In this document: in pieces, positions 1 through 64,000 of the stretch
Position numbering within the stretch: position 1 is the first letter of the stretch
Layout of the letters: every line of letters starts with the position of its first letter
Assembly: GCA_014237975.1 (NCBI GenBank)
Contig: JABACA010000006.1
Location: forward strand, 1 to 64,000
From: Mariniblastus sp.
Lineage (GTDB): Bacteria; Planctomycetota; Planctomycetia; Pirellulales; Pirellulaceae
Direction of reading: 5' to 3'
Length of the DNA stretch: 64,000 bases
Position numbers and translations under genes: made by a program
Notes under the pieces: generated by a model
Told to the model about the DNA's origin: nothing
The model's input: only the letters and a program-made list of their open reading frames with translations
Database searches by the model: none

Positions 1-2
1 TT

Positions 3-686
3 ATCGGTCGCTGGCGGATTCGCTGGGCAATGCTGTTTGGAAAACTACAAACTCTTCAATCTGGCCAATCGGTCAAGGAAACACTGAAACACAATTTAAA
101 GAGCCTGAAAGACTTTTCAAACAACCGCATCGAACTGCTTATCCGACCGTTATCGGTGATTGAAACCGCGCGCGAAGCAACTTCGATATTGCTGATCGGA
201 CCAAGGAACGAGAATGATCTCTTGATCGCCTCTGCTTTTTTTGACTTACCGTTGGATTGTATCCGGGGCATTGACCTGATCAGTTACTCAAAATGGATCG
301 ACGTTGGCGACATGCATGACATGCCCTACGAAGACAATCAATTTGACCTCGTAATTTGTGGTTGGACGTTGAGCTATAGCAACGATCCGCAAACACTTGC
401 CAACGAAATGATGCGCGTCTGCAGAACCGGCGGATTGATCGCCGTGGGCGTTGAATACTCGGAGCTCGACGAAGCCGGATACCAACAACTGCTTGGCTAC
501 AGCTTGAAAATCCCGGGTGTTAATCGCATCAATACCATCTCCCAAATCGAGTCACTGTTTGCATCCCATTTGGGAACCGTTCACTTTTCACACGACGCGC
601 CTCTGAAACGTTGTCACCAACCCGATGCCAGGGTGGCAAATCCATCCAGTGTTGCAACCATCTTTTCGATCAACAAGGCAGCGTAA
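3..686 (+). CDS. SAM-dependent methyltransferase, class I (5' end outside window)
   Basis: The frame is open to the left window edge, and the first ATG (position 30) has no ribosome-binding site, so the true start probably lies upstream. The visible 218-residue part carries the C-terminal half of a Methyltransf_11-like fold: a motif-I-like strand 'ILLIGPRNEND', then 'MHDMPYEDNQFDLVICGWTLSY' in short form DMPYED/FDLVICGW, followed by the usual 'RVCRTGGLIAVGVEY' strand (R-x-GG). This is the S-adenosylmethionine-binding core; nothing shows the substrate. The canonical GxGxG loop is degenerate (GPRNEN), so methyl transfer is inferred from fold only. It faces away from the convergent DUF1501 gene downstream. 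Confidence 0.6.
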   Translation: MGRWRIRWAMLFGKLQTLQSGQSVKETLKHNLKSLKDFSNNRIELLIRPLSVIETAREATSILLIGPRNENDLLIASAFFDLPLDCIRGIDLISYSKWIDVGDMHDMPYEDNQFDLVICGWTLSYSNDPQTLANEMMRVCRTGGLIAVGVEYSELDEAGYQQLLGYSLKIPGVNRINTISQIESLFASHLGTVHFSHDAPLKRCHQPDARVANPSSVATIFSINKAA

Positions 687-751
687 GTTGATGTCGCCGT
701 GATCGATCCAAAATTCCAACTGCCTACGCGCGGTGGATCGCACCGCCAATA

Positions 752-2236
752 CTAGGCCATGATCTTTTTGGCCACCACGCCTGCCACGTCCGTCAACCGG
801 TAAGCCCGCCCCTGGAACTTAAAAGTCAGTTGCTCGTGATCGATCCCGAGCAAGTGCATGAGGGTGGCGTTGAAGTCGTGAACATGCATCGGGTCTTCGA
901 CGACGCCATAGCCAAGCTCATCCGTTTTTCCGTAAACAAATCCCTTCTTAACCCCGCCGCCTGCCATCCAGGTAGTGAATGCTTCTTTGTGATGGTCCCG
1001 CCCCACATTGGTTGCCTGTCCAGCACCATTATTGGTTTGGCCCATTGGCGTTCGCCCGAATTCAGAGGACCAGACGACCAGTGTTTCGTCCAGCATTCCA
1101 CGCTGTTTCAAATCTCGAATGAGCGCTGCAATGGGGCGATCGACCTGTTTACATTTTGTAGGCAAACGATTCGATACACTGTTGTGCATATCCCATCCCT
1201 GGTCAAACAACTGCACAAACCGGACACCCCGTTCCACCAGGCGGCGTGCCAACAGGCAATGATTGGCAAACGATTCCTTGCCGGGCGAAGTGCCGTACAT
1301 CTCATGAGTCTGTTTTGTCTCGGAATTGATATCCATCAACTCGGGAACCGACGTCTGCATCCGGTAGGCCAGTTCATATTGACGGATCCGAGTGGCAATT
1401 TCGGGATCCTGCAGATCCAGCAGCTGGCGGGCATTCAAGCGGTTGATCACGTCAACCGTACGTTTGCGGGAAGCATCATCCACACCACCTGGATTGGACA
1501 AAAAGAGGACCGGGTCTCCTTTGCTGCGAAACTCAACTCCTTGGTGAACGGTCGGAAGAAAACCACTGCCCCAGGCGCTGTTTCCAGCGCCAAGCACCTG
1601 GCCAGTCACCAAAACAACAAACCCTGGCAAATTTTGGTTTTCACTCCCCAAGCCATAGCTCGTCCAGGCACCAATGCTCGGTCGACCAAATCGCTCAAAA
1701 CCGGTCAGCATCATCATTTGGGCGGGGGCGTGATTGAATTGATCGGTGTGGGTAGAGCGAATCAAAGTTAATTCGTCTGCTACCTGCTGAAGGTGTGGTA
1801 ACAGATTCGACAGTTCAATACCGCTGGTTCCACACTTGGTAAACTCAAACTCTTTGTCTTGAGGGGTCCCCAGCAGCATCGGTTGCTTGCGGATAAACGC
1901 CAACTGTTTCCCTTCGAAAAATTCATCCGGGCACAATTGACCATTGCGTTGCTGTAGCTGCGGTTTGAAGTCGTACAGGTCAAGATGCGACGGAGCGCCA
2001 ACCAGGTGAATGTAGATGATATTCTTGGCACGCGCGGGAAAGTGGCTGGCATGTGGCACTTTGTCCTGGTCATCCATCCTTGGACTCGGGCTCGATGCAC
2101 CGTCTAACAGGTCGCTTCCCCATCCGCTCTGCCGCAGCAAGGATGCCAGCGCAAGCCCGCCAATTCCAGAGCCCACCTGCTGAAAAAGGTGCCGTCGGGT
2201 CAATGTTTTGAACAGCGAATGGTGCTCGTTTTTCAT
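752..2236 (-). CDS. DUF1501 family exported protein
   Basis: About 494 residues from the ATG at 2236; a TTG 24 bases further upstream would add 8 residues. The N-terminus holds a Tat-like signal (TRRHLF, Arg-14/15, then a Gly/Ala/Leu hydrophobic stretch), as is usual for DUF1501 proteins. The body has the alkaline-phosphatase/sulfatase-superfamily features of the family: '[16 protein letters not shown]' near the N-terminus, '[11 protein letters not shown]', '[14 protein letters not shown]' and 'GRDHHKEAF' toward the C-terminus. It sits 63 bases downstream of the cytochrome c/DUF1553 gene, the classic planctomycete pair, and is probably co-transcribed with it. The substrate of this pair is not established; an extracytoplasmic role in polysaccharide or sulfoester breakdown is often suspected. 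Confidence 0.9.
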
Positions 2237-2299
2237 GGTCAATAAACTCTTATCATCCAATATCCGCCACTCGAATTTCCAATCATCCGCCTGGCAAAA

Positions 2300-5200
2300 T
2301 TAATAATTGATCGTCTCATCCAAATTTAATAACACATTACAGACCATGGTCAGGGCGGCCAGGTGGTTTTCCATCTCTTGAGACTGCTGCTGGGGGGAAA
2401 GACACCCGTTAAGGAATTTTTTTGCCGTCCCCGGTGTTTCTTGAAATCGTTTCAACTCGCTTTGGTACAGCTCAAACAAAACATCGATTTCTTCCTGCTC
2501 GGGAATCCGCGCAACACAGCGCTGCATCGCCTGCCGAATTTGTGGACGCAGTTCATCGGAATCAACCTGCCGGGAAACACTCACGGCCAGGCCTGCTGCC
2601 ATTTCAAGGAATGCCTGATCGTTAAGTAACGCCAACGCCTGTAGCGGCGTATTGGTTCGGGGGCGTTCGATCACGCAGGCGGCCCGGTCGGGAGCGTCAA
2701 AAGTGACAAAACTGGGATAGGGAGCCGCCCGTCGCCAAACCACGTAAACACCACGGCGAAATCGGTCGTCGTCTTGTGCGGCCTGCCATTTCGGCCCGTT
2801 ACGGCCAACCGTTCGCCAAATATTCGGAGGCTGAAACGGCATGATGGGCGGGCCACCCATCTTGGCTGACAACAAACCACTGATGGCCAGACCGTTGTCG
2901 CGAATCATCTCGGCCGGCATTCGAAATCGTGGACCCCGCGTGATCCAACGGTTATCTGGATCGCGATTCCGGGATGCCTGATTTAATTTTGATGACTGCC
3001 GAAACGTCGCCGACATGACAATCAGCTTGTGCACGTGCTTTCGCGACCAACCATTTTCCATCAACTCTACGGCCAGCCAATCCAGCAACTCGGGATGCGA
3101 AGCGGGTTCACTTTGCGTCCCAAAATCTTCACCCGATGCCATCAAACCCCGGCCGAAAAAATTGGCCCACCACCGATTCACCGCCACTCGGGCAATCAGC
3201 GGGTTGGCCGGATCGACCATCCATTGCGCCAGGCCCAAACGGTTTCTGGGTAACTGCTCATCAAATGGGTGAAGGATCGACGGGACTCCGGGGGGGACTT
3301 TCTTGCCAGGATCCAAATAATTACCCCGGATTAACTTGAAAGTCTCCCGCTGTTGATCCATCTCCTGCATCACCAAGGTTGTCGGAGGCTGGGTTTTGGC
3401 AAGCTCTTTTTGAAGCTGCGCAATTTGCTTGCTTAGCTGGGCCGATTCCGGGTCCAGTGTTTCGAGAAATGCATCCAGCTTTTTGTTTTGTGCTTTCGTT
3501 GTTTTTCCAAGTGCCAGGATTTCCTTGATCTCGTCCGGAACTCCAAGCGTCGCTACATCATCCGAGGTCGCCAGCAGCCTGAACCGTCCGATGGTCCGTC
3601 CCCGCCCATAATTCTGATCGAGCTGAAAGTGGATCTCGGTTTCTGGATCCGGCAGCGAGACGGGATGGTCGAGCTGAAAGACGGCCCAATGGTCTTCAAA
3701 AAATTTGGGGCCGATGGCCCATCCCGTTTTCTGATCTCCGTCGATCGCCTTTTCGATCTCCCAGTTTTTCTGTGAGAAATCCGCGATGGTGTTCACAAAT
3801 AACAAAGAGTCTGGTGTGCCCGTCTTATCGCCTCGCTTCTTCATCGACGCCTGAAACTCGCTCAGGATGAAGTTGGGACGTTTCACATCCCCCCGGCCCG
3901 GCCCGGTACCCGGCAATGCCTCGTGGGTCAGGACCTCCAGGCGAAACGCGGTAATGCGAGGCAATCCGGAGTGCCCCTTGACGCTGTAACTCGTGGTCCC
4001 CGGCAACGAACCTCCGACCAGAATCGACTGGTCTGCGAGAATTTCATGTGTCTCGCCACTGGCCGTTTGAAACTCGACCACCGCCAACGGTTGCCATGTC
4101 ACCGATTTTTTTATTTCAGCGTTCAATTTGGATTTCAGCTGTTTCAACTTGCCACGGGCAGCCTGTTTTTGGTCGGCTTTTAAACGATTCAGATCCGCGA
4201 GCCTGTCCTCCAATGTTTTTCTTCGCAAAGCGGTTTTCTTGTCCAGCTGCAATTCCATGCTGGGGCCGTAAAAATCGTAGGAAACGCCGGACGTTAACTT
4301 GACCTCCAAGGGCGTGTTATTAAAAAAAGCAAAAAAGCGATAATAATCGTCCTGGGTAAAGGGATCGTATTTGTGATTGTGACACTGACAACACTCGAGT
4401 GTCGTTCCCAAAAATGCCGCGCCCGTTGTATTGACACGATCGAAGATCTGGTTGATTCGGTTTTCTTCCGGATGCACACCCGCTTCGACATTGCAGGTCA
4501 CCGTTCGGTGAAAACCGGTCGCAATTTTCTGGTCCATGGTGGCGTTGGGAATTAAATCACCGGCCAGTTGCTCGACGGTAAACTGATCGAACGGTTGATC
4601 GCGATTGATCGATTGAATGACCCAATCACGGTAGGCCCAGCTCGCTCGCAACTGATCGGCCTGGAAGCCGTTGGAGTCGGCATACCTTGCCAAGTCCAAC
4701 CACGGCTGGGCCCAGCGTTCTCCGTAGCGGGGCGACGCCAGGCAGGCATCGACAAATCTCTCAAATTTTCCCTCGCTGGAATCCGCCAGATAGGATTTCA
4801 CCTGTTCGACCGTCGGAGGAATACCGGTCAATGCCAGCGAGACACGACGAATCAAACGGGCCGATGATTCCTCGGCCGAATGGGGCAGTCCGATGTCGGC
4901 AGCCCGCCTGGCAACAAAATGGTCGATCTCATTGTGCAACCAATTGTTTTCCGCTGCAGCTGGCAAGGGTGGGCGCTTGGGTGCGATATAGGCCCAATGT
5001 TTCGCACTCGATTGATCGGGCCATTTCGCCCCCTCCGCGATCCAGCGCTGGATGACCTCAATCTCTGCGGGAGAAAGACGCTCGCCCTCGGGCGGCATCC
5101 TGTCTGACTCGTCTTGACTGGTGACACGAGACAATAGCGAGCCATCAGCCGGGGCGCCAGCCACGATCGCAAACCCACCGGAATCCAATTCTGACAAGGC

Positions 5201-5383
5201 ATCGTGACGATCATTGAACCGAAGCCCGCCCTCTCGCTGTTTACCACCATGGCACTCGGCGCATTTGCGAGTCAAAATCGGCTTAACCTGTTTCTCAAAG
5301 TCCACCTCCTCGGACAATGCGGCAAACGGCACCAAGAAAAAAGCGAGGCCAAGTGTTAGTGGAAAGTGAACCATGTTCAACAT
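2300..5383 (-). CDS. PSD1 and planctomycete cytochrome c domain protein (DUF1549/DUF1553)
   Basis: A 1027-residue exported protein. An N-terminal hydrophobic signal (residues 5-24) is followed by the planctomycete cytochrome c domain with a heme-binding CxxCH (Cys-41, Cys-44, His-45). DUF1549 follows (about 150-360, with the typical ECCQCHNH cysteine/histidine cluster). A charged, coiled-coil-like stretch (about 375-420) and a beta-rich insert precede a second helical segment (about 640-670), and DUF1553 makes up the C-terminal third (RLGLAQW, NRWWANFFGRGL, RTNTPLQALALLND). It probably passes electrons at the periplasm-facing membrane, but the reaction is unknown. It is the first gene of a two-gene operon with the DUF1501 protein. 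Confidence 0.93.
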   Translation of the reverse strand: MLNMVHFPLTLGLAFFLVPFAALSEEVDFEKQVKPILTRKCAECHGGKQREGGLRFNDRHDALSELDSGGFAIVAGAPADGSLLSRVTSQDESDRMPPEGERLSPAEIEVIQRWIAEGAKWPDQSSAKHWAYIAPKRPPLPAAAENNWLHNEIDHFVARRAADIGLPHSAEESSARLIRRVSLALTGIPPTVEQVKSYLADSSEGKFERFVDACLASPRYGERWAQPWLDLARYADSNGFQADQLRASWAYRDWVIQSINRDQPFDQFTVEQLAGDLIPNATMDQKIATGFHRTVTCNVEAGVHPEENRINQIFDRVNTTGAAFLGTTLECCQCHNHKYDPFTQDDYYRFFAFFNNTPLEVKLTSGVSYDFYGPSMELQLDKKTALRRKTLEDRLADLNRLKADQKQAARGKLKQLKSKLNAEIKKSVTWQPLAVVEFQTASGETHEILADQSILVGGSLPGTTSYSVKGHSGLPRITAFRLEVLTHEALPGTGPGRGDVKRPNFILSEFQASMKKRGDKTGTPDSLLFVNTIADFSQKNWEIEKAIDGDQKTGWAIGPKFFEDHWAVFQLDHPVSLPDPETEIHFQLDQNYGRGRTIGRFRLLATSDDVATLGVPDEIKEILALGKTTKAQNKKLDAFLETLDPESAQLSKQIAQLQKELAKTQPPTTLVMQEMDQQRETFKLIRGNYLDPGKKVPPGVPSILHPFDEQLPRNRLGLAQWMVDPANPLIARVAVNRWWANFFGRGLMASGEDFGTQSEPASHPELLDWLAVELMENGWSRKHVHKLIVMSATFRQSSKLNQASRNRDPDNRWITRGPRFRMPAEMIRDNGLAISGLLSAKMGGPPIMPFQPPNIWRTVGRNGPKWQAAQDDDRFRRGVYVVWRRAAPYPSFVTFDAPDRAACVIERPRTNTPLQALALLNDQAFLEMAAGLAVSVSRQVDSDELRPQIRQAMQRCVARIPEQEEIDVLFELYQSELKRFQETPGTAKKFLNGCLSPQQQSQEMENHLAALTMVCNVLLNLDETINY

Positions 5384-5890
5384 GTTAATTCAACGATCAA
5401 AACAGGGAGTTGTCGTACTTCAATTCTAAGTCAACTCTGGACACATTCAAAATCGTGTCAAAAGTAATAGTTTTATGAAGAATTGACCAAAAAAGGAGGG
5501 CTCCCGCTGGTGTTGGGCGGTCGTCATCACGGCCAAACATCAAAACCACGCTAGAAAAAATAAGATTGATTCGGTCAAATATCTGAATGCTCGTAGTCCG
5601 ATTCGACTTGAAAACAAAGAGGACAACGATACCGGCCAGAAGTTGATTCATTTTGAGCAACGACAAGGAAAACAGATAAATTGTCAACCATCCCGTCAGA
5701 ACAAGTTGTCTCGGCCCAGGACACTGGCATCCTTCGTGGACGACTGTAAACGGGATGCGAATCGGCCCGCTGGCAATCGCCCGGATACCCGAACGTCACC
5801 GGTCGGCCAGTAACCTGATCCAGACTTCCAACACCATGGGACTCCAATGACCCACTACTCCGAGAACGCCTCAGCAGTCAGAAGAAAATC
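5384..5890. other. Intergenic region, 507 nt, divergent promoters expected
   Basis: This gap separates the divergent cytochrome c and heme A synthase genes. Short open frames on the minus strand (for example 5575-5847, with an isolated CPLC) have no recognisable domain or credible start, and I do not call them genes. Promoters for both flanking genes should lie here, but I see no convincing -35/-10 pair. Confidence 0.5.
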
Positions 5891-6912
5891 ATGATCGTAA
5901 ACCGACTGGCATGGGTCGCCCTTGTGTCGGTAATCATTCTTGTCCTCGCCGGTGCAACGGTTCGGGTCACCGGATCTGGACTGGGATGCCCGGACTGGCC
6001 TACCTGTTGGGGTTGCATCATTCCCCCGACCAGCGTGGACCAGATCGATGTCGATAAGCTGGACATTGAAAAATTCAAACGACACGCCATTCGAAAGGGC
6101 ATCGACCCGGATACCATAACCCGGGATACAATCCTCGACAGTTTAACCCGGTGCATACCTGGATTGAGTTCTGCAACCGACTGATTACCCTGCCGCTTGG
6201 ATTGGCTGCGCTGCTGTTGGCGCTCTTGTCGTTTACCGCCCGAAACCACCGCGGTTGGATTGTCGCCTTGGCCTGGCTGAGCTTGGCAGACGTCGTGATC
6301 AATGCCGTCATGGGTGCCCTGGTTGTTGCCAGTGGTTTGCAACCGGGAATCATTACCCTGCACATGGCACTCGCTTTCCTGCTGATCGTGGTCCTGGTAA
6401 CCATCATCTGGCTATCGCGGCCAGACCGCCAACTAACGCCAGTGGGACAAACAAACCTGCGGCCCTTGCTAGTGATTTCGATACTTTTTTTTGCCTGCCT
6501 GTTTGCCGAAGGCCTGTTGGGCAGCCAGGTCCGTGAGCAGACGGATGAACTGGCTCAGGCGGCCGGGCAGCTGAGTCGTGACCAATGGATCGGCGAGTTG
6601 GCCACTACCTGGATTTACAAAATTCATCGCAGTTTTTCCTGGAGCCTGCTGATCAGCGCCGGCCTGATGTTGTTGCTGGCTCTCCGCATCCCCTCGATTC
6701 GTTTTGTAGAACCGAAGTGGATCATCGCCATGGTTCTTGCGATGATGCTGATGGGAGTGGTGATGGCCCACATCGCCGTGTACCAGATTGTTCAGGTCCT
6801 GCACGTAGGAACAACAGCCGTGCTATTGGCCGTTACCTGGCACTGGATCATTCGCTTGGGGTCCATGGCGCGTCGGGCAGGGGCAAGCCAAGCCGACAGC
6901 TCCAACTCTTGA
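5891..6912 (+). pseudogene. ctaA: Heme A synthase (CtaA/COX15), split by a one-base frameshift
   Basis: Heme A synthase oxidises heme O to heme A in the membrane for aa3-type cytochrome oxidase. The first frame (5891-6184) gives TM1 and the family's 'VRVTGSGLGCPDWP' signature. The second (open from before 6151 to 6912) gives the remaining TM helices with GIITLHMALAF, GSQVREQTDEL, HRSFSW and QVLHVG, including the His heme ligands. At 6139-6151 the DNA reads agtttaacccg; one extra T (agttttaacccg) restores the family motif DSFNPVHTWIE without a break. The total, 1022 nt, is one base short of 341 codons. The cause could be a homopolymer sequencing error, a real mutation, or slippage; the site is not a canonical X-XXY-YYZ heptamer. 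Both halves are otherwise well conserved, which argues for error or very recent damage. Confidence 0.88.
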
Positions 6913-7148
6913 TGAACAACCGGAAGTGTACCCAGGCGGCCGCCCCGCGAGGATCTGAGTTGCATGCCAGCCATTGAAAAAACAGGATGTGGAATCTGCT
7001 ATTTTCGGGCATTACCCTAAAATGCCTGTCTTATTCACGAACAACTTGCGTGTTTCATGTTGGCCCTGGAGCGCGCTGTCCTTTAGGATAAGCTCTCTGC
7101 CGAGCTTGTTATGAGCCCAACCTTAGAACCCTTTTGCCCGGAAATATC

Positions 7149-8219
7149 ATGAAGCAACTACTTTTTTGCATTGCGATTGCGTTGACCCTAGGCCCTCAGA
7201 TCCAGCCAAGCCGTGGGCAGGAATCGAAAGATCAGAAATCGGAACAACCAGACCGATCGGATTCACAACAACGGGCTGATCGAATGAACCGGCGGCCGGG
7301 CCAAGCAGGTGGGCGCGGCGGACTTAATCAGGAACAGATGATTGATCGGATGTTTGCAAACGACAAGAACTCCGATGGCAAATTGTCCAGCGACGAAGTC
7401 AGTGGACGAATGGCTACGTTCTTTGAGCGACTGGATGCCAATCAAGATGGCTTCCTTACAAAAGAAGAAGCTCAAGAGAAGATGGCCAGCGGACGAGGCG
7501 GACAGGGACGTGGCGGACAGGGACGAGGTGGACAGGGACGAGGCGGACAGGGACGAGGTCGAAGTGATGCGAGTGGCCTGAAGGTCGGCCAACAGGCGCC
7601 CAACTTCAAGCTGAAGTCACTGGACGGAAAATCCCAAACCGAACTGGCAGCCATCCGTACCAAGAAACCGGTCGTACTGTTCTTTGGCAGCTATACGTGA
7701 CCTCCCTTTTTGAACCAGGTTGGTTCAATGGAACGGATGTACAACGAGTATAAAGACGTTGCGGATTTTCGAATGATCTATATCCGCGAAGCCCACGCAG
7801 CTGACGGTCCCCGACCGATGGGTGTTGGCAAGACACTCGGAATCAAGGAACACACGGACTATGCCGACCGGTGTCAAACGGCCGAGATGTTGATCAACGA
7901 CCGCTCATTGACGATGCCGATGCTGATCGACGATATGGACAACACGACCAACCTGGCCTACCAGGCTCACCCGGACCGGGTCTTCCTGGTGCGGACCGAT
8001 GGGCGATTGGCTGTGGCTGCCGAGCGGGGGCCATGGGGTTTTTCACCCGGATTGGACGCCACCCAGCAATGGTTAAGTGAACTCAAGAAAACGGGCAAAC
8101 AACCGGAACTGTCCCGGGCGGCAATCGAGGCAGCTGAGAAAAAGGCTGCAACACCCGGCAACAACCGGCCCACCGAACAAAAACCGGACACGGGTCGGCG
8201 ACCCGGCAACGGCCGATAA
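7149..8219 (+). CDS. Selenoprotein: EF-hand / iodothyronine deiodinase-like (thioredoxin-fold) fusion, Sec at TGA 7698-7700
   Basis: The start is the ATG at 7149 (MKQLLF signal peptide); 356 residues if TGA 7698-7700 is read as Sec-184. Order: signal peptide (1-24), two EF-hands (loops DKNSDGKLSSDE and DANQDGFLTKEE), a GQGRG repeat linker, then a thioredoxin-fold domain from about 145. The catalytic loop reads FGSYT-U-PPF, matching the FGSxTUPPF motif of animal deiodinases. Further matches are Ser at -3, Thr at -1, Tyr at +27, Glu at +30 and His at +32 (YIREAHAADG), a second His at +51 (KEHTDYADR), and RGPWGF near the end. In animal deiodinases these positions belong to the active site. A hairpin of bacterial SECIS geometry follows the TGA. 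Iodothyronine cannot be assumed as substrate; reductive dehalogenation or a peroxiredoxin-like role is possible. A nonsense mutation is the alternative. Confidence 0.88.
7500..7559 (+). repeat. Four 15-nt tandem repeats encoding GQGRG
   Basis: Four direct units of ggacagggacg(t/a)gg(c/t) lie in frame and encode the Gly/Arg linker between the EF-hands and the deiodinase-like domain. The units differ only at third codon positions, which suggests recent slippage expansion under protein-level tolerance. Confidence 0.9.
7710..7728 (+). promoter_or_regulatory. Bacterial SECIS hairpin of the deiodinase-like selenoprotein
   Basis: TTGAACC (7710-7716) pairs perfectly with GGTTCAA (7722-7728) around a 5-nt loop AGGTT. 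The loop begins 17 nt after the last base of the TGA and carries the GGU motif. Bacterial SECIS elements lie inside the coding region directly after UGA, with a small apical loop bearing G's about 16-37 nt downstream, where SelB binds. The geometry fits; SelB binding is inferred. Confidence 0.82.
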
Positions 8220-8257
8220 CCCGGTGAGCAGTTTTGATCATAGACGTTTTACCAATG

Positions 8258-8287
8258 GCGGGTCATCATCGCCCGTGAATGACCCGC
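8258..8287. terminator. Hairpin between convergent genes, possible shared terminator
   Basis: GCGGGTCA (8258-8265) pairs perfectly with TGACCCGC (8280-8287) around a 14-nt loop, in the gap between the selenoprotein stop and the sulfatase stop on the other strand. There is no U-tract on either side, so intrinsic termination is uncertain. Confidence 0.3.
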
Positions 8288-10527
8288 TATCGTGAAACGC
8301 TCGCCGACGGTTCATACTCTATGGCCTGGCCGTCCAGGGGAACAATCCAGACATTTCGAAACTTGACCGGGTTGTTGTGATCCTGCAAAAACAGCGGGCC
8401 AACCGATGTCTGTTTTTGCTGCTGTCCAATTTTTTTGAGGTAATCCGTGACACCATGTCGGTACGGATGAAAGGACGAGCGGGGCTCCTCGAAACGAGTT
8501 GACTGTTGGACTTTCTGGCCGTTGAGATAAGCCGTCACCGAGCCGGGTGTGACGACCTTTCCCTTTTTGTTGCGACGTGGAGCCCGGTATCGAATGTCGT
8601 AGACCTGCCACTGCCCGGGCGGTTTGGCAGCGTTGACCAGGGGCGGCTGGAATCCGTAAAGCGCTCCCATGTCATCCATTGTTATTTTGGCTTTATCGTG
8701 GCTGTTGAGGATCTGCAACTCGTAATTCCCATGGATATAGATCCCGCTGTTGCCCGGTCCTTTTTCGGGCAGCATAAACTCCACATGGATGTCGGCGTCG
8801 CGAAAATGAACGGTCGACAGAATATGATTGAAATTACTTCCTCCATGGGTCGACGTTGCCACTCCCGCATCGATGGGCCAATCCACCGCAGTTCCATTGC
8901 GCCCAATAAAACGATTCGTTTGGGGTCCCAGCAGAACAATCGCCTCGTCCGGTTTGGTCGCCGGTAATTTCGATTGGTCCGGCGCAAAATCCGTCTCTAG
9001 TTCAGCCTCCGTCGGCGGCTCAAAGGAATCACCCACCTTCGCTTGCAACTCGGTCAACTCGCGTTTCAGTCGTTTCACGGTTGCCGCCTGGCTCGGATCA
9101 TCAATCAAATTGTTCATTTCATTTGGATCCGATTTCAAATCATAAAACTCCCAGTGCGGCTCGGTTGGCCCCGGTTTGGCTCCAGGTGCATCAAGCGGCA
9201 AACCGTAAAAATAAATCAACTTGTGATCCTTGGTTCGCAGTCCGAAGTGGGCAGGATTGTCGTGATGAGCCATGTGCATCCAGTAACGGTAATACGATGC
9301 CTGGGGCCAATCGTCGGGTTCCGACTGCCCCTCCAGGATTGGCAAAAAGCTTCTGCCTTGCATGGTGTCCGGGGTTTCCACTCCCGCAATGTTTAACAGT
9401 GTCGGTGCAAAATCGACGTTGTTGATGATCGCGTCGCTGGTTGTGCCAGCCGGGATTTTCTTGGGATATCGCGCGATGAACGGCATGCGCAATGACTCTT
9501 CATACATCCACCGTTTGTCAATGTAATCGTGTTCGCCCAGCATGAAGCCCTGATCGGCCGTGTAAATAATAACGGTGTTGTCCAGTTCGCCCGTACTCTT
9601 CAGGTGATCGATCAGCCGACCGATGTTATCGTCGACGCCGCGGACCGAGCGGAGAAATTTTTTCAAGTACCGTTGGTAGGACTCCGCCTGGTACTGCTCA
9701 TCAGGAAGCGAATCGTCGACAAACATATGGTCGCCCATGTTCCTCCGTTGATTCCTTTTGCCGACCGAAGTCCCGTAGGCTGGGCGTCCCAATGGCCCAT
9801 GATTGCCTCGCCGCTTGAGGCTGGCTGGCTCGGGGATTTTATCATTTTGATAAAGGAAGTCGTATCGTTCCGCGTTCTCGAAATTATCATGGGGCGCCTT
9901 GAAATGATGCATCAGGAAAAACGGCTTGTCAGTCTGTTTGCGATTCTTCAACCACTTCAGCGAGATATCCGTAATCGCATCCGACGAGTGTTTCGCATTG
10001 TAGCTGGCCATGCGGGTTTCGTTTTTTGGCCAAGGCAGCTTACCGCGAGTACGGAAGATCGGGTTGAAATACGATCCTTGTCCAGGCAACACCGTATAGA
10101 AGTCGAACTCCGCTGGCTCTGCCTTGAGGTGCCACTTGCCGATCATGGCCGTTTCGTAACCCGCCTGCTTCATCAAGCGAGGCAGGAATTGTTTGGCCGG
10201 CTGGATGGAGCCGTTCAAGGTAGTCACGCCATTGACGTGGGAATATTGCCCCGTCATGATCGTCGCGCGACTTGGGGTGCAGATCGAATTGGTACAAAAC
10301 ACGTTTTTCAGCAATGCACCCTGGGAGGCAAGCCGATCCAAAACGGGCGTCGGGTTCAGCCCTGCCAACCGCCCCTGGTAAGCACCGATGGCATGGGCGG
10401 CGTGATCGTCTGACATAATAAACAGGATATTGGGGCGATCCTCCCCCTGAACATTCTGCTGAATTGCGGTGACGGCAATCAGTAGAGTCATCGACTTTAA
10501 GCATCGTCGCAGCAGGCACGTCAGCAT
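8287..10527 (-). CDS. Sulfatase fused to a C-terminal DUF1080 (3-keto-disaccharide hydrolase-like) domain
   Basis: 746 residues, ATG at 10527 preceded by AAGGAA at good spacing; a hydrophobic signal spans residues 10-28. The sulfatase domain (about 30-500) has the metal-site start NILFIMSDDH and the formylglycine motif C-T-P-S-R at Cys-83, so an anaerobic-type or FGE maturase is needed to activate it. GKWHLK and TADQGFMLGEHDYIDKR follow in typical order. A second, lectin-like beta domain (about 540-735: GRNGTAVDW, ENSGIYIHGNYELQILNS-like segment, PGQWQVYDI, PVKFRNVWIVPL) is the DUF1080/LamG-type fold. The combination suggests an exported enzyme acting on a sulfated glycan, with the second domain cutting or binding the sugar. 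Confidence 0.92.
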   Translation of the reverse strand: MLTCLLRRCLKSMTLLIAVTAIQQNVQGEDRPNILFIMSDDHAAHAIGAYQGRLAGLNPTPVLDRLASQGALLKNVFCTNSICTPSRATIMTGQYSHVNGVTTLNGSIQPAKQFLPRLMKQAGYETAMIGKWHLKAEPAEFDFYTVLPGQGSYFNPIFRTRGKLPWPKNETRMASYNAKHSSDAITDISLKWLKNRKQTDKPFFLMHHFKAPHDNFENAERYDFLYQNDKIPEPASLKRRGNHGPLGRPAYGTSVGKRNQRRNMGDHMFVDDSLPDEQYQAESYQRYLKKFLRSVRGVDDNIGRLIDHLKSTGELDNTVIIYTADQGFMLGEHDYIDKRWMYEESLRMPFIARYPKKIPAGTTSDAIINNVDFAPTLLNIAGVETPDTMQGRSFLPILEGQSEPDDWPQASYYRYWMHMAHHDNPAHFGLRTKDHKLIYFYGLPLDAPGAKPGPTEPHWEFYDLKSDPNEMNNLIDDPSQAATVKRLKRELTELQAKVGDSFEPPTEAELETDFAPDQSKLPATKPDEAIVLLGPQTNRFIGRNGTAVDWPIDAGVATSTHGGSNFNHILSTVHFRDADIHVEFMLPEKGPGNSGIYIHGNYELQILNSHDKAKITMDDMGALYGFQPPLVNAAKPPGQWQVYDIRYRAPRRNKKGKVVTPGSVTAYLNGQKVQQSTRFEEPRSSFHPYRHGVTDYLKKIGQQQKQTSVGPLFLQDHNNPVKFRNVWIVPLDGQAIEYEPSASVSR

Positions 10528-10799
10528 CTTGGCAATTCCTTTTTACTTACAGCACTTGAGGATTTGTTGGGCTTCCCGCCCGGCGACTGGGCGAATCTGG
10601 CAGACAATCTCTCGCTCGCAATGGTGAAGACCGGACTTCAGGATAACACCAATCCCTATTCAAAATACAAATATTACCCGATCCTTTATCGCAATTCTCA
10701 AAACGTCAACTGAAACAACAACCCTCTAGCGGGTTGGCCATTGACCCACACGATTGGCCCCCTATCGAGTACGGCCATTTCCATTCACATTCAATCGAG

Positions 10800-12431
10800 C
10801 TACCGCAATACATCGAAGTTGGCCAAGGTCGCATAAATCAAGAAAACGATCGCAATCAATGTCAATCCGGCAGGTCGAGCAAAGCGCCAAGGTGTCATGT
10901 CGACCGCCTTCACGTCCTGTTGTTCGAACTCTGTTTGGCGAGGGTACAATTCTCCCAGGACCAGCATCATGACCAGCAACCAACCGAATACGATACCCAG
11001 GAAATGAAACTCATGTATCGACTTGGCAATCGTATCAAAAGGTGGCACAAAATAACCGAGAGCAATCACGACAAATCCCACTGCCAATGCCAGTTTGGCG
11101 GCACGAGCCGGAACCCGTCGCGTGCACATCCCAACGACAACCACAGCAAAAATCGGAATGAAGTACATCCCGTTCATTTTCTGCAGGTAGTCAAAAATGC
11201 TATCCGTACTGGCTAACAGGGGTGCAATACACATGGCACTGATGGCAACGATCCAGCCAAACACCTTACCGGAGCGGACCGCCTGTTCATCGCTGGCCGA
11301 GGGGTTTAACACTTTTTGATACAGCCCCAAGCTGAAAAGCGTACAAGAACTGTTCAGCGCTGAATTAAAACTGGACAGAATCGCCCCGATCAGGACGGCG
11401 GCAAAAAAACCGGCCAGCGGTCCTGGCAAAACTTCCCGAACCAATTGCCCGTAAGCCTGGTCCGGCTTGATATCCTGTCCGGCAAATAAAGACCAGGCAA
11501 TCATGCCGGGAATCACCAGGTAAAGGGGGCCTAATAATTTCAGAGCTCCGGTTAATAACACGCCTTTCTGGCCTTCGGCCAAGCTCTTGGCCCCCAGGGT
11601 CCGCTGGATGATCTGTTGATTGGTGGTCCAGTAGAACAGGTGGAGCAGGAAAACTCCCGTAAAGATGGTTCCAAATGGTACAGAAGATTGGGGGCCGCCA
11701 ACCGAATTGAATCGATCTCGCTGCTCTTCCAACAGCCGCTGAGCGCCCTCCAGCATACTACCGCTGTCTGCCAAGTGGGAAAGGGCAAACCCCGTAATCA
11801 AAAAACCTCCGATCAATAAACCCACCCCATTGATCGTGTCCGAAATGGCAACCGTTCGCAGCCCTCCAAACAGCGCGTAGACCGATCCCATCAGACCTAC
11901 CAACCAAACAATCAGCCACAGCGCACAGGTCTCGCGGTCCATGCCCAACTTGTCCGGCAAGTCGCCGAGTAGTGATTCGACTCCCATGATGCCGATCATG
12001 GCCGTGGCACCCGTATATAAAATGATCGGCAACAGGATCCCGACATAGGCCAGTAGAAAAATCAGGTTGGCAAAAATCCGCGTCTGGGAATCAAACCGAA
12101 TCTCAAGATATTCCGGAACCGTGGCAACACCACTTTTCAAGAACCGGGGCAGGAAAAACCAGGCCATAAACACCAGCGCGACGATGGCCACAACCTCCCA
12201 AACCATGACGGACAGGCCGTCGGTAAAGGCAGCACCATTGAGACCCACCATTTGCTCGGTCGATAAATTCGTCAGTAGCAGCGAACCGGCGATCAAGGGA
12301 AAGGTCAGCGAGCGGCCCGCCAGAAAATACCCTTGACTGCTGCGATGATCATCCCGGCGCGTCAGCCACCAGGTCAGCAATCCAACGAGGGCCGTAAATA
12401 AACCAAACGAAATTACGCTCATCAGATCCAT
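10800..12431 (-). CDS. Sodium:solute symporter (SSS family), SGLT-like
   Basis: 543 residues with about 14 predicted membrane helices. The family sequence 'GSLLLTNLSTEQMVGLNG' lies in TM1-2, followed by 'EIRFDSQTRIFANLIFLL', the conserved GGLRTVAISDTING segment and a NQQIIQRTLGAKSL motif typical of SSS transporters of sugars, sialic acid or related small solutes. It couples Na+ entry to uptake across the cytoplasmic membrane. The sulfatase gene lies downstream on the same strand across a 272-nt gap, so uptake of a desulfated sugar is an attractive but unproven role. Confidence 0.92.
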   Translation of the reverse strand: MDLMSVISFGLFTALVGLLTWWLTRRDDHRSSQGYFLAGRSLTFPLIAGSLLLTNLSTEQMVGLNGAAFTDGLSVMVWEVVAIVALVFMAWFFLPRFLKSGVATVPEYLEIRFDSQTRIFANLIFLLAYVGILLPIILYTGATAMIGIMGVESLLGDLPDKLGMDRETCALWLIVWLVGLMGSVYALFGGLRTVAISDTINGVGLLIGGFLITGFALSHLADSGSMLEGAQRLLEEQRDRFNSVGGPQSSVPFGTIFTGVFLLHLFYWTTNQQIIQRTLGAKSLAEGQKGVLLTGALKLLGPLYLVIPGMIAWSLFAGQDIKPDQAYGQLVREVLPGPLAGFFAAVLIGAILSSFNSALNSSCTLFSLGLYQKVLNPSASDEQAVRSGKVFGWIVAISAMCIAPLLASTDSIFDYLQKMNGMYFIPIFAVVVVGMCTRRVPARAAKLALAVGFVVIALGYFVPPFDTIAKSIHEFHFLGIVFGWLLVMMLVLGELYPRQTEFEQQDVKAVDMTPWRFARPAGLTLIAIVFLIYATLANFDVLR

Positions 12432-12970
12432 GGCAAATCTTCATCCCGCAGGAAGCACTGGGCGCTGGCTCTTGTGAAAAACATACATCCACCGATTGCA
12501 CCGTTGCTAACCATGGTCGATCGCGGTCTCAGGGTCAAGATGCAGGATAAACGGATGTATGGAACCACGGCCTCTGATTTGGCCAAGCGTTCGGCAACCA
12601 AACATCGCAACACCGAAATACGGGGCAGACGAAATATCGACTGCCGGCTCGGCAGCACCCGCACGGAAAACAACCAGCCCGCGCCCATCTCGATTCGGGT
12701 AGCTGCCATCGACCAGGACGCCGTTCGATGCTGACGTCTTTGGCTCGTCAAAAGATCGGCCCAAACACATCCGAGAGGGCAGTAGGCGCTTTTGAAAAAT
12801 GGCCGGCAAGGGAGCCATTCTAAGGATGTATCTTCGCCAAACAGTTTAAACGAAAAAGGTTTTTTTGGTTTTGTTCCCGAAATAGGCAATTAAGTTTCAT
12901 CAAGCGAAACCAACTGCCATCAAAATGGTTATACAAGGTAATAAGAAAAAACCAAAAAGGCCGATTGTTC
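12432..12970. other. Intergenic region, 539 nt, no supported gene
   Basis: Overlapping minus-strand frames (12422-12889 and 12507-12818) are open here, but none shows a domain, signal peptide or ribosome-binding site. The right end (12830-12960) is A/T-rich with runs of A and T and probably holds the promoters of the divergent SSS and DUF4956 genes. A decayed gene cannot be excluded. Confidence 0.4.
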
Positions 12971-13585
12971 ATGGAATTCCTTGAAATCCCGCTATTTGAC
13001 GACGATCTGTTCAAGCTCAATATTCGCTTGGCATTTGATCTGTTGTTTACGCTACTGATCGTCTACGTCGCCTACCACGCGCATCAAAAACGAATGAGCT
13101 ATGTGTTCACATTCATCATGATGAACATCATGGTTTTCTTCATTTGCTTTACACTCAAGAAACTGGATCTTGGACTGGGCATGGCGTTGGGCCTGTTCGC
13201 AATTTTCGCGATCATCAGGTATCGCACCAACTCGATCCGGGTCAAGGAAATGACCTATCTTTTTATCGTAATTGGCATTGCTGTGATTAATTCGCTGTCC
13301 AACAAGAAGACAAGCTATGCCGAATTGCTTTACGTCAACTTGGCGATTTTTTTGGTCACCATTGCGATGGAACGATTGTGTTGCAATCGACACCTTCAAT
13401 CTCAGAGCATCGTTTTTGACAACCTCGACTTGCTACGGCCGGAAAGACGACCCGACCTGATTACCGATCTAAAAAACCGAACCGGTCTGGATGTCAAAAG
13501 TGTTCAGATTAAACGAATCGATTTACAGAAGAAAAACGGTCAAATCACAGTGCATTACTATGACCCGGGACCTCTGCATGATTAA
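12971..13585 (+). CDS. DUF4956 domain membrane protein
   Basis: 204 residues from the ATG at 12971. Four hydrophobic segments fill the first 130 residues, including the family signature 'LGLFAIFAIIRYRTNSI' followed by KEMTYLF. A soluble C-terminal domain (about 140-204, ending YYDPGPLHD) lies probably on the cytoplasmic side. DUF4956 proteins are often encoded beside polyphosphate polymerase-like (VTC) or CotH-like proteins; neither is present here, so this copy is solitary. Its biochemical role is unknown. Confidence 0.85.
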   Translation: MEFLEIPLFDDDLFKLNIRLAFDLLFTLLIVYVAYHAHQKRMSYVFTFIMMNIMVFFICFTLKKLDLGLGMALGLFAIFAIIRYRTNSIRVKEMTYLFIVIGIAVINSLSNKKTSYAELLYVNLAIFLVTIAMERLCCNRHLQSQSIVFDNLDLLRPERRPDLITDLKNRTGLDVKSVQIKRIDLQKKNGQITVHYYDPGPLHD

Positions 13586-13912
13586 TCGGCAAGAAGCCGA
13601 AATGCCACACCTCAACATCCGCTTCGCTGAACCGGCCGTTGCTAGAGATTCTTGATCACCCGTAATCGGCAACGATCCATTTTGTTAATTCAAACGCAAT
13701 CATAAAGTAGATGTCGTGCCAACTGTGGGTGAGTTCACACAATCCGCCGTCGATCAACCAAATTCGAACTCAAGAGTGGCTTATGCTAAACTAGCCATCC
13801 CCGAAGACCGGAGATTCATACGATCCAACAGGCAGCTTGAACAAATTGACGATGACGAGTAATCCGGCAGAATGTTATGCGGGATTGATAATACTTAACA
13901 AAAGGACTCTCG
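13586..13912. other. Intergenic region, 327 nt
   Basis: No open frame with a recognisable domain. The last 30 bases hold an aaaagga ribosome-binding site for the EF-hand gene at 13913. A promoter is expected around 13780-13880, but no clear consensus is visible. Confidence 0.4.
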
Positions 13913-14752
13913 ATGAAAACTACATTAATGGTGGCAGCCATTTCGATCATGTTGGTTTCCCAAGCCGAGGCACAGGAAGGTGGGCGAGGCGGATTCAATC
14001 CGGACCAGGTGATCGACAGGATGTTTGAAAACGACAAGAACTCCGATGGTAAGCTGGCAAAAGACGAAGTTCCCCCGCAAATGTCCGCGTTCTTTGAACG
14101 GTTGGATGCCAACCAAGATGGCTTCGTAACCAAAGAAGAAGTTCAAACCATGATGGCCGGTGGACAGGGTGGTCGTGGCGGCGGACCCGGTGGTGGAGCC
14201 GGTGGTCGTGGTGGCGGACCCGGTGGTGGAGCCGGTGGTCGTGGTGGCGGACCCGGTGGACAAGGTGGTGGTCCCGGTGGACAAGGTGGTGGTCCCGGTG
14301 GACAAGGTGGTGGTCCCGGTGGTCGTGGTGGTGGACCTGGTGGTGGTGCGGGTGGTCGCGGTGGCGCGGGTGGTGCTTCGCGCATGATCGCCATGCTACC
14401 GGTGATGATCGTTTTGGACATTGACAAGAATGGCGAAATTTCGGCAGAAGAAATCAAGGTCGCTGCCAAGTCGCTCAAGAAATTGGACAAGAACAATGAC
14501 GGTAAGATCTCGATGGAAGAAATGATGCCTGATCCTTCCCAGATGGGTCGCGGTGGTGCGGGCGGGCGCGGTGGACCTGGTGGCCGCGGTGGCGGTCCGG
14601 GTGGCCAAGGTGGTGGTGGTCGCGGTGGTGCGGGTGGCCCCGGTGGACAAGGTGGTGGTCCTGGCGGTCCTGGTGGTCGCGAAGGAGGCAGCCGTCCAAA
14701 ACGTCCCGATTTTGGTGGCGAAGGTGGCAAAGACAATAAAGACAAAAAGTAA
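13913..14752 (+). CDS. Secreted Gly-rich EF-hand protein
   Basis: 279 residues. The signal peptide is residues 1-20 (cleavage after SQAEAQ). Two EF-hands (DKNSDGKLAKDE, DANQDGFVTKEE) are followed by a long Gly/Pro/Arg-rich repeat, a second EF-hand pair (DIDKNGEISAEE, DKNNDGKISMEE), and a second Gly-rich repeat ending in a Lys-rich tail. The first EF-hand pair is nearly identical to that of the selenoprotein at 7149, so the two genes share a recently duplicated module. It probably binds calcium outside the cytoplasm; the Gly-rich segments look structural or disordered. It is followed by a strong intrinsic terminator and is probably monocistronic. Confidence 0.9.
   Translation: MKTTLMVAAISIMLVSQAEAQEGGRGGFNPDQVIDRMFENDKNSDGKLAKDEVPPQMSAFFERLDANQDGFVTKEEVQTMMAGGQGGRGGGPGGGAGGRGGGPGGGAGGRGGGPGGQGGGPGGQGGGPGGQGGGPGGRGGGPGGGAGGRGGAGGASRMIAMLPVMIVLDIDKNGEISAEEIKVAAKSLKKLDKNNDGKISMEEMMPDPSQMGRGGAGGRGGPGGRGGGPGGQGGGGRGGAGGPGGQGGGPGGPGGREGGSRPKRPDFGGEGGKDNKDKK
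14160..14387 (+). repeat. In-frame Gly/Pro/Arg coding repeats (first block)
   Basis: Direct repeats of a 33-nt unit (ggtcgtgg...gccggt, encoding GRGGGPGGGAG) are followed by three 21-nt units encoding GGQGGGP, in the linker of the EF-hand protein. Near-identity of the units at the DNA level points to slippage or unequal exchange. Confidence 0.88.
14546..14690 (+). repeat. In-frame Gly/Pro/Arg coding repeats (second block)
   Basis: A more diverged block of the same ggtggtcgcggt / ggtggacaaggt type units follows the second EF-hand pair of the same protein. Confidence 0.8.
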
Positions 14753-14764
14753 TTTGTCAAATCC

Positions 14765-14807
14765 GGCCGCTGGCGACATTGAAATGCATGTTGCTGCGGC
14801 CTTTTTT
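14765..14807 (+). terminator. Intrinsic terminator after the EF-hand gene
   Basis: GGCCGC (14765-14770) pairs with GCGGCC (14796-14801), with a partly paired inner stem (GACAT/ATGTT), and is followed by six T (14802-14807). It lies 12 nt after the stop codon. Confidence 0.85.
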
Positions 14808-14857
14808 ATTTCTCGTTTGGGCCGGCAGAGCGGATCACGTGCGCGATTGGCAACCGG

Positions 14858-16321
14858 CTACCTGTCTGGCTTGGGGACGTAACGGAGCTCGAGTCGACGG
14901 TCCAGCTGTTCACTTAATTGCTTGACCACTTCCGGATTGTCCGACGCAACATTCCGGGTCTCACCAGGGTCTTGTTCATGATCGTACAACTCGGTGTGAT
15001 TCGCATGGCGTATCAATCGATGGGACGTTGTCCGAATCGTTTGAGCGGCTGCTCGATAGGAGACCGCCGTGCCCTCTCGTTTTGTCGGGTTCTCCAAATG
15101 GGGCACCAGCGTGCTCCCGCTGAGCGAGGTTGGTTTTGCCAGTCCGGCCAAATCGCAGAGCGTCGGAAAGATATCAACTGTTTCAACGACCGCTTGGCTG
15201 GGCTTGCCGGGCGTCAGGATATTCGGACTGGCGATAATCAAAGGTGATCGGAGTGATTCCTCGAACAGGGAATGTTTACCCCAAATCGCGTGTTCGCCAA
15301 GGTGCCAACCATGATCGCCCCACAAAACAACAATGGTGTTTTCTGCCAGGCCCAGTTGGTTCAGCTTGTCCAACAGTCGACCGGTGAGCGCATCCGCATA
15401 GGTAACACAAGCTGCATAGTGTTTGCGTACTTCATCAGCAAAATCTGCGTCCTGGTTCGGATTGCGATTCCATCGATTGTATTTCATGAATTCCCCCGAT
15501 CCGTGCCAGGTCGTCTTTCCTTTTGGCTTTTGCGGATTTCGGATGGCAGGCAACTGAATGTCGCGGTAAGGAACAAAATAACGTTGGGGTGACCCAAAAG
15601 GTAAATGAGGACGGATAATGCCGACGGCCAAAAAAAAGGGTTCCCCGTCCGCTGCCAGCACTTGCATTTCCTCAAGTGCTTTAGAGGTGATTAATCCATC
15701 GGGATAGACATGGTCGTCCCCTGCGGTCGACTGGAATACATCCATCTCCTTGGCCTTGGCCCGGATCTCTCCGTGAGACAACCCATGCATCACCCCGCGC
15801 GGATGCCTCCACGATCCCGTTGGACAGAGATGGCGGTCCCAGGAATTTGGCATTTCCAAATTTGAATCGTCGTCCCAGTCATTCCCCCCTCGACCACCGG
15901 GATGATGGGAAACCTTGCCGACCGATACCGTCGTGTAACCATGCTGTCGAAACCAGGCCGGCAGGCTGGGCTGTTGGATGTTTCGCGATCGTTGGAACAG
16001 GGCATTATTGTTGGCGGGGCCATACCTGCCGGTCAACAGGGAAAACCGCGAAGCACCGCAGGTGGGAGCTTGAACGTAGTGTCTAAAAAAGGGTCGCCCC
16101 CGCGCCGCTAAACGATCGATATTTGGCGACTGGATGTACGATACGCCGAACGAACCAAGCTCGGGTCGCAAATCATCAATGCAGATCAACAGAACATTGA
16201 CACCCGCCCCCATTGGCTGGTCCTGACAAGCTTTCACAGACTGTTCGCAACCGCACAGGCCGAACAGGCAGATCACACCGAGGCACCAACGCATGGTCTG
16301 AATGAATGGATCGTTCAACAT
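14858..16321 (-). CDS. Sulfatase, iduronate-2-sulfatase-like lipoprotein
   Basis: 487 residues from the ATG at 16321; the frame stays open 39 codons further, and an ATG at 16294 is also possible. The N-terminus is a lipoprotein signal ending in the lipobox LCGC (Cys-25). The metal-binding start is [14 protein letters not shown], and the formylglycine motif is C-G-A-S-R (Cys-88), the Ala-for-Pro variant common in this subfamily. [22 protein letters not shown] and [15 protein letters not shown] are the usual iduronate sulfatase-like features. It is predicted to be membrane-anchored outside the cytoplasm and to remove sulfate from polysaccharides. A few bases in common with no other gene; transcription is convergent with the EF-hand gene. 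Confidence 0.92.
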
Positions 16322-16569
16322 GTTCTCGCTATTCTTATGGGGGTAAGAAATCGTGGTTGACAGGTCGATGATAACATCAGAGGTGCGAAAAAAACGGCGG
16401 CTGCCCAAATGATCAAGCGGTTTTCGGTCAACCTGCAATGCGCGGGATTGCTTTTACCAGGGATAAAAACTGCGACAGGTTGCCAATCGAACAGCATTTT
16501 GCGTGACTTCCAACATTGTTTTGGGTTATTTTATATAGATGCACCAAGCTTCATTTAAGGTCTCTGCCC

Positions 16570-18462
16570 ATGAAAATAACTGCCAGTCTGCCAACTTTAT
16601 TGGCTACGTTCGTATTGCTGATTGGGCCATCTGTTGGACAGGACTTTAAGATTGATTCCTTACAGGAACAGATCTACTCGACCATCGATCATGTCTTGCC
16701 GTCGGTCGTGGCGATTAGCAGTGGCGGATCGACATTCAGCGGAGTGGTTATCAGCTCGGATGGTCACGTTCTGTCTGCCGGCCATGCGATCAACCCGGGA
16801 GATTCATACAGGGTCCTGTTCAGTGATGGCCGTCGCTTGAGGGCCAAGGGACTGGGAGCCAATGGTCGCCACGACTGCGCCTTGTTGCAAATTGAAAACA
16901 TTTCTGGTTTGCCGTATTCCGAAATGGGCGACTCCACCAGATTGAAAACCCACCAACCCTGCTTGAGCATCTCCCATCCTGGTGGATACGATCGAGCCCG
17001 GGGAGCCGTAATTCGGTTTGGACATATCGTTCGCCCCCTTACCAGTGGGTCGGGCATGGTTCAATCAACCGCATTGATGGAACCAGGCGATTCCGGTGGC
17101 GCACTGTTTGATTTAAATGGAAACGTGATTGCCATCCACTCTCGCATCGGACGCTCCATGGATCGCAATTACGACGTCCCCATCAACAAGTTTCGCGAAT
17201 ACTGGGATGACTTAAACGAACAAAACAGCTTGGCAATTTCACGTGTACCCGGGCTCCCGAAGCTTGGGTTTCGTTGTGAGAACGTTGAAGACAAAGACAC
17301 TGTGGTTGTATTGACCGTGCAAGCGGGAGGCATATCTGAAAAGGCCGGCTTGCGAGTGAATGACGTTATTGCTTCGATTGAAGACTCGGAAGTCAAATCC
17401 ACCAACCGGATTCGAAAGGCATTGATTGAAGCCCGTGATCGGGGAGCCACCAAAATCAAAATCGGGATAAAACGGGGCGAACAGATCTCCGAACTGACAT
17501 TGCCCTACCTGAAGTCCACGGAATCCGAGGGGCCCGAAACGGCCAATCGGTTAACGGATAAAGGATTTTCAAAACCGATTCCTGAATTAAAGAATCTCTC
17601 AAATCAATTTGGCGAACTGGAATCAAAACTGGACGACCAATGCGTGACGATCACCAGCCGCAGCGGAGATAAACAATTGAGCATACGAGGCACCCTGGTT
17701 GCCGACAGTCATTTAATCGTCAGCAAAAATTCCAGGGTAGGTGAAAAACCGGTGGCGAAAATTGCTGGCAAGAACATCGAGCTGAAGATCGTTGCCAAGG
17801 ATACAAGCAATGACCTGGTCCTGCTGCGCCGCCCGTCTAAAAACGCAACCGGCGTCCGCTGGGACAAGGAGCCTGTCAAAAAGAACTCGCTGGGCCGGTT
17901 CTTGATCACACCCAACCCGAATGGTCAAGGGCGAGTGAGCGTCTGGAGCAGCCCCGTATTCCAATCGCGCAAGCGCGTCAGCAAAGGTTACCTGGGAGTT
18001 ATCCTGTCCACCAATGACAACCAGGGCGCCGTGCTGGAGGAAATTGACCAGGGGGCTGCCAGGGATGCGGGACTGGAAGAAGGTGATGTGATTATCAAGA
18101 TGGATTCCACCATCATTAAAGGCCGATCCGATTTGTTGCGGTTCTTGTCAAAAACAGACCCGAACAATCTGGTGAAAGTCAAAGTCCGCCGCGGCCAACA
18201 GGAAATCGAAAAGAGCATTGCCCTGGGTGATCCACCAGCCGATAGTGGGCATGTGGCCGATCGAATGGAGAGAAGTGGTCGACGAGATGGTTTTACCAAG
18301 GTGTTCTCCCACGATGCTGATCTGCAGCCCGAAGAATGTGGCGGACCACTGTATGACTGGCAAGGCAACCTGATTGGATTGAACATTGCCCGCAATAGTC
18401 GTGTTCGCAGTTATGCGATACCCACCTCCGTCGTTCGGGCGTTTATCCAGAACAACAAGTGA
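16570..18462 (+). CDS. HtrA-like trypsin-type serine protease with two PDZ domains
   Basis: 630 residues from the ATG at 16570 (signal peptide 1-23, cleavage after SVGQ). A trypsin-like S1C domain (about 30-215) contains the triad His-72 (SAGHA), Asp-102 (HDCALL) and Ser-175 (GDSGGALF). PDZ1 (about 230-310) follows, then a second trypsin-fold-like region (about 340-470) and PDZ2 (about 470-555). The C-terminus carries EECGGPLYDWQGN, where the catalytic Ser of a GDSGG-type loop is replaced by Cys-Gly, so this second unit is probably non-catalytic. Such proteins degrade or refold damaged envelope proteins. It converges on the FHA gene, 54 nt away. Confidence 0.9.
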   Translation: MKITASLPTLLATFVLLIGPSVGQDFKIDSLQEQIYSTIDHVLPSVVAISSGGSTFSGVVISSDGHVLSAGHAINPGDSYRVLFSDGRRLRAKGLGANGRHDCALLQIENISGLPYSEMGDSTRLKTHQPCLSISHPGGYDRARGAVIRFGHIVRPLTSGSGMVQSTALMEPGDSGGALFDLNGNVIAIHSRIGRSMDRNYDVPINKFREYWDDLNEQNSLAISRVPGLPKLGFRCENVEDKDTVVVLTVQAGGISEKAGLRVNDVIASIEDSEVKSTNRIRKALIEARDRGATKIKIGIKRGEQISELTLPYLKSTESEGPETANRLTDKGFSKPIPELKNLSNQFGELESKLDDQCVTITSRSGDKQLSIRGTLVADSHLIVSKNSRVGEKPVAKIAGKNIELKIVAKDTSNDLVLLRRPSKNATGVRWDKEPVKKNSLGRFLITPNPNGQGRVSVWSSPVFQSRKRVSKGYLGVILSTNDNQGAVLEEIDQGAARDAGLEEGDVIIKMDSTIIKGRSDLLRFLSKTDPNNLVKVKVRRGQQEIEKSIALGDPPADSGHVADRMERSGRRDGFTKVFSHDADLQPEECGGPLYDWQGNLIGLNIARNSRVRSYAIPTSVVRAFIQNNK

Positions 18463-18516
18463 TCCCCAAGATGATCGAACCCGGACGTGTGAGTCACCGG
18501 GAAACGACATCCGTTG

Positions 18517-18936
18517 TCAGGAAACATCATCGAAATTCGAAGTGGTTCGATTGCTGGCCTTCTTGTCGATTGTTGGACGGGACAGCTTCCTGGGTGTCGC
18601 CGCCGGGCAATCGCCATTGGGAAACGAAATCTGAAATTTCGTGTCGCCAGCCATGATAATGTCACCTTGACTCAAACGTTCTTGTTTCACGGAAGTGCCG
18701 TTAACAATGGTGCCATTTAAACTGTCCAAGTCGCGGATTTCCCATTCCGGCCCAGCGCCATCTAGACAAAAATGATTGCGACTCATCCTCGGATCGAGAA
18801 TCGATATTTCAAGGGATGATGATCGTCCTACGGTCACTGTTTCTCCGAAATTGACCGTGATCATCTGGCCTTGGTTCGTCCCGGCCAGAATAGCGAGGGT
18901 TACATCTGTGTGGGTGTTGGTTTGACTCTGGAGCAT
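18517..18936 (-). CDS. FHA domain protein
   Basis: 139 residues from the ATG at 18936, preceded by AAGGA; the frame extends to 19080 and would add 48 residues with a hydrophobic stretch, which I consider less likely. A single forkhead-associated domain fills the centre, with the phosphothreonine-binding signature GRSSSLEISI, SRNHF and DLDSLNGTIVNG. FHA domains bind phosphothreonine peptides, usually from Ser/Thr kinases, which planctomycetes have in number. The tail is Lys/Arg/Thr-rich and disordered. No kinase gene lies nearby, so the partner is unknown. Confidence 0.88.
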   Translation of the reverse strand: MLQSQTNTHTDVTLAILAGTNQGQMITVNFGETVTVGRSSSLEISILDPRMSRNHFCLDGAGPEWEIRDLDSLNGTIVNGTSVKQERLSQGDIIMAGDTKFQISFPNGDCPAATPRKLSRPTIDKKASNRTTSNFDDVS

Positions 18937-19308
18937 GAAAACCAGATTCCTTGCGGCTTGATCCTGTTGGAGAGGAGCATGCAAGCCTGAAAAGAAGGGA
19001 GTTGGTAAGAAACTGACGAGTAGGATGGATGTGGAATGAGCAAATGACAATGCTGTGGCTGCTGCGCTTCCGCTTTTCATTGTTTGCTTAAATTATAAAC
19101 AAAACTCCCTCTGCAAATAGCTTACTTCCAGAGGATTCCGTAAAAGATCGGCCGAAAACCCCCAAAACGGGGATAAGGCTGTCACCCTCTGGGAGTGGGG
19201 AAAGAAAATGTCTTAGCTGGACCAGCCCATTTTGGCAGGGCGGTGGCTTCCGGTTCGATCCACAAACTTGCCACAGTGGTGGCTGGAATTTTTCAACGGA
19301 CCAGCAGC
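18937..19308. other. Intergenic region, 372 nt
   Basis: Between the FHA and EVE genes (both minus strand). It covers the possible longer N-terminus of the FHA gene (to 19080) and about 230 further bases in which I see no gene or clear signal. Confidence 0.4.
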
Positions 19309-19788
19309 TCACGCTTTTTTTGCTGCCAGCTTCAGGATCGTTTCAAACTCGGCTTTCGTCACGGGCTGCACGGAAAGTCGCGAATTATTCACCAGTACCA
19401 TTTCTGCCAAAGAAGCCACCTGTTTGATTTCATCCAGCGACACGATTCGATCAAACCGTTTTTCCAGCTTGACATCAACCATGAACCACCGCGGTTCCTG
19501 TTGCCTGGACTTGGGATCAAAATGCTTGTCCTTCGGATCAAAGGCAGAGAAATCCGGATACGACTCTTTGACAATTCGACAAACGCCTACGACTCCAGGA
19601 GGCTTGGCATTGGAATGATAGAACAGAGATTTGTCACCCACCTTCATCTCATCACGCATGATGTTTCGGGCCTGGTAATTTCGGACACCGTCCCAGAACG
19701 TGGTTTTGTTTTTTTCCTTCGACAGATCTTCTATCGAATAGGTGGTCGGTTCCGACTTCATCAGCCAGTATCGAATTGCCTTGGCCAT
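19309..19788 (-). CDS. EVE domain protein (thymocyte nuclear protein 1-like)
   Basis: 159 residues from the ATG at 19788, which starts exactly at the family N-terminus (MAKAIRYWLMKSEPTTYSIE); the frame is open 72 codons further upstream but without family similarity. The EVE fold is shown by WLMKSEP, FWDGVRNYQARN, GDKSLFYHSN and PGVVGV in order. EVE/PUA-like domains bind modified bases in DNA or RNA. It is about the usual length (150-160). The neighbours do not suggest a restriction or defence context, so a housekeeping nucleic-acid role is likely. Confidence 0.93.
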   Translation of the reverse strand: MAKAIRYWLMKSEPTTYSIEDLSKEKNKTTFWDGVRNYQARNIMRDEMKVGDKSLFYHSNAKPPGVVGVCRIVKESYPDFSAFDPKDKHFDPKSRQQEPRWFMVDVKLEKRFDRIVSLDEIKQVASLAEMVLVNNSRLSVQPVTKAEFETILKLAAKKA

Positions 19789-19936
19789 AACTTTGCGTTT
19801 ATCTATCGTTGGATGGGTACAGGTAACGTGGTCCTTGGATTTTACAAGCTGGCTGGCACAGTCGCCAGCCATTGACTCCCGCCGCTCAATGGCCGGTTCA
19901 TCGAGGAGATGCGCTATCCTCGCGTGGTTCGCATGA

Positions 19937-21826
19937 TCACTGTTCAATGCTGAGTTCTGCGAAATCCGTCTCCGTCCCCTTGACGTAAAACCCGACCCAG
20001 GCAATTTCTGTCATCGATGGTGGCAGTCGAAATTCAAACGTCTCATTGTTGATGGTCGCCTTGGCCAGGTGGCGGTCCAGATCGAGGTCGACGGTAACAT
20101 CAAACGAGTCCATCGGTTGAAAATCTGCGGCAACTTTTGCTTGATTGCCCACGTTTTGCCAACCGCCAACGAAGGCCACATGTTGATTCATGCCGATGGC
20201 CGTTCCAATTTTCAGCGTACTGTCGTTGGTGGACTGGGAACCAAACACGATCGCCGCATTGCGAGTCTTGCCCTGTTTCTGATTGCTGCGGTACGTCGTA
20301 GTGAATACTGCCCGGCCAGTGATCGGCTGACTTAATTTCTTGACCGCCAAACCCTCGCCGGCAGCTTTCAGGCGAAATCCTAATTCACTTGTTGTAACAT
20401 CAGCGCCACTGACCTTTGCGAACTTGCCGGTGCTGTCCGTTCCACCTGGCAGTGCGGGTGACTTGTTTGATTTCTTTTTTCGAGGTTTATCATTCTTCCA
20501 CCAATCAGGACCTTCTTTCAATACGGCTGCATCCATTTGAATCAACTGGTTTTTCAGTTGTTCAAATTTCTCCGGGTGCCTGGACTGCAGTTCATTTTTT
20601 TCCTGCCAGTCTTCACGAATGTTATACAATTCAAACCGGGTCAAATCATTCGATCCGAGAATCTTCCAGTCGCCCACTCGCATCGCCACTTGCGATGCGG
20701 ACGGAGCTAAGTGGTTCCGCCAGTAAAGTGGTTGGGAACGCTGAATTGGCCGGTCCTGGAAAACGGGCAGCATGCTGGCACCATCAATCGTTCGATCGGC
20801 AGGCAATGGAATATCAACCACGTCACAAATCGTAGAAAAAATATCCGATCCAATCACCGGCACATCGCTCTCCGTTCCAGGCTTGACGTGACCAGGCCAG
20901 CGGACAATGCCCGGTACACGGATACCTCCCTCGTGAGAGGCCCGTTTCCTTCCCCGCAAGCCGCCGGTCGAACCCCGCGTCCTGCCGGATGTTCCTTTGC
21001 CTTCCGGGCCATTATCCGAAGTGAAAATGACGAGCGTATTATCCCGATAGCCCATTTGATCAAGCCCCGACATTAATCTGCCAAATGCGTCATCGAGCTG
21101 GGTAATATTCCCGTGGTGCTGCCGAATGCCTTCGTCATCAATATCGACATACGGTTTCATATATTTTTCGGCTGACTCAATGGGAAGATGGGGTTCATGC
21201 GTCCAGACCGTCAGGAAAAATGGCCGCTCGGCATCTTTCCTGGACTGGAGCCAGCCAATCGCCTCCTCGGCACACACCATCGAACTCGGTCCGGGCGTTT
21301 TGCCCAGAGGCTCGCCATTGCGGACAAAATTGGTGGGGTTCATGTGATGGGGCGAGGCATTATTCTGAGTCGCCATCCAGTGGTCGTAGCCATGATCGTT
21401 TGGCTGGGGTTGTTCCTCGCTATTGAATTTCCCATTCAAATGCCATTTGCCAACGTGACACGTATCGTAGCCCTCGGCCTTAAGCAGTTCAGCGATCGTA
21501 ATTTCACTGGTTCTCAAATGGTACTGGCTACCGGCTGGGATCCACCGCCAAACCCCGTTTCGATACGGAGTCCGTCCAGTCAAAATGGCCGACCTGGAGG
21601 GTGAGCAAACACTGCAGCCGGAATAGCACTGCGTCAGTCGCAAGCCTTCCGATGCAAAGTGGTCGAGATTGGGACTTTGTATTTTCGGATGACCATAGCA
21701 CCCGAGGTCGCCCCAGCCTTGATCGTCGGTTAGAAAGACGACCACGTTAGGTTTCTCGAACCCGTCAACGAGGGTCGGAGCCAAGCAACAAATGAGTAAA
21801 CTGATCGCACAAACTAACACTCTCAC
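19937..21826 (-). CDS. Arylsulfatase, exported
   Basis: 629 residues with signal peptide 1-22. Sulfatase domain: VVVFLTDDQGWGDLGCYG, formylglycine motif C-S-P-S-R at Cys-74, GKWHLNG, FTSDNGPEGKG and the closing RIVRWPGH-type segment. The catalytic domain ends near 440, a low-complexity Lys/Ser linker follows (about 455-475), and the last 150 residues are a beta-sandwich-like domain that may bind the substrate. The enzyme hydrolyses sulfate esters of an aromatic or carbohydrate substrate outside the cytoplasm. It lies 148 nt upstream of the EVE gene on the same strand. Confidence 0.93.
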   Translation of the reverse strand: MRVLVCAISLLICCLAPTLVDGFEKPNVVVFLTDDQGWGDLGCYGHPKIQSPNLDHFASEGLRLTQCYSGCSVCSPSRSAILTGRTPYRNGVWRWIPAGSQYHLRTSEITIAELLKAEGYDTCHVGKWHLNGKFNSEEQPQPNDHGYDHWMATQNNASPHHMNPTNFVRNGEPLGKTPGPSSMVCAEEAIGWLQSRKDAERPFFLTVWTHEPHLPIESAEKYMKPYVDIDDEGIRQHHGNITQLDDAFGRLMSGLDQMGYRDNTLVIFTSDNGPEGKGTSGRTRGSTGGLRGRKRASHEGGIRVPGIVRWPGHVKPGTESDVPVIGSDIFSTICDVVDIPLPADRTIDGASMLPVFQDRPIQRSQPLYWRNHLAPSASQVAMRVGDWKILGSNDLTRFELYNIREDWQEKNELQSRHPEKFEQLKNQLIQMDAAVLKEGPDWWKNDKPRKKKSNKSPALPGGTDSTGKFAKVSGADVTTSELGFRLKAAGEGLAVKKLSQPITGRAVFTTTYRSNQKQGKTRNAAIVFGSQSTNDSTLKIGTAIGMNQHVAFVGGWQNVGNQAKVAADFQPMDSFDVTVDLDLDRHLAKATINNETFEFRLPPSMTEIAWVGFYVKGTETDFAELSIEQ

Positions 21827-21995
21827 GGTCGGCTCCTACTCTGACTACAGGCTCACATGATAAACAAACACCAGGCCGGCTTTACCGGTAACTTTGCCCA
21901 ACTCCCATTCAACCAATCAATGGGCAATTGATACATCCGGGTTCGGGTTCTGAACCGCATCTCGCCATGGCTAACATGACCAGGCAAAAACCTGC

Positions 21996-23006
21996 TCAAG
22001 AGCGCATGTTGCCGGCCCGAAAAGCCTCGGCCATGGCATTGGGCACTTCCGATTCTGCTCTGACCAAATCCGCTTTTTTGGCAGCCACATCGGCCTTCAT
22101 TTCCTGCTCCATCGCAATCGCTTCAGCCCGCCGCTTTTCCGCGTTGGCCCGAGCGACGCGAGTATCAGCCTCGGCTTGATCCGCTTGCAGGCGAGCACCA
22201 ATATTCTCACCCACATCAACATCGGCGATATCAATGGAAACGATTTCGAAGGCCGTATGGGCATCGAGCCCCCGTTCCAAAACGGCCTTGGAAATGCGAT
22301 CCGGATTGGCAAGGACATCCTGGTGTTTATCCGACGAACCGATCGAGGAAATAATACTCTCTCCAACTCTGGCGATGATCGTTTCTTCGGTCGCCCCGCC
22401 AATCAACTGCTCCAGGTTGGTTCGCACGGTAACACGTGCGCGGATCCGCAATTCGACACCATCCTTGGAAATAGCGCTCAAGACGTTCTTGCCACTCCGT
22501 TGGGGATCGGGACAATCGATCACCTTGGGGTAAACGCTTGTCTTGACGGCATCCAGAACATCACGGCCAGCAAGATCAATCGCTGCGGCCCGATCGAAGT
22601 CCAGGTCGATTCCCGCGCGGTGAGCCGCAATGATAGCGTTAATAACTCGCAACACATCACCACCGGCCAGGTAATGGGCTTCCAAACGATTCGTACTGAT
22701 TCCGTTTTTGCGGCCAATATCCAATTTCGCCTGAGCCGCCATAATTTTGGCCGGCACGATAATGGTGGGCCGAACTTTACGAAATCCCATACCAACCAGG
22801 CTGCCCATCGAAACATCGGCACTCGACATGAATGCTTGAAACCACAATTTGCCGTAGACCAAGAAGGCGATAAAAAGGACCAGCGCAAGGAATGCAACCA
22901 CACCGGCAACGACGAAAACCCAAAGTGAGAATCCGGTTTCCTCGGGGGGGGCTTGCGCCACCATGAGGCCCGCCGTCAAGATCTGACCGAATGCGAAGTT
23001 CGACAT
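21996..23006 (-). CDS. floA: Flotillin-like protein FloA (UPF0365)
   Basis: 336 residues. An N-terminal membrane helix (about 27-52) is followed by the FloA-specific region ([21 protein letters not shown], in parts [19 protein letters not shown]), an SPFH/PHB domain (about 70-250) and a C-terminal Ala/Glu-rich coiled coil ([18 protein letters not shown]). FloA scaffolds functional membrane microdomains. The usual partner NfeD is not adjacent. The length matches the family (about 330). Expression appears monocistronic. Confidence 0.93.
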
Positions 23007-23132
23007 TGCGCTGTTCCAAACTTGTACAAAGTTAATTTACGTTAGGATTGGCCGTTCTGCACCACTCACATGATACTCAACGGGTCGAGGCAGAACAGTT
23101 CTGGTTCGTGAAAAACCGTCAGCAATTCCAGC

Positions 23133-24251
23133 TTATTCAATCCACCCGCCACCCAGGACCTGCTGGTTATCATAACAAACAACGGCCTGCCCGGGTGCGA
23201 CCCCATTTTGTGGGTCCGGGAACCTCACCGCCAGTCGATTCCCCGGTAATACCTGCGCGATGGCCGGTGACGCCGTGCTGTTGTATCGAATTTGGGCCCA
23301 ACAAGGGAAGTCTCCGCTGGGAGGTTCGACCAACCAGTTGGTCTGGCTGGCAGTCAGCTGATCGCAACCTAATTCAGAGAGGGGACCAATCACGACATCG
23401 TACGACGACGGATCTATCTTGACCACAAAATAGGGTTCGCCCATCGCGATGCCCAATCCGCGGCGCTGCCCAATAGTGAACCGTTCGATGCCCGAATGCT
23501 GCCCCACCTGCTCACCCTCGACGGTCATAATCCGCCCGGCCGTATCGATCTGTGCTGACCTTTTCTGACGGACAAATTCATCATGTTTACCATTGGTCAC
23601 GAAACAGATTTCCTGGCTATCTTTCTTGTCGGCCACATTCAAGCCCAGGCTCGCTGCGATACTGCGAATCTCGGATTTCTCATAATGACCTACCGGCAAC
23701 ATCATTTGTTCGAGAAATTTCTGTTGGACACCAAACAGGACGTAAGATTGGTCCTTGGTAATATCGAGTCCCCGCAACAGCCGCAGCTGTCCGTTGTCTC
23801 GCTCCAATCGGGCATAATGTCCGGTTGCCAAAAATTCTGCTCCCACGCTGGATGCATAATCAAACAACTTGCCGAACTTGATGCGGTTGTTACACATGAC
23901 ACACGGATTGGGTGTTCGACCCACCGTGTATTCCTCAACAAAATAATCGATGATGCCCTGGAATTCCGATTCCAGGTTTAATGCGTAAAACGGGATATTC
24001 AATCGTTCGGCTACCCGCCGGCCATCCTCCGCATCCGAGGCACTGCAACAACCCTGTTTGTGATCTGCCCTGGGATTCAACACGTTCAAGATGGCAGAAG
24101 ACTCCGGCTGGTCGTCAACCTTGCATACCTCGACCGCCTGTTCACCGTGCCGCATAAAAACACCGATGACTTCGTGTCCCTGTTCGATCAACAGGTGAGC
24201 CGCGACGCTCGAATCAACGCCACCAGACATCGCCAATACAACACGCGCCAT
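23133..24251 (-). CDS. mnmA: tRNA-specific 2-thiouridylase MnmA
   Basis: 372 residues. Makes 2-thiouridine at the wobble U34 of tRNAs for Lys, Glu and Gln, using ATP and a persulfide sulfur donor. The PP-loop SGGVDSS is at residues 9-15. The thiolation cysteines are Cys-120 (NPCVMCN) and Cys-216 (DSQEICF). GHYAR and GQRRGLGIA follow in family order, with a C-terminal beta-barrel. The N-terminal region carries a modest insertion with extra Cys (CKVDDQ, GCCSASD). With cmoA/cmoB at 59-61 kb, this window holds two wobble-U34 modification pathways. Confidence 0.95.
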   Translation of the reverse strand: MARVVLAMSGGVDSSVAAHLLIEQGHEVIGVFMRHGEQAVEVCKVDDQPESSAILNVLNPRADHKQGCCSASDAEDGRRVAERLNIPFYALNLESEFQGIIDYFVEEYTVGRTPNPCVMCNNRIKFGKLFDYASSVGAEFLATGHYARLERDNGQLRLLRGLDITKDQSYVLFGVQQKFLEQMMLPVGHYEKSEIRSIAASLGLNVADKKDSQEICFVTNGKHDEFVRQKRSAQIDTAGRIMTVEGEQVGQHSGIERFTIGQRRGLGIAMGEPYFVVKIDPSSYDVVIGPLSELGCDQLTASQTNWLVEPPSGDFPCWAQIRYNSTASPAIAQVLPGNRLAVRFPDPQNGVAPGQAVVCYDNQQVLGGGWIE

Positions 24252-24840
24252 TCATTTATTCCAGCGATGCGGGTGAAAGAAAAATTGCAAATCTGCCAAA
24301 CACCAACCGATTGGCAGACCCGTTAATTCTAACGCCGGATTGCTAACACGGGATGTCCTTTCTCAAGCAGGGCCACGGGCGACTTGAACTGGCCGTCGGT
24401 GATGGCCTGGCAGGGGGGGTACGGCCGAGGACTGGGCACGCTGGCCGACAATTGGATCAAAAGCCTGCAAAACAGGGGTTTCCCGCCATCGCGATCAGGC
24501 GGGACAGACGAGTTTCGTGGTTGGACTACCCAGTCAGGCTTAATTTTCAGTTGAATTTTGTTGACGCTGTAATTTAACGCAATAATAATCTGGGCATCGT
24601 GCACTGGGACCCTGGTTTCAAACAGGTTGAGGCAGTCCGTTACCTGGACTGTCTTGATTGGTCGACCGATGGCCGTTTTGACTCGATGTTCTTCTAATGT
24701 GCGCAAAGAACATATCCTGAACTCTGCCAACCGATCATCTGAGCTCAGATGGCTCGTGAGACGGGGCAGGTTGCATTGGATCTTGATATAATGTCGAGCT
24801 GATACCACACCTCTCTGCAGTACACTTCCGAAAGGACATC
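24252..24840. other. Intergenic region, 589 nt, with an orphan open frame
   Basis: A 159-codon minus-strand frame (24329-24808) spans most of this gap, but it has no recognisable domain, and its predicted protein is rich in Pro, Arg and Ser with no signal. I do not call it a gene. The right end holds the aaagga ribosome-binding site of the large protein and a TATAAT (24787-24792) that may be its -10 box; no matching -35 is clear. Confidence 0.4.
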
Positions 24841-27800
24841 ATGAAACCAAGACCAGGGTTGAAAAGGCGTCGCGCACAGAAACGCGCTCTATCGACAGTT
24901 CTATACGATTCACTGGAGCCGCGTCACTTACTCGCTACGGATGTCGGACTCGCGTTCACTGGCAGTACGTATCAAACCGACAGTTCGTACTATCCCCCGG
25001 ACGCCAATGGTGATGTTGGCCGGGATCATATGATCGAAGTCCTGAACGGCCGAATCAACATGATGAGCCGGCAAGATGGCGTGCGGGTGCAGTCCCTGAC
25101 CATGACCCAGTTTTTTGAGAATTCGGGTTCCTTTGTTTACAACGACCCCATCAACCCAAAAGTCGTGTTTGACCAGTTGTCCGATCGTTGGTTTGTCGCG
25201 GCCAACGGAACCGACAACGGTAACTGGCTGTACCTGGCAGTCTCCGCAGAGGCAGATCCTACTCAAGGCTGGCAGCAAGTCCAGTTTGTTGGTGATTCTT
25301 CGGGAATCCAGTTCAACGACCAGGTAAGCCTGAGCGTGGATGCCGATGCCGTCTACATGACAACCAATAATACAGGGCCGTTTGGTGGCCCGACTGTTTC
25401 CATTTATTCCATCCCCAAGACCGATTTACTTGGCGCTGATGCAACCTTGACCAACATGAGCCGTTTTGAAGATCTGGACCCGGCGGATTACGGCTCTTCG
25501 ATCCAGATTGCCAAGAATTTTGACGTTTCCGATGGACAAGCCGTTGCGATTGGAACCAATGGCGTGATGGGAGTTGTGCTCACGACCATCCACGACACGG
25601 AGGCCGCAGGTGCCACCCTGGGAACACCGCTTGAGATTACGACTGATGTGGACGGTGAATTTGTCGAGGTTACTCCGGCCGAGCAACCGATGGATCCGGT
25701 GACCGAGGATGAACTGTTTCTCGAAACAACATCGGAAATGACATCCGGTGTGATCGAAGTTGCCGGTAGCCTCTGGGGTATCAAGACAGTAGGGATTTCC
25801 GAATTGTTCGGCATCAATGCCCTTCACTGGTTTGAGATTGACGCCACCGCGGGTGACAGTTTCGGTGAACTGGTTCAAGCTGAAACGATCCATGAAGGCG
25901 CGATTGAGCAGCACTTTTTTAATCCGTCCATTTCGGTCAACCAATACGGCGTTACCGCGATTTGCTACAACTATTCCGATTTAGGCACTTCGGTAGGCGC
26001 CTATACCCGCGTCGGGATTGCCGTCAACGGTCTGGGTGACCGAACAACCCAGCTAGAGGGACAATTCCAGATGGAACCGGGCCTGCAGGTCCATCGGGCA
26101 CTGGGAGATGTCGAATTCGTCAGCCCCTGGGGAGCGACCACTTCGATCCATAACGACCCCGACTCGATTAACAGTTTTTTCAGCGTAGCACCATGGGCCA
26201 ACACGGTCGACCGCTGGACCACGCATAACGCCATTCTGACACCTCAAGAGCTGCATCCGATTGTTTCCGGCGATGAGCTGGACAACACGATCGTGCTGCG
26301 GCGGCATGCTGCCGACACGGAATTGCTGGAAATTGAATTTGATGGAACCGTCACCGATCTGATGCCATACGAAGTCCTCGGGCAGGTGGAAATTCAAGCG
26401 ATGGACGGTAATGATCATTTCATTCTGGACTACACCAACGGAAACCCCATTCCTGCCGGCGGCTTTTTGTTGGTAGGTGGAGCGGGCATCGACACCGTTG
26501 AGACCAATAACGCCGATGAAAATTTCTGGACAGTAGGTGATGATGCAACCAGTGCGGTCGGCTCGGGTACCTACAACACGCTGACCGAATTTCAACAGGT
26601 TGAAGAATTGGTGGGTGGATTTGGGATCGACAACTTTGTGGTCAACGGAAGACTGGAAGGCTCGCTGGATGGACGTTCGGGAGATGATGTTTTTGAATTC
26701 AGCGGCACGGGGTCAATCGGTGACAGTGTCGTGGGAGGCGATGGCTACAACACCTTGAGCCTGTTGAATCGGATGAATGAAGCAGAACCTCCCGAAACAC
26801 CCGCCCCACTGCCGTCGGAGCTGTTCCTGCTGGGAACCTCGACCTCCTTTGCTGGCTTTGATGGCGAAACCCCGGACGGGCCAGTGGGTGGAGATGACCC
26901 GACAGACCAGTTCAAGGATATCAGCCGCCTGATAGGCAGCCTGACCGAATTGGACACCCTGCATGGCGTGGACTTCCAATCCACACTTACGCTCGACGAA
27001 GCAAATTCAACCTACCTGGCAGACGGCCAGGTTCTGGATCTGGACAAGTTTGATTCCTACCATCTCTCCAGCTTTGACGATGATATCAACGTTCTTTCCA
27101 ACACTCTCGAACAGGTGCGCGTCTTTAGTCTGGATGGAGAAGATCATTTCAATTTTTCATCGGACGCTCCCATGAACCAGGGGACAACCGATAATATTGG
27201 CGGCCTGGTTTATGCCTTTGGCGGCGCTGGCGCAAACACGCTGGATGTCAGTAACGCCAGCGGGAATGGCGGCGATGTCACTGTCCTTTCCAAGCGTATT
27301 TCGGGAATGGGTGAAATTGTTTTTGATGCCCAATTCGACGGAGGCACGTTTGCACTGACTCTCGTCAGCACCAACCAGGTCGACAACTTCCTGTTGCATT
27401 CGTTCATTGATGTCAACACGATGACGATTGAATCGATGGGGGGCAATGACACGTTTGACATTCAGGATCTGAGCAAGGCGTCGGTCGACGTTTTTGGCGG
27501 TGCTGGAGATGATTTCTATGTGATCGAATCGATTAATGGCGTCAAGTTGCGCAACTTGGTGATCCACGACACGGTCGGGTCAGAGCAGGATCGGGTTTCA
27601 CTTCGAGGAACCGTTCTGGACGAAGTTTTCAACATCAATAATTTGACGTTTGTTGATACTGGGGAAGGGGTTGCCTATACGGGCATCGAAGAATTTGGCG
27701 CATTGGGACGTGGTGGAAACGACACGTTTAACATTACCGAGTTTAATGCCCCCCTGTTTGTCAATGGCGAAGAAGGCGATGACGTATTCAACATCTCGTC

Positions 27801-29529
27801 GGACGCCCCCGCCAACACGGGTACCGTTGACATGTTTACCGACGATATCCATATCGATGGCGGCACGGGAATGAACCAATTGAACATTTCCAACATGGCC
27901 GGGGATTCCAAGACGCGAACGGATATCACCAACAACAGCATTACCGGCCTCTTGCCAGGGACGCTGCACTACACGGCCGACGGCAGTTTTGGCGGAGGGA
28001 TAAACTTTCAAGGATCCAATGAAATCGACTTGTACAACGTGCTTTCGCTGGACGCAACCGATTCCATCCGATTCGACGGCCATGGAGGCAATGACCGTTT
28101 TTATATTCGGGATAATGTGTTAGGTGATGTGGCGGCTTGGGGGGGTGAAGGAAACGATATCTATCGAGTTTTCTTCAGCGGCTCCGAGAATCGCCGAATT
28201 GAAATCGACGACAACGTTGGCAACAACCGGTTGTCTGCCTTTGGCACAACGGGCGATGATGATTTCCAGATTTCCGATACGGAAGTCCAGCTTGGCAGTG
28301 AGACCATTGCCATCAACGCCACGTTCTCCTTCATGCAGACCTTCGGAGATTCAGGCTTCGATTCATTTACGATGACCGGAACGGCGGCCCTTACTAACTA
28401 TATGTTTGGCGAAGCGGGCAACGATGTTTTCAACATCAACAGTTCGGTCGGTGCCAACGGCCTGCGGATGGTCGGTGGAGAGGGGGGCGACAACTTCAAC
28501 CTCAACCATATCAGCCAGAGCACCTATTCGAGGGTGGTGGGCGGTTTGGGCGACGACAACATCACCGTCATGAGCACGGCACTCGGCCCGGTTTCGAGTG
28601 ATGGCTCGGAGGGCTCCGATAGTTACATAGGTTATTTTGTTGGCTCCGGCAATCGTTGGTTCGGTGCACTGGACACGGGTACGGACGGGATCGACACCGT
28701 TACCACGTTTGGCACTGCAGCAGCCGATGACTTGATCGTTCGCGTTGCCAACGTCTACGAGAAAGGCGAACGGATCGCCTTTGGTTCATTACCCGAAGTA
28801 CTGAATGTGGATGCGGCTGGCGGCGATGATCACTTGATGATTAGCGCCTCGTTTGCTGACACCACAAATATTTTCGGTGGTGCAGATCACGACACGTTTG
28901 ACATCGTTGGAACAACCCATATCCAGAACCTGTCGGCGATGATGGGTAGTGGGAATGACACTGTTATCATCCGCAAAGTTGCCGATAGCACGACCTTGGT
29001 GGTCGACGGTCAGGACGATGATGACCATTTTGTGGTTGGAACCTACACCGTTGCCAACCTGGGCAACCTGGGACAGATTCGGGGCGGTTTGAGTATCATT
29101 GGTGGTTCAAGTAATTCGGGTGATAGTCTGCTGGTTAACGATGGGGCTTTGGCGAACAGCTTCAGCTACATCATCACGGACCAGCACATCCTGAATGACT
29201 CGGAACCACACGGTGTCGATCGACCGGAGTTTGCCGGAGTCTATTTCGACAACACACTGGAAAACGTTCGCTTGGACGGGACCCAAGGCAGCAACCATTT
29301 CCTGGTTTCCGCCAGCCCGACAACCAGGTTTTTCCTGAATGGTAACAACCCGACTCCTGATAACGACTCGGGTGACGAGGTTGAGCTGGTAGAGCAGACT
29401 GACGACGGTCATGAATTCCAGTGGATTGATGAAGCGATGGGCGAGGGACTGTGGACATTCGCCAACGGAAATCAGGACGTTGAATTCATGGACATGGAAA
29501 GCGTGGTGGATCCGGGTTCTGGCGGATAA
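24841..29529 (+). CDS. Giant LEPR-XLL domain extracellular repeat protein
   Basis: 1562 residues, ATG at 24841 with AAAGGA 8 nt upstream. The N-terminus is basic and carries SLEPRHLLA (residues 24-32), the LEPR-XLL motif typical of very large planctomycete surface or secreted proteins, thought to act in export. Residues 35-480 form an N-terminal globular region (YYPPDANGDVGRDHMIE, DRWFVAANGTDNGNW). From about 480 onward, degenerate repeats with GG.G.D.F cores (GGAGDDFYVIES, GGNDTFNI, GEEGDDVFNIS) resemble calcium-binding beta-roll repeats. The protein is very acidic with almost no Cys. It is probably cell-surface or matrix-associated, possibly adhesive. No enzymatic motif is seen and no C-terminal sorting tag is recognised. 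Confidence 0.9.
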   Translation: MKPRPGLKRRRAQKRALSTVLYDSLEPRHLLATDVGLAFTGSTYQTDSSYYPPDANGDVGRDHMIEVLNGRINMMSRQDGVRVQSLTMTQFFENSGSFVYNDPINPKVVFDQLSDRWFVAANGTDNGNWLYLAVSAEADPTQGWQQVQFVGDSSGIQFNDQVSLSVDADAVYMTTNNTGPFGGPTVSIYSIPKTDLLGADATLTNMSRFEDLDPADYGSSIQIAKNFDVSDGQAVAIGTNGVMGVVLTTIHDTEAAGATLGTPLEITTDVDGEFVEVTPAEQPMDPVTEDELFLETTSEMTSGVIEVAGSLWGIKTVGISELFGINALHWFEIDATAGDSFGELVQAETIHEGAIEQHFFNPSISVNQYGVTAICYNYSDLGTSVGAYTRVGIAVNGLGDRTTQLEGQFQMEPGLQVHRALGDVEFVSPWGATTSIHNDPDSINSFFSVAPWANTVDRWTTHNAILTPQELHPIVSGDELDNTIVLRRHAADTELLEIEFDGTVTDLMPYEVLGQVEIQAMDGNDHFILDYTNGNPIPAGGFLLVGGAGIDTVETNNADENFWTVGDDATSAVGSGTYNTLTEFQQVEELVGGFGIDNFVVNGRLEGSLDGRSGDDVFEFSGTGSIGDSVVGGDGYNTLSLLNRMNEAEPPETPAPLPSELFLLGTSTSFAGFDGETPDGPVGGDDPTDQFKDISRLIGSLTELDTLHGVDFQSTLTLDEANSTYLADGQVLDLDKFDSYHLSSFDDDINVLSNTLEQVRVFSLDGEDHFNFSSDAPMNQGTTDNIGGLVYAFGGAGANTLDVSNASGNGGDVTVLSKRISGMGEIVFDAQFDGGTFALTLVSTNQVDNFLLHSFIDVNTMTIESMGGNDTFDIQDLSKASVDVFGGAGDDFYVIESINGVKLRNLVIHDTVGSEQDRVSLRGTVLDEVFNINNLTFVDTGEGVAYTGIEEFGALGRGGNDTFNITEFNAPLFVNGEEGDDVFNISSDAPANTGTVDMFTDDIHIDGGTGMNQLNISNMAGDSKTRTDITNNSITGLLPGTLHYTADGSFGGGINFQGSNEIDLYNVLSLDATDSIRFDGHGGNDRFYIRDNVLGDVAAWGGEGNDIYRVFFSGSENRRIEIDDNVGNNRLSAFGTTGDDDFQISDTEVQLGSETIAINATFSFMQTFGDSGFDSFTMTGTAALTNYMFGEAGNDVFNINSSVGANGLRMVGGEGGDNFNLNHISQSTYSRVVGGLGDDNITVMSTALGPVSSDGSEGSDSYIGYFVGSGNRWFGALDTGTDGIDTVTTFGTAAADDLIVRVANVYEKGERIAFGSLPEVLNVDAAGGDDHLMISASFADTTNIFGGADHDTFDIVGTTHIQNLSAMMGSGNDTVIIRKVADSTTLVVDGQDDDDHFVVGTYTVANLGNLGQIRGGLSIIGGSSNSGDSLLVNDGALANSFSYIITDQHILNDSEPHGVDRPEFAGVYFDNTLENVRLDGTQGSNHFLVSASPTTRFFLNGNNPTPDNDSGDEVELVEQTDDGHEFQWIDEAMGEGLWTFANGNQDVEFMDMESVVDPGSGG

Positions 29530-29635
29530 TCCCGCCATTTAAACGATGGCAAGGATGCCCTGCGGGCTACTGCCCGGTCCGGTTTGTCCCGGCAGAGGTC
29601 CGTCGAACGAAGTTGGGGCGTGTTGTCGCTGCCAA

Positions 29636-31228
29636 CTACTTTGACTTCAGTGCGTTCTGGATCACGTCGGCAACCTGCTCGCCAAGCACGCTTGACCCGA
29701 CCTGGTTGAAATGAACATTGGCGGGGCGTTGGATTTCAGGCAAACGCGGGTTGGCAAGCTGGTAGAGATCATTGATCTGAATTCCATTATCCTGCATGAT
29801 CTTTGTCGCGATGGCGTTGTAGACACTGGGATCATGCGTCGCGCGGTAGGGCCGAACACCGTCGGGAACGGGTGTCGTGGTTGCAAAAATTAACTGGGCA
29901 TTGCTGGCTTTCAGCTGTTTCACAATCTCGGTTAACTGCCGACGGTACTGCTCTGGTGTCGACTGGGGAGGGTCGTCCGCGTTGTTTGAATTCTCATGTG
30001 TGTCAGCATTCACGTGTTTCATATCGTGCAACCCGAAATTAAAATGGATCACATCCCAGTTCCCTCCCAGCAGCTGCAGCCAGCGATTCACATTGGAAAC
30101 ACCGTACTGGGTACCCTGGCAGTTTTCTGGCTGTTTCAGGTTACGCATCGGTCGCACCACGATCGCCTGGTCGGCCAGTAATTGACGAACCGTAGGGGTA
30201 TAGCCAATCGAGATGGAGTCACCCAGGATCAATACTCGTTTTTTCCCCTTGCGTTTACCAACCAATTCCAACATGGACTTTCCCAGCCCGTCACCGATCA
30301 AAAAGTAGCTCTCGGCATTGCCAAACCAGTGGTGTCCATGGCCGACGTTAGGTGACTGATCGGCGGGTCTTGCAAAAGGGGTTGTTTTGACGAACCGGAC
30401 CGATCCGCAAAATGCGTTTCGCTGGGCCACAGCGGCCTGGGCCTTGCGAATCTGGTTCATCGACTCACTGGACGACTCGCCACCGTTACCCAGTTCTCCA
30501 ATCACAACCGGTAGCCAGGGAGAGTCAAATTCTTGCCGGAAATCTTGGATCAAATGGAACAGATTCTGTTCGTATTCCGCGCGCGCGTCGGCATCCCCCA
30601 TGTCATTCCAGCCCTGCTGCCAAACCAAGCCTGCCAGGTAGAAATCGCGGCCTCGCAAGTCTGGAAAATCCTGCTGGTAGTTTTCCATCGCCGTTCTGAT
30701 TTCATTGATCATCTTTTCGTAATACGGTCCAACGGTACCCCCTGCCGAGGGCGGGCGAAAATCCTTGAACAGGCTTTTCCCTCCCCAGGCCGTCTTGATC
30801 AACAATACGGGTTCGTCGTAAGCCTGACCCACCCGATGACCAAACTGCAGCTCGGGACCAAAATGATGTTGGCCATCGTATCCGGTGAAACCGATACCCA
30901 ACCCGCCTCGCTTTAACGCGTCCGGAGTTTGATACCGGATCCAGACGTCATCTCGAACGGTCCAGCCTCCCGAAGCATCGCGAAGATGGCCCATTTGCTC
31001 CACGTGGGCGGGGTCCGTCAGCAACGCCTTTAAAGTGCCTTTGCCACCGTTGTAGTCCTGCGGATGATCCAGGTCGATGACTGCCTGGCCCTGCATGTTG
31101 GATTGGCCGGCCAAAACAAAAACCGGCACGGGCGGCAAAGGTTCCTGGGATTGTCCGAGGGGCGACAGGGCACCATGGACAACTGCTAATACCAGTAAAA
31201 AGTCCCGTGTTGGGCAATATTTGGTCAT
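29636..31228 (-). CDS. Sialate O-acetylesterase-like (SASA) plus SGNH/GDSL hydrolase fusion
   Basis: 530 residues, ATG at 31228 preceded by AGGAG; signal peptide about 1-27. Domain 1 (about 33-325) is a SASA carbohydrate esterase, with nucleophile Ser-43 in VFVLAGQSNMQGQ, LIKTAWGGKSL, and the C-terminal NVGHGHHWFGNAESY with the catalytic His. Domain 2 (about 335-530) is an SGNH hydrolase with block I RVLILGDSISIGYTP, block III FGLHDMKH, and block V near the end (NVHFNQVG). Two esterase domains in one exported protein suggest removal of acetyl groups from complex glycans. Confidence 0.9.
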   Translation of the reverse strand: MTKYCPTRDFLLVLAVVHGALSPLGQSQEPLPPVPVFVLAGQSNMQGQAVIDLDHPQDYNGGKGTLKALLTDPAHVEQMGHLRDASGGWTVRDDVWIRYQTPDALKRGGLGIGFTGYDGQHHFGPELQFGHRVGQAYDEPVLLIKTAWGGKSLFKDFRPPSAGGTVGPYYEKMINEIRTAMENYQQDFPDLRGRDFYLAGLVWQQGWNDMGDADARAEYEQNLFHLIQDFRQEFDSPWLPVVIGELGNGGESSSESMNQIRKAQAAVAQRNAFCGSVRFVKTTPFARPADQSPNVGHGHHWFGNAESYFLIGDGLGKSMLELVGKRKGKKRVLILGDSISIGYTPTVRQLLADQAIVVRPMRNLKQPENCQGTQYGVSNVNRWLQLLGGNWDVIHFNFGLHDMKHVNADTHENSNNADDPPQSTPEQYRRQLTEIVKQLKASNAQLIFATTTPVPDGVRPYRATHDPSVYNAIATKIMQDNGIQINDLYQLANPRLPEIQRPANVHFNQVGSSVLGEQVADVIQNALKSK

Positions 31229-31377
31229 CGGGGGCTCCTGCGGGGTAATGTCACTGGCAGTTCAACCTATCTCTATCTTTGCCCGCCAGCTATGATTTCA
31301 TTTTGCCATTTTACTGATTTTTTTGGGGCGGGTGTCAATCAAGTGTTGGCAACACTGGCCCGGTCTCAAATTGCCCT

Positions 31378-31899
31378 ATGTTTCTAGTCCTCTCAACCAG
31401 CTTGAACGACAGTAGCCGTAGCCGTATTTTGGCCCGGTATGCCGCAGATCAGTTGCAATCCAAAGCGATGCAATGCGAGTGGGTGGACCTGGCGGAACTG
31501 CCTTTACCTGCTTGTGACGGTGGTCCCTGTTACCAAGATCCGAACGTCCAGCACATCAACAGCCTGGTTCAGTCAGCCAAGGGGATTTTGATTGCGGCAC
31601 CAGTCTATAACTACAACCTTTCCTCAACCGCCAAGAACCTGATTGAACTGACAGGTAAATCATGGACTGACAAGATCGTCGGCTTTTTGTGTGCGGCGGG
31701 TGGACAGTCCAGTTACATGGGTGTCATGGGATTGGCCAATAGCATGATGCTTGATTTTCGGACGGTCATTCTGCCTCGATTTGTCTACACAACGGGCGAG
31801 GCATTCAGTGGCAATGAAATTGCAGAAACGGATGTTGAGGTGCGAGTCGTCGAACTTGTCGACCAATTGATCCACTTCTCTACTGCCCTAAGCCAATAA
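31378..31899 (+). CDS. NADPH-dependent FMN reductase family protein
   Basis: 173 residues. A flavodoxin-like fold with FLVLSTSLNDSSRSR (phosphate-binding loop), LAELPLPACDGG, and the family stretch IAAPVYNYNLSSTAKNLIEL, which contacts the isoalloxazine ring. These enzymes reduce FMN, quinones or azo compounds with NAD(P)H in the cytoplasm; the substrate here is not indicated. The stop is 9 nt before the ATG of typA at 31909, so the two are probably co-transcribed. The length is typical (170-190). Confidence 0.88.
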   Translation: MFLVLSTSLNDSSRSRILARYAADQLQSKAMQCEWVDLAELPLPACDGGPCYQDPNVQHINSLVQSAKGILIAAPVYNYNLSSTAKNLIELTGKSWTDKIVGFLCAAGGQSSYMGVMGLANSMMLDFRTVILPRFVYTTGEAFSGNEIAETDVEVRVVELVDQLIHFSTALSQ

Positions 31900-31908
31900 C
31901 TCAAACCT

Positions 31909-33777
31909 ATGGAAACCAACATGCCCGAATCGAGTGATTCAACTCCACGGACAACCTACCGCCGCGACATTCGCAACATTGTCATTATTGCGCATGTCGA
32001 CCACGGGAAAACAACACTGGTTGATTGCCTGTTGCGTCAAAGCGGGCAATTCCGTGCTTCCCAACTCAAAGGAGAGAGGATCCTGGATTCTGGTGATTTG
32101 GAGCGCGAGCGTGGAATCACCATCCTGGCCAAGAACATCGCGATTCCCTACAAGGGGATCAAGATCAACATCATTGACACACCGGGTCACGCCGATTTTG
32201 GTGGCGAAGTTGAACGCGTGCTGAAAATGGCCGACGGGGCTCTGTTGCTGGTCGACGCGGCCGAAGGACCTATGCCGCAAACAAGATTTGTCCTTGGCAA
32301 AGCACTTGAGGTCGGTCTGCGACCGATCGTGGTTATCAACAAGGTCGATCGCCCGGACGCAAGGACTGCGGAAGTCGTCGATGAGGCGATGGAGCTGATC
32401 CTGGAGATGGGCGGGGAGACGTTTCTGGACGATTTTCATTACATTTACACCAGTGCCAAAAACGGCTTTGCAACGACTGACCCCGACCAGGCCAGTGACA
32501 ACATGGAGCCCTTGTTGGACCTCGTGCTGGCACAGGTCCCACCCCCCGCCATCCAGCCAGGGAAATTCCAAATGCTGGTGACGTCGATTGACTGGTCCGA
32601 ATTTGTTGGGCGAATTGCCGTCGGGCGGATTAACAGTGGCATCATTCACTGCGGAGATGCCGTGACCGTGATGCGGGAAGACGGGAGTCAGACGAAAGAA
32701 AAAATTGCCTCGCTCAATGTCTTTGACAAACTGGGACGGGTAGAAGTGGAACGGGCTGAGGCGGGCGAAGTGGTTGCCTTGACTGGCATAGAGAATATCG
32801 AAATAGGAGACACGCTGTGTCACCCGGAACAGCCTGTGGCATTGCCACGAATCTCTGTCGACGAGCCAACTCTGGAAATGGTCTTCACCATCAACAATTC
32901 CCCGTTGGCCGGAAAAGAAGGCAAGTATGTAACCAGTCGTCAACTGAGGGAGCGTTTGCACAAAGAACTGGAACGGAATGTGGCCCTGCGGGTAAGGCAT
33001 ACCGATACGGGCGATGCGTTTGCCGTGGCCGGTCGCGGAATTCTCCACTTGGCAATCCTGATCGAAACGATGCGGCGAGAAGGATTTGAACTATCAGTCA
33101 GCAAGCCACAAGTTGTGATCAAGACGATCGAAGGTCAAAAATGTGAGCCCTTCGAAACATTAATGGTAGAAGTACCTACAGAGAAATTCGGTCCGGTCAT
33201 GGAACTGGTGGGAAACCGTCGAGGTGAACTGGCCGAAATGAACGCCAGGGGCCAATTCACTATGGCCCGATTCACGATACCGGCGAGGGGATTGATCGGA
33301 TTGCGTACGCGTCTGCTGAATGCGACCCAGGGGACCGCTGTGATTAACCACCGGTTCGAGGAGTTTCGACCCGTCGAAGGAGATATTCCCAAGCGAACCA
33401 ATGGCGTGATGGTATCTATGGCTTCGGGCAAGTCGGTCGGTTTTGCCCTGTTCGGTCTGCAACAGCGAGCCGAGATGTTTGTTGCGCCGGGTGAAAAGGT
33501 TTACGAAGGCATGATCGTCGGGGAAAATTCACGATCCAATGACCTGCCCGTTAATCCCTGCAAAGAGAAACAGCTGACCAACATCCGCGCTGCTGGAAGC
33601 GACGAGAACATTCTGCTCAAGCCACCGCGCCTATTCAGCCTGGAAGCCGCACTGGAATATATTGAAGACGACGAACTGGTGGAAATTACTCCCGTCAACA
33701 TCCGTTTGCGGAAAAGCCTGTTACGAGAGTCAGACCGTAAACGGATGGCCCGGGCGATGGTCAGCTCAGAGTCCTGA
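31909..33777 (+). CDS. typA: Translational GTPase TypA/BipA
   Basis: 622 residues; the start is the ATG at 31909 or the one at 31921. The ribosome-binding GTPase takes part in 50S assembly and stress adaptation. G motifs: G1 [10 protein letters not shown]3 [16 protein letters not shown]4 NKVDRPDAR. Domain II, the EF-G-like domains III and V ([13 protein letters not shown]), and the TypA-specific C-terminal domain ([19 protein letters not shown], in part MVSMASGKS) follow; the C-terminus ends with [11 protein letters not shown]. The length agrees with the family (about 607-620). It follows the FMN reductase gene by 9 nt. Confidence 0.97.
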
Positions 33778-33796
33778 AGCCGTTCGCCTGGGTCCA

Positions 33797-34615
33797 CTAT
33801 CCCGAAAACGGGTTCTGCCAATCCTGCCATTGTTCGAGGTAATCCCGGTAAGCCGTTTCATTCTCGCTATGATCTTGCAACCATTGCTTGGCATGGGCCA
33901 CTCGTTCCTGTTCCTGTTCGATGGAAATCTTGCCCAATAAAACCGAAAATCGCAAAAAGACAAAATAGGTATCTAGCACATCGCAACGGCAATAGTCATT
34001 GATGCGCTGAACCTGCCCTTCACTGTACAGATCCTGAACCATGTGTCCCGCGATCCCCATTTTGCCCGGCTTGCCCAACAGATTGGCAACCAGGTTGAGG
34101 CCTCCGTTAAACCGCGATGCGCCAAAATTGGTCAGCATGTCCTGCAAATCAATGTGGGATCGCTGATTGTATCGCCCGCGACGTTGTTCCCAGCTCTTGT
34201 CAAAAATATTAAACCAATTCGGTACACTGATCCCGTAACGAAACGCTGCCAACTCAAGCAGCGGGATATCAAACGATCGGCCGTTGAAACTGACCAGTGA
34301 GGGACGTTGATAGTGTTCCCAGCCCTGCCAGAACTGCTTGGTAATCACCTCGGGGCGGTATTGTGGATCGTCCAGTGTCACGATGTCGATCAATTGCAAG
34401 TTCTTATCCACTTTCATGATGGCAATCGAAATCGGTATCTGAAAGGTATAGGGAATGAACTCGGACTCGTATTTCTCCAGTAATTCGGCCCGATAGCGCT
34501 CGATCGCCTGTTTGGCATTCAAGTCATCCCCTGGGTAGCGGATTTTGGCAATCAGGTCGCCATCGGCAACGCTTTCGACGTCAAAAACAAGGTAGCTAAC
34601 GTTTGCAGATGTCAT
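33797..34615 (-). CDS. Predicted 3'-5' exonuclease (DEDD, PolB-like exonuclease 2 family)
   Basis: 272 residues from the ATG at 34615, which begins MTSANVSYLVFDVES; the frame extends 15 codons further without family similarity. The DEDD metal ligands are visible: Asp and Glu in VFDVESVADGD (exo I), Asp in SFNGRSFDIPLLE (exo II) and the Asp of NDYCRCDVLDTYF (exo III). It is a predicted RNase H-fold exonuclease of the cytoplasm, with DNA or RNA substrate unknown. It converges on typA with a 19-nt gap. Confidence 0.88.
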   Translation of the reverse strand: MTSANVSYLVFDVESVADGDLIAKIRYPGDDLNAKQAIERYRAELLEKYESEFIPYTFQIPISIAIMKVDKNLQLIDIVTLDDPQYRPEVITKQFWQGWEHYQRPSLVSFNGRSFDIPLLELAAFRYGISVPNWFNIFDKSWEQRRGRYNQRSHIDLQDMLTNFGASRFNGGLNLVANLLGKPGKMGIAGHMVQDLYSEGQVQRINDYCRCDVLDTYFVFLRFSVLLGKISIEQEQERVAHAKQWLQDHSENETAYRDYLEQWQDWQNPFSG

Positions 34616-34729
34616 AAAATGGTCTTCTCGATCGGGTTGCGAACATTGCCGCCAAGGCAACAGACTTCCTGTAATTTACTCCATGGCAAGCCCGCTGATC
34701 AGTAGGCGCAGACAAACGAATGAAGTTCC

Positions 34730-35965
34730 ATGAATCAACAACGACTACTCAAACGGTTCTTGCAATATGTTCAAGTGGACACGACGGCTCGTGAAGACAC
34801 CGACGCCTATCCCAGTAGCCCGGGCCAACTGGAACTGGGCCAATTGATCGTCCAACAGTTGAAGGAAATGGGCATCCAGGACGTCGAACAGGATCAACAC
34901 GGAATTGTCATGGCCACGATTCCAGGTAGTCTGGCCGACACACCGGTGGTCGCCTTTAACGCCCACTTTGACACTTCACCTGAAACAACAGGCCGGAACG
35001 TCAAGCCAAATGTGATCGAGAATTTTGACGGAAACGACGTCACCCTTAGCGGGGACACAACCAAGGTCATTACCTCCGAGACGTGTACCGAACTGCCAGG
35101 CGCCCGCGGAAAAACAATCATTACGACCGACGGAACCACATTGCTGGGAGGTGATGACAAGGCCGGAATGGCGATCATGATGGAGCTGGCCAACCATTTG
35201 CTCGAATCTGCGGAGATCGTGCATGGACCGGTTCGTCTGTTGTTTACCTGTGACGAAGAGATCGGTTGTGGCGTCGACCATGTCGACATTGAAAAGTTGA
35301 ACGCAACGGTTTGCTACACGTTTGACGGTGGTGGTGAAAACATGGTAGACGTAGAAACGTTTTCCGCGGATATGGCACTGGTCACATTCAAGGGTGTCAA
35401 CATTCACCCGGCGATCGCCAAAGACAAAATGAAGAATGCGATGCGGGCAGCCGGTCAATTCCTGGCTCAAATGCCAACCGAGCTGTCCCCCGAATGCACC
35501 GACGGCCGTGATGGATTTCTTCACCCTTACGTGATCGAGGGAGGGGTCGCCGAGGTGTCCCTGAAAATCTTGCTGCGGGACTTTGAGACACCCCGCTTAA
35601 CCGGTTATGCAACGCTGTTGAGAAATCTGGCAGCAACGGTCCAGCAGGAAAACCCGGGAGTCGTGGTTGGGGTTGAACTGCGGGAGCAATACAGAAATAT
35701 GGCCGAGGGATTGGCGGGTGAACCTCGGGCGGTTTCCCTTGCGGTAAAGGCCCATCAAAATCTAGGCCGGACGGCTGAAGAAACCATCATCCGAGGCGGA
35801 ACCGATGGATCCCGTCTGACCGAACTGGGACTGCCAACACCCAATCTCTCATCGGGCCAGCACAACATTCATTCTCCGCTGGAGTGGGCCTGCCTGGATG
35901 AGATGTTGGCAGCCTGTGAAGTCGGGGTCGAGATCGTCAAACTCTGGGCCGGCGAGGAAGCTTGA
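34730..35965 (+). CDS. pepT: Peptidase T (M20B aminotripeptidase)
   Basis: 411 residues. Zinc ligands and catalytic residues: His-79 and Asp-81 in AHFDTSPE, Asp-142/143 in LGGDDKAG, Glu-176/177 in CDEEIGCG, and later IRGGTDGSRLTELGLPTPNL with the final His in SGQHNIHSPLEW. A dimerisation/lid domain separates the halves. It removes N-terminal residues from tripeptides in the cytoplasm. The length is close to the E. coli enzyme (408). It is divergent from the exonuclease gene, 114 nt away. Confidence 0.96.
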   Translation: MNQQRLLKRFLQYVQVDTTAREDTDAYPSSPGQLELGQLIVQQLKEMGIQDVEQDQHGIVMATIPGSLADTPVVAFNAHFDTSPETTGRNVKPNVIENFDGNDVTLSGDTTKVITSETCTELPGARGKTIITTDGTTLLGGDDKAGMAIMMELANHLLESAEIVHGPVRLLFTCDEEIGCGVDHVDIEKLNATVCYTFDGGGENMVDVETFSADMALVTFKGVNIHPAIAKDKMKNAMRAAGQFLAQMPTELSPECTDGRDGFLHPYVIEGGVAEVSLKILLRDFETPRLTGYATLLRNLAATVQQENPGVVVGVELREQYRNMAEGLAGEPRAVSLAVKAHQNLGRTAEETIIRGGTDGSRLTELGLPTPNLSSGQHNIHSPLEWACLDEMLAACEVGVEIVKLWAGEEA

Positions 35966-36009
35966 AGCTGGCAGGATAAACAGCCCCGGTTCATGCCAAT
36001 CCCGGTCGA

Positions 36010-39000
36010 TTACGGTTGGATCGTAGGCTCGACCAAATCGACCTGCTCCCGCTGGGATTGGCAGACTCGCTCGGCTGCCCGGATTCCAAACAACCAAAAC
36101 AGGGCGGGCCGCACCAGGAATTCCAGAAGCGTGCAGGTGATCAGGCCGCCGATAATGACGGTGGCAACCGGGTAAAGAATTTCTTTGCCTGGCTCGCCGG
36201 CGGCCATGGCCAGTGGCAACAAACCGATTCCAGAAGTCAACGCGGTCATCAGGACTGGCGCCAATCGCTCCTTACCGGCTCGCACCATCATCTCGCGTGA
36301 AAATGTCTCACCCTGATATTGGACGAGATGCAGGTAATGATTGATCAACAAAATCCCATTTCGGGTAGCGATACCGCAAAGCGAAATAAACCCTACCATG
36401 GCAGCAATCGTCAACGTCTGGTGCGTTACATACAGAGCCGCCACGCTTCCAATGAATGCCATCGGCAAGGCAACCATGACCTGCAGCGCGAGGTTGATAC
36501 TGCGAAACATGGTATATAAGACCAGCAACATGGCGACCAGTGAAATGCTGAACAGGATTGTAATCAGCCGCGAGGCACTTTGCTGACTTTCAAATTGACC
36601 GCCGTATTCTACGAAATAGCCGGAGGGCAATTCTTTCTCCAATGGACCAATCTTGTCTTTTATTTCCTGGACCACATCGACCAACCCCCGCCCAGACACA
36701 TTACATTGGACAACGATTCGTCTTTGAACATTCTCCCGGTTGATCGTATTGGGTCCGGTTCCAATTCTTAAGTCGGCCACGTTTTCCAACATGGTTTTTC
36801 CACCGCCCGGCAGATCCATACTGAGTCGTCCCAGCGCATTGATGTCTTCCCGGAATGATTCGTCAAGCCGAATCATCAAGTCGAATTTCTGCTGTCCCTC
36901 CAACACTTCGGATACGACACGACCGTTCATCGCCGTCTCAATAAACTCGGTAACATCCGCCCTTGTCAGTCCATATTGTCGTAATTGATCCCCCCGAATC
37001 TGGATTCTCAATTGCGGGATCTCCAGCTGCTGCTCAACCTGCAAATCCTTCACGCCATCGACATCCTTAATCGCCGACTCGATCAAGGCTGCATTGCGCC
37101 GCAGCGTGGCAAGATCGTTCCCATAAAGCTTGATGGCTATCTGTGCCTTGACGCCTGATAACAGGTGGGAAATCAAGTGGGCCAACGGCTGCTCCACGCT
37201 CACCACAATCCCCGGGATTTCCTGCAACGAGGTACGAATATCGTCGAGAATCTGTTTCCTGCTCCGGGGACTGGTCGTATCCAGGGAAGCGACAATCTCT
37301 GAAACGTTGACTCCCTCGGCGTGCTCATCCAGTTCGGCCCGACCTGTTCTACGGACAATCGTCTGTATCTCGGGGATTTGCTGCAGTCGTCGGTCCGCAA
37401 TCTGGGCAACGTCCTGTGACTTTTTCAACGAAGTACCGGGCGGCATCAACACGTTGACCTGGACCGCACCCTCGTCAAAGGGCGGCAGGAAATCTCGCTC
37501 CAGGGAGTACATCGCTATCCCGGCAATGGCAACTGCCAGGGCGGCAATCCCCAAGATGGGTACTGACAACCGCAGACTTGCATGAATCACCTTGCCCGCC
37601 AGCCACTTGAGGCCCGTCAGGACAAACGAGTCACGTTCCGGTTTGTCCGAGTGTTGCGATCGATTTCGTCCAAGCAACCAATAGGACAACACGGGCGTCA
37701 CGGTTAACGAAACTAGTAATGAGCTGATAATCGAAACGATGTAGGCAATGCCGAGCGGGGTAAACAAACGGCCTTCCATGCCACCCAATGCGAACAGGGG
37801 AATGAACACCAGTACCACAATGATCGTGCCGAACACGATCGAGTTCCGGATTTCAACACTCGCTTGGAAGACAACCAGCAACGGGTTCTTCGGTTGTTCG
37901 CGGCGCCGATTCTCTTTGAGTCGGCGAAATATGTTCTCGACATCGACAATCGCATCGTCCACAAGTTCGCCGATGGCCACGGCGAGGCCGCCCAAGGTCA
38001 TCGTGTTAATGGACAGTCCAAAATACTTGAACACCAATGCGGTAATGACAATCGACAGGGGTATGGCTGTGAGCGTAATGAACGTTGTGCGAAAGTTAAG
38101 CAGGAACAGGAACAGGATAATAACGACCAGGATCCCACCATCACGTAACGCTTCGACCACATTCTCAATTGCCAGGTCAATAAATCCTTTCTGGCGATAA
38201 AGGCTGCTGGTCAAGGTAACATCATCATTCAAGCGGCCTTGCAGGCCCGCAATCATATTGTCAATTCGATTGGTAACATCAACCGTATCCGCTCCGGGTT
38301 GTTTCGTGATCGTCAGCACGACCGCGGGGCCACCCGCGAAACGACTTTCTGTTTCAACGGAAACCTGCTCGCCCTTGGTCGAATTTCCCATTCGCTCATA
38401 GGCCGCACTGTCCCCTCGTTTCACTTGAGGACCTTCGACGATTTGGGCAACCTGCCCCAGGGCAATGGACTGCCCGTCCCGCTCCAAAACAACAACGTTT
38501 TCGAGGTCTGCTGTGGACTGAACTCGCCCCAAGGCACGAACCAGGTACTCATTGGGTCCCTGCTCATCGAGGTAGCCGCCCGTGGAGTTTTGGTTGCTCC
38601 GCGACAAAGCGAGTTCCACCTGGTGCAAGGACAGTCCATACTTCAACAACAAGTTAGGATCGACCAACACTTGAAACTGTTTTCGCTCACCGCCCATCAC
38701 AAACACCTGGGAGACACCCGGGATGGTCAACAGCTGCTGACGGACAATCCAGTCGGCCATGGTCCGCATCTCCATGGGCGAGGTGCGCCGATGGATCTCG
38801 AGCGCTCCCGAGTCCAGCCGTCGAACGGTCCACCAGAGCCCCGTTTCCAGATCGTGAGCCAACCATTGTTCATCGAGGGTGATGGTCTCGACGTCCAAAT
38901 CGCCGGAAACCAGCAACTGACTCTTTTCCAAAGCCTCCTTGAGTTCGGGGGGCGCTCGCCCGAAGTTAAGTTGCTGGATGGCTGCCGAGTCCAGCTTGGA

Positions 39001-39483
39001 AGTCTTCAACAGCAACGTCTTTTCATTGGGAACGCTGACCATTCCAGCCAACACGATCTGGCCCATGAGCGAAGAAATCGGTGCCAGCTGCGGGTTCACT
39101 CCCTGCGGCAGTTGCTCGCGAACAAGAGCCAGACGTTCGGCCACGATTTGACGATCGTTGTAGATGTCGGTGCCCCAGTCAAATTCAACATAAATAACTG
39201 AAATGCCGACACCTGATGATGATCGTACAACCTGAACACCCGCGGCACCATTCAAAGCCGTTTCAATGGGAAATGAAACGAGTGTTTCGACTTCTTCAGG
39301 AGCCAAGCCAGGGGCTTCGGTCATGACAATGACGCGGGGACGATTCAAGTCGGGGAAAACATCGATTGGCAATTGCATCATCTGCCAACCGCCATACAAC
39401 ACCAGTGCCGATGCAACCCCCGCCACCAACACCCGGTTGTGCAGCGAAAACCGTATAATTCCGTTTAAGAAAGAAGACAACAT
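36010..39483 (-). CDS. Heavy-metal efflux RND transporter permease (CzcA/CusA-like)
   Basis: 1157 residues, about 100 more than typical CzcA/CusA pumps. TM1 (about 14-32), the porter motif 'TEAPGLAPEEVETLVSFPIE', the TM4 segment LAVAIGELVDDAIVDVENIFRRL with the acidic proton-relay pair, and GFISLCGIATRNGILLINHY of the HME-RND family are all present. An insertion of roughly 75-80 residues (about 170-245) breaks the porter domain between MGQIVLAGM and SPMEMRTMADWI. It exports metal cations across both membranes with the adaptor (stop 49 nt upstream of this start) and TolC-like genes of the same operon. The metal cannot be assigned from sequence. Confidence 0.93.
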   Translation of the reverse strand: MLSSFLNGIIRFSLHNRVLVAGVASALVLYGGWQMMQLPIDVFPDLNRPRVIVMTEAPGLAPEEVETLVSFPIETALNGAAGVQVVRSSSGVGISVIYVEFDWGTDIYNDRQIVAERLALVREQLPQGVNPQLAPISSLMGQIVLAGMVSVPNEKTLLLKTSKLDSAAIQQLNFGRAPPELKEALEKSQLLVSGDLDVETITLDEQWLAHDLETGLWWTVRRLDSGALEIHRRTSPMEMRTMADWIVRQQLLTIPGVSQVFVMGGERKQFQVLVDPNLLLKYGLSLHQVELALSRSNQNSTGGYLDEQGPNEYLVRALGRVQSTADLENVVVLERDGQSIALGQVAQIVEGPQVKRGDSAAYERMGNSTKGEQVSVETESRFAGGPAVVLTITKQPGADTVDVTNRIDNMIAGLQGRLNDDVTLTSSLYRQKGFIDLAIENVVEALRDGGILVVIILFLFLLNFRTTFITLTAIPLSIVITALVFKYFGLSINTMTLGGLAVAIGELVDDAIVDVENIFRRLKENRRREQPKNPLLVVFQASVEIRNSIVFGTIIVVLVFIPLFALGGMEGRLFTPLGIAYIVSIISSLLVSLTVTPVLSYWLLGRNRSQHSDKPERDSFVLTGLKWLAGKVIHASLRLSVPILGIAALAVAIAGIAMYSLERDFLPPFDEGAVQVNVLMPPGTSLKKSQDVAQIADRRLQQIPEIQTIVRRTGRAELDEHAEGVNVSEIVASLDTTSPRSRKQILDDIRTSLQEIPGIVVSVEQPLAHLISHLLSGVKAQIAIKLYGNDLATLRRNAALIESAIKDVDGVKDLQVEQQLEIPQLRIQIRGDQLRQYGLTRADVTEFIETAMNGRVVSEVLEGQQKFDLMIRLDESFREDINALGRLSMDLPGGGKTMLENVADLRIGTGPNTINRENVQRRIVVQCNVSGRGLVDVVQEIKDKIGPLEKELPSGYFVEYGGQFESQQSASRLITILFSISLVAMLLVLYTMFRSINLALQVMVALPMAFIGSVAALYVTHQTLTIAAMVGFISLCGIATRNGILLINHYLHLVQYQGETFSREMMVRAGKERLAPVLMTALTSGIGLLPLAMAAGEPGKEILYPVATVIIGGLITCTLLEFLVRPALFWLFGIRAAERVCQSQREQVDLVEPTIQP

Positions 39484-39532
39484 GTTTTACTTTGCATTTA
39501 CAACCCAAGGCTGATAACTGGCCTGAATTAAT

Positions 39533-41014
39533 TCAGTGACTATGACCAGCATGCGGATCCACTCCGCCGCCGGCTTGATTTTTTAACGCCAAGTGCATTT
39601 CGTAGGCACCGCTCATGGCCAAGGTGCTGCCCACCAAGTCTCCACGGTCTTCAACTACCACCGCGTTCTTGTCACGGTAAAGAACGTGGACTTCGACTCG
39701 GTCAAAATGATCGCCATGTTGCTCAAAAACAAAAGCATTCGGCCCTTCGATCGCGACCGCCTCGGGCGGCAAAACCACCTGTTCTTGCCAAGACTGGTCT
39801 GTTGGCAATTGAACTTCCATCCGCTGTCCCGGACGAAATTTCCAGGACAAAAAAGTGGATCCATCGGAAACGTTGCCAAATTGGTCTACCCGTTTATTGG
39901 GCAATAGCAGGTAGAAATTCAACGCGCGTGACTGCTGATCCACGTGGTCTGCAACAAACAGCAACTTCAAGTCACTGGCTTGTCCTGGCTTACCGGATAC
40001 GGGAATCACTTTAAGACTCTGCCCCGAATTGATGGCATTGATTAAACGCTTGGCGTCCTCTTCAAAAGCCTGGCCTTCAACAAACAGCAAACTATGATCG
40101 GCCAGTACTCCCAGCTTTTGACCTGCCACCACGCTCTGCCCTCGATTGACAGAAATCTCCTGCACGTGATAGGCAGAGCTGGCGCCATTCTCCGCTTGGC
40201 CCGTTTCAAATTCCGGTGCCAAAATACTGATCTCTTTAAGCACATCCCGAGTTTTGGCAATGGTATCCACCTGTTCCGGTGTCAAACCGTGCAGGATCAA
40301 GCTTTGTTGCAATGCCTTGATCGAAGCTTCCGCCTTATCGTGCAGGTACTGCTGCTCAATGACCCGACGTTCTGGAATAATGTCATTGCCAATTTTTTTC
40401 AGTCGGTCGATCTCTCGCTGGATGACATCACGTTCCTGTAGAAACTTGAGGTAATCCCTTTGCGAGGAAACAACGTCTTCGTGAGTCAGCCGCAACTTGA
40501 AAAGCTCGGCTCCCGGCTGCTTGGATAATCCTTCCTGAATGGAAATACTGTTGATCACACCCGTCATCGGTGCGGTGATTTCAATTTGGGAATGTCCTGG
40601 TCGTTCCACGACAACCGCCGGGACCGAAACGGTCCTGGTAAAACCACTTTTGGAAACGACACCCGTGGTGAGCCCAATATTTTGTCGTGCCTCGGGCGAT
40701 AAATGTAACGAGCCCTCCTCGTCGGGCGCCTCGTCGGCGGCGTGATCATGCGCATCATCGGTAGCATGGTCGTGCGCATCATCGGTAGCATGGTCGTGCG
40801 CATCGTCGGAAGCGTGGTCGTGCGCATCGTCGGACGCGTGGTCGTGCGGGTCATCGGAGGCGTGGTCATCCGCCTCATTCTTATCGGCACCCGTCTGAAG
40901 TGAAACAAAGTACTCGCGAACCGGTGGCAACCAATGATTGTAAGTCAATGCGGCTGCCACGGACGCGCCGATCAACACGACAATGCTCGCAGTAGTAGCT
41001 ATTTTCTTTTTCAT
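39533..41014 (-). CDS. RND efflux periplasmic adaptor with His/Asp repeat
   Basis: 493 residues from the ATG at 41014 (MKKKIATTAS), preceded by AAGGG; an upstream GTG/TTG would add 32 residues. An N-terminal membrane anchor (about 4-26) is followed by a repeat of HATDDAHD-type units (about 48-92) and then the adaptor core: barrel-sandwich (SPEARQNIGLTTG, AVVVERPGHSQIEI), an alpha-hairpin (about 190-260) and a beta-barrel/membrane-proximal domain. The C-terminal tail DPHAGHSH is again His-rich. The His/Asp repeats are likely to bind divalent metal and feed the pump. This is the middle gene of the efflux operon. Confidence 0.92.
   Translation of the reverse strand: MKKKIATTASIVVLIGASVAAALTYNHWLPPVREYFVSLQTGADKNEADDHASDDPHDHASDDAHDHASDDAHDHATDDAHDHATDDAHDHAADEAPDEEGSLHLSPEARQNIGLTTGVVSKSGFTRTVSVPAVVVERPGHSQIEITAPMTGVINSISIQEGLSKQPGAELFKLRLTHEDVVSSQRDYLKFLQERDVIQREIDRLKKIGNDIIPERRVIEQQYLHDKAEASIKALQQSLILHGLTPEQVDTIAKTRDVLKEISILAPEFETGQAENGASSAYHVQEISVNRGQSVVAGQKLGVLADHSLLFVEGQAFEEDAKRLINAINSGQSLKVIPVSGKPGQASDLKLLFVADHVDQQSRALNFYLLLPNKRVDQFGNVSDGSTFLSWKFRPGQRMEVQLPTDQSWQEQVVLPPEAVAIEGPNAFVFEQHGDHFDRVEVHVLYRDKNAVVVEDRGDLVGSTLAMSGAYEMHLALKNQAGGGVDPHAGHSH
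40740..40871 (-). repeat. 24-nt tandem repeats encoding HATDDAHD-type octapeptides
   Basis: Five 24-nt units and a half unit lie in frame in the adaptor gene, each encoding an eight-residue His/Asp motif. Conservation at the DNA level is high, so the copy number probably varies between strains. Confidence 0.9.
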
Positions 41015-41154
41015 GTTTTGCCCTTGCTCATTCTGGCAGCTCACAGCCCCTTGGTGAACTAACCCAAGGCTCGATGAGCTTCCTGTCAGCCGACAGTGGC
41101 TGCAGGTCAATCAAACCAACCGTTTTGCGACCACCTGTCGTGGCCGCCAGGGTC

Positions 41155-41571
41155 TCAAAGAAGCATGACGCTGTTCAGTAAGTGGATGCGCAGCGGTGTT
41201 GTCCAAAGAAGGGGAATCGGGCGAAAACCACAACCGTCCTGGACCGAACCTGACTGACCAGACAGCAACCATCCTTGGCAAAATCCTGCTTGGTCCATTT
41301 CGACCAGCATCCGCTCGAAACTGGAATTTTTTACAAATGTACAGCGACCATGACCGCGGCCATAGTGAAAATCGGCACCGTCATACCGGTTGAGACAGAA
41401 GCTCGGCGCTTGGGCATGGTCATCCGTAGCATGCCGGCAGATATCGCGATGGCACGATGAATCCAATTGGCAACCATCCAATGCGTCCGCCCCGTGATGC
41501 CAACAACAACATCCCATGCCAAGCTGGACGACCATCAGCAGGGTGACGATTGTGTTTAACACTCTGTGCAT
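41155..41571 (-). CDS. Small Cys/His-rich exported protein of the metal efflux operon
   Basis: 138 residues from the ATG at 41571 (MHRVLNTIVTLLMVV, a hydrophobic signal). The frame extends 32 codons further upstream without added features. The mature part is dense in Cys and His (GCCCWHH, CQLDSSCHRDICRHATDDH, HYGRGHGRC), suggesting metal coordination in the periplasm. It lies between the TolC-like gene and the adaptor gene, all on one strand, so it is probably part of the efflux operon. I recognise no family; a role as a periplasmic metal-binding or sensing protein is inferred from composition and position. Confidence 0.65.
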   Translation of the reverse strand: MHRVLNTIVTLLMVVQLGMGCCCWHHGADALDGCQLDSSCHRDICRHATDDHAQAPSFCLNRYDGADFHYGRGHGRCTFVKNSSFERMLVEMDQAGFCQGWLLSGQSGSVQDGCGFRPIPLLWTTPLRIHLLNSVMLL

Positions 41572-41703
41572 TTGAAACTCGCATCTTGCGGTCAAGCAGG
41601 AAACTGCATGAACCTGAAAATGATTATACAAACTTTGGTTTTCGTGATCTGAACAGCTCAAAAACATATTCCTTCAATACCAATCAATCGCCCTCCGTCC
41701 GAC

Positions 41704-43281
41704 TTAATTATCTTGGCTCAAGCTGGCACTTAGCAACAAGCCTTGGATCAAGTTATGTTCCCGCCAAAGTTGCTTTAAACCAGACACATAGGCCAAGTTA
41801 GCATCAAAATAGGTCCGTTGAGCCGTCAAGAAGGAGACAAAATCAACTTCTCCCTGTCGATAGCCTTCTGAGATCAGCTCAAACGTCCTCTTCGCCTGGG
41901 GCAGTATTTTTTCGCTGTAAATATCGACCTGCAGTTTTGCCTGTAAATATCTTCCGTAGGCATTGGCCAGTCGCTGTCTCAACTCCAGTGCCTTTTGTTC
42001 CACCTGAAATTCTGCAACCGCGATCTCGTGTTCGGCCTGGCGAATGGCTCCCTGGTTCTGGTTGTACTTGGGAATCGGGAAACCGACTTGAAAGCCCGAC
42101 ACGATCGTCTCGCCAACCGTATCGTATTGGACCGTCGCTTGCCAAGTAACATTTGAAATCGGCTCGACACATTCTCTCTGCAATTGCCGCCTCGCACGCT
42201 GTGTGTTTTCAAACAGCTTGGCCAATTCCGGGCTTTCCATCAGCAGTTGATCGTAGGTTTGTTCAAAATCGGCCAGTTGGGATATTTGCTGCAAATCACC
42301 TTTGATACGGTGCTGGGCCAGGTCGGGTTCGCCAATCAAGGCCGACAGATTTCGCCGCGCCGCCACTTCTTCGTTGACCGCCTGTCCCTGAATCACGATC
42401 GCGTTTTGTGATTCCATTTGAGCTTGAAGAACGGCGGAACGAGCAACCTCTTTTGCCTCGAACAGTTTTTCCGAAGTGTCGGATGCGGTTTGGGCAATTC
42501 CAGCCAAAAGATTGGCCAACTCCAATTTTTTCTGGGCAACGAGCAGGTCGTAGAAGGCCACCCGAATGTCAGTCGTGAGACGTTGTTTCATTTCATTCAG
42601 GTGCTGTTGAGCTACTTTGATTTCCGCACAAACAACCGACCTGGAAATTTGCAACTTGTTCCCGCGAACCAATTCCCGCCCAAAGTAAACACCATACATT
42701 CCCGCCCCGCCGTTCTCGTTGATGTCCTGACCGTTCATGCCGACAACCGGATTGGGCCTTAATCCAACCTGTATCAACTTGCCTTGTAACGCCTGAAGCT
42801 TCGCTTCCAGTTGCAAAACAACCGGATTGGAGGAAAGGGCCCAGTTCTCAAAGTCCTCGATTGTCTGCAGCTCCTGCCGCAGGCCTGGCAAGTTGCCGCT
42901 GGCCGGGTCGTCCACGAGGGAGACCTGCGAGGGACTAAAATCCGGCGCGGGTCCGATGGCCGCTTCCTGGCGTTGCGACGACTGCCGACACAACCCTTGG
43001 GCATCCTGCACATCACGACGTGTGGCAAGCTCTGTGGCAGACGGCAAGCTGGATTGACGTTGGTTGATGTGGCCGTGTTGGGAGTCGATGACATAAAGGT
43101 TGGTGTCATCATCTTGGTCCCGAGCAGCGTGACCTCGGCGCAGCACCGATCGGGGGTCTTCCACCCATTGGGAGTCGGGGCCCGAAGGCACCAATGTGTT
43201 GGCGATTCGACCGCTTGACGTGCAACCAAAAATGAATGGAGGCAAAATCAAAAACAGCAGAACCTGGAAGTGCTGAGTCAT
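41704..43281 (-). CDS. TolC family outer membrane efflux protein (CzcC/CusC-like)
   Basis: 525 residues. A lipoprotein-type signal precedes a Cys (FIFGCTSS), and a variable N-terminal region (about 20-130) is followed by two OEP repeats (about 140-330 and 340-520) of long coiled helices. The family stretch is LRQRLANAYGRYLQAKLQVD, and EGYRQGEVDFVSFLTAQRTY sits near the C-terminus. It forms the outer membrane channel of the tripartite pump. As the most upstream gene of the four-gene operon, it faces a 321-nt divergent promoter region. Confidence 0.92.
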   Translation of the reverse strand: MTQHFQVLLFLILPPFIFGCTSSGRIANTLVPSGPDSQWVEDPRSVLRRGHAARDQDDDTNLYVIDSQHGHINQRQSSLPSATELATRRDVQDAQGLCRQSSQRQEAAIGPAPDFSPSQVSLVDDPASGNLPGLRQELQTIEDFENWALSSNPVVLQLEAKLQALQGKLIQVGLRPNPVVGMNGQDINENGGAGMYGVYFGRELVRGNKLQISRSVVCAEIKVAQQHLNEMKQRLTTDIRVAFYDLLVAQKKLELANLLAGIAQTASDTSEKLFEAKEVARSAVLQAQMESQNAIVIQGQAVNEEVAARRNLSALIGEPDLAQHRIKGDLQQISQLADFEQTYDQLLMESPELAKLFENTQRARRQLQRECVEPISNVTWQATVQYDTVGETIVSGFQVGFPIPKYNQNQGAIRQAEHEIAVAEFQVEQKALELRQRLANAYGRYLQAKLQVDIYSEKILPQAKRTFELISEGYRQGEVDFVSFLTAQRTYFDANLAYVSGLKQLWREHNLIQGLLLSASLSQDN

Positions 43282-43602
43282 TGCAAGACAAATACAGGTA
43301 AAGAAGCTTCTCCTTTTGTATCGAAATTACCGGTTGTAGGAATCAATCATGCTTCGAATCATGATCCCTGAGGTGTTTAGATAAAGTCTGCGGCCAGGAA
43401 TGGGTCTGGTTGCTAGCAGTATCACTTCTTATCAGCACCCTGCGAGTCACCAATTCGACTAGGTTAATTTCGAACGGCCTCCTAGAATTCGCAGAGTCCT
43501 GGCGTTTTCCGGATCGGCGATTGATGGTGTCTCGCGATCACCAATTCGTTGGTCGATCCTGGTATCGCCTGTAGCCGCAAACATTGCCCACTACAATCAA
43601 TC
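43282..43602. other. Divergent intergenic region, 321 nt, with an inverted repeat
   Basis: Between the efflux operon and the AsmA-like gene. ATCATG (43346-43351) and CATGAT (43360-43365) form a perfect 6-bp inverted repeat with an 8-bp spacer, 65 nt upstream of the TolC-like start. It could be an operator for a metal regulator, but no regulator gene is nearby. Confidence 0.35.
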
Positions 43603-46600
43603 ATGGCCAACTCCAATCAAGACACTTCGACCGACCTGCCCAAGCAGCGAAAATGGCCGCGTCGTTTGGCAATCCTGCTGGTTGGCTTGGGGTTGTTCGT
43701 CTATTTCCTGCCCTCATTGGTCGTGCTCAGTCCCATCCGACAAAGACTGGTTAACTGGGCCTTGGCCGACCTGAACGGGCAAGCGCAGGTGGAATCGATC
43801 TCCGTTGGCTGGTTTTCACCTGTTCAAATCCGCGGTATTGAATTGATGGATGTCGAAGGTCAAACGGTTGCCAAGATACCGCGGGTCACAACTTCAAAAC
43901 GGCTGATTGACTTTCTACGCTCAGACAACCTGGGACGGATTGACATCGTCAACCCCACGCTCAATCTCGAATTGACCAAGGACGGAAGTAATCTCGAATC
44001 GATTTTGGCAACCTATTTGCAAACACCTGCCGCGGACAGCTCGCAATCTTTGCCACAACTGGAATTATCCATAACGGATGGCACGCTGTTGATGGCTCCT
44101 CCGCAGGGCGATACGGTCCATCAGTTCAGCGCCATCCAGGCAAGTGTCAAGATTGGCAGCACTGAGAGTCCAATCCAATGTTTGGTTTCGTTGCAAACGC
44201 CAGTGACTGACTCAGAGGTCGGCAAACTATCGATTGACTGCGTCGTCGATCCAGGGAAAAGTGGTTTAACCGTTTCTACCATCAACGCCAAGCTGGAATC
44301 GAACCAATTCCCTTTGAACTCGATTGCACCGCTGGCCGATCGTTGGTCGGACCCCATTCAGCTACAAGGTCAAATGACCGGTGATTTAACGGTCTTTGTC
44401 GACAGGTTGAACTCACAAATATCGCTCAACACAAAACGACTTAATGCGCATGACATTAACTTGCTGGCCCCGGCCTACCTGGGCAGCGACCGGCTCTCGA
44501 TCCAGCGGATCGGTGCCAGCGGTCAACTGGAATTGTCACCCCAACGCGTAACGGCAGAACAGTTTTCAGTGGAATCAGATATTGGCAAACTGAAAGTTGA
44601 CGGTGAATTCGATATTTCCCAGATGATCAAGTTGGCAGTCAATGGCCAGCTGCCCTCGTCACCATTTGAGATGGATGTCGAAGCGGACTTGGCTCGAATT
44701 CTACAAATGCTTCCGGAGACGATGCGAATCCGCAACGATGTCCAAGTCACATCGGGTACGGCAACCATCCATGCGAACACCCGTAACCAATCGGATGTGC
44801 AGCGGATCATGTTCAACATGGATGTCGCTAATCTGCGCGCTCAACAGGGAACGCAATCGATGGTCTGGAATCGACCTCTGCGGGTCACTGGCGCGGCCTC
44901 GGAAAATAACGGCAAGGTGGTTGTCGAGAACCTGTCAATCGACTCGGACTTTTTCGAGCTGGTCGGAAAAGCGTCGCTGGCCGAAGGAAACTTTACCTTC
45001 CGTGGCGACCTGGCTCAGTTAAAACAGCAACTTGGGAACTTGATGGATTTGTCGCAGTACGAAGTGGCCGGCCAGATAGGAGGACGCCTCAGCTGGTTTG
45101 AAAAGCCCGGTGAGCCACCTGCTGGGCAATTGGCTCCGGTACAGTTCGAGGGTAATTTCGTCGTCGAACGGCCTGTGATTTCGGCACCCGGTTTTCGCCG
45201 CTGGACCGAACAGAAAATGCAGGTGGAACTGAATGGCAAGATCCAGCCCCATTCGTCCGGCGCCACGACAGTCGACTCCGGTCATCTCGGGCTGATGGTA
45301 GGAGGTGAGGTTGTATCTGCAGATCTTCTCCAACCGATGAGCCTGCAGCCGACCCTCCTCCAACTGATCAACCTTCAACAGGTCAACTACATACGATCGC
45401 TGGACGGTCTGCGGGCAACCTGCACAACCACGGGATCGCTGGATCGCTGGCTGGACCATCTGCGGAACCTGTTTGGCTTGCCCCAGTTTGAATTGGCCGG
45501 TGGTCTTAACGCTAAATACAATCTGAACATGGCAAACTCGGTCTTGCGAATTAGTGAAATGGCCGTTACTGCCAATCGGTTTTCTTTTGAGGGTTATGGC
45601 GCCAAGATTCAGGAGCCGCAGATCGTTGGTGCGGGTGATATTGAGATTCAACTCGATACGGGTAACATCCTGGTTCACAGTGCGTCGTTGTCCAGTTCAG
45701 CGGTTGCCTTGACAACCAACCAGTTGGCGATTGGATTGGCAGACGGTTTCCAACTGACCGGACCGGTCGCCTACCAGGCAGACTTGCAGCGAGCTTCGAA
45801 TTGGTTTGGTCTCGCTCGCCCCGACGACGTGATTGCCTGGAGCGGCATTGCCAGTGGCCAGTTTGATTTTGCGGAAAAAAACAATGCGATCGGGGGATCC
45901 GTTTCCAGCACGATCACCCAGCTGGCGATCAGCCAATTACCTGATCAGGCTGGACCCCAAACCGATTTGTTGCCGACGAACCCGATCGCCAATGCCATGT
46001 CCGGAATGGGCCGCTCCATTTTATGGGAAGAAGAAGAAGTCCTCATCAGCACTAATCTCTTTGTCGACGATCAGTTCAAGTCGTTGTGGTTTGGCGGTCT
46101 GAAATTTGATTCCAAACTGGTCAACGTTCGTGGCAATGGGAGGATTGATGAATTAGGGTCACAAATGGTCACCAATATCAACGGCAAATGGAACATCCGC
46201 TGGGATACCGTGAACCGACTGACCCAATCACCATTGGGACAACTGGTCACGATCCAGGGCAGTCGTTGGCAGGAGTTTGCCCTGAGCGGGCCGCTGTTAC
46301 CGCCTAGTAACGGCACGGCTGCCTGGGTCGATCCCCAATTAAAGGCTCAGACGAGTATTGCCTGGAACCAGGCCAATGTGCTGGAAATCCCGATCAAACC
46401 CAGTCAGCTGACCATCACGTTGAGCGATTCGGTCGTTCAGCTTATCAGCGATTCACCCGGTATCATCGGCAACATTGCAAGCCTGTCGCCCTCGCTGGAT
46501 TTGCGAACAGCTGACCCAATCCTGACCTTGCAACCGGGCACCATTATCAATGACTTGAAGCTGAAGCAGCAACACACGCGACAGTGGTTGAAGTTTGCAA

Positions 46601-47325
46601 CTCCCATTTTGGCAGACGCGACGGCTGCTGACGGAATCATTGGTTTGTCAACACAAGGAGCCCAGATTCCGATCTTGAAACCAGAGCAAACCTCAGCCCG
46701 TGGTGAAGTACACCTGAAAGGCCTTACCATCGGACCCGGACCTTTGTCCCATCAATTGATGCCTTTGCTCGATCAAGTTCTGCTGTTAATTAAACCATCG
46801 ATTGCAGATCAATCTCTCAAGAAAAAATGGATGGCTATGGATGAGCAGGTGGTTAATTATGCTGTCCAGGACGGCCGCGTTTACCATGATCACCTGAAAT
46901 TCAATTACAAAGGGATCAATGTAGAAACCAGTGGGTCAGTTGGATTCGATCAAACCCTCGATATCGTGGCATCCATTCACATCCTCGATCATTGGGTTCA
47001 AAAAGAACCATTACTGAGTGGAATGCGAGGGCAGTCCATCAAGATACCCATTTCGGGAACGCTTGCTCATCCCCGGCTGAATCGCCACGCGATTGCCAGT
47101 CTGTCCCGTGACTTTCTGGCAAAAACAGCCGAGTCCGCGTTGAGCAACGTGGTCAATGAACAATTGGAAGAGGCGGGCGAAACGCTGGGTTCAAAAGTAA
47201 ACGATGAATTTGATAAATTGCAAGGCAAGTTCAATCGCATTCTACAGGAAGATGTGGGTGACAAGCTTGAAGATGGTTGGCGCAACGGACTGGACCGGCT
47301 TTTTAACGGCGGAAAAAATAAATAA
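43603..47325 (+). CDS. Large AsmA/TamB-like membrane-anchored protein
   Basis: 1240 residues from the ATG at 43603; the frame is open 18 codons further. An N-terminal membrane helix (about 20-42) precedes the AsmA-type entry (SPIRQRLVNWALADLNGQAQVESISVGW, in part LNGQAQVESI) and about 1,100 residues of beta-rich sequence with recurring amphipathic strands, as in the repeating beta-groove of AsmA/TamB/DUF748 proteins. The C-terminal segment (GLTIGPGPL, VYHDHLKFNYKGINVETSGSVG in part) resembles AsmA C-terminal domains. Such proteins are thought to carry phospholipid between membranes. Only two helix-rich stretches occur, at the very end (about 1170-1235). Confidence 0.75.
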   Translation: MANSNQDTSTDLPKQRKWPRRLAILLVGLGLFVYFLPSLVVLSPIRQRLVNWALADLNGQAQVESISVGWFSPVQIRGIELMDVEGQTVAKIPRVTTSKRLIDFLRSDNLGRIDIVNPTLNLELTKDGSNLESILATYLQTPAADSSQSLPQLELSITDGTLLMAPPQGDTVHQFSAIQASVKIGSTESPIQCLVSLQTPVTDSEVGKLSIDCVVDPGKSGLTVSTINAKLESNQFPLNSIAPLADRWSDPIQLQGQMTGDLTVFVDRLNSQISLNTKRLNAHDINLLAPAYLGSDRLSIQRIGASGQLELSPQRVTAEQFSVESDIGKLKVDGEFDISQMIKLAVNGQLPSSPFEMDVEADLARILQMLPETMRIRNDVQVTSGTATIHANTRNQSDVQRIMFNMDVANLRAQQGTQSMVWNRPLRVTGAASENNGKVVVENLSIDSDFFELVGKASLAEGNFTFRGDLAQLKQQLGNLMDLSQYEVAGQIGGRLSWFEKPGEPPAGQLAPVQFEGNFVVERPVISAPGFRRWTEQKMQVELNGKIQPHSSGATTVDSGHLGLMVGGEVVSADLLQPMSLQPTLLQLINLQQVNYIRSLDGLRATCTTTGSLDRWLDHLRNLFGLPQFELAGGLNAKYNLNMANSVLRISEMAVTANRFSFEGYGAKIQEPQIVGAGDIEIQLDTGNILVHSASLSSSAVALTTNQLAIGLADGFQLTGPVAYQADLQRASNWFGLARPDDVIAWSGIASGQFDFAEKNNAIGGSVSSTITQLAISQLPDQAGPQTDLLPTNPIANAMSGMGRSILWEEEEVLISTNLFVDDQFKSLWFGGLKFDSKLVNVRGNGRIDELGSQMVTNINGKWNIRWDTVNRLTQSPLGQLVTIQGSRWQEFALSGPLLPPSNGTAAWVDPQLKAQTSIAWNQANVLEIPIKPSQLTITLSDSVVQLISDSPGIIGNIASLSPSLDLRTADPILTLQPGTIINDLKLKQQHTRQWLKFATPILADATAADGIIGLSTQGAQIPILKPEQTSARGEVHLKGLTIGPGPLSHQLMPLLDQVLLLIKPSIADQSLKKKWMAMDEQVVNYAVQDGRVYHDHLKFNYKGINVETSGSVGFDQTLDIVASIHILDHWVQKEPLLSGMRGQSIKIPISGTLAHPRLNRHAIASLSRDFLAKTAESALSNVVNEQLEEAGETLGSKVNDEFDKLQGKFNRILQEDVGDKLEDGWRNGLDRLFNGGKNK

Positions 47326-47481
47326 CGATTGGTCCGGATGGCCCGGGACGCCTGTGAAAACGATCGTAATCCAACAGCCGACAGGAAAATTGTCATGGAC
47401 TGGATTTGGGATCCACTCACCGGCGCGATCTTGCGATAGAATGCAAAAAACAATTCCTACTTCTTGTTGTGACATTAGACT

Positions 47482-48222
47482 GTGAAACTCCATTTTCTCG
47501 GTACATCCGGATACCATCCGAACAACATCCGCCAGACGGCCTGTTTGATGCTGCCTGAAATCGGGGTCATCCTGGATGCGGGCAGCGGGATTTTCAGGAC
47601 GCGTGATCTTATCGAGACAGAACACCTGGACATACTGCTGTCACATGTTCACCTCGATCATGTTATTGGTTTGACTTTCCTTTTCGATGTATTACAGGGG
47701 AAAGACGTGACGGTCACGGTGCATGTTTGCGCAGAAAAAATCTCGACCATTGAAGCACACCTGTTTGACCCGCTACTATTCCCGGTGCAGCCCAATTTCA
47801 TCATCCGTGCCTTTGATGGCGACTCGATCAAGCTGCACGATGGCTCCTCGGTTGCAACCATTCCATTGCAGCACCCAGGCGGAAGTCATGGTTTTCGATT
47901 TGACTGGGATACCACCAGCCTGGCCTATATCACCGATACGACGGCTGACACCAACGCATCCTACATCGAACCAATCAAGGGTGTGACGACACTGGTTCAT
48001 GAGTGCTATTTCTCCGATGGTTTTGAAGAAAAAGCGGAGCTAACCGGGCACAGCTGCCTGACGCCCGTGGCCCAAGTCGCTGCCATGGCTGAACCTGATC
48101 GCACTTACCTCGTCCACATCAATCCGCTGAACGAATCGGATGTACCGCTGGATTTAGATTCGGTCGCATCCATTTATGGCAACCTGGAAGTTGCCTTCGA
48201 CGGGCAAGTGATTGACGTTTAG
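47482..48222 (+). CDS. Metallo-beta-lactamase fold hydrolase (RNase Z-like)
   Basis: 246 residues from a GTG at 47482. The zinc motif HVHLDH is at residues 55-60 (His-55, His-57, Asp-59, His-60). HPGGSHGFRF, YITDTTADT and HINPL supply the remaining ligands. The opening MKLHFLGTSGYHP is typical of the RNase Z/PqqB-like branch, which acts on phosphodiesters or related esters. The substrate is not clear. No Shine-Dalgarno is visible, and the gene follows the AsmA-like gene by 156 nt. Confidence 0.88.
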   Translation: MKLHFLGTSGYHPNNIRQTACLMLPEIGVILDAGSGIFRTRDLIETEHLDILLSHVHLDHVIGLTFLFDVLQGKDVTVTVHVCAEKISTIEAHLFDPLLFPVQPNFIIRAFDGDSIKLHDGSSVATIPLQHPGGSHGFRFDWDTTSLAYITDTTADTNASYIEPIKGVTTLVHECYFSDGFEEKAELTGHSCLTPVAQVAAMAEPDRTYLVHINPLNESDVPLDLDSVASIYGNLEVAFDGQVIDV

Positions 48223-48287
48223 CCACGCCGCCAACGAACCCTGCTTGGCTAACCGGTTGGTCCATGGGCAATCAAACGAGTGTCCGC

Positions 48288-49706
48288 CTACTCTTCTTCA
48301 CCCAGTCGCGGCGGCATATCGGCAATCACGAACGCCGCGACGGCCATGGTGATTGCGCAATCCGTAAGTTCTTTTGGATTGACTTTGTCGACCGTATCGG
48401 CCCAGGTATGGTGAGTGTTGAAGTACAATCGACCATCTACTGTGAGTCCCATGCAAGCCGTTCCCAGTTGTTTCAGTTGACCAACATCCACGCCAGAAAA
48501 ACCAGCTTTCACACGAGTGGATCCGATCGCATCCAACAAGGACAGGATTTTTGTGAGCTGCCCAATGGCGATTTGCTCTTTGTCATCATCCTCCATATCG
48601 ATCGATAGCCCCTCCGGCGCAAACCCCCCCGAGTCGGACTCGATTCCGGCAACGTGGGTCTCCGCTTGATGACGCACGGCATAACTCTTGGCCCCGGCGG
48701 TACCGTTTTCCTCGTTGGTCCACAAGACGACCCGGATGGTTCGCCGCGGTTTCAAGCCGGCTCGTCGAATCATGTTCAGCGCCTCCATGGCGACGACACA
48801 TCCACAGCCATCGTCCTGAGCTCCCGTTCCCACATCCCAGGAATCGATATGGCCGCCAATCACAACGATCTCTTCCGGCTTTTCGCTACCAATAATCTCT
48901 CCCAGCACATTGGCCGATGGAACTTCACCGTGTTGCTGAGCGCTCATCTTGAGCTGCACTACCGGTGTCTTGCCACGCGCCTGCAGCCGGGCCAACAACG
49001 TTGCGCCCTCGATCGTGATGCAAGCCGTCGGAATTTTTTTGATATTGGGTCCGCCACTATACCCCATGGCCCCCGTGTGAGGAGTTGCCAGAGAGTAGGC
49101 GGTACACGATCGGACCAAGGCAGCAACAGCTCCCCGCTCCGCGGCCCAGGTTGCGCCCTTGCTGCGGTAGGCAACCGCCGTGCCGTAACCGGAACCCTGA
49201 GTCGGTGAAAAGGGCGGCATGGGAAAATTGAAAACGACAATCTTTCCCCGGATCGCTTCATCCGCTAACGCATCTAGCTCGTCCTGATCTTTGACGACGA
49301 TCACTTCAGCGGTGATTCCCTCGGCTGGCGTGGCCACCGACCCGCCCAGCCCCAACATGCCAATTTTTAATTCACGTGGTGAAATCATACGGCAACTTTC
49401 GTCGCCCCGTTCCCATTTGCGGACCATCACTTTTTCAGCACGAACATTCTCATGGCCATCCTCTTTCATCGATTGTTGTGCCCATTGGATGGCTTGGTCC
49501 AGCGACTGGCTACCACTCAAGCGACTGCCAATGTCGTCGCACAGTTCCTGCAATTTCAAGTAAGAGTCATTCCCCTTGCGGCCCGATTTAATCAGCTGGT
49601 TAGCAACACCCCGGTAACTCTCTACCGTCGTGTCAAAATCCTGGCCAACCACCCTGGAGCCGGCAAGAGCACAAACAACCGCCAGTAATATACTAACTTT
49701 CTTCAT
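48288..49706 (-). CDS. M28 family metallopeptidase, exported
   Basis: 472 residues with signal peptide 1-21 (cleavage near RVVGQ). A PA-domain insert (about 130-250) and the M28 zinc site are seen: GGHIDSWDVGTGAQDDGCG (His and bridging Asp), WTNEENGTAGAKSYA (catalytic and ligand Glu), IESDSGGFAPEG (Asp), and NTHHTWADTVDKV (His). It cleaves N-terminal residues from peptides in the periplasm, with two zinc ions. The arrangement is that of aminopeptidases of the M28 carboxypeptidase Q-like branch. It lies 109 nt upstream of, and divergent in sense from nothing; the GPx gene follows on the same strand side. Confidence 0.92.
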   Translation of the reverse strand: MKKVSILLAVVCALAGSRVVGQDFDTTVESYRGVANQLIKSGRKGNDSYLKLQELCDDIGSRLSGSQSLDQAIQWAQQSMKEDGHENVRAEKVMVRKWERGDESCRMISPRELKIGMLGLGGSVATPAEGITAEVIVVKDQDELDALADEAIRGKIVVFNFPMPPFSPTQGSGYGTAVAYRSKGATWAAERGAVAALVRSCTAYSLATPHTGAMGYSGGPNIKKIPTACITIEGATLLARLQARGKTPVVQLKMSAQQHGEVPSANVLGEIIGSEKPEEIVVIGGHIDSWDVGTGAQDDGCGCVVAMEALNMIRRAGLKPRRTIRVVLWTNEENGTAGAKSYAVRHQAETHVAGIESDSGGFAPEGLSIDMEDDDKEQIAIGQLTKILSLLDAIGSTRVKAGFSGVDVGQLKQLGTACMGLTVDGRLYFNTHHTWADTVDKVNPKELTDCAITMAVAAFVIADMPPRLGEEE

Positions 49707-49814
49707 GAAAACTCTCTCGTCAAAATAGCCGTGTTGAACGGTCGACTCGGAAACCCGTTTTGCTGTTTTGCAGCCCGGGTGCTTATGTCAGGTCCGTTGA
49801 CGCGACCAGTAACC

Positions 49815-50408
49815 TTACTGGCCCAGCGCCGACTGGATGACCTTTTGGAATTCGGGATCATTTGGCTTGGTGCGGGGGCTGAAGCGGGCAACCGGCTGAC
49901 CGTTTCGATCAATCACAAATTTTTCAAAATTCCATTGGACCTTGCCGGGCCCTTTCGGCTGAAGATCGAGCTGACAGAGGTTCTTGTAGAACGCTGATTG
50001 CGACTTGCCGTTGACGTCGATCTTGGAAAACATCGGGAACTCAACTCCATAGTTGTCGCTACAGAACGTCTTGATTTCCGATTCCGTTCCAGGCTCCTGC
50101 TTGCCAAATTGATTGCATGGAAAACCGAGCACGACCAAGCCCTGCTTGGAATGCTTGTCATGCAATTTCTGGAGACCCGCATATTGCGGTGTCAGTCCAC
50201 ATTTCGACGCTGTGTTAACAACCACAACCACCTTGCCTTTATATTTTGAAAGGTCTACCTGTTTGCCATCGATAGATTTTACTTTGAAGTTCAGTGCATT
50301 TTTTTTCGCTGCTTCTCCTGTTGCGGCCTCTTGCGCCCACAGGGTAGTTGTCATACAGGTTGTCATTCCGAGCAACAACGCAAAGCAAAGCAGATTTTTC
50401 ATATTCAT
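49815..50408 (-). CDS. Glutathione peroxidase family protein (Cys type), exported
   Basis: 197 residues with signal peptide about 1-26 (cleavage after LWAQ). The peroxidatic residue is Cys-70 (NTASKCG), where some homologs carry Sec. Gln in FPCNQFG, Trp and Asn in VQWNFEKF complete the tetrad. It reduces hydroperoxides, in bacteria usually with thioredoxin rather than glutathione. The cysteine at this position matters because this genome appears to use Sec in two other proteins. It is followed by a divergent or separate protoporphyrinogen oxidase gene. Confidence 0.95.
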   Translation of the reverse strand: MNMKNLLCFALLLGMTTCMTTTLWAQEAATGEAAKKNALNFKVKSIDGKQVDLSKYKGKVVVVVNTASKCGLTPQYAGLQKLHDKHSKQGLVVLGFPCNQFGKQEPGTESEIKTFCSDNYGVEFPMFSKIDVNGKSQSAFYKNLCQLDLQPKGPGKVQWNFEKFVIDRNGQPVARFSPRTKPNDPEFQKVIQSALGQ

Positions 50409-50507
50409 CGTCTCGTCCCATTATCAGTTTGGATCAGGTTCGTTCGATCAAGCATCAACCACAGTAGCATTGATTCCGATTGAACCCTCAATATTATCGG
50501 AAAGTTC

Positions 50508-51953
50508 CTATTTCGTCGAATGAGCCTGATCGGCCAGCCGAATGGCGGCCTGTTGGCCGCTCGCCACACAGACCGGGATTCCCACTCCTCGATAACTGTT
50601 GCCGGCCATTTCCATGGCCGGGTGTGCCGCCATCCCGTTTTCCAAGCTGGCTAAACGGTCCAAATGGCCAACGTGGTATTGTGGCATGCAGTTCCTCCAG
50701 CGAATGACCTGCTGATAGTCAGGCTCTCCCACCAGACCAATCAGTTCGGCCAAGTCCTGCCGGGCCATCTCGACCAGCTGTCGATCGTCCAGATCCACTC
50801 GATCGGCATGCTGGCTGCCGCCAATAAAGCAACGCAACAAGACCTTGCCTTGAGGCGCTCGCCCGGCAAATTTATTACTTGCAAAACTACAAGCCATCAG
50901 ATGGCGGTTCTCGATTTCGGGTACGACAAACCCAAAACAGTTGGGGGCCCGAGGAATCTGTTTGACGTCGAGGCCCAGCACGACAATGGCCATCGAGGCA
51001 CATTCGATTCGCGATAGTTGACGCGACAGACCGGGATCCATTAGCGCTAGCATTTTGCCGGTCACATCGGCACGCGTCGCCAATATCACACCATCAAACT
51101 GCTGGCGCAAACTTTGATCAGCCGTTTCTGCCTGAATCCGCCAACCACCGTGGCCGCCCGGTGTTACGGAACCGATTTTGGCGTTCAATACGACTTGTGT
51201 TTGATTCAAGTGGTTTGACATTCGCTCAATTAGCGACTGCATGCCGTTTTTCATTGCCAGAAACATCCCGTATCGAGCGCCACTGGATCCATCTTCGTTG
51301 AAGCCTGTTTTGTTGGCAGACTTGGCGGCCAAAATCAGGCTGCCGTGCTCTCGCTCCAGATCGACAAATCGTCCCAGCGCCGCCAGCATGCTCAGTTTTT
51401 GCGGGTCGGCTGAATAGATTCCGCTGATCAATGGCTGGATCAAGCGTTCAAATGCCTGCTGCCCGAATCGACGAACGGCAAACGACTGCAAGCTCTCATC
51501 GGTATCGTCGTTTCGCCGAGGCACCCACCGTTCGGCCAACAATCGCAATCGCGCGGCAGGCTCCAGGATTTCAGATTCCAGAATCGAATCCATCCGGTTG
51601 GGCGTCATCATGGAAAATCCGGCGGGCACCGGGTACAGTCGATTGCCTCGGGCAACAAAGGCTCGCCGGCCCGTGCTGCTGGTCTTAATCAGTTCTTGTT
51701 CCGCACCCATTGCACGACACAGGTCCAACATGATGCCCGACTCGGCTGTGAACATGTCCGCGCTCTGTTCAATCAAAAAACCACGATCCAGGCGAGTCCG
51801 CAAAACACCACCCAGCCGATCGGATGATTCAATCAAAGTAATTTTGGATTGTGGCATCTGTCGTTCAAGCTGCAAGGCTGCGGCCAGTCCCGTAATCCCA
51901 CCTCCGATGATTGCAAATTGCTGGCTCAAAACGTGCTCGCTGGGGGCAATCAA
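50508..51953 (-). CDS. hemG: Protoporphyrinogen oxidase (HemG/HemY type)
   Basis: 481 residues; no ATG lies in frame upstream, so the start is taken as the TTG at 51953. The N-terminal FAD-binding motif IIGGGITGLAAAL with ESSDRLGGVLRT is followed by PPOX-family segments (PLISGIYSADPQKLSMLAALGRF in part IYSADPQKLSM, RFPKVQ-like segments) and the closing GNSYRGVGIPVCVASG, the FAD contact. It oxidises protoporphyrinogen IX to protoporphyrin IX in heme synthesis, using O2. With the heme A synthase at 5.9 kb, this window carries two heme-pathway genes. Confidence 0.93.
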   Translation of the reverse strand: MIAPSEHVLSQQFAIIGGGITGLAAALQLERQMPQSKITLIESSDRLGGVLRTRLDRGFLIEQSADMFTAESGIMLDLCRAMGAEQELIKTSSTGRRAFVARGNRLYPVPAGFSMMTPNRMDSILESEILEPAARLRLLAERWVPRRNDDTDESLQSFAVRRFGQQAFERLIQPLISGIYSADPQKLSMLAALGRFVDLEREHGSLILAAKSANKTGFNEDGSSGARYGMFLAMKNGMQSLIERMSNHLNQTQVVLNAKIGSVTPGGHGGWRIQAETADQSLRQQFDGVILATRADVTGKMLALMDPGLSRQLSRIECASMAIVVLGLDVKQIPRAPNCFGFVVPEIENRHLMACSFASNKFAGRAPQGKVLLRCFIGGSQHADRVDLDDRQLVEMARQDLAELIGLVGEPDYQQVIRWRNCMPQYHVGHLDRLASLENGMAAHPAMEMAGNSYRGVGIPVCVASGQQAAIRLADQAHSTK

Positions 51954-52158
51954 AAATGTCCGTTTATAACGTAATCAATACATGGCAAAGGTGAACAGTA
52001 TAGCCTGTTTGTTCAAGGCCTGGTCCCGTGGCCGCCCTTCCGGATATGCCGGTTTTTTTTGTTCACTACTGTTCAATCGAATTGGAATCAACGAAGATAT
52101 TAGCGGGCCAGTCAGTATAATCATGGCCCGCTGTAACAATCCCCAAAAGGAGAAAGCG

Positions 52159-52353
52159 ATGAGAGTATTAACGCGATTGATGCTGGTAGGTCTGTTCACC
52201 TGCAGCATGATGGTTTTAGGTGGTTGCGAGAAGGCAGATGCGAAAAAAACACCTGCCACCACACCCACAACGAAATCCGATGAAGATCACGATCACGATG
52301 AAGGTGATGGCGATCACGATCACGATGAGGATGGTGCAGCCGACAAAAAATAG
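52159..52353 (+). CDS. Small His/Asp-rich lipoprotein
   Basis: 64 residues from the ATG at 52159, preceded by AAAAGGAG at 7 nt. A lipoprotein signal ends in VLGGC (Cys about 23). The mature chain is a Thr/Lys linker then DEDHDHDEGDGDHDHDEDG, a dense His/Asp metal-binding tail. No other domain exists. It lies 363 nt upstream of the HMA-domain gene on the same strand. A surface-tethered metal scavenger or buffer is inferred from composition only. Confidence 0.75.
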   Translation: MRVLTRLMLVGLFTCSMMVLGGCEKADAKKTPATTPTTKSDEDHDHDEGDGDHDHDEDGAADKK

Positions 52354-52716
52354 CTTAGGCCAATACCAGCTTCCTTGATCGCGATTTGCTAAGAACGCGC
52401 GGTCAATCAATATATGACTTATCTGTAGACAGTTTGTATTTTTGGCTGTTGAATGGCCAAATTTCATTCTTTCCAGACACGACCTGTGTCCAGGCAATTG
52501 GCCGACTGCCTAACGGCAGTCGGCCTTTTTTAGAGCACTCCGGCCGCAAATTGGGGCCAAACATTGAATTGAAGGCGATTTTTTTCACTTCAGGGCAATA
52601 ATACTTGATTTCCCAGCATATTATCGCTGTTCTACTAAGGTGAATTCGAACAAAATGTAACGGGAACCGACACGCTTCGGTCCATAGAGATTCATTTCAA
52701 ATTTGGAGACAATCAG
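52354..52716. other. Gap of 363 nt with a terminator and unexplained leader
   Basis: After the lipoprotein stop there are 146 nt before a perfect intrinsic terminator (52500-52531), then a further 185 nt to the HMA gene start. The 52354-52500 segment has no frame of note; it may be a long 3' untranslated region or an unrecognised small RNA. The 52532-52716 segment should hold the promoter of the HMA gene. Confidence 0.5.
52500..52531 (+). terminator. Intrinsic terminator
   Basis: GGCCGACTGCC (52500-52510) and GGCAGTCGGCC (52515-52525) form a perfect 11-bp stem with loop TAAC, followed by six T (52526-52531). It ends transcription from the lipoprotein gene or from an unseen small RNA upstream. 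Confidence 0.92.
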
Positions 52717-53232
52717 ATGAAAACCCCACTGAGACTTATGGTACTCAGCCTGTTTTTGGGCGGTACCGTGATGTTGGCGGGATGCGGCGAAGCCAAGAAG
52801 AAGGAAAAACCTTCCGCACCTGACGCGACAGATAAAGCACCCGCTGCCGATGCTGACAAGCCGGCTGCACCCGCTGCCGATGCTGACAAGCCGGCTGCTC
52901 CCGCTGACGCAACCAAGGCAGACGACAAAGCTGCTGGCGATGGCGCAGCCAAACAGGCACCCACCGAGCAAGCAACCGCATCATACAGCCCAAAAATGTC
53001 TGATGATGGAGAAACTCAGATGGTCGCTCTCAAGCTGCCGAACATGACTTGAGGTGGATGCGCCTCCTCGGTCCGAGGAGCTTTGACCAAAATTGAAGGA
53101 ATCTCTGAACTTGAAACCGACACCGGAACAACCACCGCTACATTTGTGGCTGTGAAAGGTCTGGACGTCAAAAAAGTTTTGGACGACCTGTCCAAAGACA
53201 ACAAGCATATTAATGGTTGGTCACAAAAGTAG
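52717..53232 (+). CDS. Selenoprotein: HMA domain lipoprotein with Sec-x-x-Cys metal site, Sec at TGA 53050-53052
   Basis: 171 residues if TGA 53050-53052 is read as Sec-112. A lipoprotein signal (lipobox LAGC, Cys about 23) is followed by a Lys/Glu/Ala-rich linker with 10-residue repeats (KPAAPAADAD type, about 40-100) and an HMA (heavy-metal-associated) domain from about 101. The site reads NMT-U-GGC-ASSVRGALTKIEG, matching the HMA consensus GMTCxxCxxxVxxAL, with Sec-112 replacing the first Cys and Cys-115 kept. The frame then continues cleanly to TAG with a complete domain (SELETDTGTTTATF, DVKKVLDDL). A perfect hairpin of bacterial SECIS type follows. It probably binds a soft metal (Cu, Hg, Ag or similar), or acts in redox chemistry, at the membrane surface. 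A nonsense mutation is the alternative. Confidence 0.88.
52841..52906 (+). repeat. 30-nt tandem repeat in the lipoprotein linker
   Basis: Two 30-nt units (52841-52870 and 52871-52900) differ by one base, and a partial third follows. They encode the Pro/Ala/Asp/Lys linker between the lipid anchor and the HMA domain. Confidence 0.88.
53064..53080 (+). promoter_or_regulatory. Bacterial SECIS hairpin of the HMA selenoprotein
   Basis: CTCCTCG (53064-53070) pairs perfectly with CGAGGAG (53074-53080) around a GTC loop. The loop begins 19 nt after the last base of the TGA, and the apex reads GGTC (53070-53073), the same motif as in the E. coli fdhF SECIS loop as I recall it. The hairpin lies inside the coding sequence (residues ASSVRGA). 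SelB binding is inferred from geometry. Confidence 0.82.
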
Positions 53233-53268
53233 TTCCACACTACAGCTGTATCATTAAATATCATTGAA

Positions 53269-53298
53269 AGCCGTTTGCGAATGCAAGCGGCTTTTTTT
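53269..53298 (+). terminator. Intrinsic terminator after the HMA selenoprotein
   Basis: AGCCGTTTGC (53269-53278) pairs with GCAAGCGGCT (53283-53292) with one G-U pair and loop GAAT, followed by a T-run to 53298. It lies 37 nt after the TAG stop at 53232, not after the TGA. This supports the view that the true gene end is the TAG. Confidence 0.9.
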
Positions 53299-53616
53299 GT
53301 TTACGTGCATGAAAACGGGCAGCAAAAAGGCCGGGTCTGGACATGACATCATCACTGTCCGCATCCACGAAACAACATCAAAGGCCTGGCAGAATAAATA
53401 ATGGATGGACTTGTTCCGGACCCAATGCCTGCTCTGGTGAGAATAGTGGCAGAAATTGCCTCAAAAGCACGACCTGAGGTTCAAAACATCCAGCCATCAT
53501 CGGTTTGGTTGTTTGATTTGAGGGCGTACAATATTAAACTGAAAGCTCAGCCCTACGGTTGAATCTGTTACAGGACAAGTGCGATCACTCCCAGAAGGTT
53601 TGAATTGGAAATCAAA
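53299..53616. other. Intergenic region, 318 nt
   Basis: Between the HMA gene terminator and the Gfo/Idh gene. I see no gene. It should hold the promoter for the oxidoreductase; a agaagg ribosome-binding-site-like sequence is at 53593-53598. Confidence 0.4.
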
Positions 53617-55074
53617 ATGAATTATTCAAGGCGAACAATTATCAAGTCCGGTGTTTTGGCAGCCGGAACAACTGCAGCCATCCCGGCCCTTTCCTACGGA
53701 CGCATCATCGGCAGCAATGAAAAAATCCGCGCTGCCGTGATTGGGCTCAACGGCCGCGGGCAAAGTCACATGCAAGGTTTCAAGAAAAACGTGGTGGCAT
53801 TATGTGACTGTGATGAAGGCATTCTCAAGAAACGAGCCAAAGACCTGGATGTTGAGACGTATGTAGATTTTCGCAGACTTTTGGACCAGCAGTCCATCGA
53901 CATTGTCTCGATTGCCACACCCAACCATACCCATTCACTGATCGGCATCGCGGCGGCGGCGGCCGGCAAAGATGTCTATTGCGAAAAACCCGTTTCCCAC
54001 AACGTGTGGGAAGGCCGCCAGTTGGCCGAAGCCGCCAAGAAATACGATCGCGTCATTCAGTGTGGGACACAAAGCCGCTCCAGCCCTTCGCTACAAAAGG
54101 CGGTCGCTTTTGTACAAGAAGGCATGCTCGGCAAAATCAAACATGCGGTTGGGACTTGCTACAAGCCTCGCAAGAGTATCGGCAAGCTCGATAAGCCGTT
54201 GGAAATTTCCAAGTCGGTCAACTACGACCTGTGGTGCGGGCCAGCTGAAAAACGACCCCTCATGAGACCCCGCCTGCACTATGACTGGCACTGGGATTTC
54301 AATACGGGTAACGGCGACATGGGTAACCAGGGAATCCATCAAATGGATATTGCCCGCTGGTTCCTGGGATACCAGACCGTTTCGCCTCGTGTGTTCAGCA
54401 TTGGCGGTCGCCTGGGGTACGACGATGCGGGTGATACACCCAATACGCAAACCGTTATCCACGACTACCCGGCGGCCCCGCTGATTTTTGAAACCCGCGG
54501 CCTACCCAAGGCCAAGGAATTTCAGAGTAACAACTGGGGCGGCAACATGGACAACTACCGCGGATCCCGGATCGGGGTCATTGTGCAATGTGAAAATGGC
54601 TATGTCGTCATTCCCAGCTACACCTCGGCCAAAGCATTTGATCAGGACAACAATCAACTGGAAAACTGGCAGGGTGGTGGTAATCACTTCGAGAACTTCC
54701 TGCAAGCCGTTGAGGCCCACGATGCGAGCCTGCTCAACGCACCGATCGAAGAAGGCCATTTGTCCAGTGCCCTGTGCCACACGGGTGGTGTCTCTCACCA
54801 GCTGGGAGTCCCGCTGTCAAAAGCGGATATTACAGAGAAACTGGCGAGTGAATCCGAGCTGTTCCAGGATTCGGCGAATCGCATGTTCCAGCATCTGACT
54901 GCTAACGGAGTCGATCTTACTGATCGGTCGGAGATCACCATGGGTGCCGATATCAAGATGGATCCAAAATCCGAAACCGTGATCGGAAATCCGCAGGCCG
55001 CCGCCATGATGTCTCGGGACTACCGTGGCGGGTTCGAGGTACCCAAACTACAGGCCGGAAGTAAAGCATCCTGA
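53617..55074 (+). CDS. Gfo/Idh/MocA family oxidoreductase, Tat-exported
   Basis: 485 residues from the ATG at 53617 (a TTG at 53605 would add 4). A Tat signal, MNYSRRTIIKSGVLAAG (Arg-5, Arg-6), precedes a Rossmann-fold NAD(P)-binding domain (IRAAVIGLNGRGQSHM, then VVALCDCDE) and the catalytic EKPVSHN motif (Lys of CEKP). The C-terminal domain is the usual beta-sheet (WHWDFNTGNGDMGNQGIHQMD in part GNGDMGNQGIHQMD). It oxidises or epimerises a sugar or inositol-like substrate, but outside the cytoplasm, where a tightly bound NAD is implied. Planctomycetes carry many copies. Confidence 0.94.
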   Translation: MNYSRRTIIKSGVLAAGTTAAIPALSYGRIIGSNEKIRAAVIGLNGRGQSHMQGFKKNVVALCDCDEGILKKRAKDLDVETYVDFRRLLDQQSIDIVSIATPNHTHSLIGIAAAAAGKDVYCEKPVSHNVWEGRQLAEAAKKYDRVIQCGTQSRSSPSLQKAVAFVQEGMLGKIKHAVGTCYKPRKSIGKLDKPLEISKSVNYDLWCGPAEKRPLMRPRLHYDWHWDFNTGNGDMGNQGIHQMDIARWFLGYQTVSPRVFSIGGRLGYDDAGDTPNTQTVIHDYPAAPLIFETRGLPKAKEFQSNNWGGNMDNYRGSRIGVIVQCENGYVVIPSYTSAKAFDQDNNQLENWQGGGNHFENFLQAVEAHDASLLNAPIEEGHLSSALCHTGGVSHQLGVPLSKADITEKLASESELFQDSANRMFQHLTANGVDLTDRSEITMGADIKMDPKSETVIGNPQAAAMMSRDYRGGFEVPKLQAGSKAS

Positions 55075-55105
55075 TTCAGCCAGCTTGGGATAATCCATTT
55101 TCTGA

Positions 55106-55136
55106 CAACGCCGCGAACAGACGCGGCGTTGTTTTT
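55106..55136 (+). terminator. Intrinsic terminator after the Gfo/Idh gene
   Basis: CAACGCCGCG (55106-55115) and CGCGGCGTTG (55122-55131) form a perfect 10-bp stem with loop AACAGA, followed by five T (55132-55136). Confidence 0.92.
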
Positions 55137-55358
55137 GTTCAAGCGGGCCGCCAGGCAGATCTGCCGAAAAAAGTGCTGGTCGCATAGAAACGGCCTATCG
55201 ATCACTTGCTCTTTTTGTAGACTCTTGACTAGCAGCTTGCCCGGTCGCCGCCAACAAAACGTCTAAGTCCTGAAACTTTTAACGTCCTGGTCGGGTAGGG
55301 GTGGTCGGAAGGTCGAACAACCTGTCACAACTGGTTTGGCGGTGAATCAGGATGACAC

Positions 55359-56726
55359 ATGCCAGGGGAGAACAATAACTTGATTCGCGTGAAGCTCTTT
55401 TTCGTTGGATTGATTTTAGTGGCCACGTTGAGCGATTTGAAAGCTCAAACATCAACGGCCAATCCAGCGGTGGTGACCGAATCGACAGAATTTGATACCG
55501 CTTTGCAAATTCAGTCGTTTGACGAAGTCTGGCAACGAATCAAGGACACGCACTGGGATCCCGCACTCGTCGGTGAATCGTGGGACAATGCGCGGGAGGA
55601 ACTGCGTCCAAAAATGGAACAAGCCAGTTCAATGTCCGAAGTGCGAGCCATTCTCAACGACTTGATTAACCGGCTGGGACAATCCCATTTCGGGATCATT
55701 CCCCAGGCCACTTACGGGATGATGGAGGGCAAGGGCGGTCCTCGCGATCATGATGCCGGGATTCGGATCCGACGTTCCCCCGACGGCTTGATGATCCGCC
55801 AGGTCCGAGCTGGATCACCGGCAGCCAAGGCGGGCGTCCAGCCCGGTTGGACCATTGAGAAAATAGACGACCTGGCGAGCCAGGAAATCTCCAGTCGCTT
55901 GCAGGAACTCGTGCACGGACCGATGCGTTACGAGACACTGGTCGGCTTGATGGGTGAACGGCTAACTGCGGGAGGGGAGGGGGAATCGATCCATTTTGAT
56001 TTTCGCGACCACCGGGGTCAGACCCGGAGCATGGATTTGGAACTGGAAAAATCCCCCGGAAAAGTTACCACGTTTGGCAATCTGCCTCCTATGCGAGTTC
56101 ACCAGATTGCCAAGACCCTGGATGGCGGGATTGGCTATTACTGGTTCAACGCCTTTCTCGATCCGGTTCGAATCATGCCCACATACAATGCAACCGTTCG
56201 GGATCCCCATCATTCCAACGGCCTGATCATTGACATGCGCAGCAACCGGGGAGGCATCGCTGCCATGACGATGGGCATGGCCTCTCTATTTGCCACCGAG
56301 GCGAGCCCGCTGGGAACCATGACGATGAAAGGGAGCCAGATGAAGTTTGCATTGAACGCCCGCCCCAAGCCCATCCAAGTGCCGGTAGCCATCTTGGTCG
56401 ATGAATGTTCGATCTCTTCGGCTGAGATTTTTGCCGGCGGGATGCAAGACCTGGGCTTGGCCCGCATTTTTGGGAATCGCACTGCCGGGCTGGCCCTGCC
56501 ATCGGTCGTTGCCAAACTTCCCAATGGCGATCGGTTCCAATACGCCATTGCCGACTATCACTCGGCATCGGGTCGATCGCTGGAAGCCGATGGTGTCGTG
56601 CCGGACGAGGAAATTGTCGTTACCCGCGAAATGCTGCAGGCAAGTGACGACCCGGTTTTGGACCGCGCCATCGAGTGGATCCAACAACAAAATCCAAGCG
56701 ACAAAAACCGGAAACAGAACCCCTGA
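55359..56726 (+). CDS. S41 family peptidase with PDZ domain, exported
   Basis: 455 residues from the ATG at 55359. A TTG at 55380 with a strong AGGGGAG upstream would shorten it by 7 residues and give a cleaner signal peptide (IRVKLFFVGLILVATLSDLKAQ in part). A TSP_NTD-like helical region (about 40-115) and a PDZ-like domain (RQVRAGSPAAKAGVQPGW) precede the S41 catalytic core: IDMRSNRGG, DECSISSAEIFAGG (nucleophile Ser, general base), NRTAGLALPS. Such carboxyl-terminal processing proteases trim periplasmic proteins. It precedes the LolA-like gene by 55 nt. Confidence 0.92.
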   Translation: MPGENNNLIRVKLFFVGLILVATLSDLKAQTSTANPAVVTESTEFDTALQIQSFDEVWQRIKDTHWDPALVGESWDNAREELRPKMEQASSMSEVRAILNDLINRLGQSHFGIIPQATYGMMEGKGGPRDHDAGIRIRRSPDGLMIRQVRAGSPAAKAGVQPGWTIEKIDDLASQEISSRLQELVHGPMRYETLVGLMGERLTAGGEGESIHFDFRDHRGQTRSMDLELEKSPGKVTTFGNLPPMRVHQIAKTLDGGIGYYWFNAFLDPVRIMPTYNATVRDPHHSNGLIIDMRSNRGGIAAMTMGMASLFATEASPLGTMTMKGSQMKFALNARPKPIQVPVAILVDECSISSAEIFAGGMQDLGLARIFGNRTAGLALPSVVAKLPNGDRFQYAIADYHSASGRSLEADGVVPDEEIVVTREMLQASDDPVLDRAIEWIQQQNPSDKNRKQNP

Positions 56727-56781
56727 AACCAACGCCAAATACATGGCATCCCTGACACACTGAACTTTTAGGAGACCCCTG

Positions 56782-57564
56782 ATGACCTTTCCGACCAACA
56801 CAACAAACTGGCTGCTAATACTAACCCTGGCTTGTGGATGCCTGACGGCGGCAAGCCCAGCGCAGGAAACGGCTCCCTTGCCATCCGCCGAGGATGTCCT
56901 CAAGGCATATGTCAAAGTGACCGGGGGTCTCGAGAAATACAAAGCCGTGAAAACCATGAGTGCCCAAGGCACCGTGTCCGTGCCTCAAGCAGGCATCGAG
57001 GGCAAAATCGATATGCTACAAGTCGTTCCCAACAAGGTCCGCGTCAACACGGAATTGACGGGCCTCGGAACAATCAAACAGGGAAGCAACGGGAAAACGG
57101 CATGGGAATTGTCGGCCATTACAGGGCCCCGGGTTCTCAAGGGCGAAGAAGCCAAGCAGCTAATGGAAGAGGCCAACATGAAAAAGACCTACCTGCCGCA
57201 GTCATATTACAAAGAGATGAAATGCGTCGGCGTCGAGGAGATCGACGGGAACAGGTGCTACAAAATCGAATTGACCAAGCCAAACGGGAGCTTGCAAACC
57301 GATTTCTATTCGGTCGAATCCAAGCTGCTTGTCAAATCGATTGCCGAAGTTGTCACCAACATGGGTGAAATGAAAATCTCCGCCCTGGCCAGTGACTACC
57401 GCGACGTCGGGGGACTCAAGATGCCCTTTAAAATGGAGCAATTGCTGCCCAACGGGATATCCCAGATCATCGAAATGGACAAGGTTCAATTTAATGTTGA
57501 GATTCCCGAGGACGCCTTCGATTTACCCAGTGAAATCAAAGAATTACTGGACGAGGAGAAATAG
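56782..57564 (+). CDS. LolA-like outer membrane lipoprotein-sorting domain protein
   Basis: 260 residues with signal peptide about 1-28. AGGAG precedes the ATG by 7 nt. Residues 35-250 show the half-open beta-barrel pattern of the LolA/LppX-like superfamily (YVKVTGGLEKYKAVKTMSAQ, GNRCYKIELTKPNG, YSVESKLLVKS, FKMEQLLPNGISQIIEMDKV in part). Periplasmic proteins of this fold carry lipoprotein acyl chains or other lipids. Planctomycete copies are often found next to peptidases, as here. Function beyond lipid binding is unknown. Confidence 0.85.
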   Translation: MTFPTNTTNWLLILTLACGCLTAASPAQETAPLPSAEDVLKAYVKVTGGLEKYKAVKTMSAQGTVSVPQAGIEGKIDMLQVVPNKVRVNTELTGLGTIKQGSNGKTAWELSAITGPRVLKGEEAKQLMEEANMKKTYLPQSYYKEMKCVGVEEIDGNRCYKIELTKPNGSLQTDFYSVESKLLVKSIAEVVTNMGEMKISALASDYRDVGGLKMPFKMEQLLPNGISQIIEMDKVQFNVEIPEDAFDLPSEIKELLDEEK

Positions 57565-57592
57565 CCGACCTGCGGGTTACCCGCGGTCAGCC

Positions 57593-57626
57593 AAAAAAAA
57601 TACCCGACATGAATCCATGTCGGGTA
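57593..57626 (-). terminator. Intrinsic terminator for the minus-strand gene at 57655
   Basis: TACCCGACATG (57601-57611) and CATGTCGGGTA (57616-57626) form a perfect 11-bp stem with loop AATC. Eight A on the plus strand (57593-57600) become the U-tract of the minus-strand transcript. Confidence 0.92.
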
Positions 57627-57654
57627 CCCTTGGCGAATTGGTGATCTTCTCTTG

Positions 57655-58167
57655 TTACTGAAAACCAACTTCCCGTGTTCGGCGGTCAGGCTGCATGTAT
57701 CGAATTCCGCCACCGGGATCGTTCGGCGCCCTTTCGGAATTCGATGTTCGTCGATAACTGATCTTAATAAATGTGTGTCGGTGATTCGTCTGTGCTGGAG
57801 TCGCTGAAAGCAGGAACACCTGATCACCTTTGAGGAACTGATTGCAATAGGAGTTGGACCGTTTAAGATCAAGCTGCTGGTACTTCCAGCCCTTTTCCTC
57901 CATGGTGGTCTCATAAAAATCACGAGTTTCCGAAATGGATCGCTCGGTCGTAACGGCTTTGCAAATCTCCTGATCGGCAGAACCGGTCGCCGAGTGAAAG
58001 ACCTCGGCGTTCGGTAATTCCGGAATACCCGCTTCTACCAATGCCCGTTCTGCGGGAGTCAACTCTTGAGTTGACGAAGCTGTCCCGCGTAAAGCAAGGA
58101 AACCGAATATCAGGAAAGTTAATACCAATCCGAGACAAACTGCGATTCTGGTTTTATTCGTATTCAT
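57655..58167 (-). CDS. Hypothetical membrane-anchored protein
   Basis: 170 residues from the ATG at 58167 (MNTNKTRIAVCLGLVL), with an N-terminal hydrophobic helix (about 6-28). The remainder is soluble (PAERALVEAGIPELPNAEVFHSATGS in part), probably an alpha/beta domain outside the cytoplasm with a 'RDFYETTMEEKGWKY' helix of the DUF4136-like or polyketide-cyclase-like type; I do not recognise the family. The gene has its own terminator. It faces the LolA-like gene across a 90-nt gap, convergent. Confidence 0.75.
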   Translation of the reverse strand: MNTNKTRIAVCLGLVLTFLIFGFLALRGTASSTQELTPAERALVEAGIPELPNAEVFHSATGSADQEICKAVTTERSISETRDFYETTMEEKGWKYQQLDLKRSNSYCNQFLKGDQVFLLSATPAQTNHRHTFIKISYRRTSNSERAPNDPGGGIRYMQPDRRTREVGFQ

Positions 58168-58391
58168 CAGAGTTAGACCCAAGTGTTGAAGAACATGGAC
58201 GAGGGTGATCGACCTCTTTCTGTCACCAACGTCTGGGAACTCTAGCCCGCGACAAACCAGAAACGCCGCTTTTTTCAAGAACTTGCAGGAAATTTCCGGC
58301 TTGGAATGTCTTCAACAGGTGGGTCGCAACAGTAATTGCGCCTTTTCCCTAACTGGGGAAGTTTTCTTAAACATCACCAGCGGAATAATCG

Positions 58392-59393
58392 TTACTGCCC
58401 GACCATTTCGTCTCGATGCTCTTTTTGCAAACGCGTCTCCCGCTGCCTCACATTCTTGATGCCGCGGTACAATGGACGGCCAGGATGGGCATCGATCAAT
58501 TCGTCCGATGCCAGGGAAATTTTTTGAAAACGGACATCCGACGCGGGGTGGGTTTGGAGGAATGACATGGCGGCCAACCCCATCCAGGGATTCTGCCCGT
58601 TTTTCTGTTGCTGCCGCTGCTGCATCCGCTGAAACAGTGCCGCCATTTCCCGCGGATCATAACCGAGCTGAAATGCCCACCGTGCTCCGTCAAGATCGGC
58701 CAGCAATTCTTCTTCTGGTCGAAAAGGCCGGGCGATTGACTTCAGGAAAAACTGCTGGTTGCTCATTAGCTGCTGCATTGAAAAAGAGGCAGGGTTTAAG
58801 GTCTGCTTGATCCGCTGGGTTCGTTTAAGATCGAAAAGCTGGTGACCCCGGTCGATATGGGACAGTTCGTGACCCAGCACGGCAACCAAAGCAGCCTCGC
58901 TAGGGGCAAAATTCAATAATCCCTCGTAAACGAAAATGGTCCCCCCCGGATAGGCCCACGCCATCACCTCGGGAGACTCCACGACGAACACCTGTAGTTT
59001 CTTGTATTGCTTGGCCCGGTCCATCAAGGGGTGCAACGTGTCTACCAGGCGCTGAACATACGCGACATCCTGGTTGCGCCTGACGATCTTGATTCGTTGA
59101 CGCTTGAGTTCATCACGAAATTTTTCCACCGACTGCTGGCCGTATTCCATCTCCATCTTGATCGGAATCTGAATCCTCTCGATCGCTTCAAGCTCTTCCG
59201 GTGTGTACTTGGACCGCTCCAAAAATGACGACAGTAATTGGGCCGGTTCGACATCCCTGTCCTGGAGCTCGCGGAGCGGTTTGAACAGGTCGTTTAGCTG
59301 GGCGTGGACAACCTGTGTGCCCGCTGGCAACAGCCAACAAACAGCCAATGCACTGACAAATAGAGTCATGGAAACCAGTCGGATCAATTTCAC
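58392..59393 (-). CDS. M48 family metalloprotease, exported
   Basis: 333 residues from a GTG at 59393 (an ATG at 59369 is possible). A signal helix (about 7-28) is followed by a helical N-domain and the zinc site HELSH at His-175, Glu-176, His-179, with the third ligand in EEELLADLDGARW. Further DIRGH and VYEGLLNFAPSE segments are those of BepA/LoiP-like periplasmic M48 proteases, which act on outer membrane proteins. The stop of cmoA lies 6 nt upstream, so the two are probably translated from one mRNA. Confidence 0.92.
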   Translation of the reverse strand: MKLIRLVSMTLFVSALAVCWLLPAGTQVVHAQLNDLFKPLRELQDRDVEPAQLLSSFLERSKYTPEELEAIERIQIPIKMEMEYGQQSVEKFRDELKRQRIKIVRRNQDVAYVQRLVDTLHPLMDRAKQYKKLQVFVVESPEVMAWAYPGGTIFVYEGLLNFAPSEAALVAVLGHELSHIDRGHQLFDLKRTQRIKQTLNPASFSMQQLMSNQQFFLKSIARPFRPEEELLADLDGARWAFQLGYDPREMAALFQRMQQRQQQKNGQNPWMGLAAMSFLQTHPASDVRFQKISLASDELIDAHPGRPLYRGIKNVRQRETRLQKEHRDEMVGQ

Positions 59394-59399
59394 TTTGTT

Positions 59400-60137
59400 C
59401 TATCCATTCGATACCCGGGCAACAAAGGTGGCAAAGTTGAACCACTTCAACAGGAGTTCGACATCCGCAAAACCGGCTTCCCTGAAGAGGCGCCCGTTTT
59501 CATCAATCGTGACGGGCACCAGTACATTTTCCAAGGCTTCCCGCTTCCGCGCAATTTCCAGTTCGCTGTAGCCGTTTCGACGCTTGAATTCAAAATAGAG
59601 TTCGACCAACGCGTCATCCACGGCTGCCTGGTGATGCGATACTTTCTCGCTGACCAACATGAATCCACCGGGGCGGATCGATTGGCAAATCCGTGAAAGT
59701 AACGCGGGGCGACTTGGCAAATCGACAAACTGCAAGGTGTAGTTCATCAAGACAATCGACGCATCGCGGATCTCGAAATCGCGGATGTCGGTCCGAAACA
59801 ACTCAACCTGATCCTGCATCCCGAGCGCGAGTAACTTTTCCGAACACTTGTCCAACATGGCTTGGGAGTTATCGACCCCGATCAGTTCAAACTTGTGATT
59901 GGGCAAAGCCCGAGCCAGGTGGATCAAGGAGGTACCTGTCGAACATCCAAGATCAACTACCTTAATCACCGGGTGATCCAGAAGATTGGCCAATACCGGC
60001 AACACCCGTTGGACATCTGCATACAAAGGGACACTTCGCGAAATCATATCGTCAAAAACCCGGGCCACGTTTTCATCAAACGCAAAACCTCCGACTTTTG
60101 GATTGGCCTCATTAAACAAACGATCGATTTGCATCAT
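59400..60137 (-). CDS. cmoA: Carboxy-S-adenosyl-L-methionine synthase CmoA
   Basis: 245 residues. CmoA converts SAM and prephenate into carboxy-SAM, the donor for wobble U34 modification. The N-terminus FDENVARVFDDMISRSVPLY is the family opening, motif I is VVDLGCSTGTSLIHL, and NYTLQFVDLPSRPALL follows. It lies divergent from cmoB with 54 nt between the starts, and 6 nt before the M48 protease gene. The length matches E. coli CmoA (247). Confidence 0.95.
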   Translation of the reverse strand: MMQIDRLFNEANPKVGGFAFDENVARVFDDMISRSVPLYADVQRVLPVLANLLDHPVIKVVDLGCSTGTSLIHLARALPNHKFELIGVDNSQAMLDKCSEKLLALGMQDQVELFRTDIRDFEIRDASIVLMNYTLQFVDLPSRPALLSRICQSIRPGGFMLVSEKVSHHQAAVDDALVELYFEFKRRNGYSELEIARKREALENVLVPVTIDENGRLFREAGFADVELLLKWFNFATFVARVSNG

Positions 60138-60191
60138 ACTATTGCCTTGGCTCCAGCACCTTACCGTCTCTCGCTAATATCATTGCATCCC

Positions 60192-61181
60192 ATGCTGACT
60201 TGGCAACGCCCCGACGTTTTCAAAACGAAACTCAATCAAGTTGACTTCAACAAAGTCCAACAGATACGTCTCCATCGCCTTCAAAAAATGGAACGGCCCC
60301 ACTATCAAAACCAGGCGGCCTCGATCCGCAAACTGCCAACAGCGGATGAACTGCCCAGCCCTGTCCAGCATCAGTTGAACCTGAATCATGTTACCATTGG
60401 CGATCGATCGGGCCTAACAGAAGAACAGCATGAATTGCTTCAAAAGGCCATCTTTCAATTACTTCCCTGGCGCAAGGGTCCCTTCCGACTGTTTGGCCAT
60501 GAAATCGATGCCGAATGGCAATCCCACATGAAATGGGACAGGATAGTGCCCGAACTTGGCTGCCTGGAAGGCAAGCAAATTCTCGACGTTGGGTGCGGCA
60601 ACGGTTATTACATGTTCCGCGCCGCCCAGCAACAACCGCGGCTGGTATTGGGAATCGATCCATCGATTACGTTTTACCTGCAGTTCGAACTGATGCAACG
60701 GTATCTGCAGTTGCCCAACCTGCAATACGAGCTGATGGGAGTCGAGGATTTGGAACTGTTCGATCGCGAGTTTGACCTGGTTTGTTGCATGGGCATTTTA
60801 TATCACCACCGCAACCCGATCGAAATTCTGCGACGGCTTTACAGGACGGTGCGGGTGGGTGGAACTGTGATCCTCGAAAGCCAGACCATTCCGGGAGCCG
60901 GTTCGATGGCCCTTTTCCCGGAAGAACGTTATGCAAAAGCTCGCAACGTCTACTTTGTGCCAACCGCTGAGTGTTTGTTAAACTGGATCCAGCGAAGTGG
61001 ATTCAAGAAAGCTGAAATCGTTTCGCACAACCAAGTCACTATCGAAGAACAGCGATCCACTGAGTTGGCGCCTTATGAAAGCCTGGTTGATTTTCTTGAT
61101 CCCAATGATGCCGATCGGACTGTCGAAGGTTATCCCGCACCTTATCGAACGGTCGTACGGGCAGAGCGACAATTTCACTAA
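60192..61181 (+). CDS. cmoB: tRNA U34 carboxymethyltransferase CmoB
   Basis: 329 residues from the ATG at 60192 (MLTWQRPDVF), which matches the length of E. coli CmoB (323); the frame is open much further upstream but that part overlaps cmoA antisense and has no family similarity. CmoB transfers the carboxymethyl group of carboxy-SAM to 5-hydroxyuridine-34 of tRNA, giving cmo5U. Motif I is ILDVGCGNGYYMFRA; KGPFRLFGHEIDAEWQSHMKWDR in part FGHEIDAEWQS and CMGILYHHRNPIE are family segments. The gene is 24 nt before the PQQ-propeller gene. Confidence 0.95.
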   Translation: MLTWQRPDVFKTKLNQVDFNKVQQIRLHRLQKMERPHYQNQAASIRKLPTADELPSPVQHQLNLNHVTIGDRSGLTEEQHELLQKAIFQLLPWRKGPFRLFGHEIDAEWQSHMKWDRIVPELGCLEGKQILDVGCGNGYYMFRAAQQQPRLVLGIDPSITFYLQFELMQRYLQLPNLQYELMGVEDLELFDREFDLVCCMGILYHHRNPIEILRRLYRTVRVGGTVILESQTIPGAGSMALFPEERYAKARNVYFVPTAECLLNWIQRSGFKKAEIVSHNQVTIEEQRSTELAPYESLVDFLDPNDADRTVEGYPAPYRTVVRAERQFH

Positions 61182-61205
61182 TCCTGAGGGAAGGCTGGAC
61201 GCGCC

Positions 61206-62510
61206 ATGAAACGACATCAACACCACGAGTGGTTTACGATCATTCCTGGCCCAGCAGGGGCACTCGCAAGAAACGAGCCGTTATGGATCACACTCATCCT
61301 CTTCGGTTGGTTGATCGGACTGTCGCATGCTTCCGACGACTGGCCTGTCTGGCGCGGCCCAACCAGGGACGGCATCGCACCCACCGGACAGCATCCCCCA
61401 ATTCACTGGGATGAAGCTACCCATGTTCTCTGGAAAACAAAAATCCCGGGCCGCGGTAATTCCAGTCCCATTATTGTTGGTGATCAGATATTTCTGACGA
61501 CCAGCCAGGCATCCGACCAGACACAATCGGTCGTATCGATCGACCGCAAGACGGGCAAGCGGCTCTGGCAGACGACCATCTGCCAAGGGGACCTCAGCCC
61601 GAAGATCCACCGTAACAATACCCATGCATCCCCAACTATCGCGGCAACAGGCAATCGGCTGTTTGCCTGCTTCTGGAACAACAATCGTGTCGAACTGGCG
61701 GCGCTGGATCACGACGGAAAAATAATCTGGAAAAAAACAGCCGGCCAATTCATCTCTCGCTATCCGTACGGATACGGAGCCTCGCCCTGCCTGTACAAGG
61801 ACATGGTCATCGTTTCGTCAGAATGTGAAAAGCTGGGATCCATGGCAGCATTTGACCAGGCCGATGGTTCAGAAATATGGAGAACACCTCGCAATCAGGG
61901 GACCGGGTATTCATCACCGATCGTCCATCATGTGGCGGGAAGAGACCAACTGCTGATCAGTGGCAGCAGCCGCGTCACCAGTTATGACCCCCGCAACGGG
62001 AAAGAAATATGGTCGGTCCCGGGACCTTGGGAAGTTACCTGCGGCACCATGGTTTTTCATGAAAACATCGTGTTTGCCAATGGCGGATTTCCCCGTGGCA
62101 GCACCATTGCAGTCAAGGCTGATAGTTCCGGAAAAGTCGTGTGGAGCAATCCGGTGAAATCTTACGAACAATCGATGCTGGCTTATAAAGGCTACATTTA
62201 TGCCGTCAGCGACAACGGGGTTGGCTACTGCTGGAATGCTCTCACTGGAGAGGAAATGTGGAAACAGCGACTGGCCGGACCGGTCAGCGCGTCACCCATC
62301 CTGGCCGGTGACAACATCTATATCACAACCGAGCGAGGCAAGACCTTTGTGTTCCGCGCCGATCCGCAGAGGTGCGAGTTAGTCGCCGAAAACCAGCTGG
62401 GTGACTCCTGCTTTGCCAGCCTGACGATCGTCAACGACCGCATCTACATCCGTGTCGGTTTTCAACGGGACGGGAAAACGCAACAGTGGCTGTATTGCCT
62501 GGCGCGTTAA
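61206..62510 (+). CDS. PQQ-binding-like beta-propeller repeat protein, exported
   Basis: 434 residues; GAGGGAAGG lies upstream of the ATG. A signal or anchor helix (about 25-42, ending SHASDDW) is followed by the planctomycete opening WPVWRGPTRDGIA and seven-blade PQQ/quinoprotein-like repeats (SIDRKTGKRLWQT, ALDHDGKIIWKK, SYDPRNGKEIWSV, WNALTGEEMWKQ). It is probably a periplasmic propeller, with no certain PQQ cofactor since the dehydrogenase Asp/Cys features are absent. It may be co-transcribed with cmoB, without obvious functional link. Confidence 0.9.
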   Translation: MKRHQHHEWFTIIPGPAGALARNEPLWITLILFGWLIGLSHASDDWPVWRGPTRDGIAPTGQHPPIHWDEATHVLWKTKIPGRGNSSPIIVGDQIFLTTSQASDQTQSVVSIDRKTGKRLWQTTICQGDLSPKIHRNNTHASPTIAATGNRLFACFWNNNRVELAALDHDGKIIWKKTAGQFISRYPYGYGASPCLYKDMVIVSSECEKLGSMAAFDQADGSEIWRTPRNQGTGYSSPIVHHVAGRDQLLISGSSRVTSYDPRNGKEIWSVPGPWEVTCGTMVFHENIVFANGGFPRGSTIAVKADSSGKVVWSNPVKSYEQSMLAYKGYIYAVSDNGVGYCWNALTGEEMWKQRLAGPVSASPILAGDNIYITTERGKTFVFRADPQRCELVAENQLGDSCFASLTIVNDRIYIRVGFQRDGKTQQWLYCLAR

Positions 62511-62650
62511 TTGTCGGGCAGGGAAGATTCTGACTGGATATTTTTTTGATACCTGAAATAGTAGGGTGCACGACATGTGCCTGGAGAAACAGTGGTTCGC
62601 CCCGGGTTCTGTCAGATTGAAGATCGTCATGAATGGGTCACTTTTTTACC

Positions 62651-63133
62651 ATGTCTGAACTGAAAACGCTTGGCTGGAGAGAGTGGGTTCGAATTCCGGA
62701 CCTGGGAATCCGCCGCATCAAGGCCAAGCTTGATACGGGTGCCAAATCATCGTGTATCCACGCGTTTGATCTGGAAATTTTGAACAGCGACAATGGGCCG
62801 CGCGTGCGTTTTAAAATTGCCCCTCGGCAACGAAACGAGGAAACACTCGTTCAAGTCGAGGCCCCCCTGCTTGAGTACCGGCAAGTTCGCAGTTCCACCG
62901 GCCACAAAACCAATCGCCCCGTCATTCGAACACCCATTCGATTGGCCGGCCAGCGGTTCGAGATCGAACTTACCCTCGTGGACCGCAGCGAAATGGGCTT
63001 TCGAATGCTGTTGGGACGGGACGCACTCAGGGAGCGGTTCGTGGTCGATCCGGCTCTCTCGTATGCGAGTCGCAAGCCAAAACGGAAGGGCGGCCAGCCC
63101 GATTTGTTGTCCGACAAGGAAAATAAGATTTAG
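62651..63133 (+). CDS. RimK-associated aspartic-type protease (Zn_protease family)
   Basis: 160 residues from the ATG at 62651. The retropepsin-like motif KLDTGAKSSCIHA (Asp-Thr-Gly at about 26-28) and RMLLGRDALRERF are those of the ATP-dependent zinc protease family (PF05618 in older naming; RimB in some genomes), usually encoded beside RimK. The next gene on the same strand is rimK, 69 nt downstream. The pair is thought to add and remove glutamate residues on ribosomal or other proteins. Confidence 0.92.
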   Translation: MSELKTLGWREWVRIPDLGIRRIKAKLDTGAKSSCIHAFDLEILNSDNGPRVRFKIAPRQRNEETLVQVEAPLLEYRQVRSSTGHKTNRPVIRTPIRLAGQRFEIELTLVDRSEMGFRMLLGRDALRERFVVDPALSYASRKPKRKGGQPDLLSDKENKI

Positions 63134-63202
63134 CGCCTACACTTCGATATTCGTCCTATTAAAATTCCTGGACGAATGAAGCGGGATCCTGGGAGCAATA
63201 AA

Positions 63203-64000
63203 ATGAACTTGGCCATCCTTTCTCGAAGCAAAAATTGTTATAGCACTCAACGACTTTGCGAGGCGGCCGAACGACGAGGCAAAGTGGTTCAGGTCCTTGA
63301 TACGCTCAAATTCTCAATCGATTCAGATAGAGGTGATCCTGATTTATTCTATCAAGGGCAGCAGTTGCCCGATTTCGATGCCGTGCTGCCACGAATTGGT
63401 GCCTCGGTCACCTATTTTGGCACTGCTGTCGTAAGACAGTTCGAACAGATGGATGTCTTCTGTGCCAACAGCTCGTCGGGAATTTCCAACTCCCGCGACA
63501 AACTTCGCAGTCTGCAAATCCTGAGTCGTCATAACATCGGTATTCCGAAAACCGCATTCGTTCGTTCACGTAGTGACGTACTGCCTGCCATTGAAAGAAT
63601 CGGCGGAGCACCGGTGATTATCAAGCTGCTGGAAGGGACACAGGGAGTTGGCGTTATCCTGGCCGACAAAGTCAGCATTGCCGAAGCCATTATTGAAACC
63701 TTGCAGTCCACCAAGCAAAACGTGCTGCTGCAGAAGTTCGTGTCGGAGAGCAAGGGACGTGATATTCGAGCGTTTGTGATTGGGGATCGGGTCGTCGCTG
63801 CCATCAGGCGGGTTGCCCAGGGGCAAGAGTTCCGCAGTAACGTGCACCGCGGAGGCAAGACCGAGCCGGTCATTCTGGATGACACCTATTGCCAGACCGC
63901 GATACGAGCCACGCAGATCATGGGGCTGCGAATTGCGGGTGTCGATATGCTGGAGGGACGCGATGGTCCCCAAGTCATGGAAATCAATTCCTCGCCCGGT
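63203..64000 (+). CDS. rimK: RimK-like ATP-grasp glutamate ligase (3' end outside window)
   Basis: 266 residues visible from the ATG at 63203, preceded by GGGAG. The RimK N-terminal domain (MNLAILSRSKNCYSTQRL) is followed by an ATP-grasp fold (PVIIKLLEGTQGVGVILADK with the glycine-rich loop, LLQKFVSESKGRDIRAFVIGD, GVDMLEGRDGPQVMEINSSPG with the metal-binding Glu and Asn). The window ends at the INSSPG motif; E. coli RimK has 300 residues, so only about 30 residues are missing. It adds glutamates to the ribosomal protein S6 or other targets. Confidence 0.95.
   Translation, partial: MNLAILSRSKNCYSTQRLCEAAERRGKVVQVLDTLKFSIDSDRGDPDLFYQGQQLPDFDAVLPRIGASVTYFGTAVVRQFEQMDVFCANSSSGISNSRDKLRSLQILSRHNIGIPKTAFVRSRSDVLPAIERIGGAPVIIKLLEGTQGVGVILADKVSIAEAIIETLQSTKQNVLLQKFVSESKGRDIRAFVIGDRVVAAIRRVAQGQEFRSNVHRGGKTEPVILDDTYCQTAIRATQIMGLRIAGVDMLEGRDGPQVMEINSSPG

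Follow-up and report, generated by a model that had tools for sequence, protein, structure and literature searches.

The 64-kb window analysed here, by which we mean the whole stretch of 64,000 nucleotides, contains a short gene with one in-frame TGA that would encode a predicted lipoprotein ending in an HMA domain. Table 1 collects the features of this gene and of its immediate surroundings. A scan for terminator-like hairpins returned 6 sites versus 1.5 expected in shuffles, and because two such hairpins flank the gene (52500-52525 and 53266-53295) it looks monocistronic. A search of 52360-53620 for a sigma-70-like promoter found none. The preliminary description of this locus held that the terminator follows the TAG rather than the TGA, and this is indeed where the downstream hairpin lies.

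Table 1. Features of the predicted Sec-HMA lipoprotein gene and its flanks (positions in the 64-kb window; Sec, selenocysteine).
Feature	Position	Strand	Remarks
Small predicted lipoprotein, His/Asp-rich (neighbour)	52159..52353	+	64 residues
Terminator-like hairpin between the Sec-HMA gene and the upstream gene	52500..52525	+	
ATG start, with GGAG ribosome-binding-like sequence upstream	52717; 52705-52708	+	read directly
Sec-HMA lipoprotein gene	52717..53232	+	171 residues with TGA as Sec; TAG 53230-53232
Predicted lipoprotein signal peptide	52717..52782	+	residues 1-22; by eye, lipobox pattern present
Lipobox Cys23, predicted lipidation site	52783..52785	+	LAGC at residues 20-23
Low-complexity Ala/Pro/Lys/Asp linker	52786..52998	+	internal repeat PAADADKPAA
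HMA domain, predicted ferredoxin-like fold	52999..53229	+	profile match and structure model
In-frame TGA, predicted Sec112	53050..53052	+	first metal ligand of motif
TGC, Cys115, second metal ligand	53059..53061	+	kept in 22/22 aligned domains, own included
SECIS-like hairpin, 7 bp CTCCTCG/CGAGGAG, GTC loop	53064..53080	+	11 nt past TGA; P=0.011 vs synonymous codons
Terminator-like hairpin downstream of TAG	53266..53295	+	13 pairs, T tail

When the TGA is read through and its position given as Cys, residues 105-145 match the Pfam HMA profile PF00403 with an E-value of 8.8e-9 (36.1 bits against a cut-off of 24.8), and in that match the TGA aligns with the leading Cys of MTCxxC. The gene reads LKLPNM-T-[TGA]-GG-C-ASSV, followed by an open frame up to the TAG. 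Of the usual MxCxxC pair of Cys ligands, which is common in HMA domains and is not demanded by the PF00403 model, the second is present and the first is replaced by the TGA. The initial placement of the TGA at the first Cys of GMTCxxC is right as to position, with a small correction to the motif: the source gene has NMT-U, and GMT-U is seen in relatives. The second Cys (TGC at 53059-53061) is retained and the domain complete, as had been claimed. Modelling of the domain (pLDDT 89.7) predicts the beta-alpha-beta-beta-alpha(-beta) fold expected of HMA, and the solved structure ranked first against this model was MerP 1osd, with a TM of 0.75. Inspection of 22 aligned domains, out of 27 Sec-HMA domains examined, reveals that Met at -2, both ligand positions (the first being the TGA), the Gly before the second ligand, and a Val and a Leu after the motif are all invariant. 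This set of residues fits what a metal loop would be expected to conserve.

The suggestion that the protein resides outside the cytoplasm agrees with its predicted signal peptide and lipobox, and with the wider family. Of 45 Sec-HMA genes, 43 showed an export pattern in a crude scan and the remaining two were recognised by eye; the Sec-HMA genes examined in the genus and the phylum are thus all predicted to be exported.

Searches with TGA-aware translation, one of the checks originally proposed, addressed how constant the TGA is among homologues. For 40 relatives, 29 of the 37 matches listed carry exactly one TGA; these come from 15 genomes and comprise every match with E <= 2.5e-8. Across 28 genomes of the genus, one TGA is found in 30 of 38 matches, distributed over 16 genomes with up to three Sec-HMA copies per genome, and all 30 strong matches (E <= 5.8e-27) are among them. 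No Sec-HMA was found in 12 of the 28 genomes. Each strong match of the relatives and the genus was inspected, and the TGA occupies the same motif position in all of them. The other eight genus matches are seven weak, stop-free ones and one degenerate copy with a TAA. The seven are HMA matches in frames of 413-418 residues (G018:C15, G003:C248, G017:C10, G007:C300, G008:C78, G020:C106 and G023:C267), and the degenerate copy (L214 3535-3672, G003:C131) is a domain end without the motif, lying behind the TAA.

Codon substitutions downstream of the TGA were compared in 12 pairs chosen from the stored loci, where dN/dS ranged from 0.03 to 0.23 in 11 pairs and reached 0.56 in one. Judged by 11 of these 12 chosen pairs, the frame downstream of the TGA is under purifying selection. 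These values bear directly on whether the TGA could be a true stop, leaving a 111-residue lipoprotein and a relic behind it. Public gene calls read the gene in this way, since 11 of the 12 database proteins found are 100-116 residues long and four that we examined stop exactly at NMT, just before the TGA; one of the public proteins, P0009, is the start of the Sec-HMA protein of genome G011. Selection after the TGA and conservation of the domain across families speak against a true stop, which we consider exceedingly improbable. A degraded domain after the TGA in close relatives had been named as the outcome that would refute the reading; the relatives instead have a conserved domain under selection, with one degenerate copy in G003. 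TGA does also act as an ordinary stop in this genome, terminating 13 of 33 frames of >=250 residues in the 64-kb window, in a mechanical count that includes some frames that are not genes.

The family extends beyond short lipoproteins. Three architectures occur in the genus: the short lipoprotein, a signal peptide with a helical part and the Sec-HMA domain, and a YceI part joined to Sec-HMA (YceI E 6e-30 in L033). The helical part resembles Spy (NCBIfam E 0.0013) and LTXXQ (E 0.04-0.27) weakly, below the threshold in each case. The short-lipoprotein and helical-part architectures are also present in G702, from a different genus of Pirellulaceae. Sampling the phylum evenly (392 genomes) gave at least 98 genomes with an HMA match and at least 11 entries with a TGA (the source genome and ten others); these counts are lower bounds because at most 14 candidates were scored per genome. 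The ten other genomes contribute 14 TGAs in 12 genes, every TGA at the first motif ligand and every gene predicted to be exported, with a U-x-x-x-C spacing in some of these relatives. The source gene thus belongs to a group of Sec-HMA genes for predicted exported proteins that occurs in the genus and, more thinly, across the phylum.

Several loci carry more than one such domain. Two genes hold tandem HMA domains in one frame with a TGA in each and would encode exported proteins with two Sec residues, namely L189 (G104:C494; GMTUGAGC..GMTUGSSC) and L188 (G197:C257; GMTUGGC..GMRUVRMC). In G425 and G235, two Sec lipoproteins lie near each other, and at L192 (G425:C1 ~4240360-4241440) three HMA lipoproteins are adjacent, two with Sec and one with Cys. 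The public fragments P0014-P0016 begin within an HMA domain, run through an inter-domain CC..C motif and stop at a second NMT, the cut that a gene caller would make between two TGAs; they may derive from a gene with two Sec-HMA domains. A two-Sec gene corresponding to P0014 was sought in 396 genomes of the order, where the search returned G702 alone, which holds two single-Sec genes.

We next turn to the means of decoding. The source genome contains SelA (E 6e-173), SelB (E 2e-80, with its start cut by the contig end), a tRNA-Sec with anticodon tca, and SelD (E 5e-79, exceeding the curated cut-off). The SelD frame (L047, G000:C356:18200-19105) is open for 733 residues, so a fusion to another domain is probable. 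All four of selA, selB, selC and selD, whose absence had been put forward as an argument against Sec, are thus present. Among the 15 genomes with TGA-HMA genes in the set of 40 relatives, SelB is found above cut-off in 14, SelA in 11, and a tRNA-Sec of >60 bits in 13. SelB occurs in 14 of 15 relatives with TGA-HMA versus 16 of 25 without (P 0.06). At the level of the phylum, SelB is above cut-off in 10 of 10 genomes with the TGA form versus 4 of 10 with exported Cys forms, the latter hand-picked from stored loci (Fisher P 0.011). In genome G004, which is 80% complete and has two Sec-HMA genes, SelA was not found, no SelB exceeded the cut-off and no tRNA-Sec match was strong.

A SECIS-like hairpin follows the TGA in nearly all of the distinct sequences compared. 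Merging of near-identical sequences reduced 27 regions to 25 (24 from the genus and one from G033), and 24 of these 25 form a stem of 5-7 pairs whose loop contains GU, at a similar distance from the TGA, the loop GU being partly dictated by a conserved Val codon elsewhere in the family. For 15 hand-picked representatives, the summed hairpin score was 216 versus 87 +- 12 under a synonymous-codon null, a value matched in 0 of 2000 draws. Individually, 17 of 25 hairpins reach P 0.05 in this control; the eight that miss it are L019, L021 and L032 (0.055-0.071), L026 and L029-L031 (0.15-0.16), and L025 (0.46). The stem sequences of the source gene (CTCCTCG/CGAGGAG), G011 (TGTTTCG/CGAAACG) and G033 (CTCGTCG/CGACGAG) differ by compensated changes. 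These three hairpins share a GGTC tip, which we take to be that of the E. coli fdhF SECIS. The hairpin expected of a bacterial selenoprotein is therefore detected by this hairpin-specific test. Whole-region folding is unexceptional (z -0.69; mean z -0.45), such that only the specific hairpin stands out. Rfam SECIS_1 gave no match in the source genome and matched none of the controls either, and no Rfam family matched the 64-kb window.

Elsewhere in the phylum, the 14 TGAs score 226 versus 161 +- 11, with 4 of 14 individually at P 0.05. The other ten fall short, most clearly L190 and L191, the first TGA of L189 and the second TGA of L188 (P 0.24-1.0). The 17 exported Cys positions used as a control score 170 versus 149 +- 11, a weak excess owed largely to L146 (P 0.005) and L151 (P 0.012). 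In L146 (G222), an exported Cys form with GMTCGAGC, the Cys codon is followed by a perfect 9-bp SECIS-like hairpin with a GTC loop, possibly left over from a Sec ancestor.

Homologues that carry Cys in place of Sec, a further mark of a selenoprotein, exist in P0013, a 203-residue predicted lipoprotein with NMTCGGC, and in the exported Cys forms of the phylum. P0013 groups with the two Sec forms of G702 in one clade with a support of 98. The tree, built from 80 columns and leaving 35 of 61 inner branches unresolved, needs 10 changes between Sec and Cys, of which two are forced by well-supported branches. A contig search with a Cys pattern, which is silent on Sec forms, listed 80 of 128 loci; all of those listed are Cys proteins and none has a planctomycete title.

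The decoding machinery, the conserved position of the TGA, selection on the frame behind it, the hairpin and the Cys homologues all agree, and by comparison of sequences we regard the product of 52717-53232 as very probably a selenoprotein, with Sec at TGA 53050-53052 as first proposed. The alternative that the UGA is read by an ordinary tRNA, placing Trp or another residue in the protein, draws on the fact that sequence analysis cannot reveal the residue inserted. A complete Sec machinery in the genome, SECIS-like hairpins after the TGA, Cys at the same position in homologues and the difference in SelB between the TGA-form genomes and the chosen Cys-form genomes all argue against ordinary readthrough, leaving it very improbable. 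Within this Sec-using genome, we take the product of 49815-50408 on the minus strand to be a glutathione-peroxidase-like protein with Cys in its CGLT motif.

Comparison with known systems indicates where this selenoprotein stands. MerP uses Cys-x-x-Cys and works with MerT. The source protein resembles MerP (TIGR02052) in having a single exported HMA domain and in the first-ranked solved structure. It differs in scoring 32.2 bits versus a cut-off of 92.55, in its TGA for the first Cys codon and its predicted lipid anchor, and in the lack of a MerT match in its genome. The cytoplasmic copper chaperone CopZ (NF033795) is likewise distinct, as the source protein reaches 23.9 bits versus 91 and has a predicted signal peptide and lipobox. 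Two NCBIfam families already combine Sec with HMA-like parts. NF041115, a UxxU metal-binding (seleno)protein, is an HMA-like Sec family matched at E 1.4e-5; in contrast to its two Sec residues (UxxU, as listed in the table of PMC13188914) and 74-position model, the source protein is UxxC, exported, and scores 25.2 bits versus 95. NF045683, a MerT/CopZ fusion-like heavy metal transport selenoprotein, is a selenoprotein family with an HMA-like part, matched at E 3.2e-6, and by its name a MerT fusion, whereas the source protein has no MerT part and scores 26.8 bits versus 375. A Sec cation-transporting P-type ATPase (TIGR01525) shares UxxC in a metal transport protein, as listed in Table 1 of PMC13188914, and is a membrane pump, in contrast to the small, exported source protein.

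The earlier remark that no described family of this arrangement was known fits the exported family, for which the titles and abstracts of the open-licence papers listed in the searches contain no report. Sec with HMA-like parts in general is already represented, by NF041115 and NF045683. Section 7 and its table in PMC13188914 (2026; 119 families) include NF041115, the Sec P-type ATPase and a MerT-like protein with Sec and, judged by name, no exported HMA family with UxxC. Two Sec-containing MerP sequences from ocean metagenomes appear in a passage of PMC2398784, and planctomycete selenoproteins are treated in part of PMC4807772. Extracts of PMC9312934 and PMC1242214 were also consulted, that of the latter being off the subject, and a term search retrieved no passage from PMC12013277 or PMC5029168.

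Partners in a Mer system were then sought. No MerT match was found in any of 27 Sec-HMA genomes, many of them incomplete, under a search that recovered 3 of 3 positive-control genomes with MerT-HMA fusions; within the search used, the source genome (94.8% complete) has no second HMA domain. Together these results indicate that the protein is not the MerP of a Mer system, and with the Sec-HMA domain as the sole HMA found in the source genome, it is unlikely that metal is handed on to a pump's HMA domain in this genome. Reading of neighbours by eye recognised no metal gene or operon next to Sec-HMA genes. Neighbours of the short Sec-HMA subgroup are housekeeping genes: for seven such genes we take them to be PNPase, a histidine kinase and RibF in 7 of 7 and ribosomal S15 and a DHH phosphoesterase in 6 of 7, as read in L201 and clustered with the remaining six. 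A gene similar to the His/Asp-rich small lipoprotein of Table 1 lies at the equivalent place in G005, beside the Sec-HMA counterpart, and a similar His-rich stretch is found inside the linker of the G011 Sec-HMA protein.

What the protein does is less certain than how it is decoded. As a ligand, selenolate is both softer and stronger than thiolate. This chemistry, the MerP-like fold, the invariant loop, the His-rich neighbour and linker, the lack of MerT and the single HMA domain favour soft-metal capture in the envelope. The source protein would be an exported, predicted lipoprotein with Sec for the first HMA Cys, whose Sec-x-x-Cys site probably captures soft metal ions, and we infer, with a similar modest preference, that such capture is its main role. 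In the mechanism that we propose, SelB with Sec-tRNA would decode the UGA, aided by the hairpin right after it, a step for which the comparative evidence is strong. From sequence prediction, the signal peptide and lipobox would then carry the domain out of the cytoplasm, tethered by a flexible linker. Ions such as Hg(II), Ag(I) or Cu(I) would be held more tightly by the pair of selenolate 112 and thiolate 115 than by two thiols, and so be kept away from envelope and cell targets. Because neither MerT nor another HMA domain was found in the source genome, we infer that the protein is more likely a terminal scavenger or buffer than a MerP- or CopZ-like relay. The original interpretation is supported, and a selenolate metal site is the role suggested for it.

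The main rival to metal capture is a redox role, in which Sec and Cys would form a selenenylsulfide whose targets are disulfides of the envelope, peroxides or oxidised lipids, with metal binding secondary. Discussion of selenocysteine has mostly concerned its redox chemistry. Section 7 of PMC13188914 counts UxxC among the redox motifs of selenoproteins and regards most selenoproteins with UxxC as redox proteins. The YceI and helical, weakly Spy-like fusions would fit envelope stress, and they count against a specific metal role in that the YceI and weakly Spy/LTXXQ-like parts indicate the envelope in general; the failure to recognise a metal gene next door points the same way. In contrast, the fold is HMA/MerP-like and not thioredoxin-like, the metal-loop Met never varies (22/22), and some relatives space the two ligands as U-x-x-x-C. 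On this balance, a primarily redox function is unlikely, if worth serious consideration.

A third reading treats selenium as the cargo, which the exported protein would store or hand on, as such or as an adduct with metal. The presence of as many as three copies in a genome and the two-Sec frames would raise the amount of selenium outside the cytoplasm. The existence of Cys forms and the retention of the second Cys in 22 of 22 aligned domains speak against a cargo, which we hold to be improbable, though less so than ordinary readthrough.

Returning to metal capture, we give about even weight to a broader picture, in which planctomycetes would possess an envelope system, able to work without Mer transport, whose lipid-anchored, helical- and YceI-fused and in some cases two-domain Sec-HMA proteins trap soft metals outside the cell by means of selenolate. 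The public gene calls examined are cut at the UGA, such that proteins of this kind are easily missed or filed as hypothetical. If metal capture is correct, selenocysteine would serve as an extracytoplasmic metal ligand, and a conserved family of several architectures would make the use of selenium as a detoxification metal ligand testable with a small, easily made domain.
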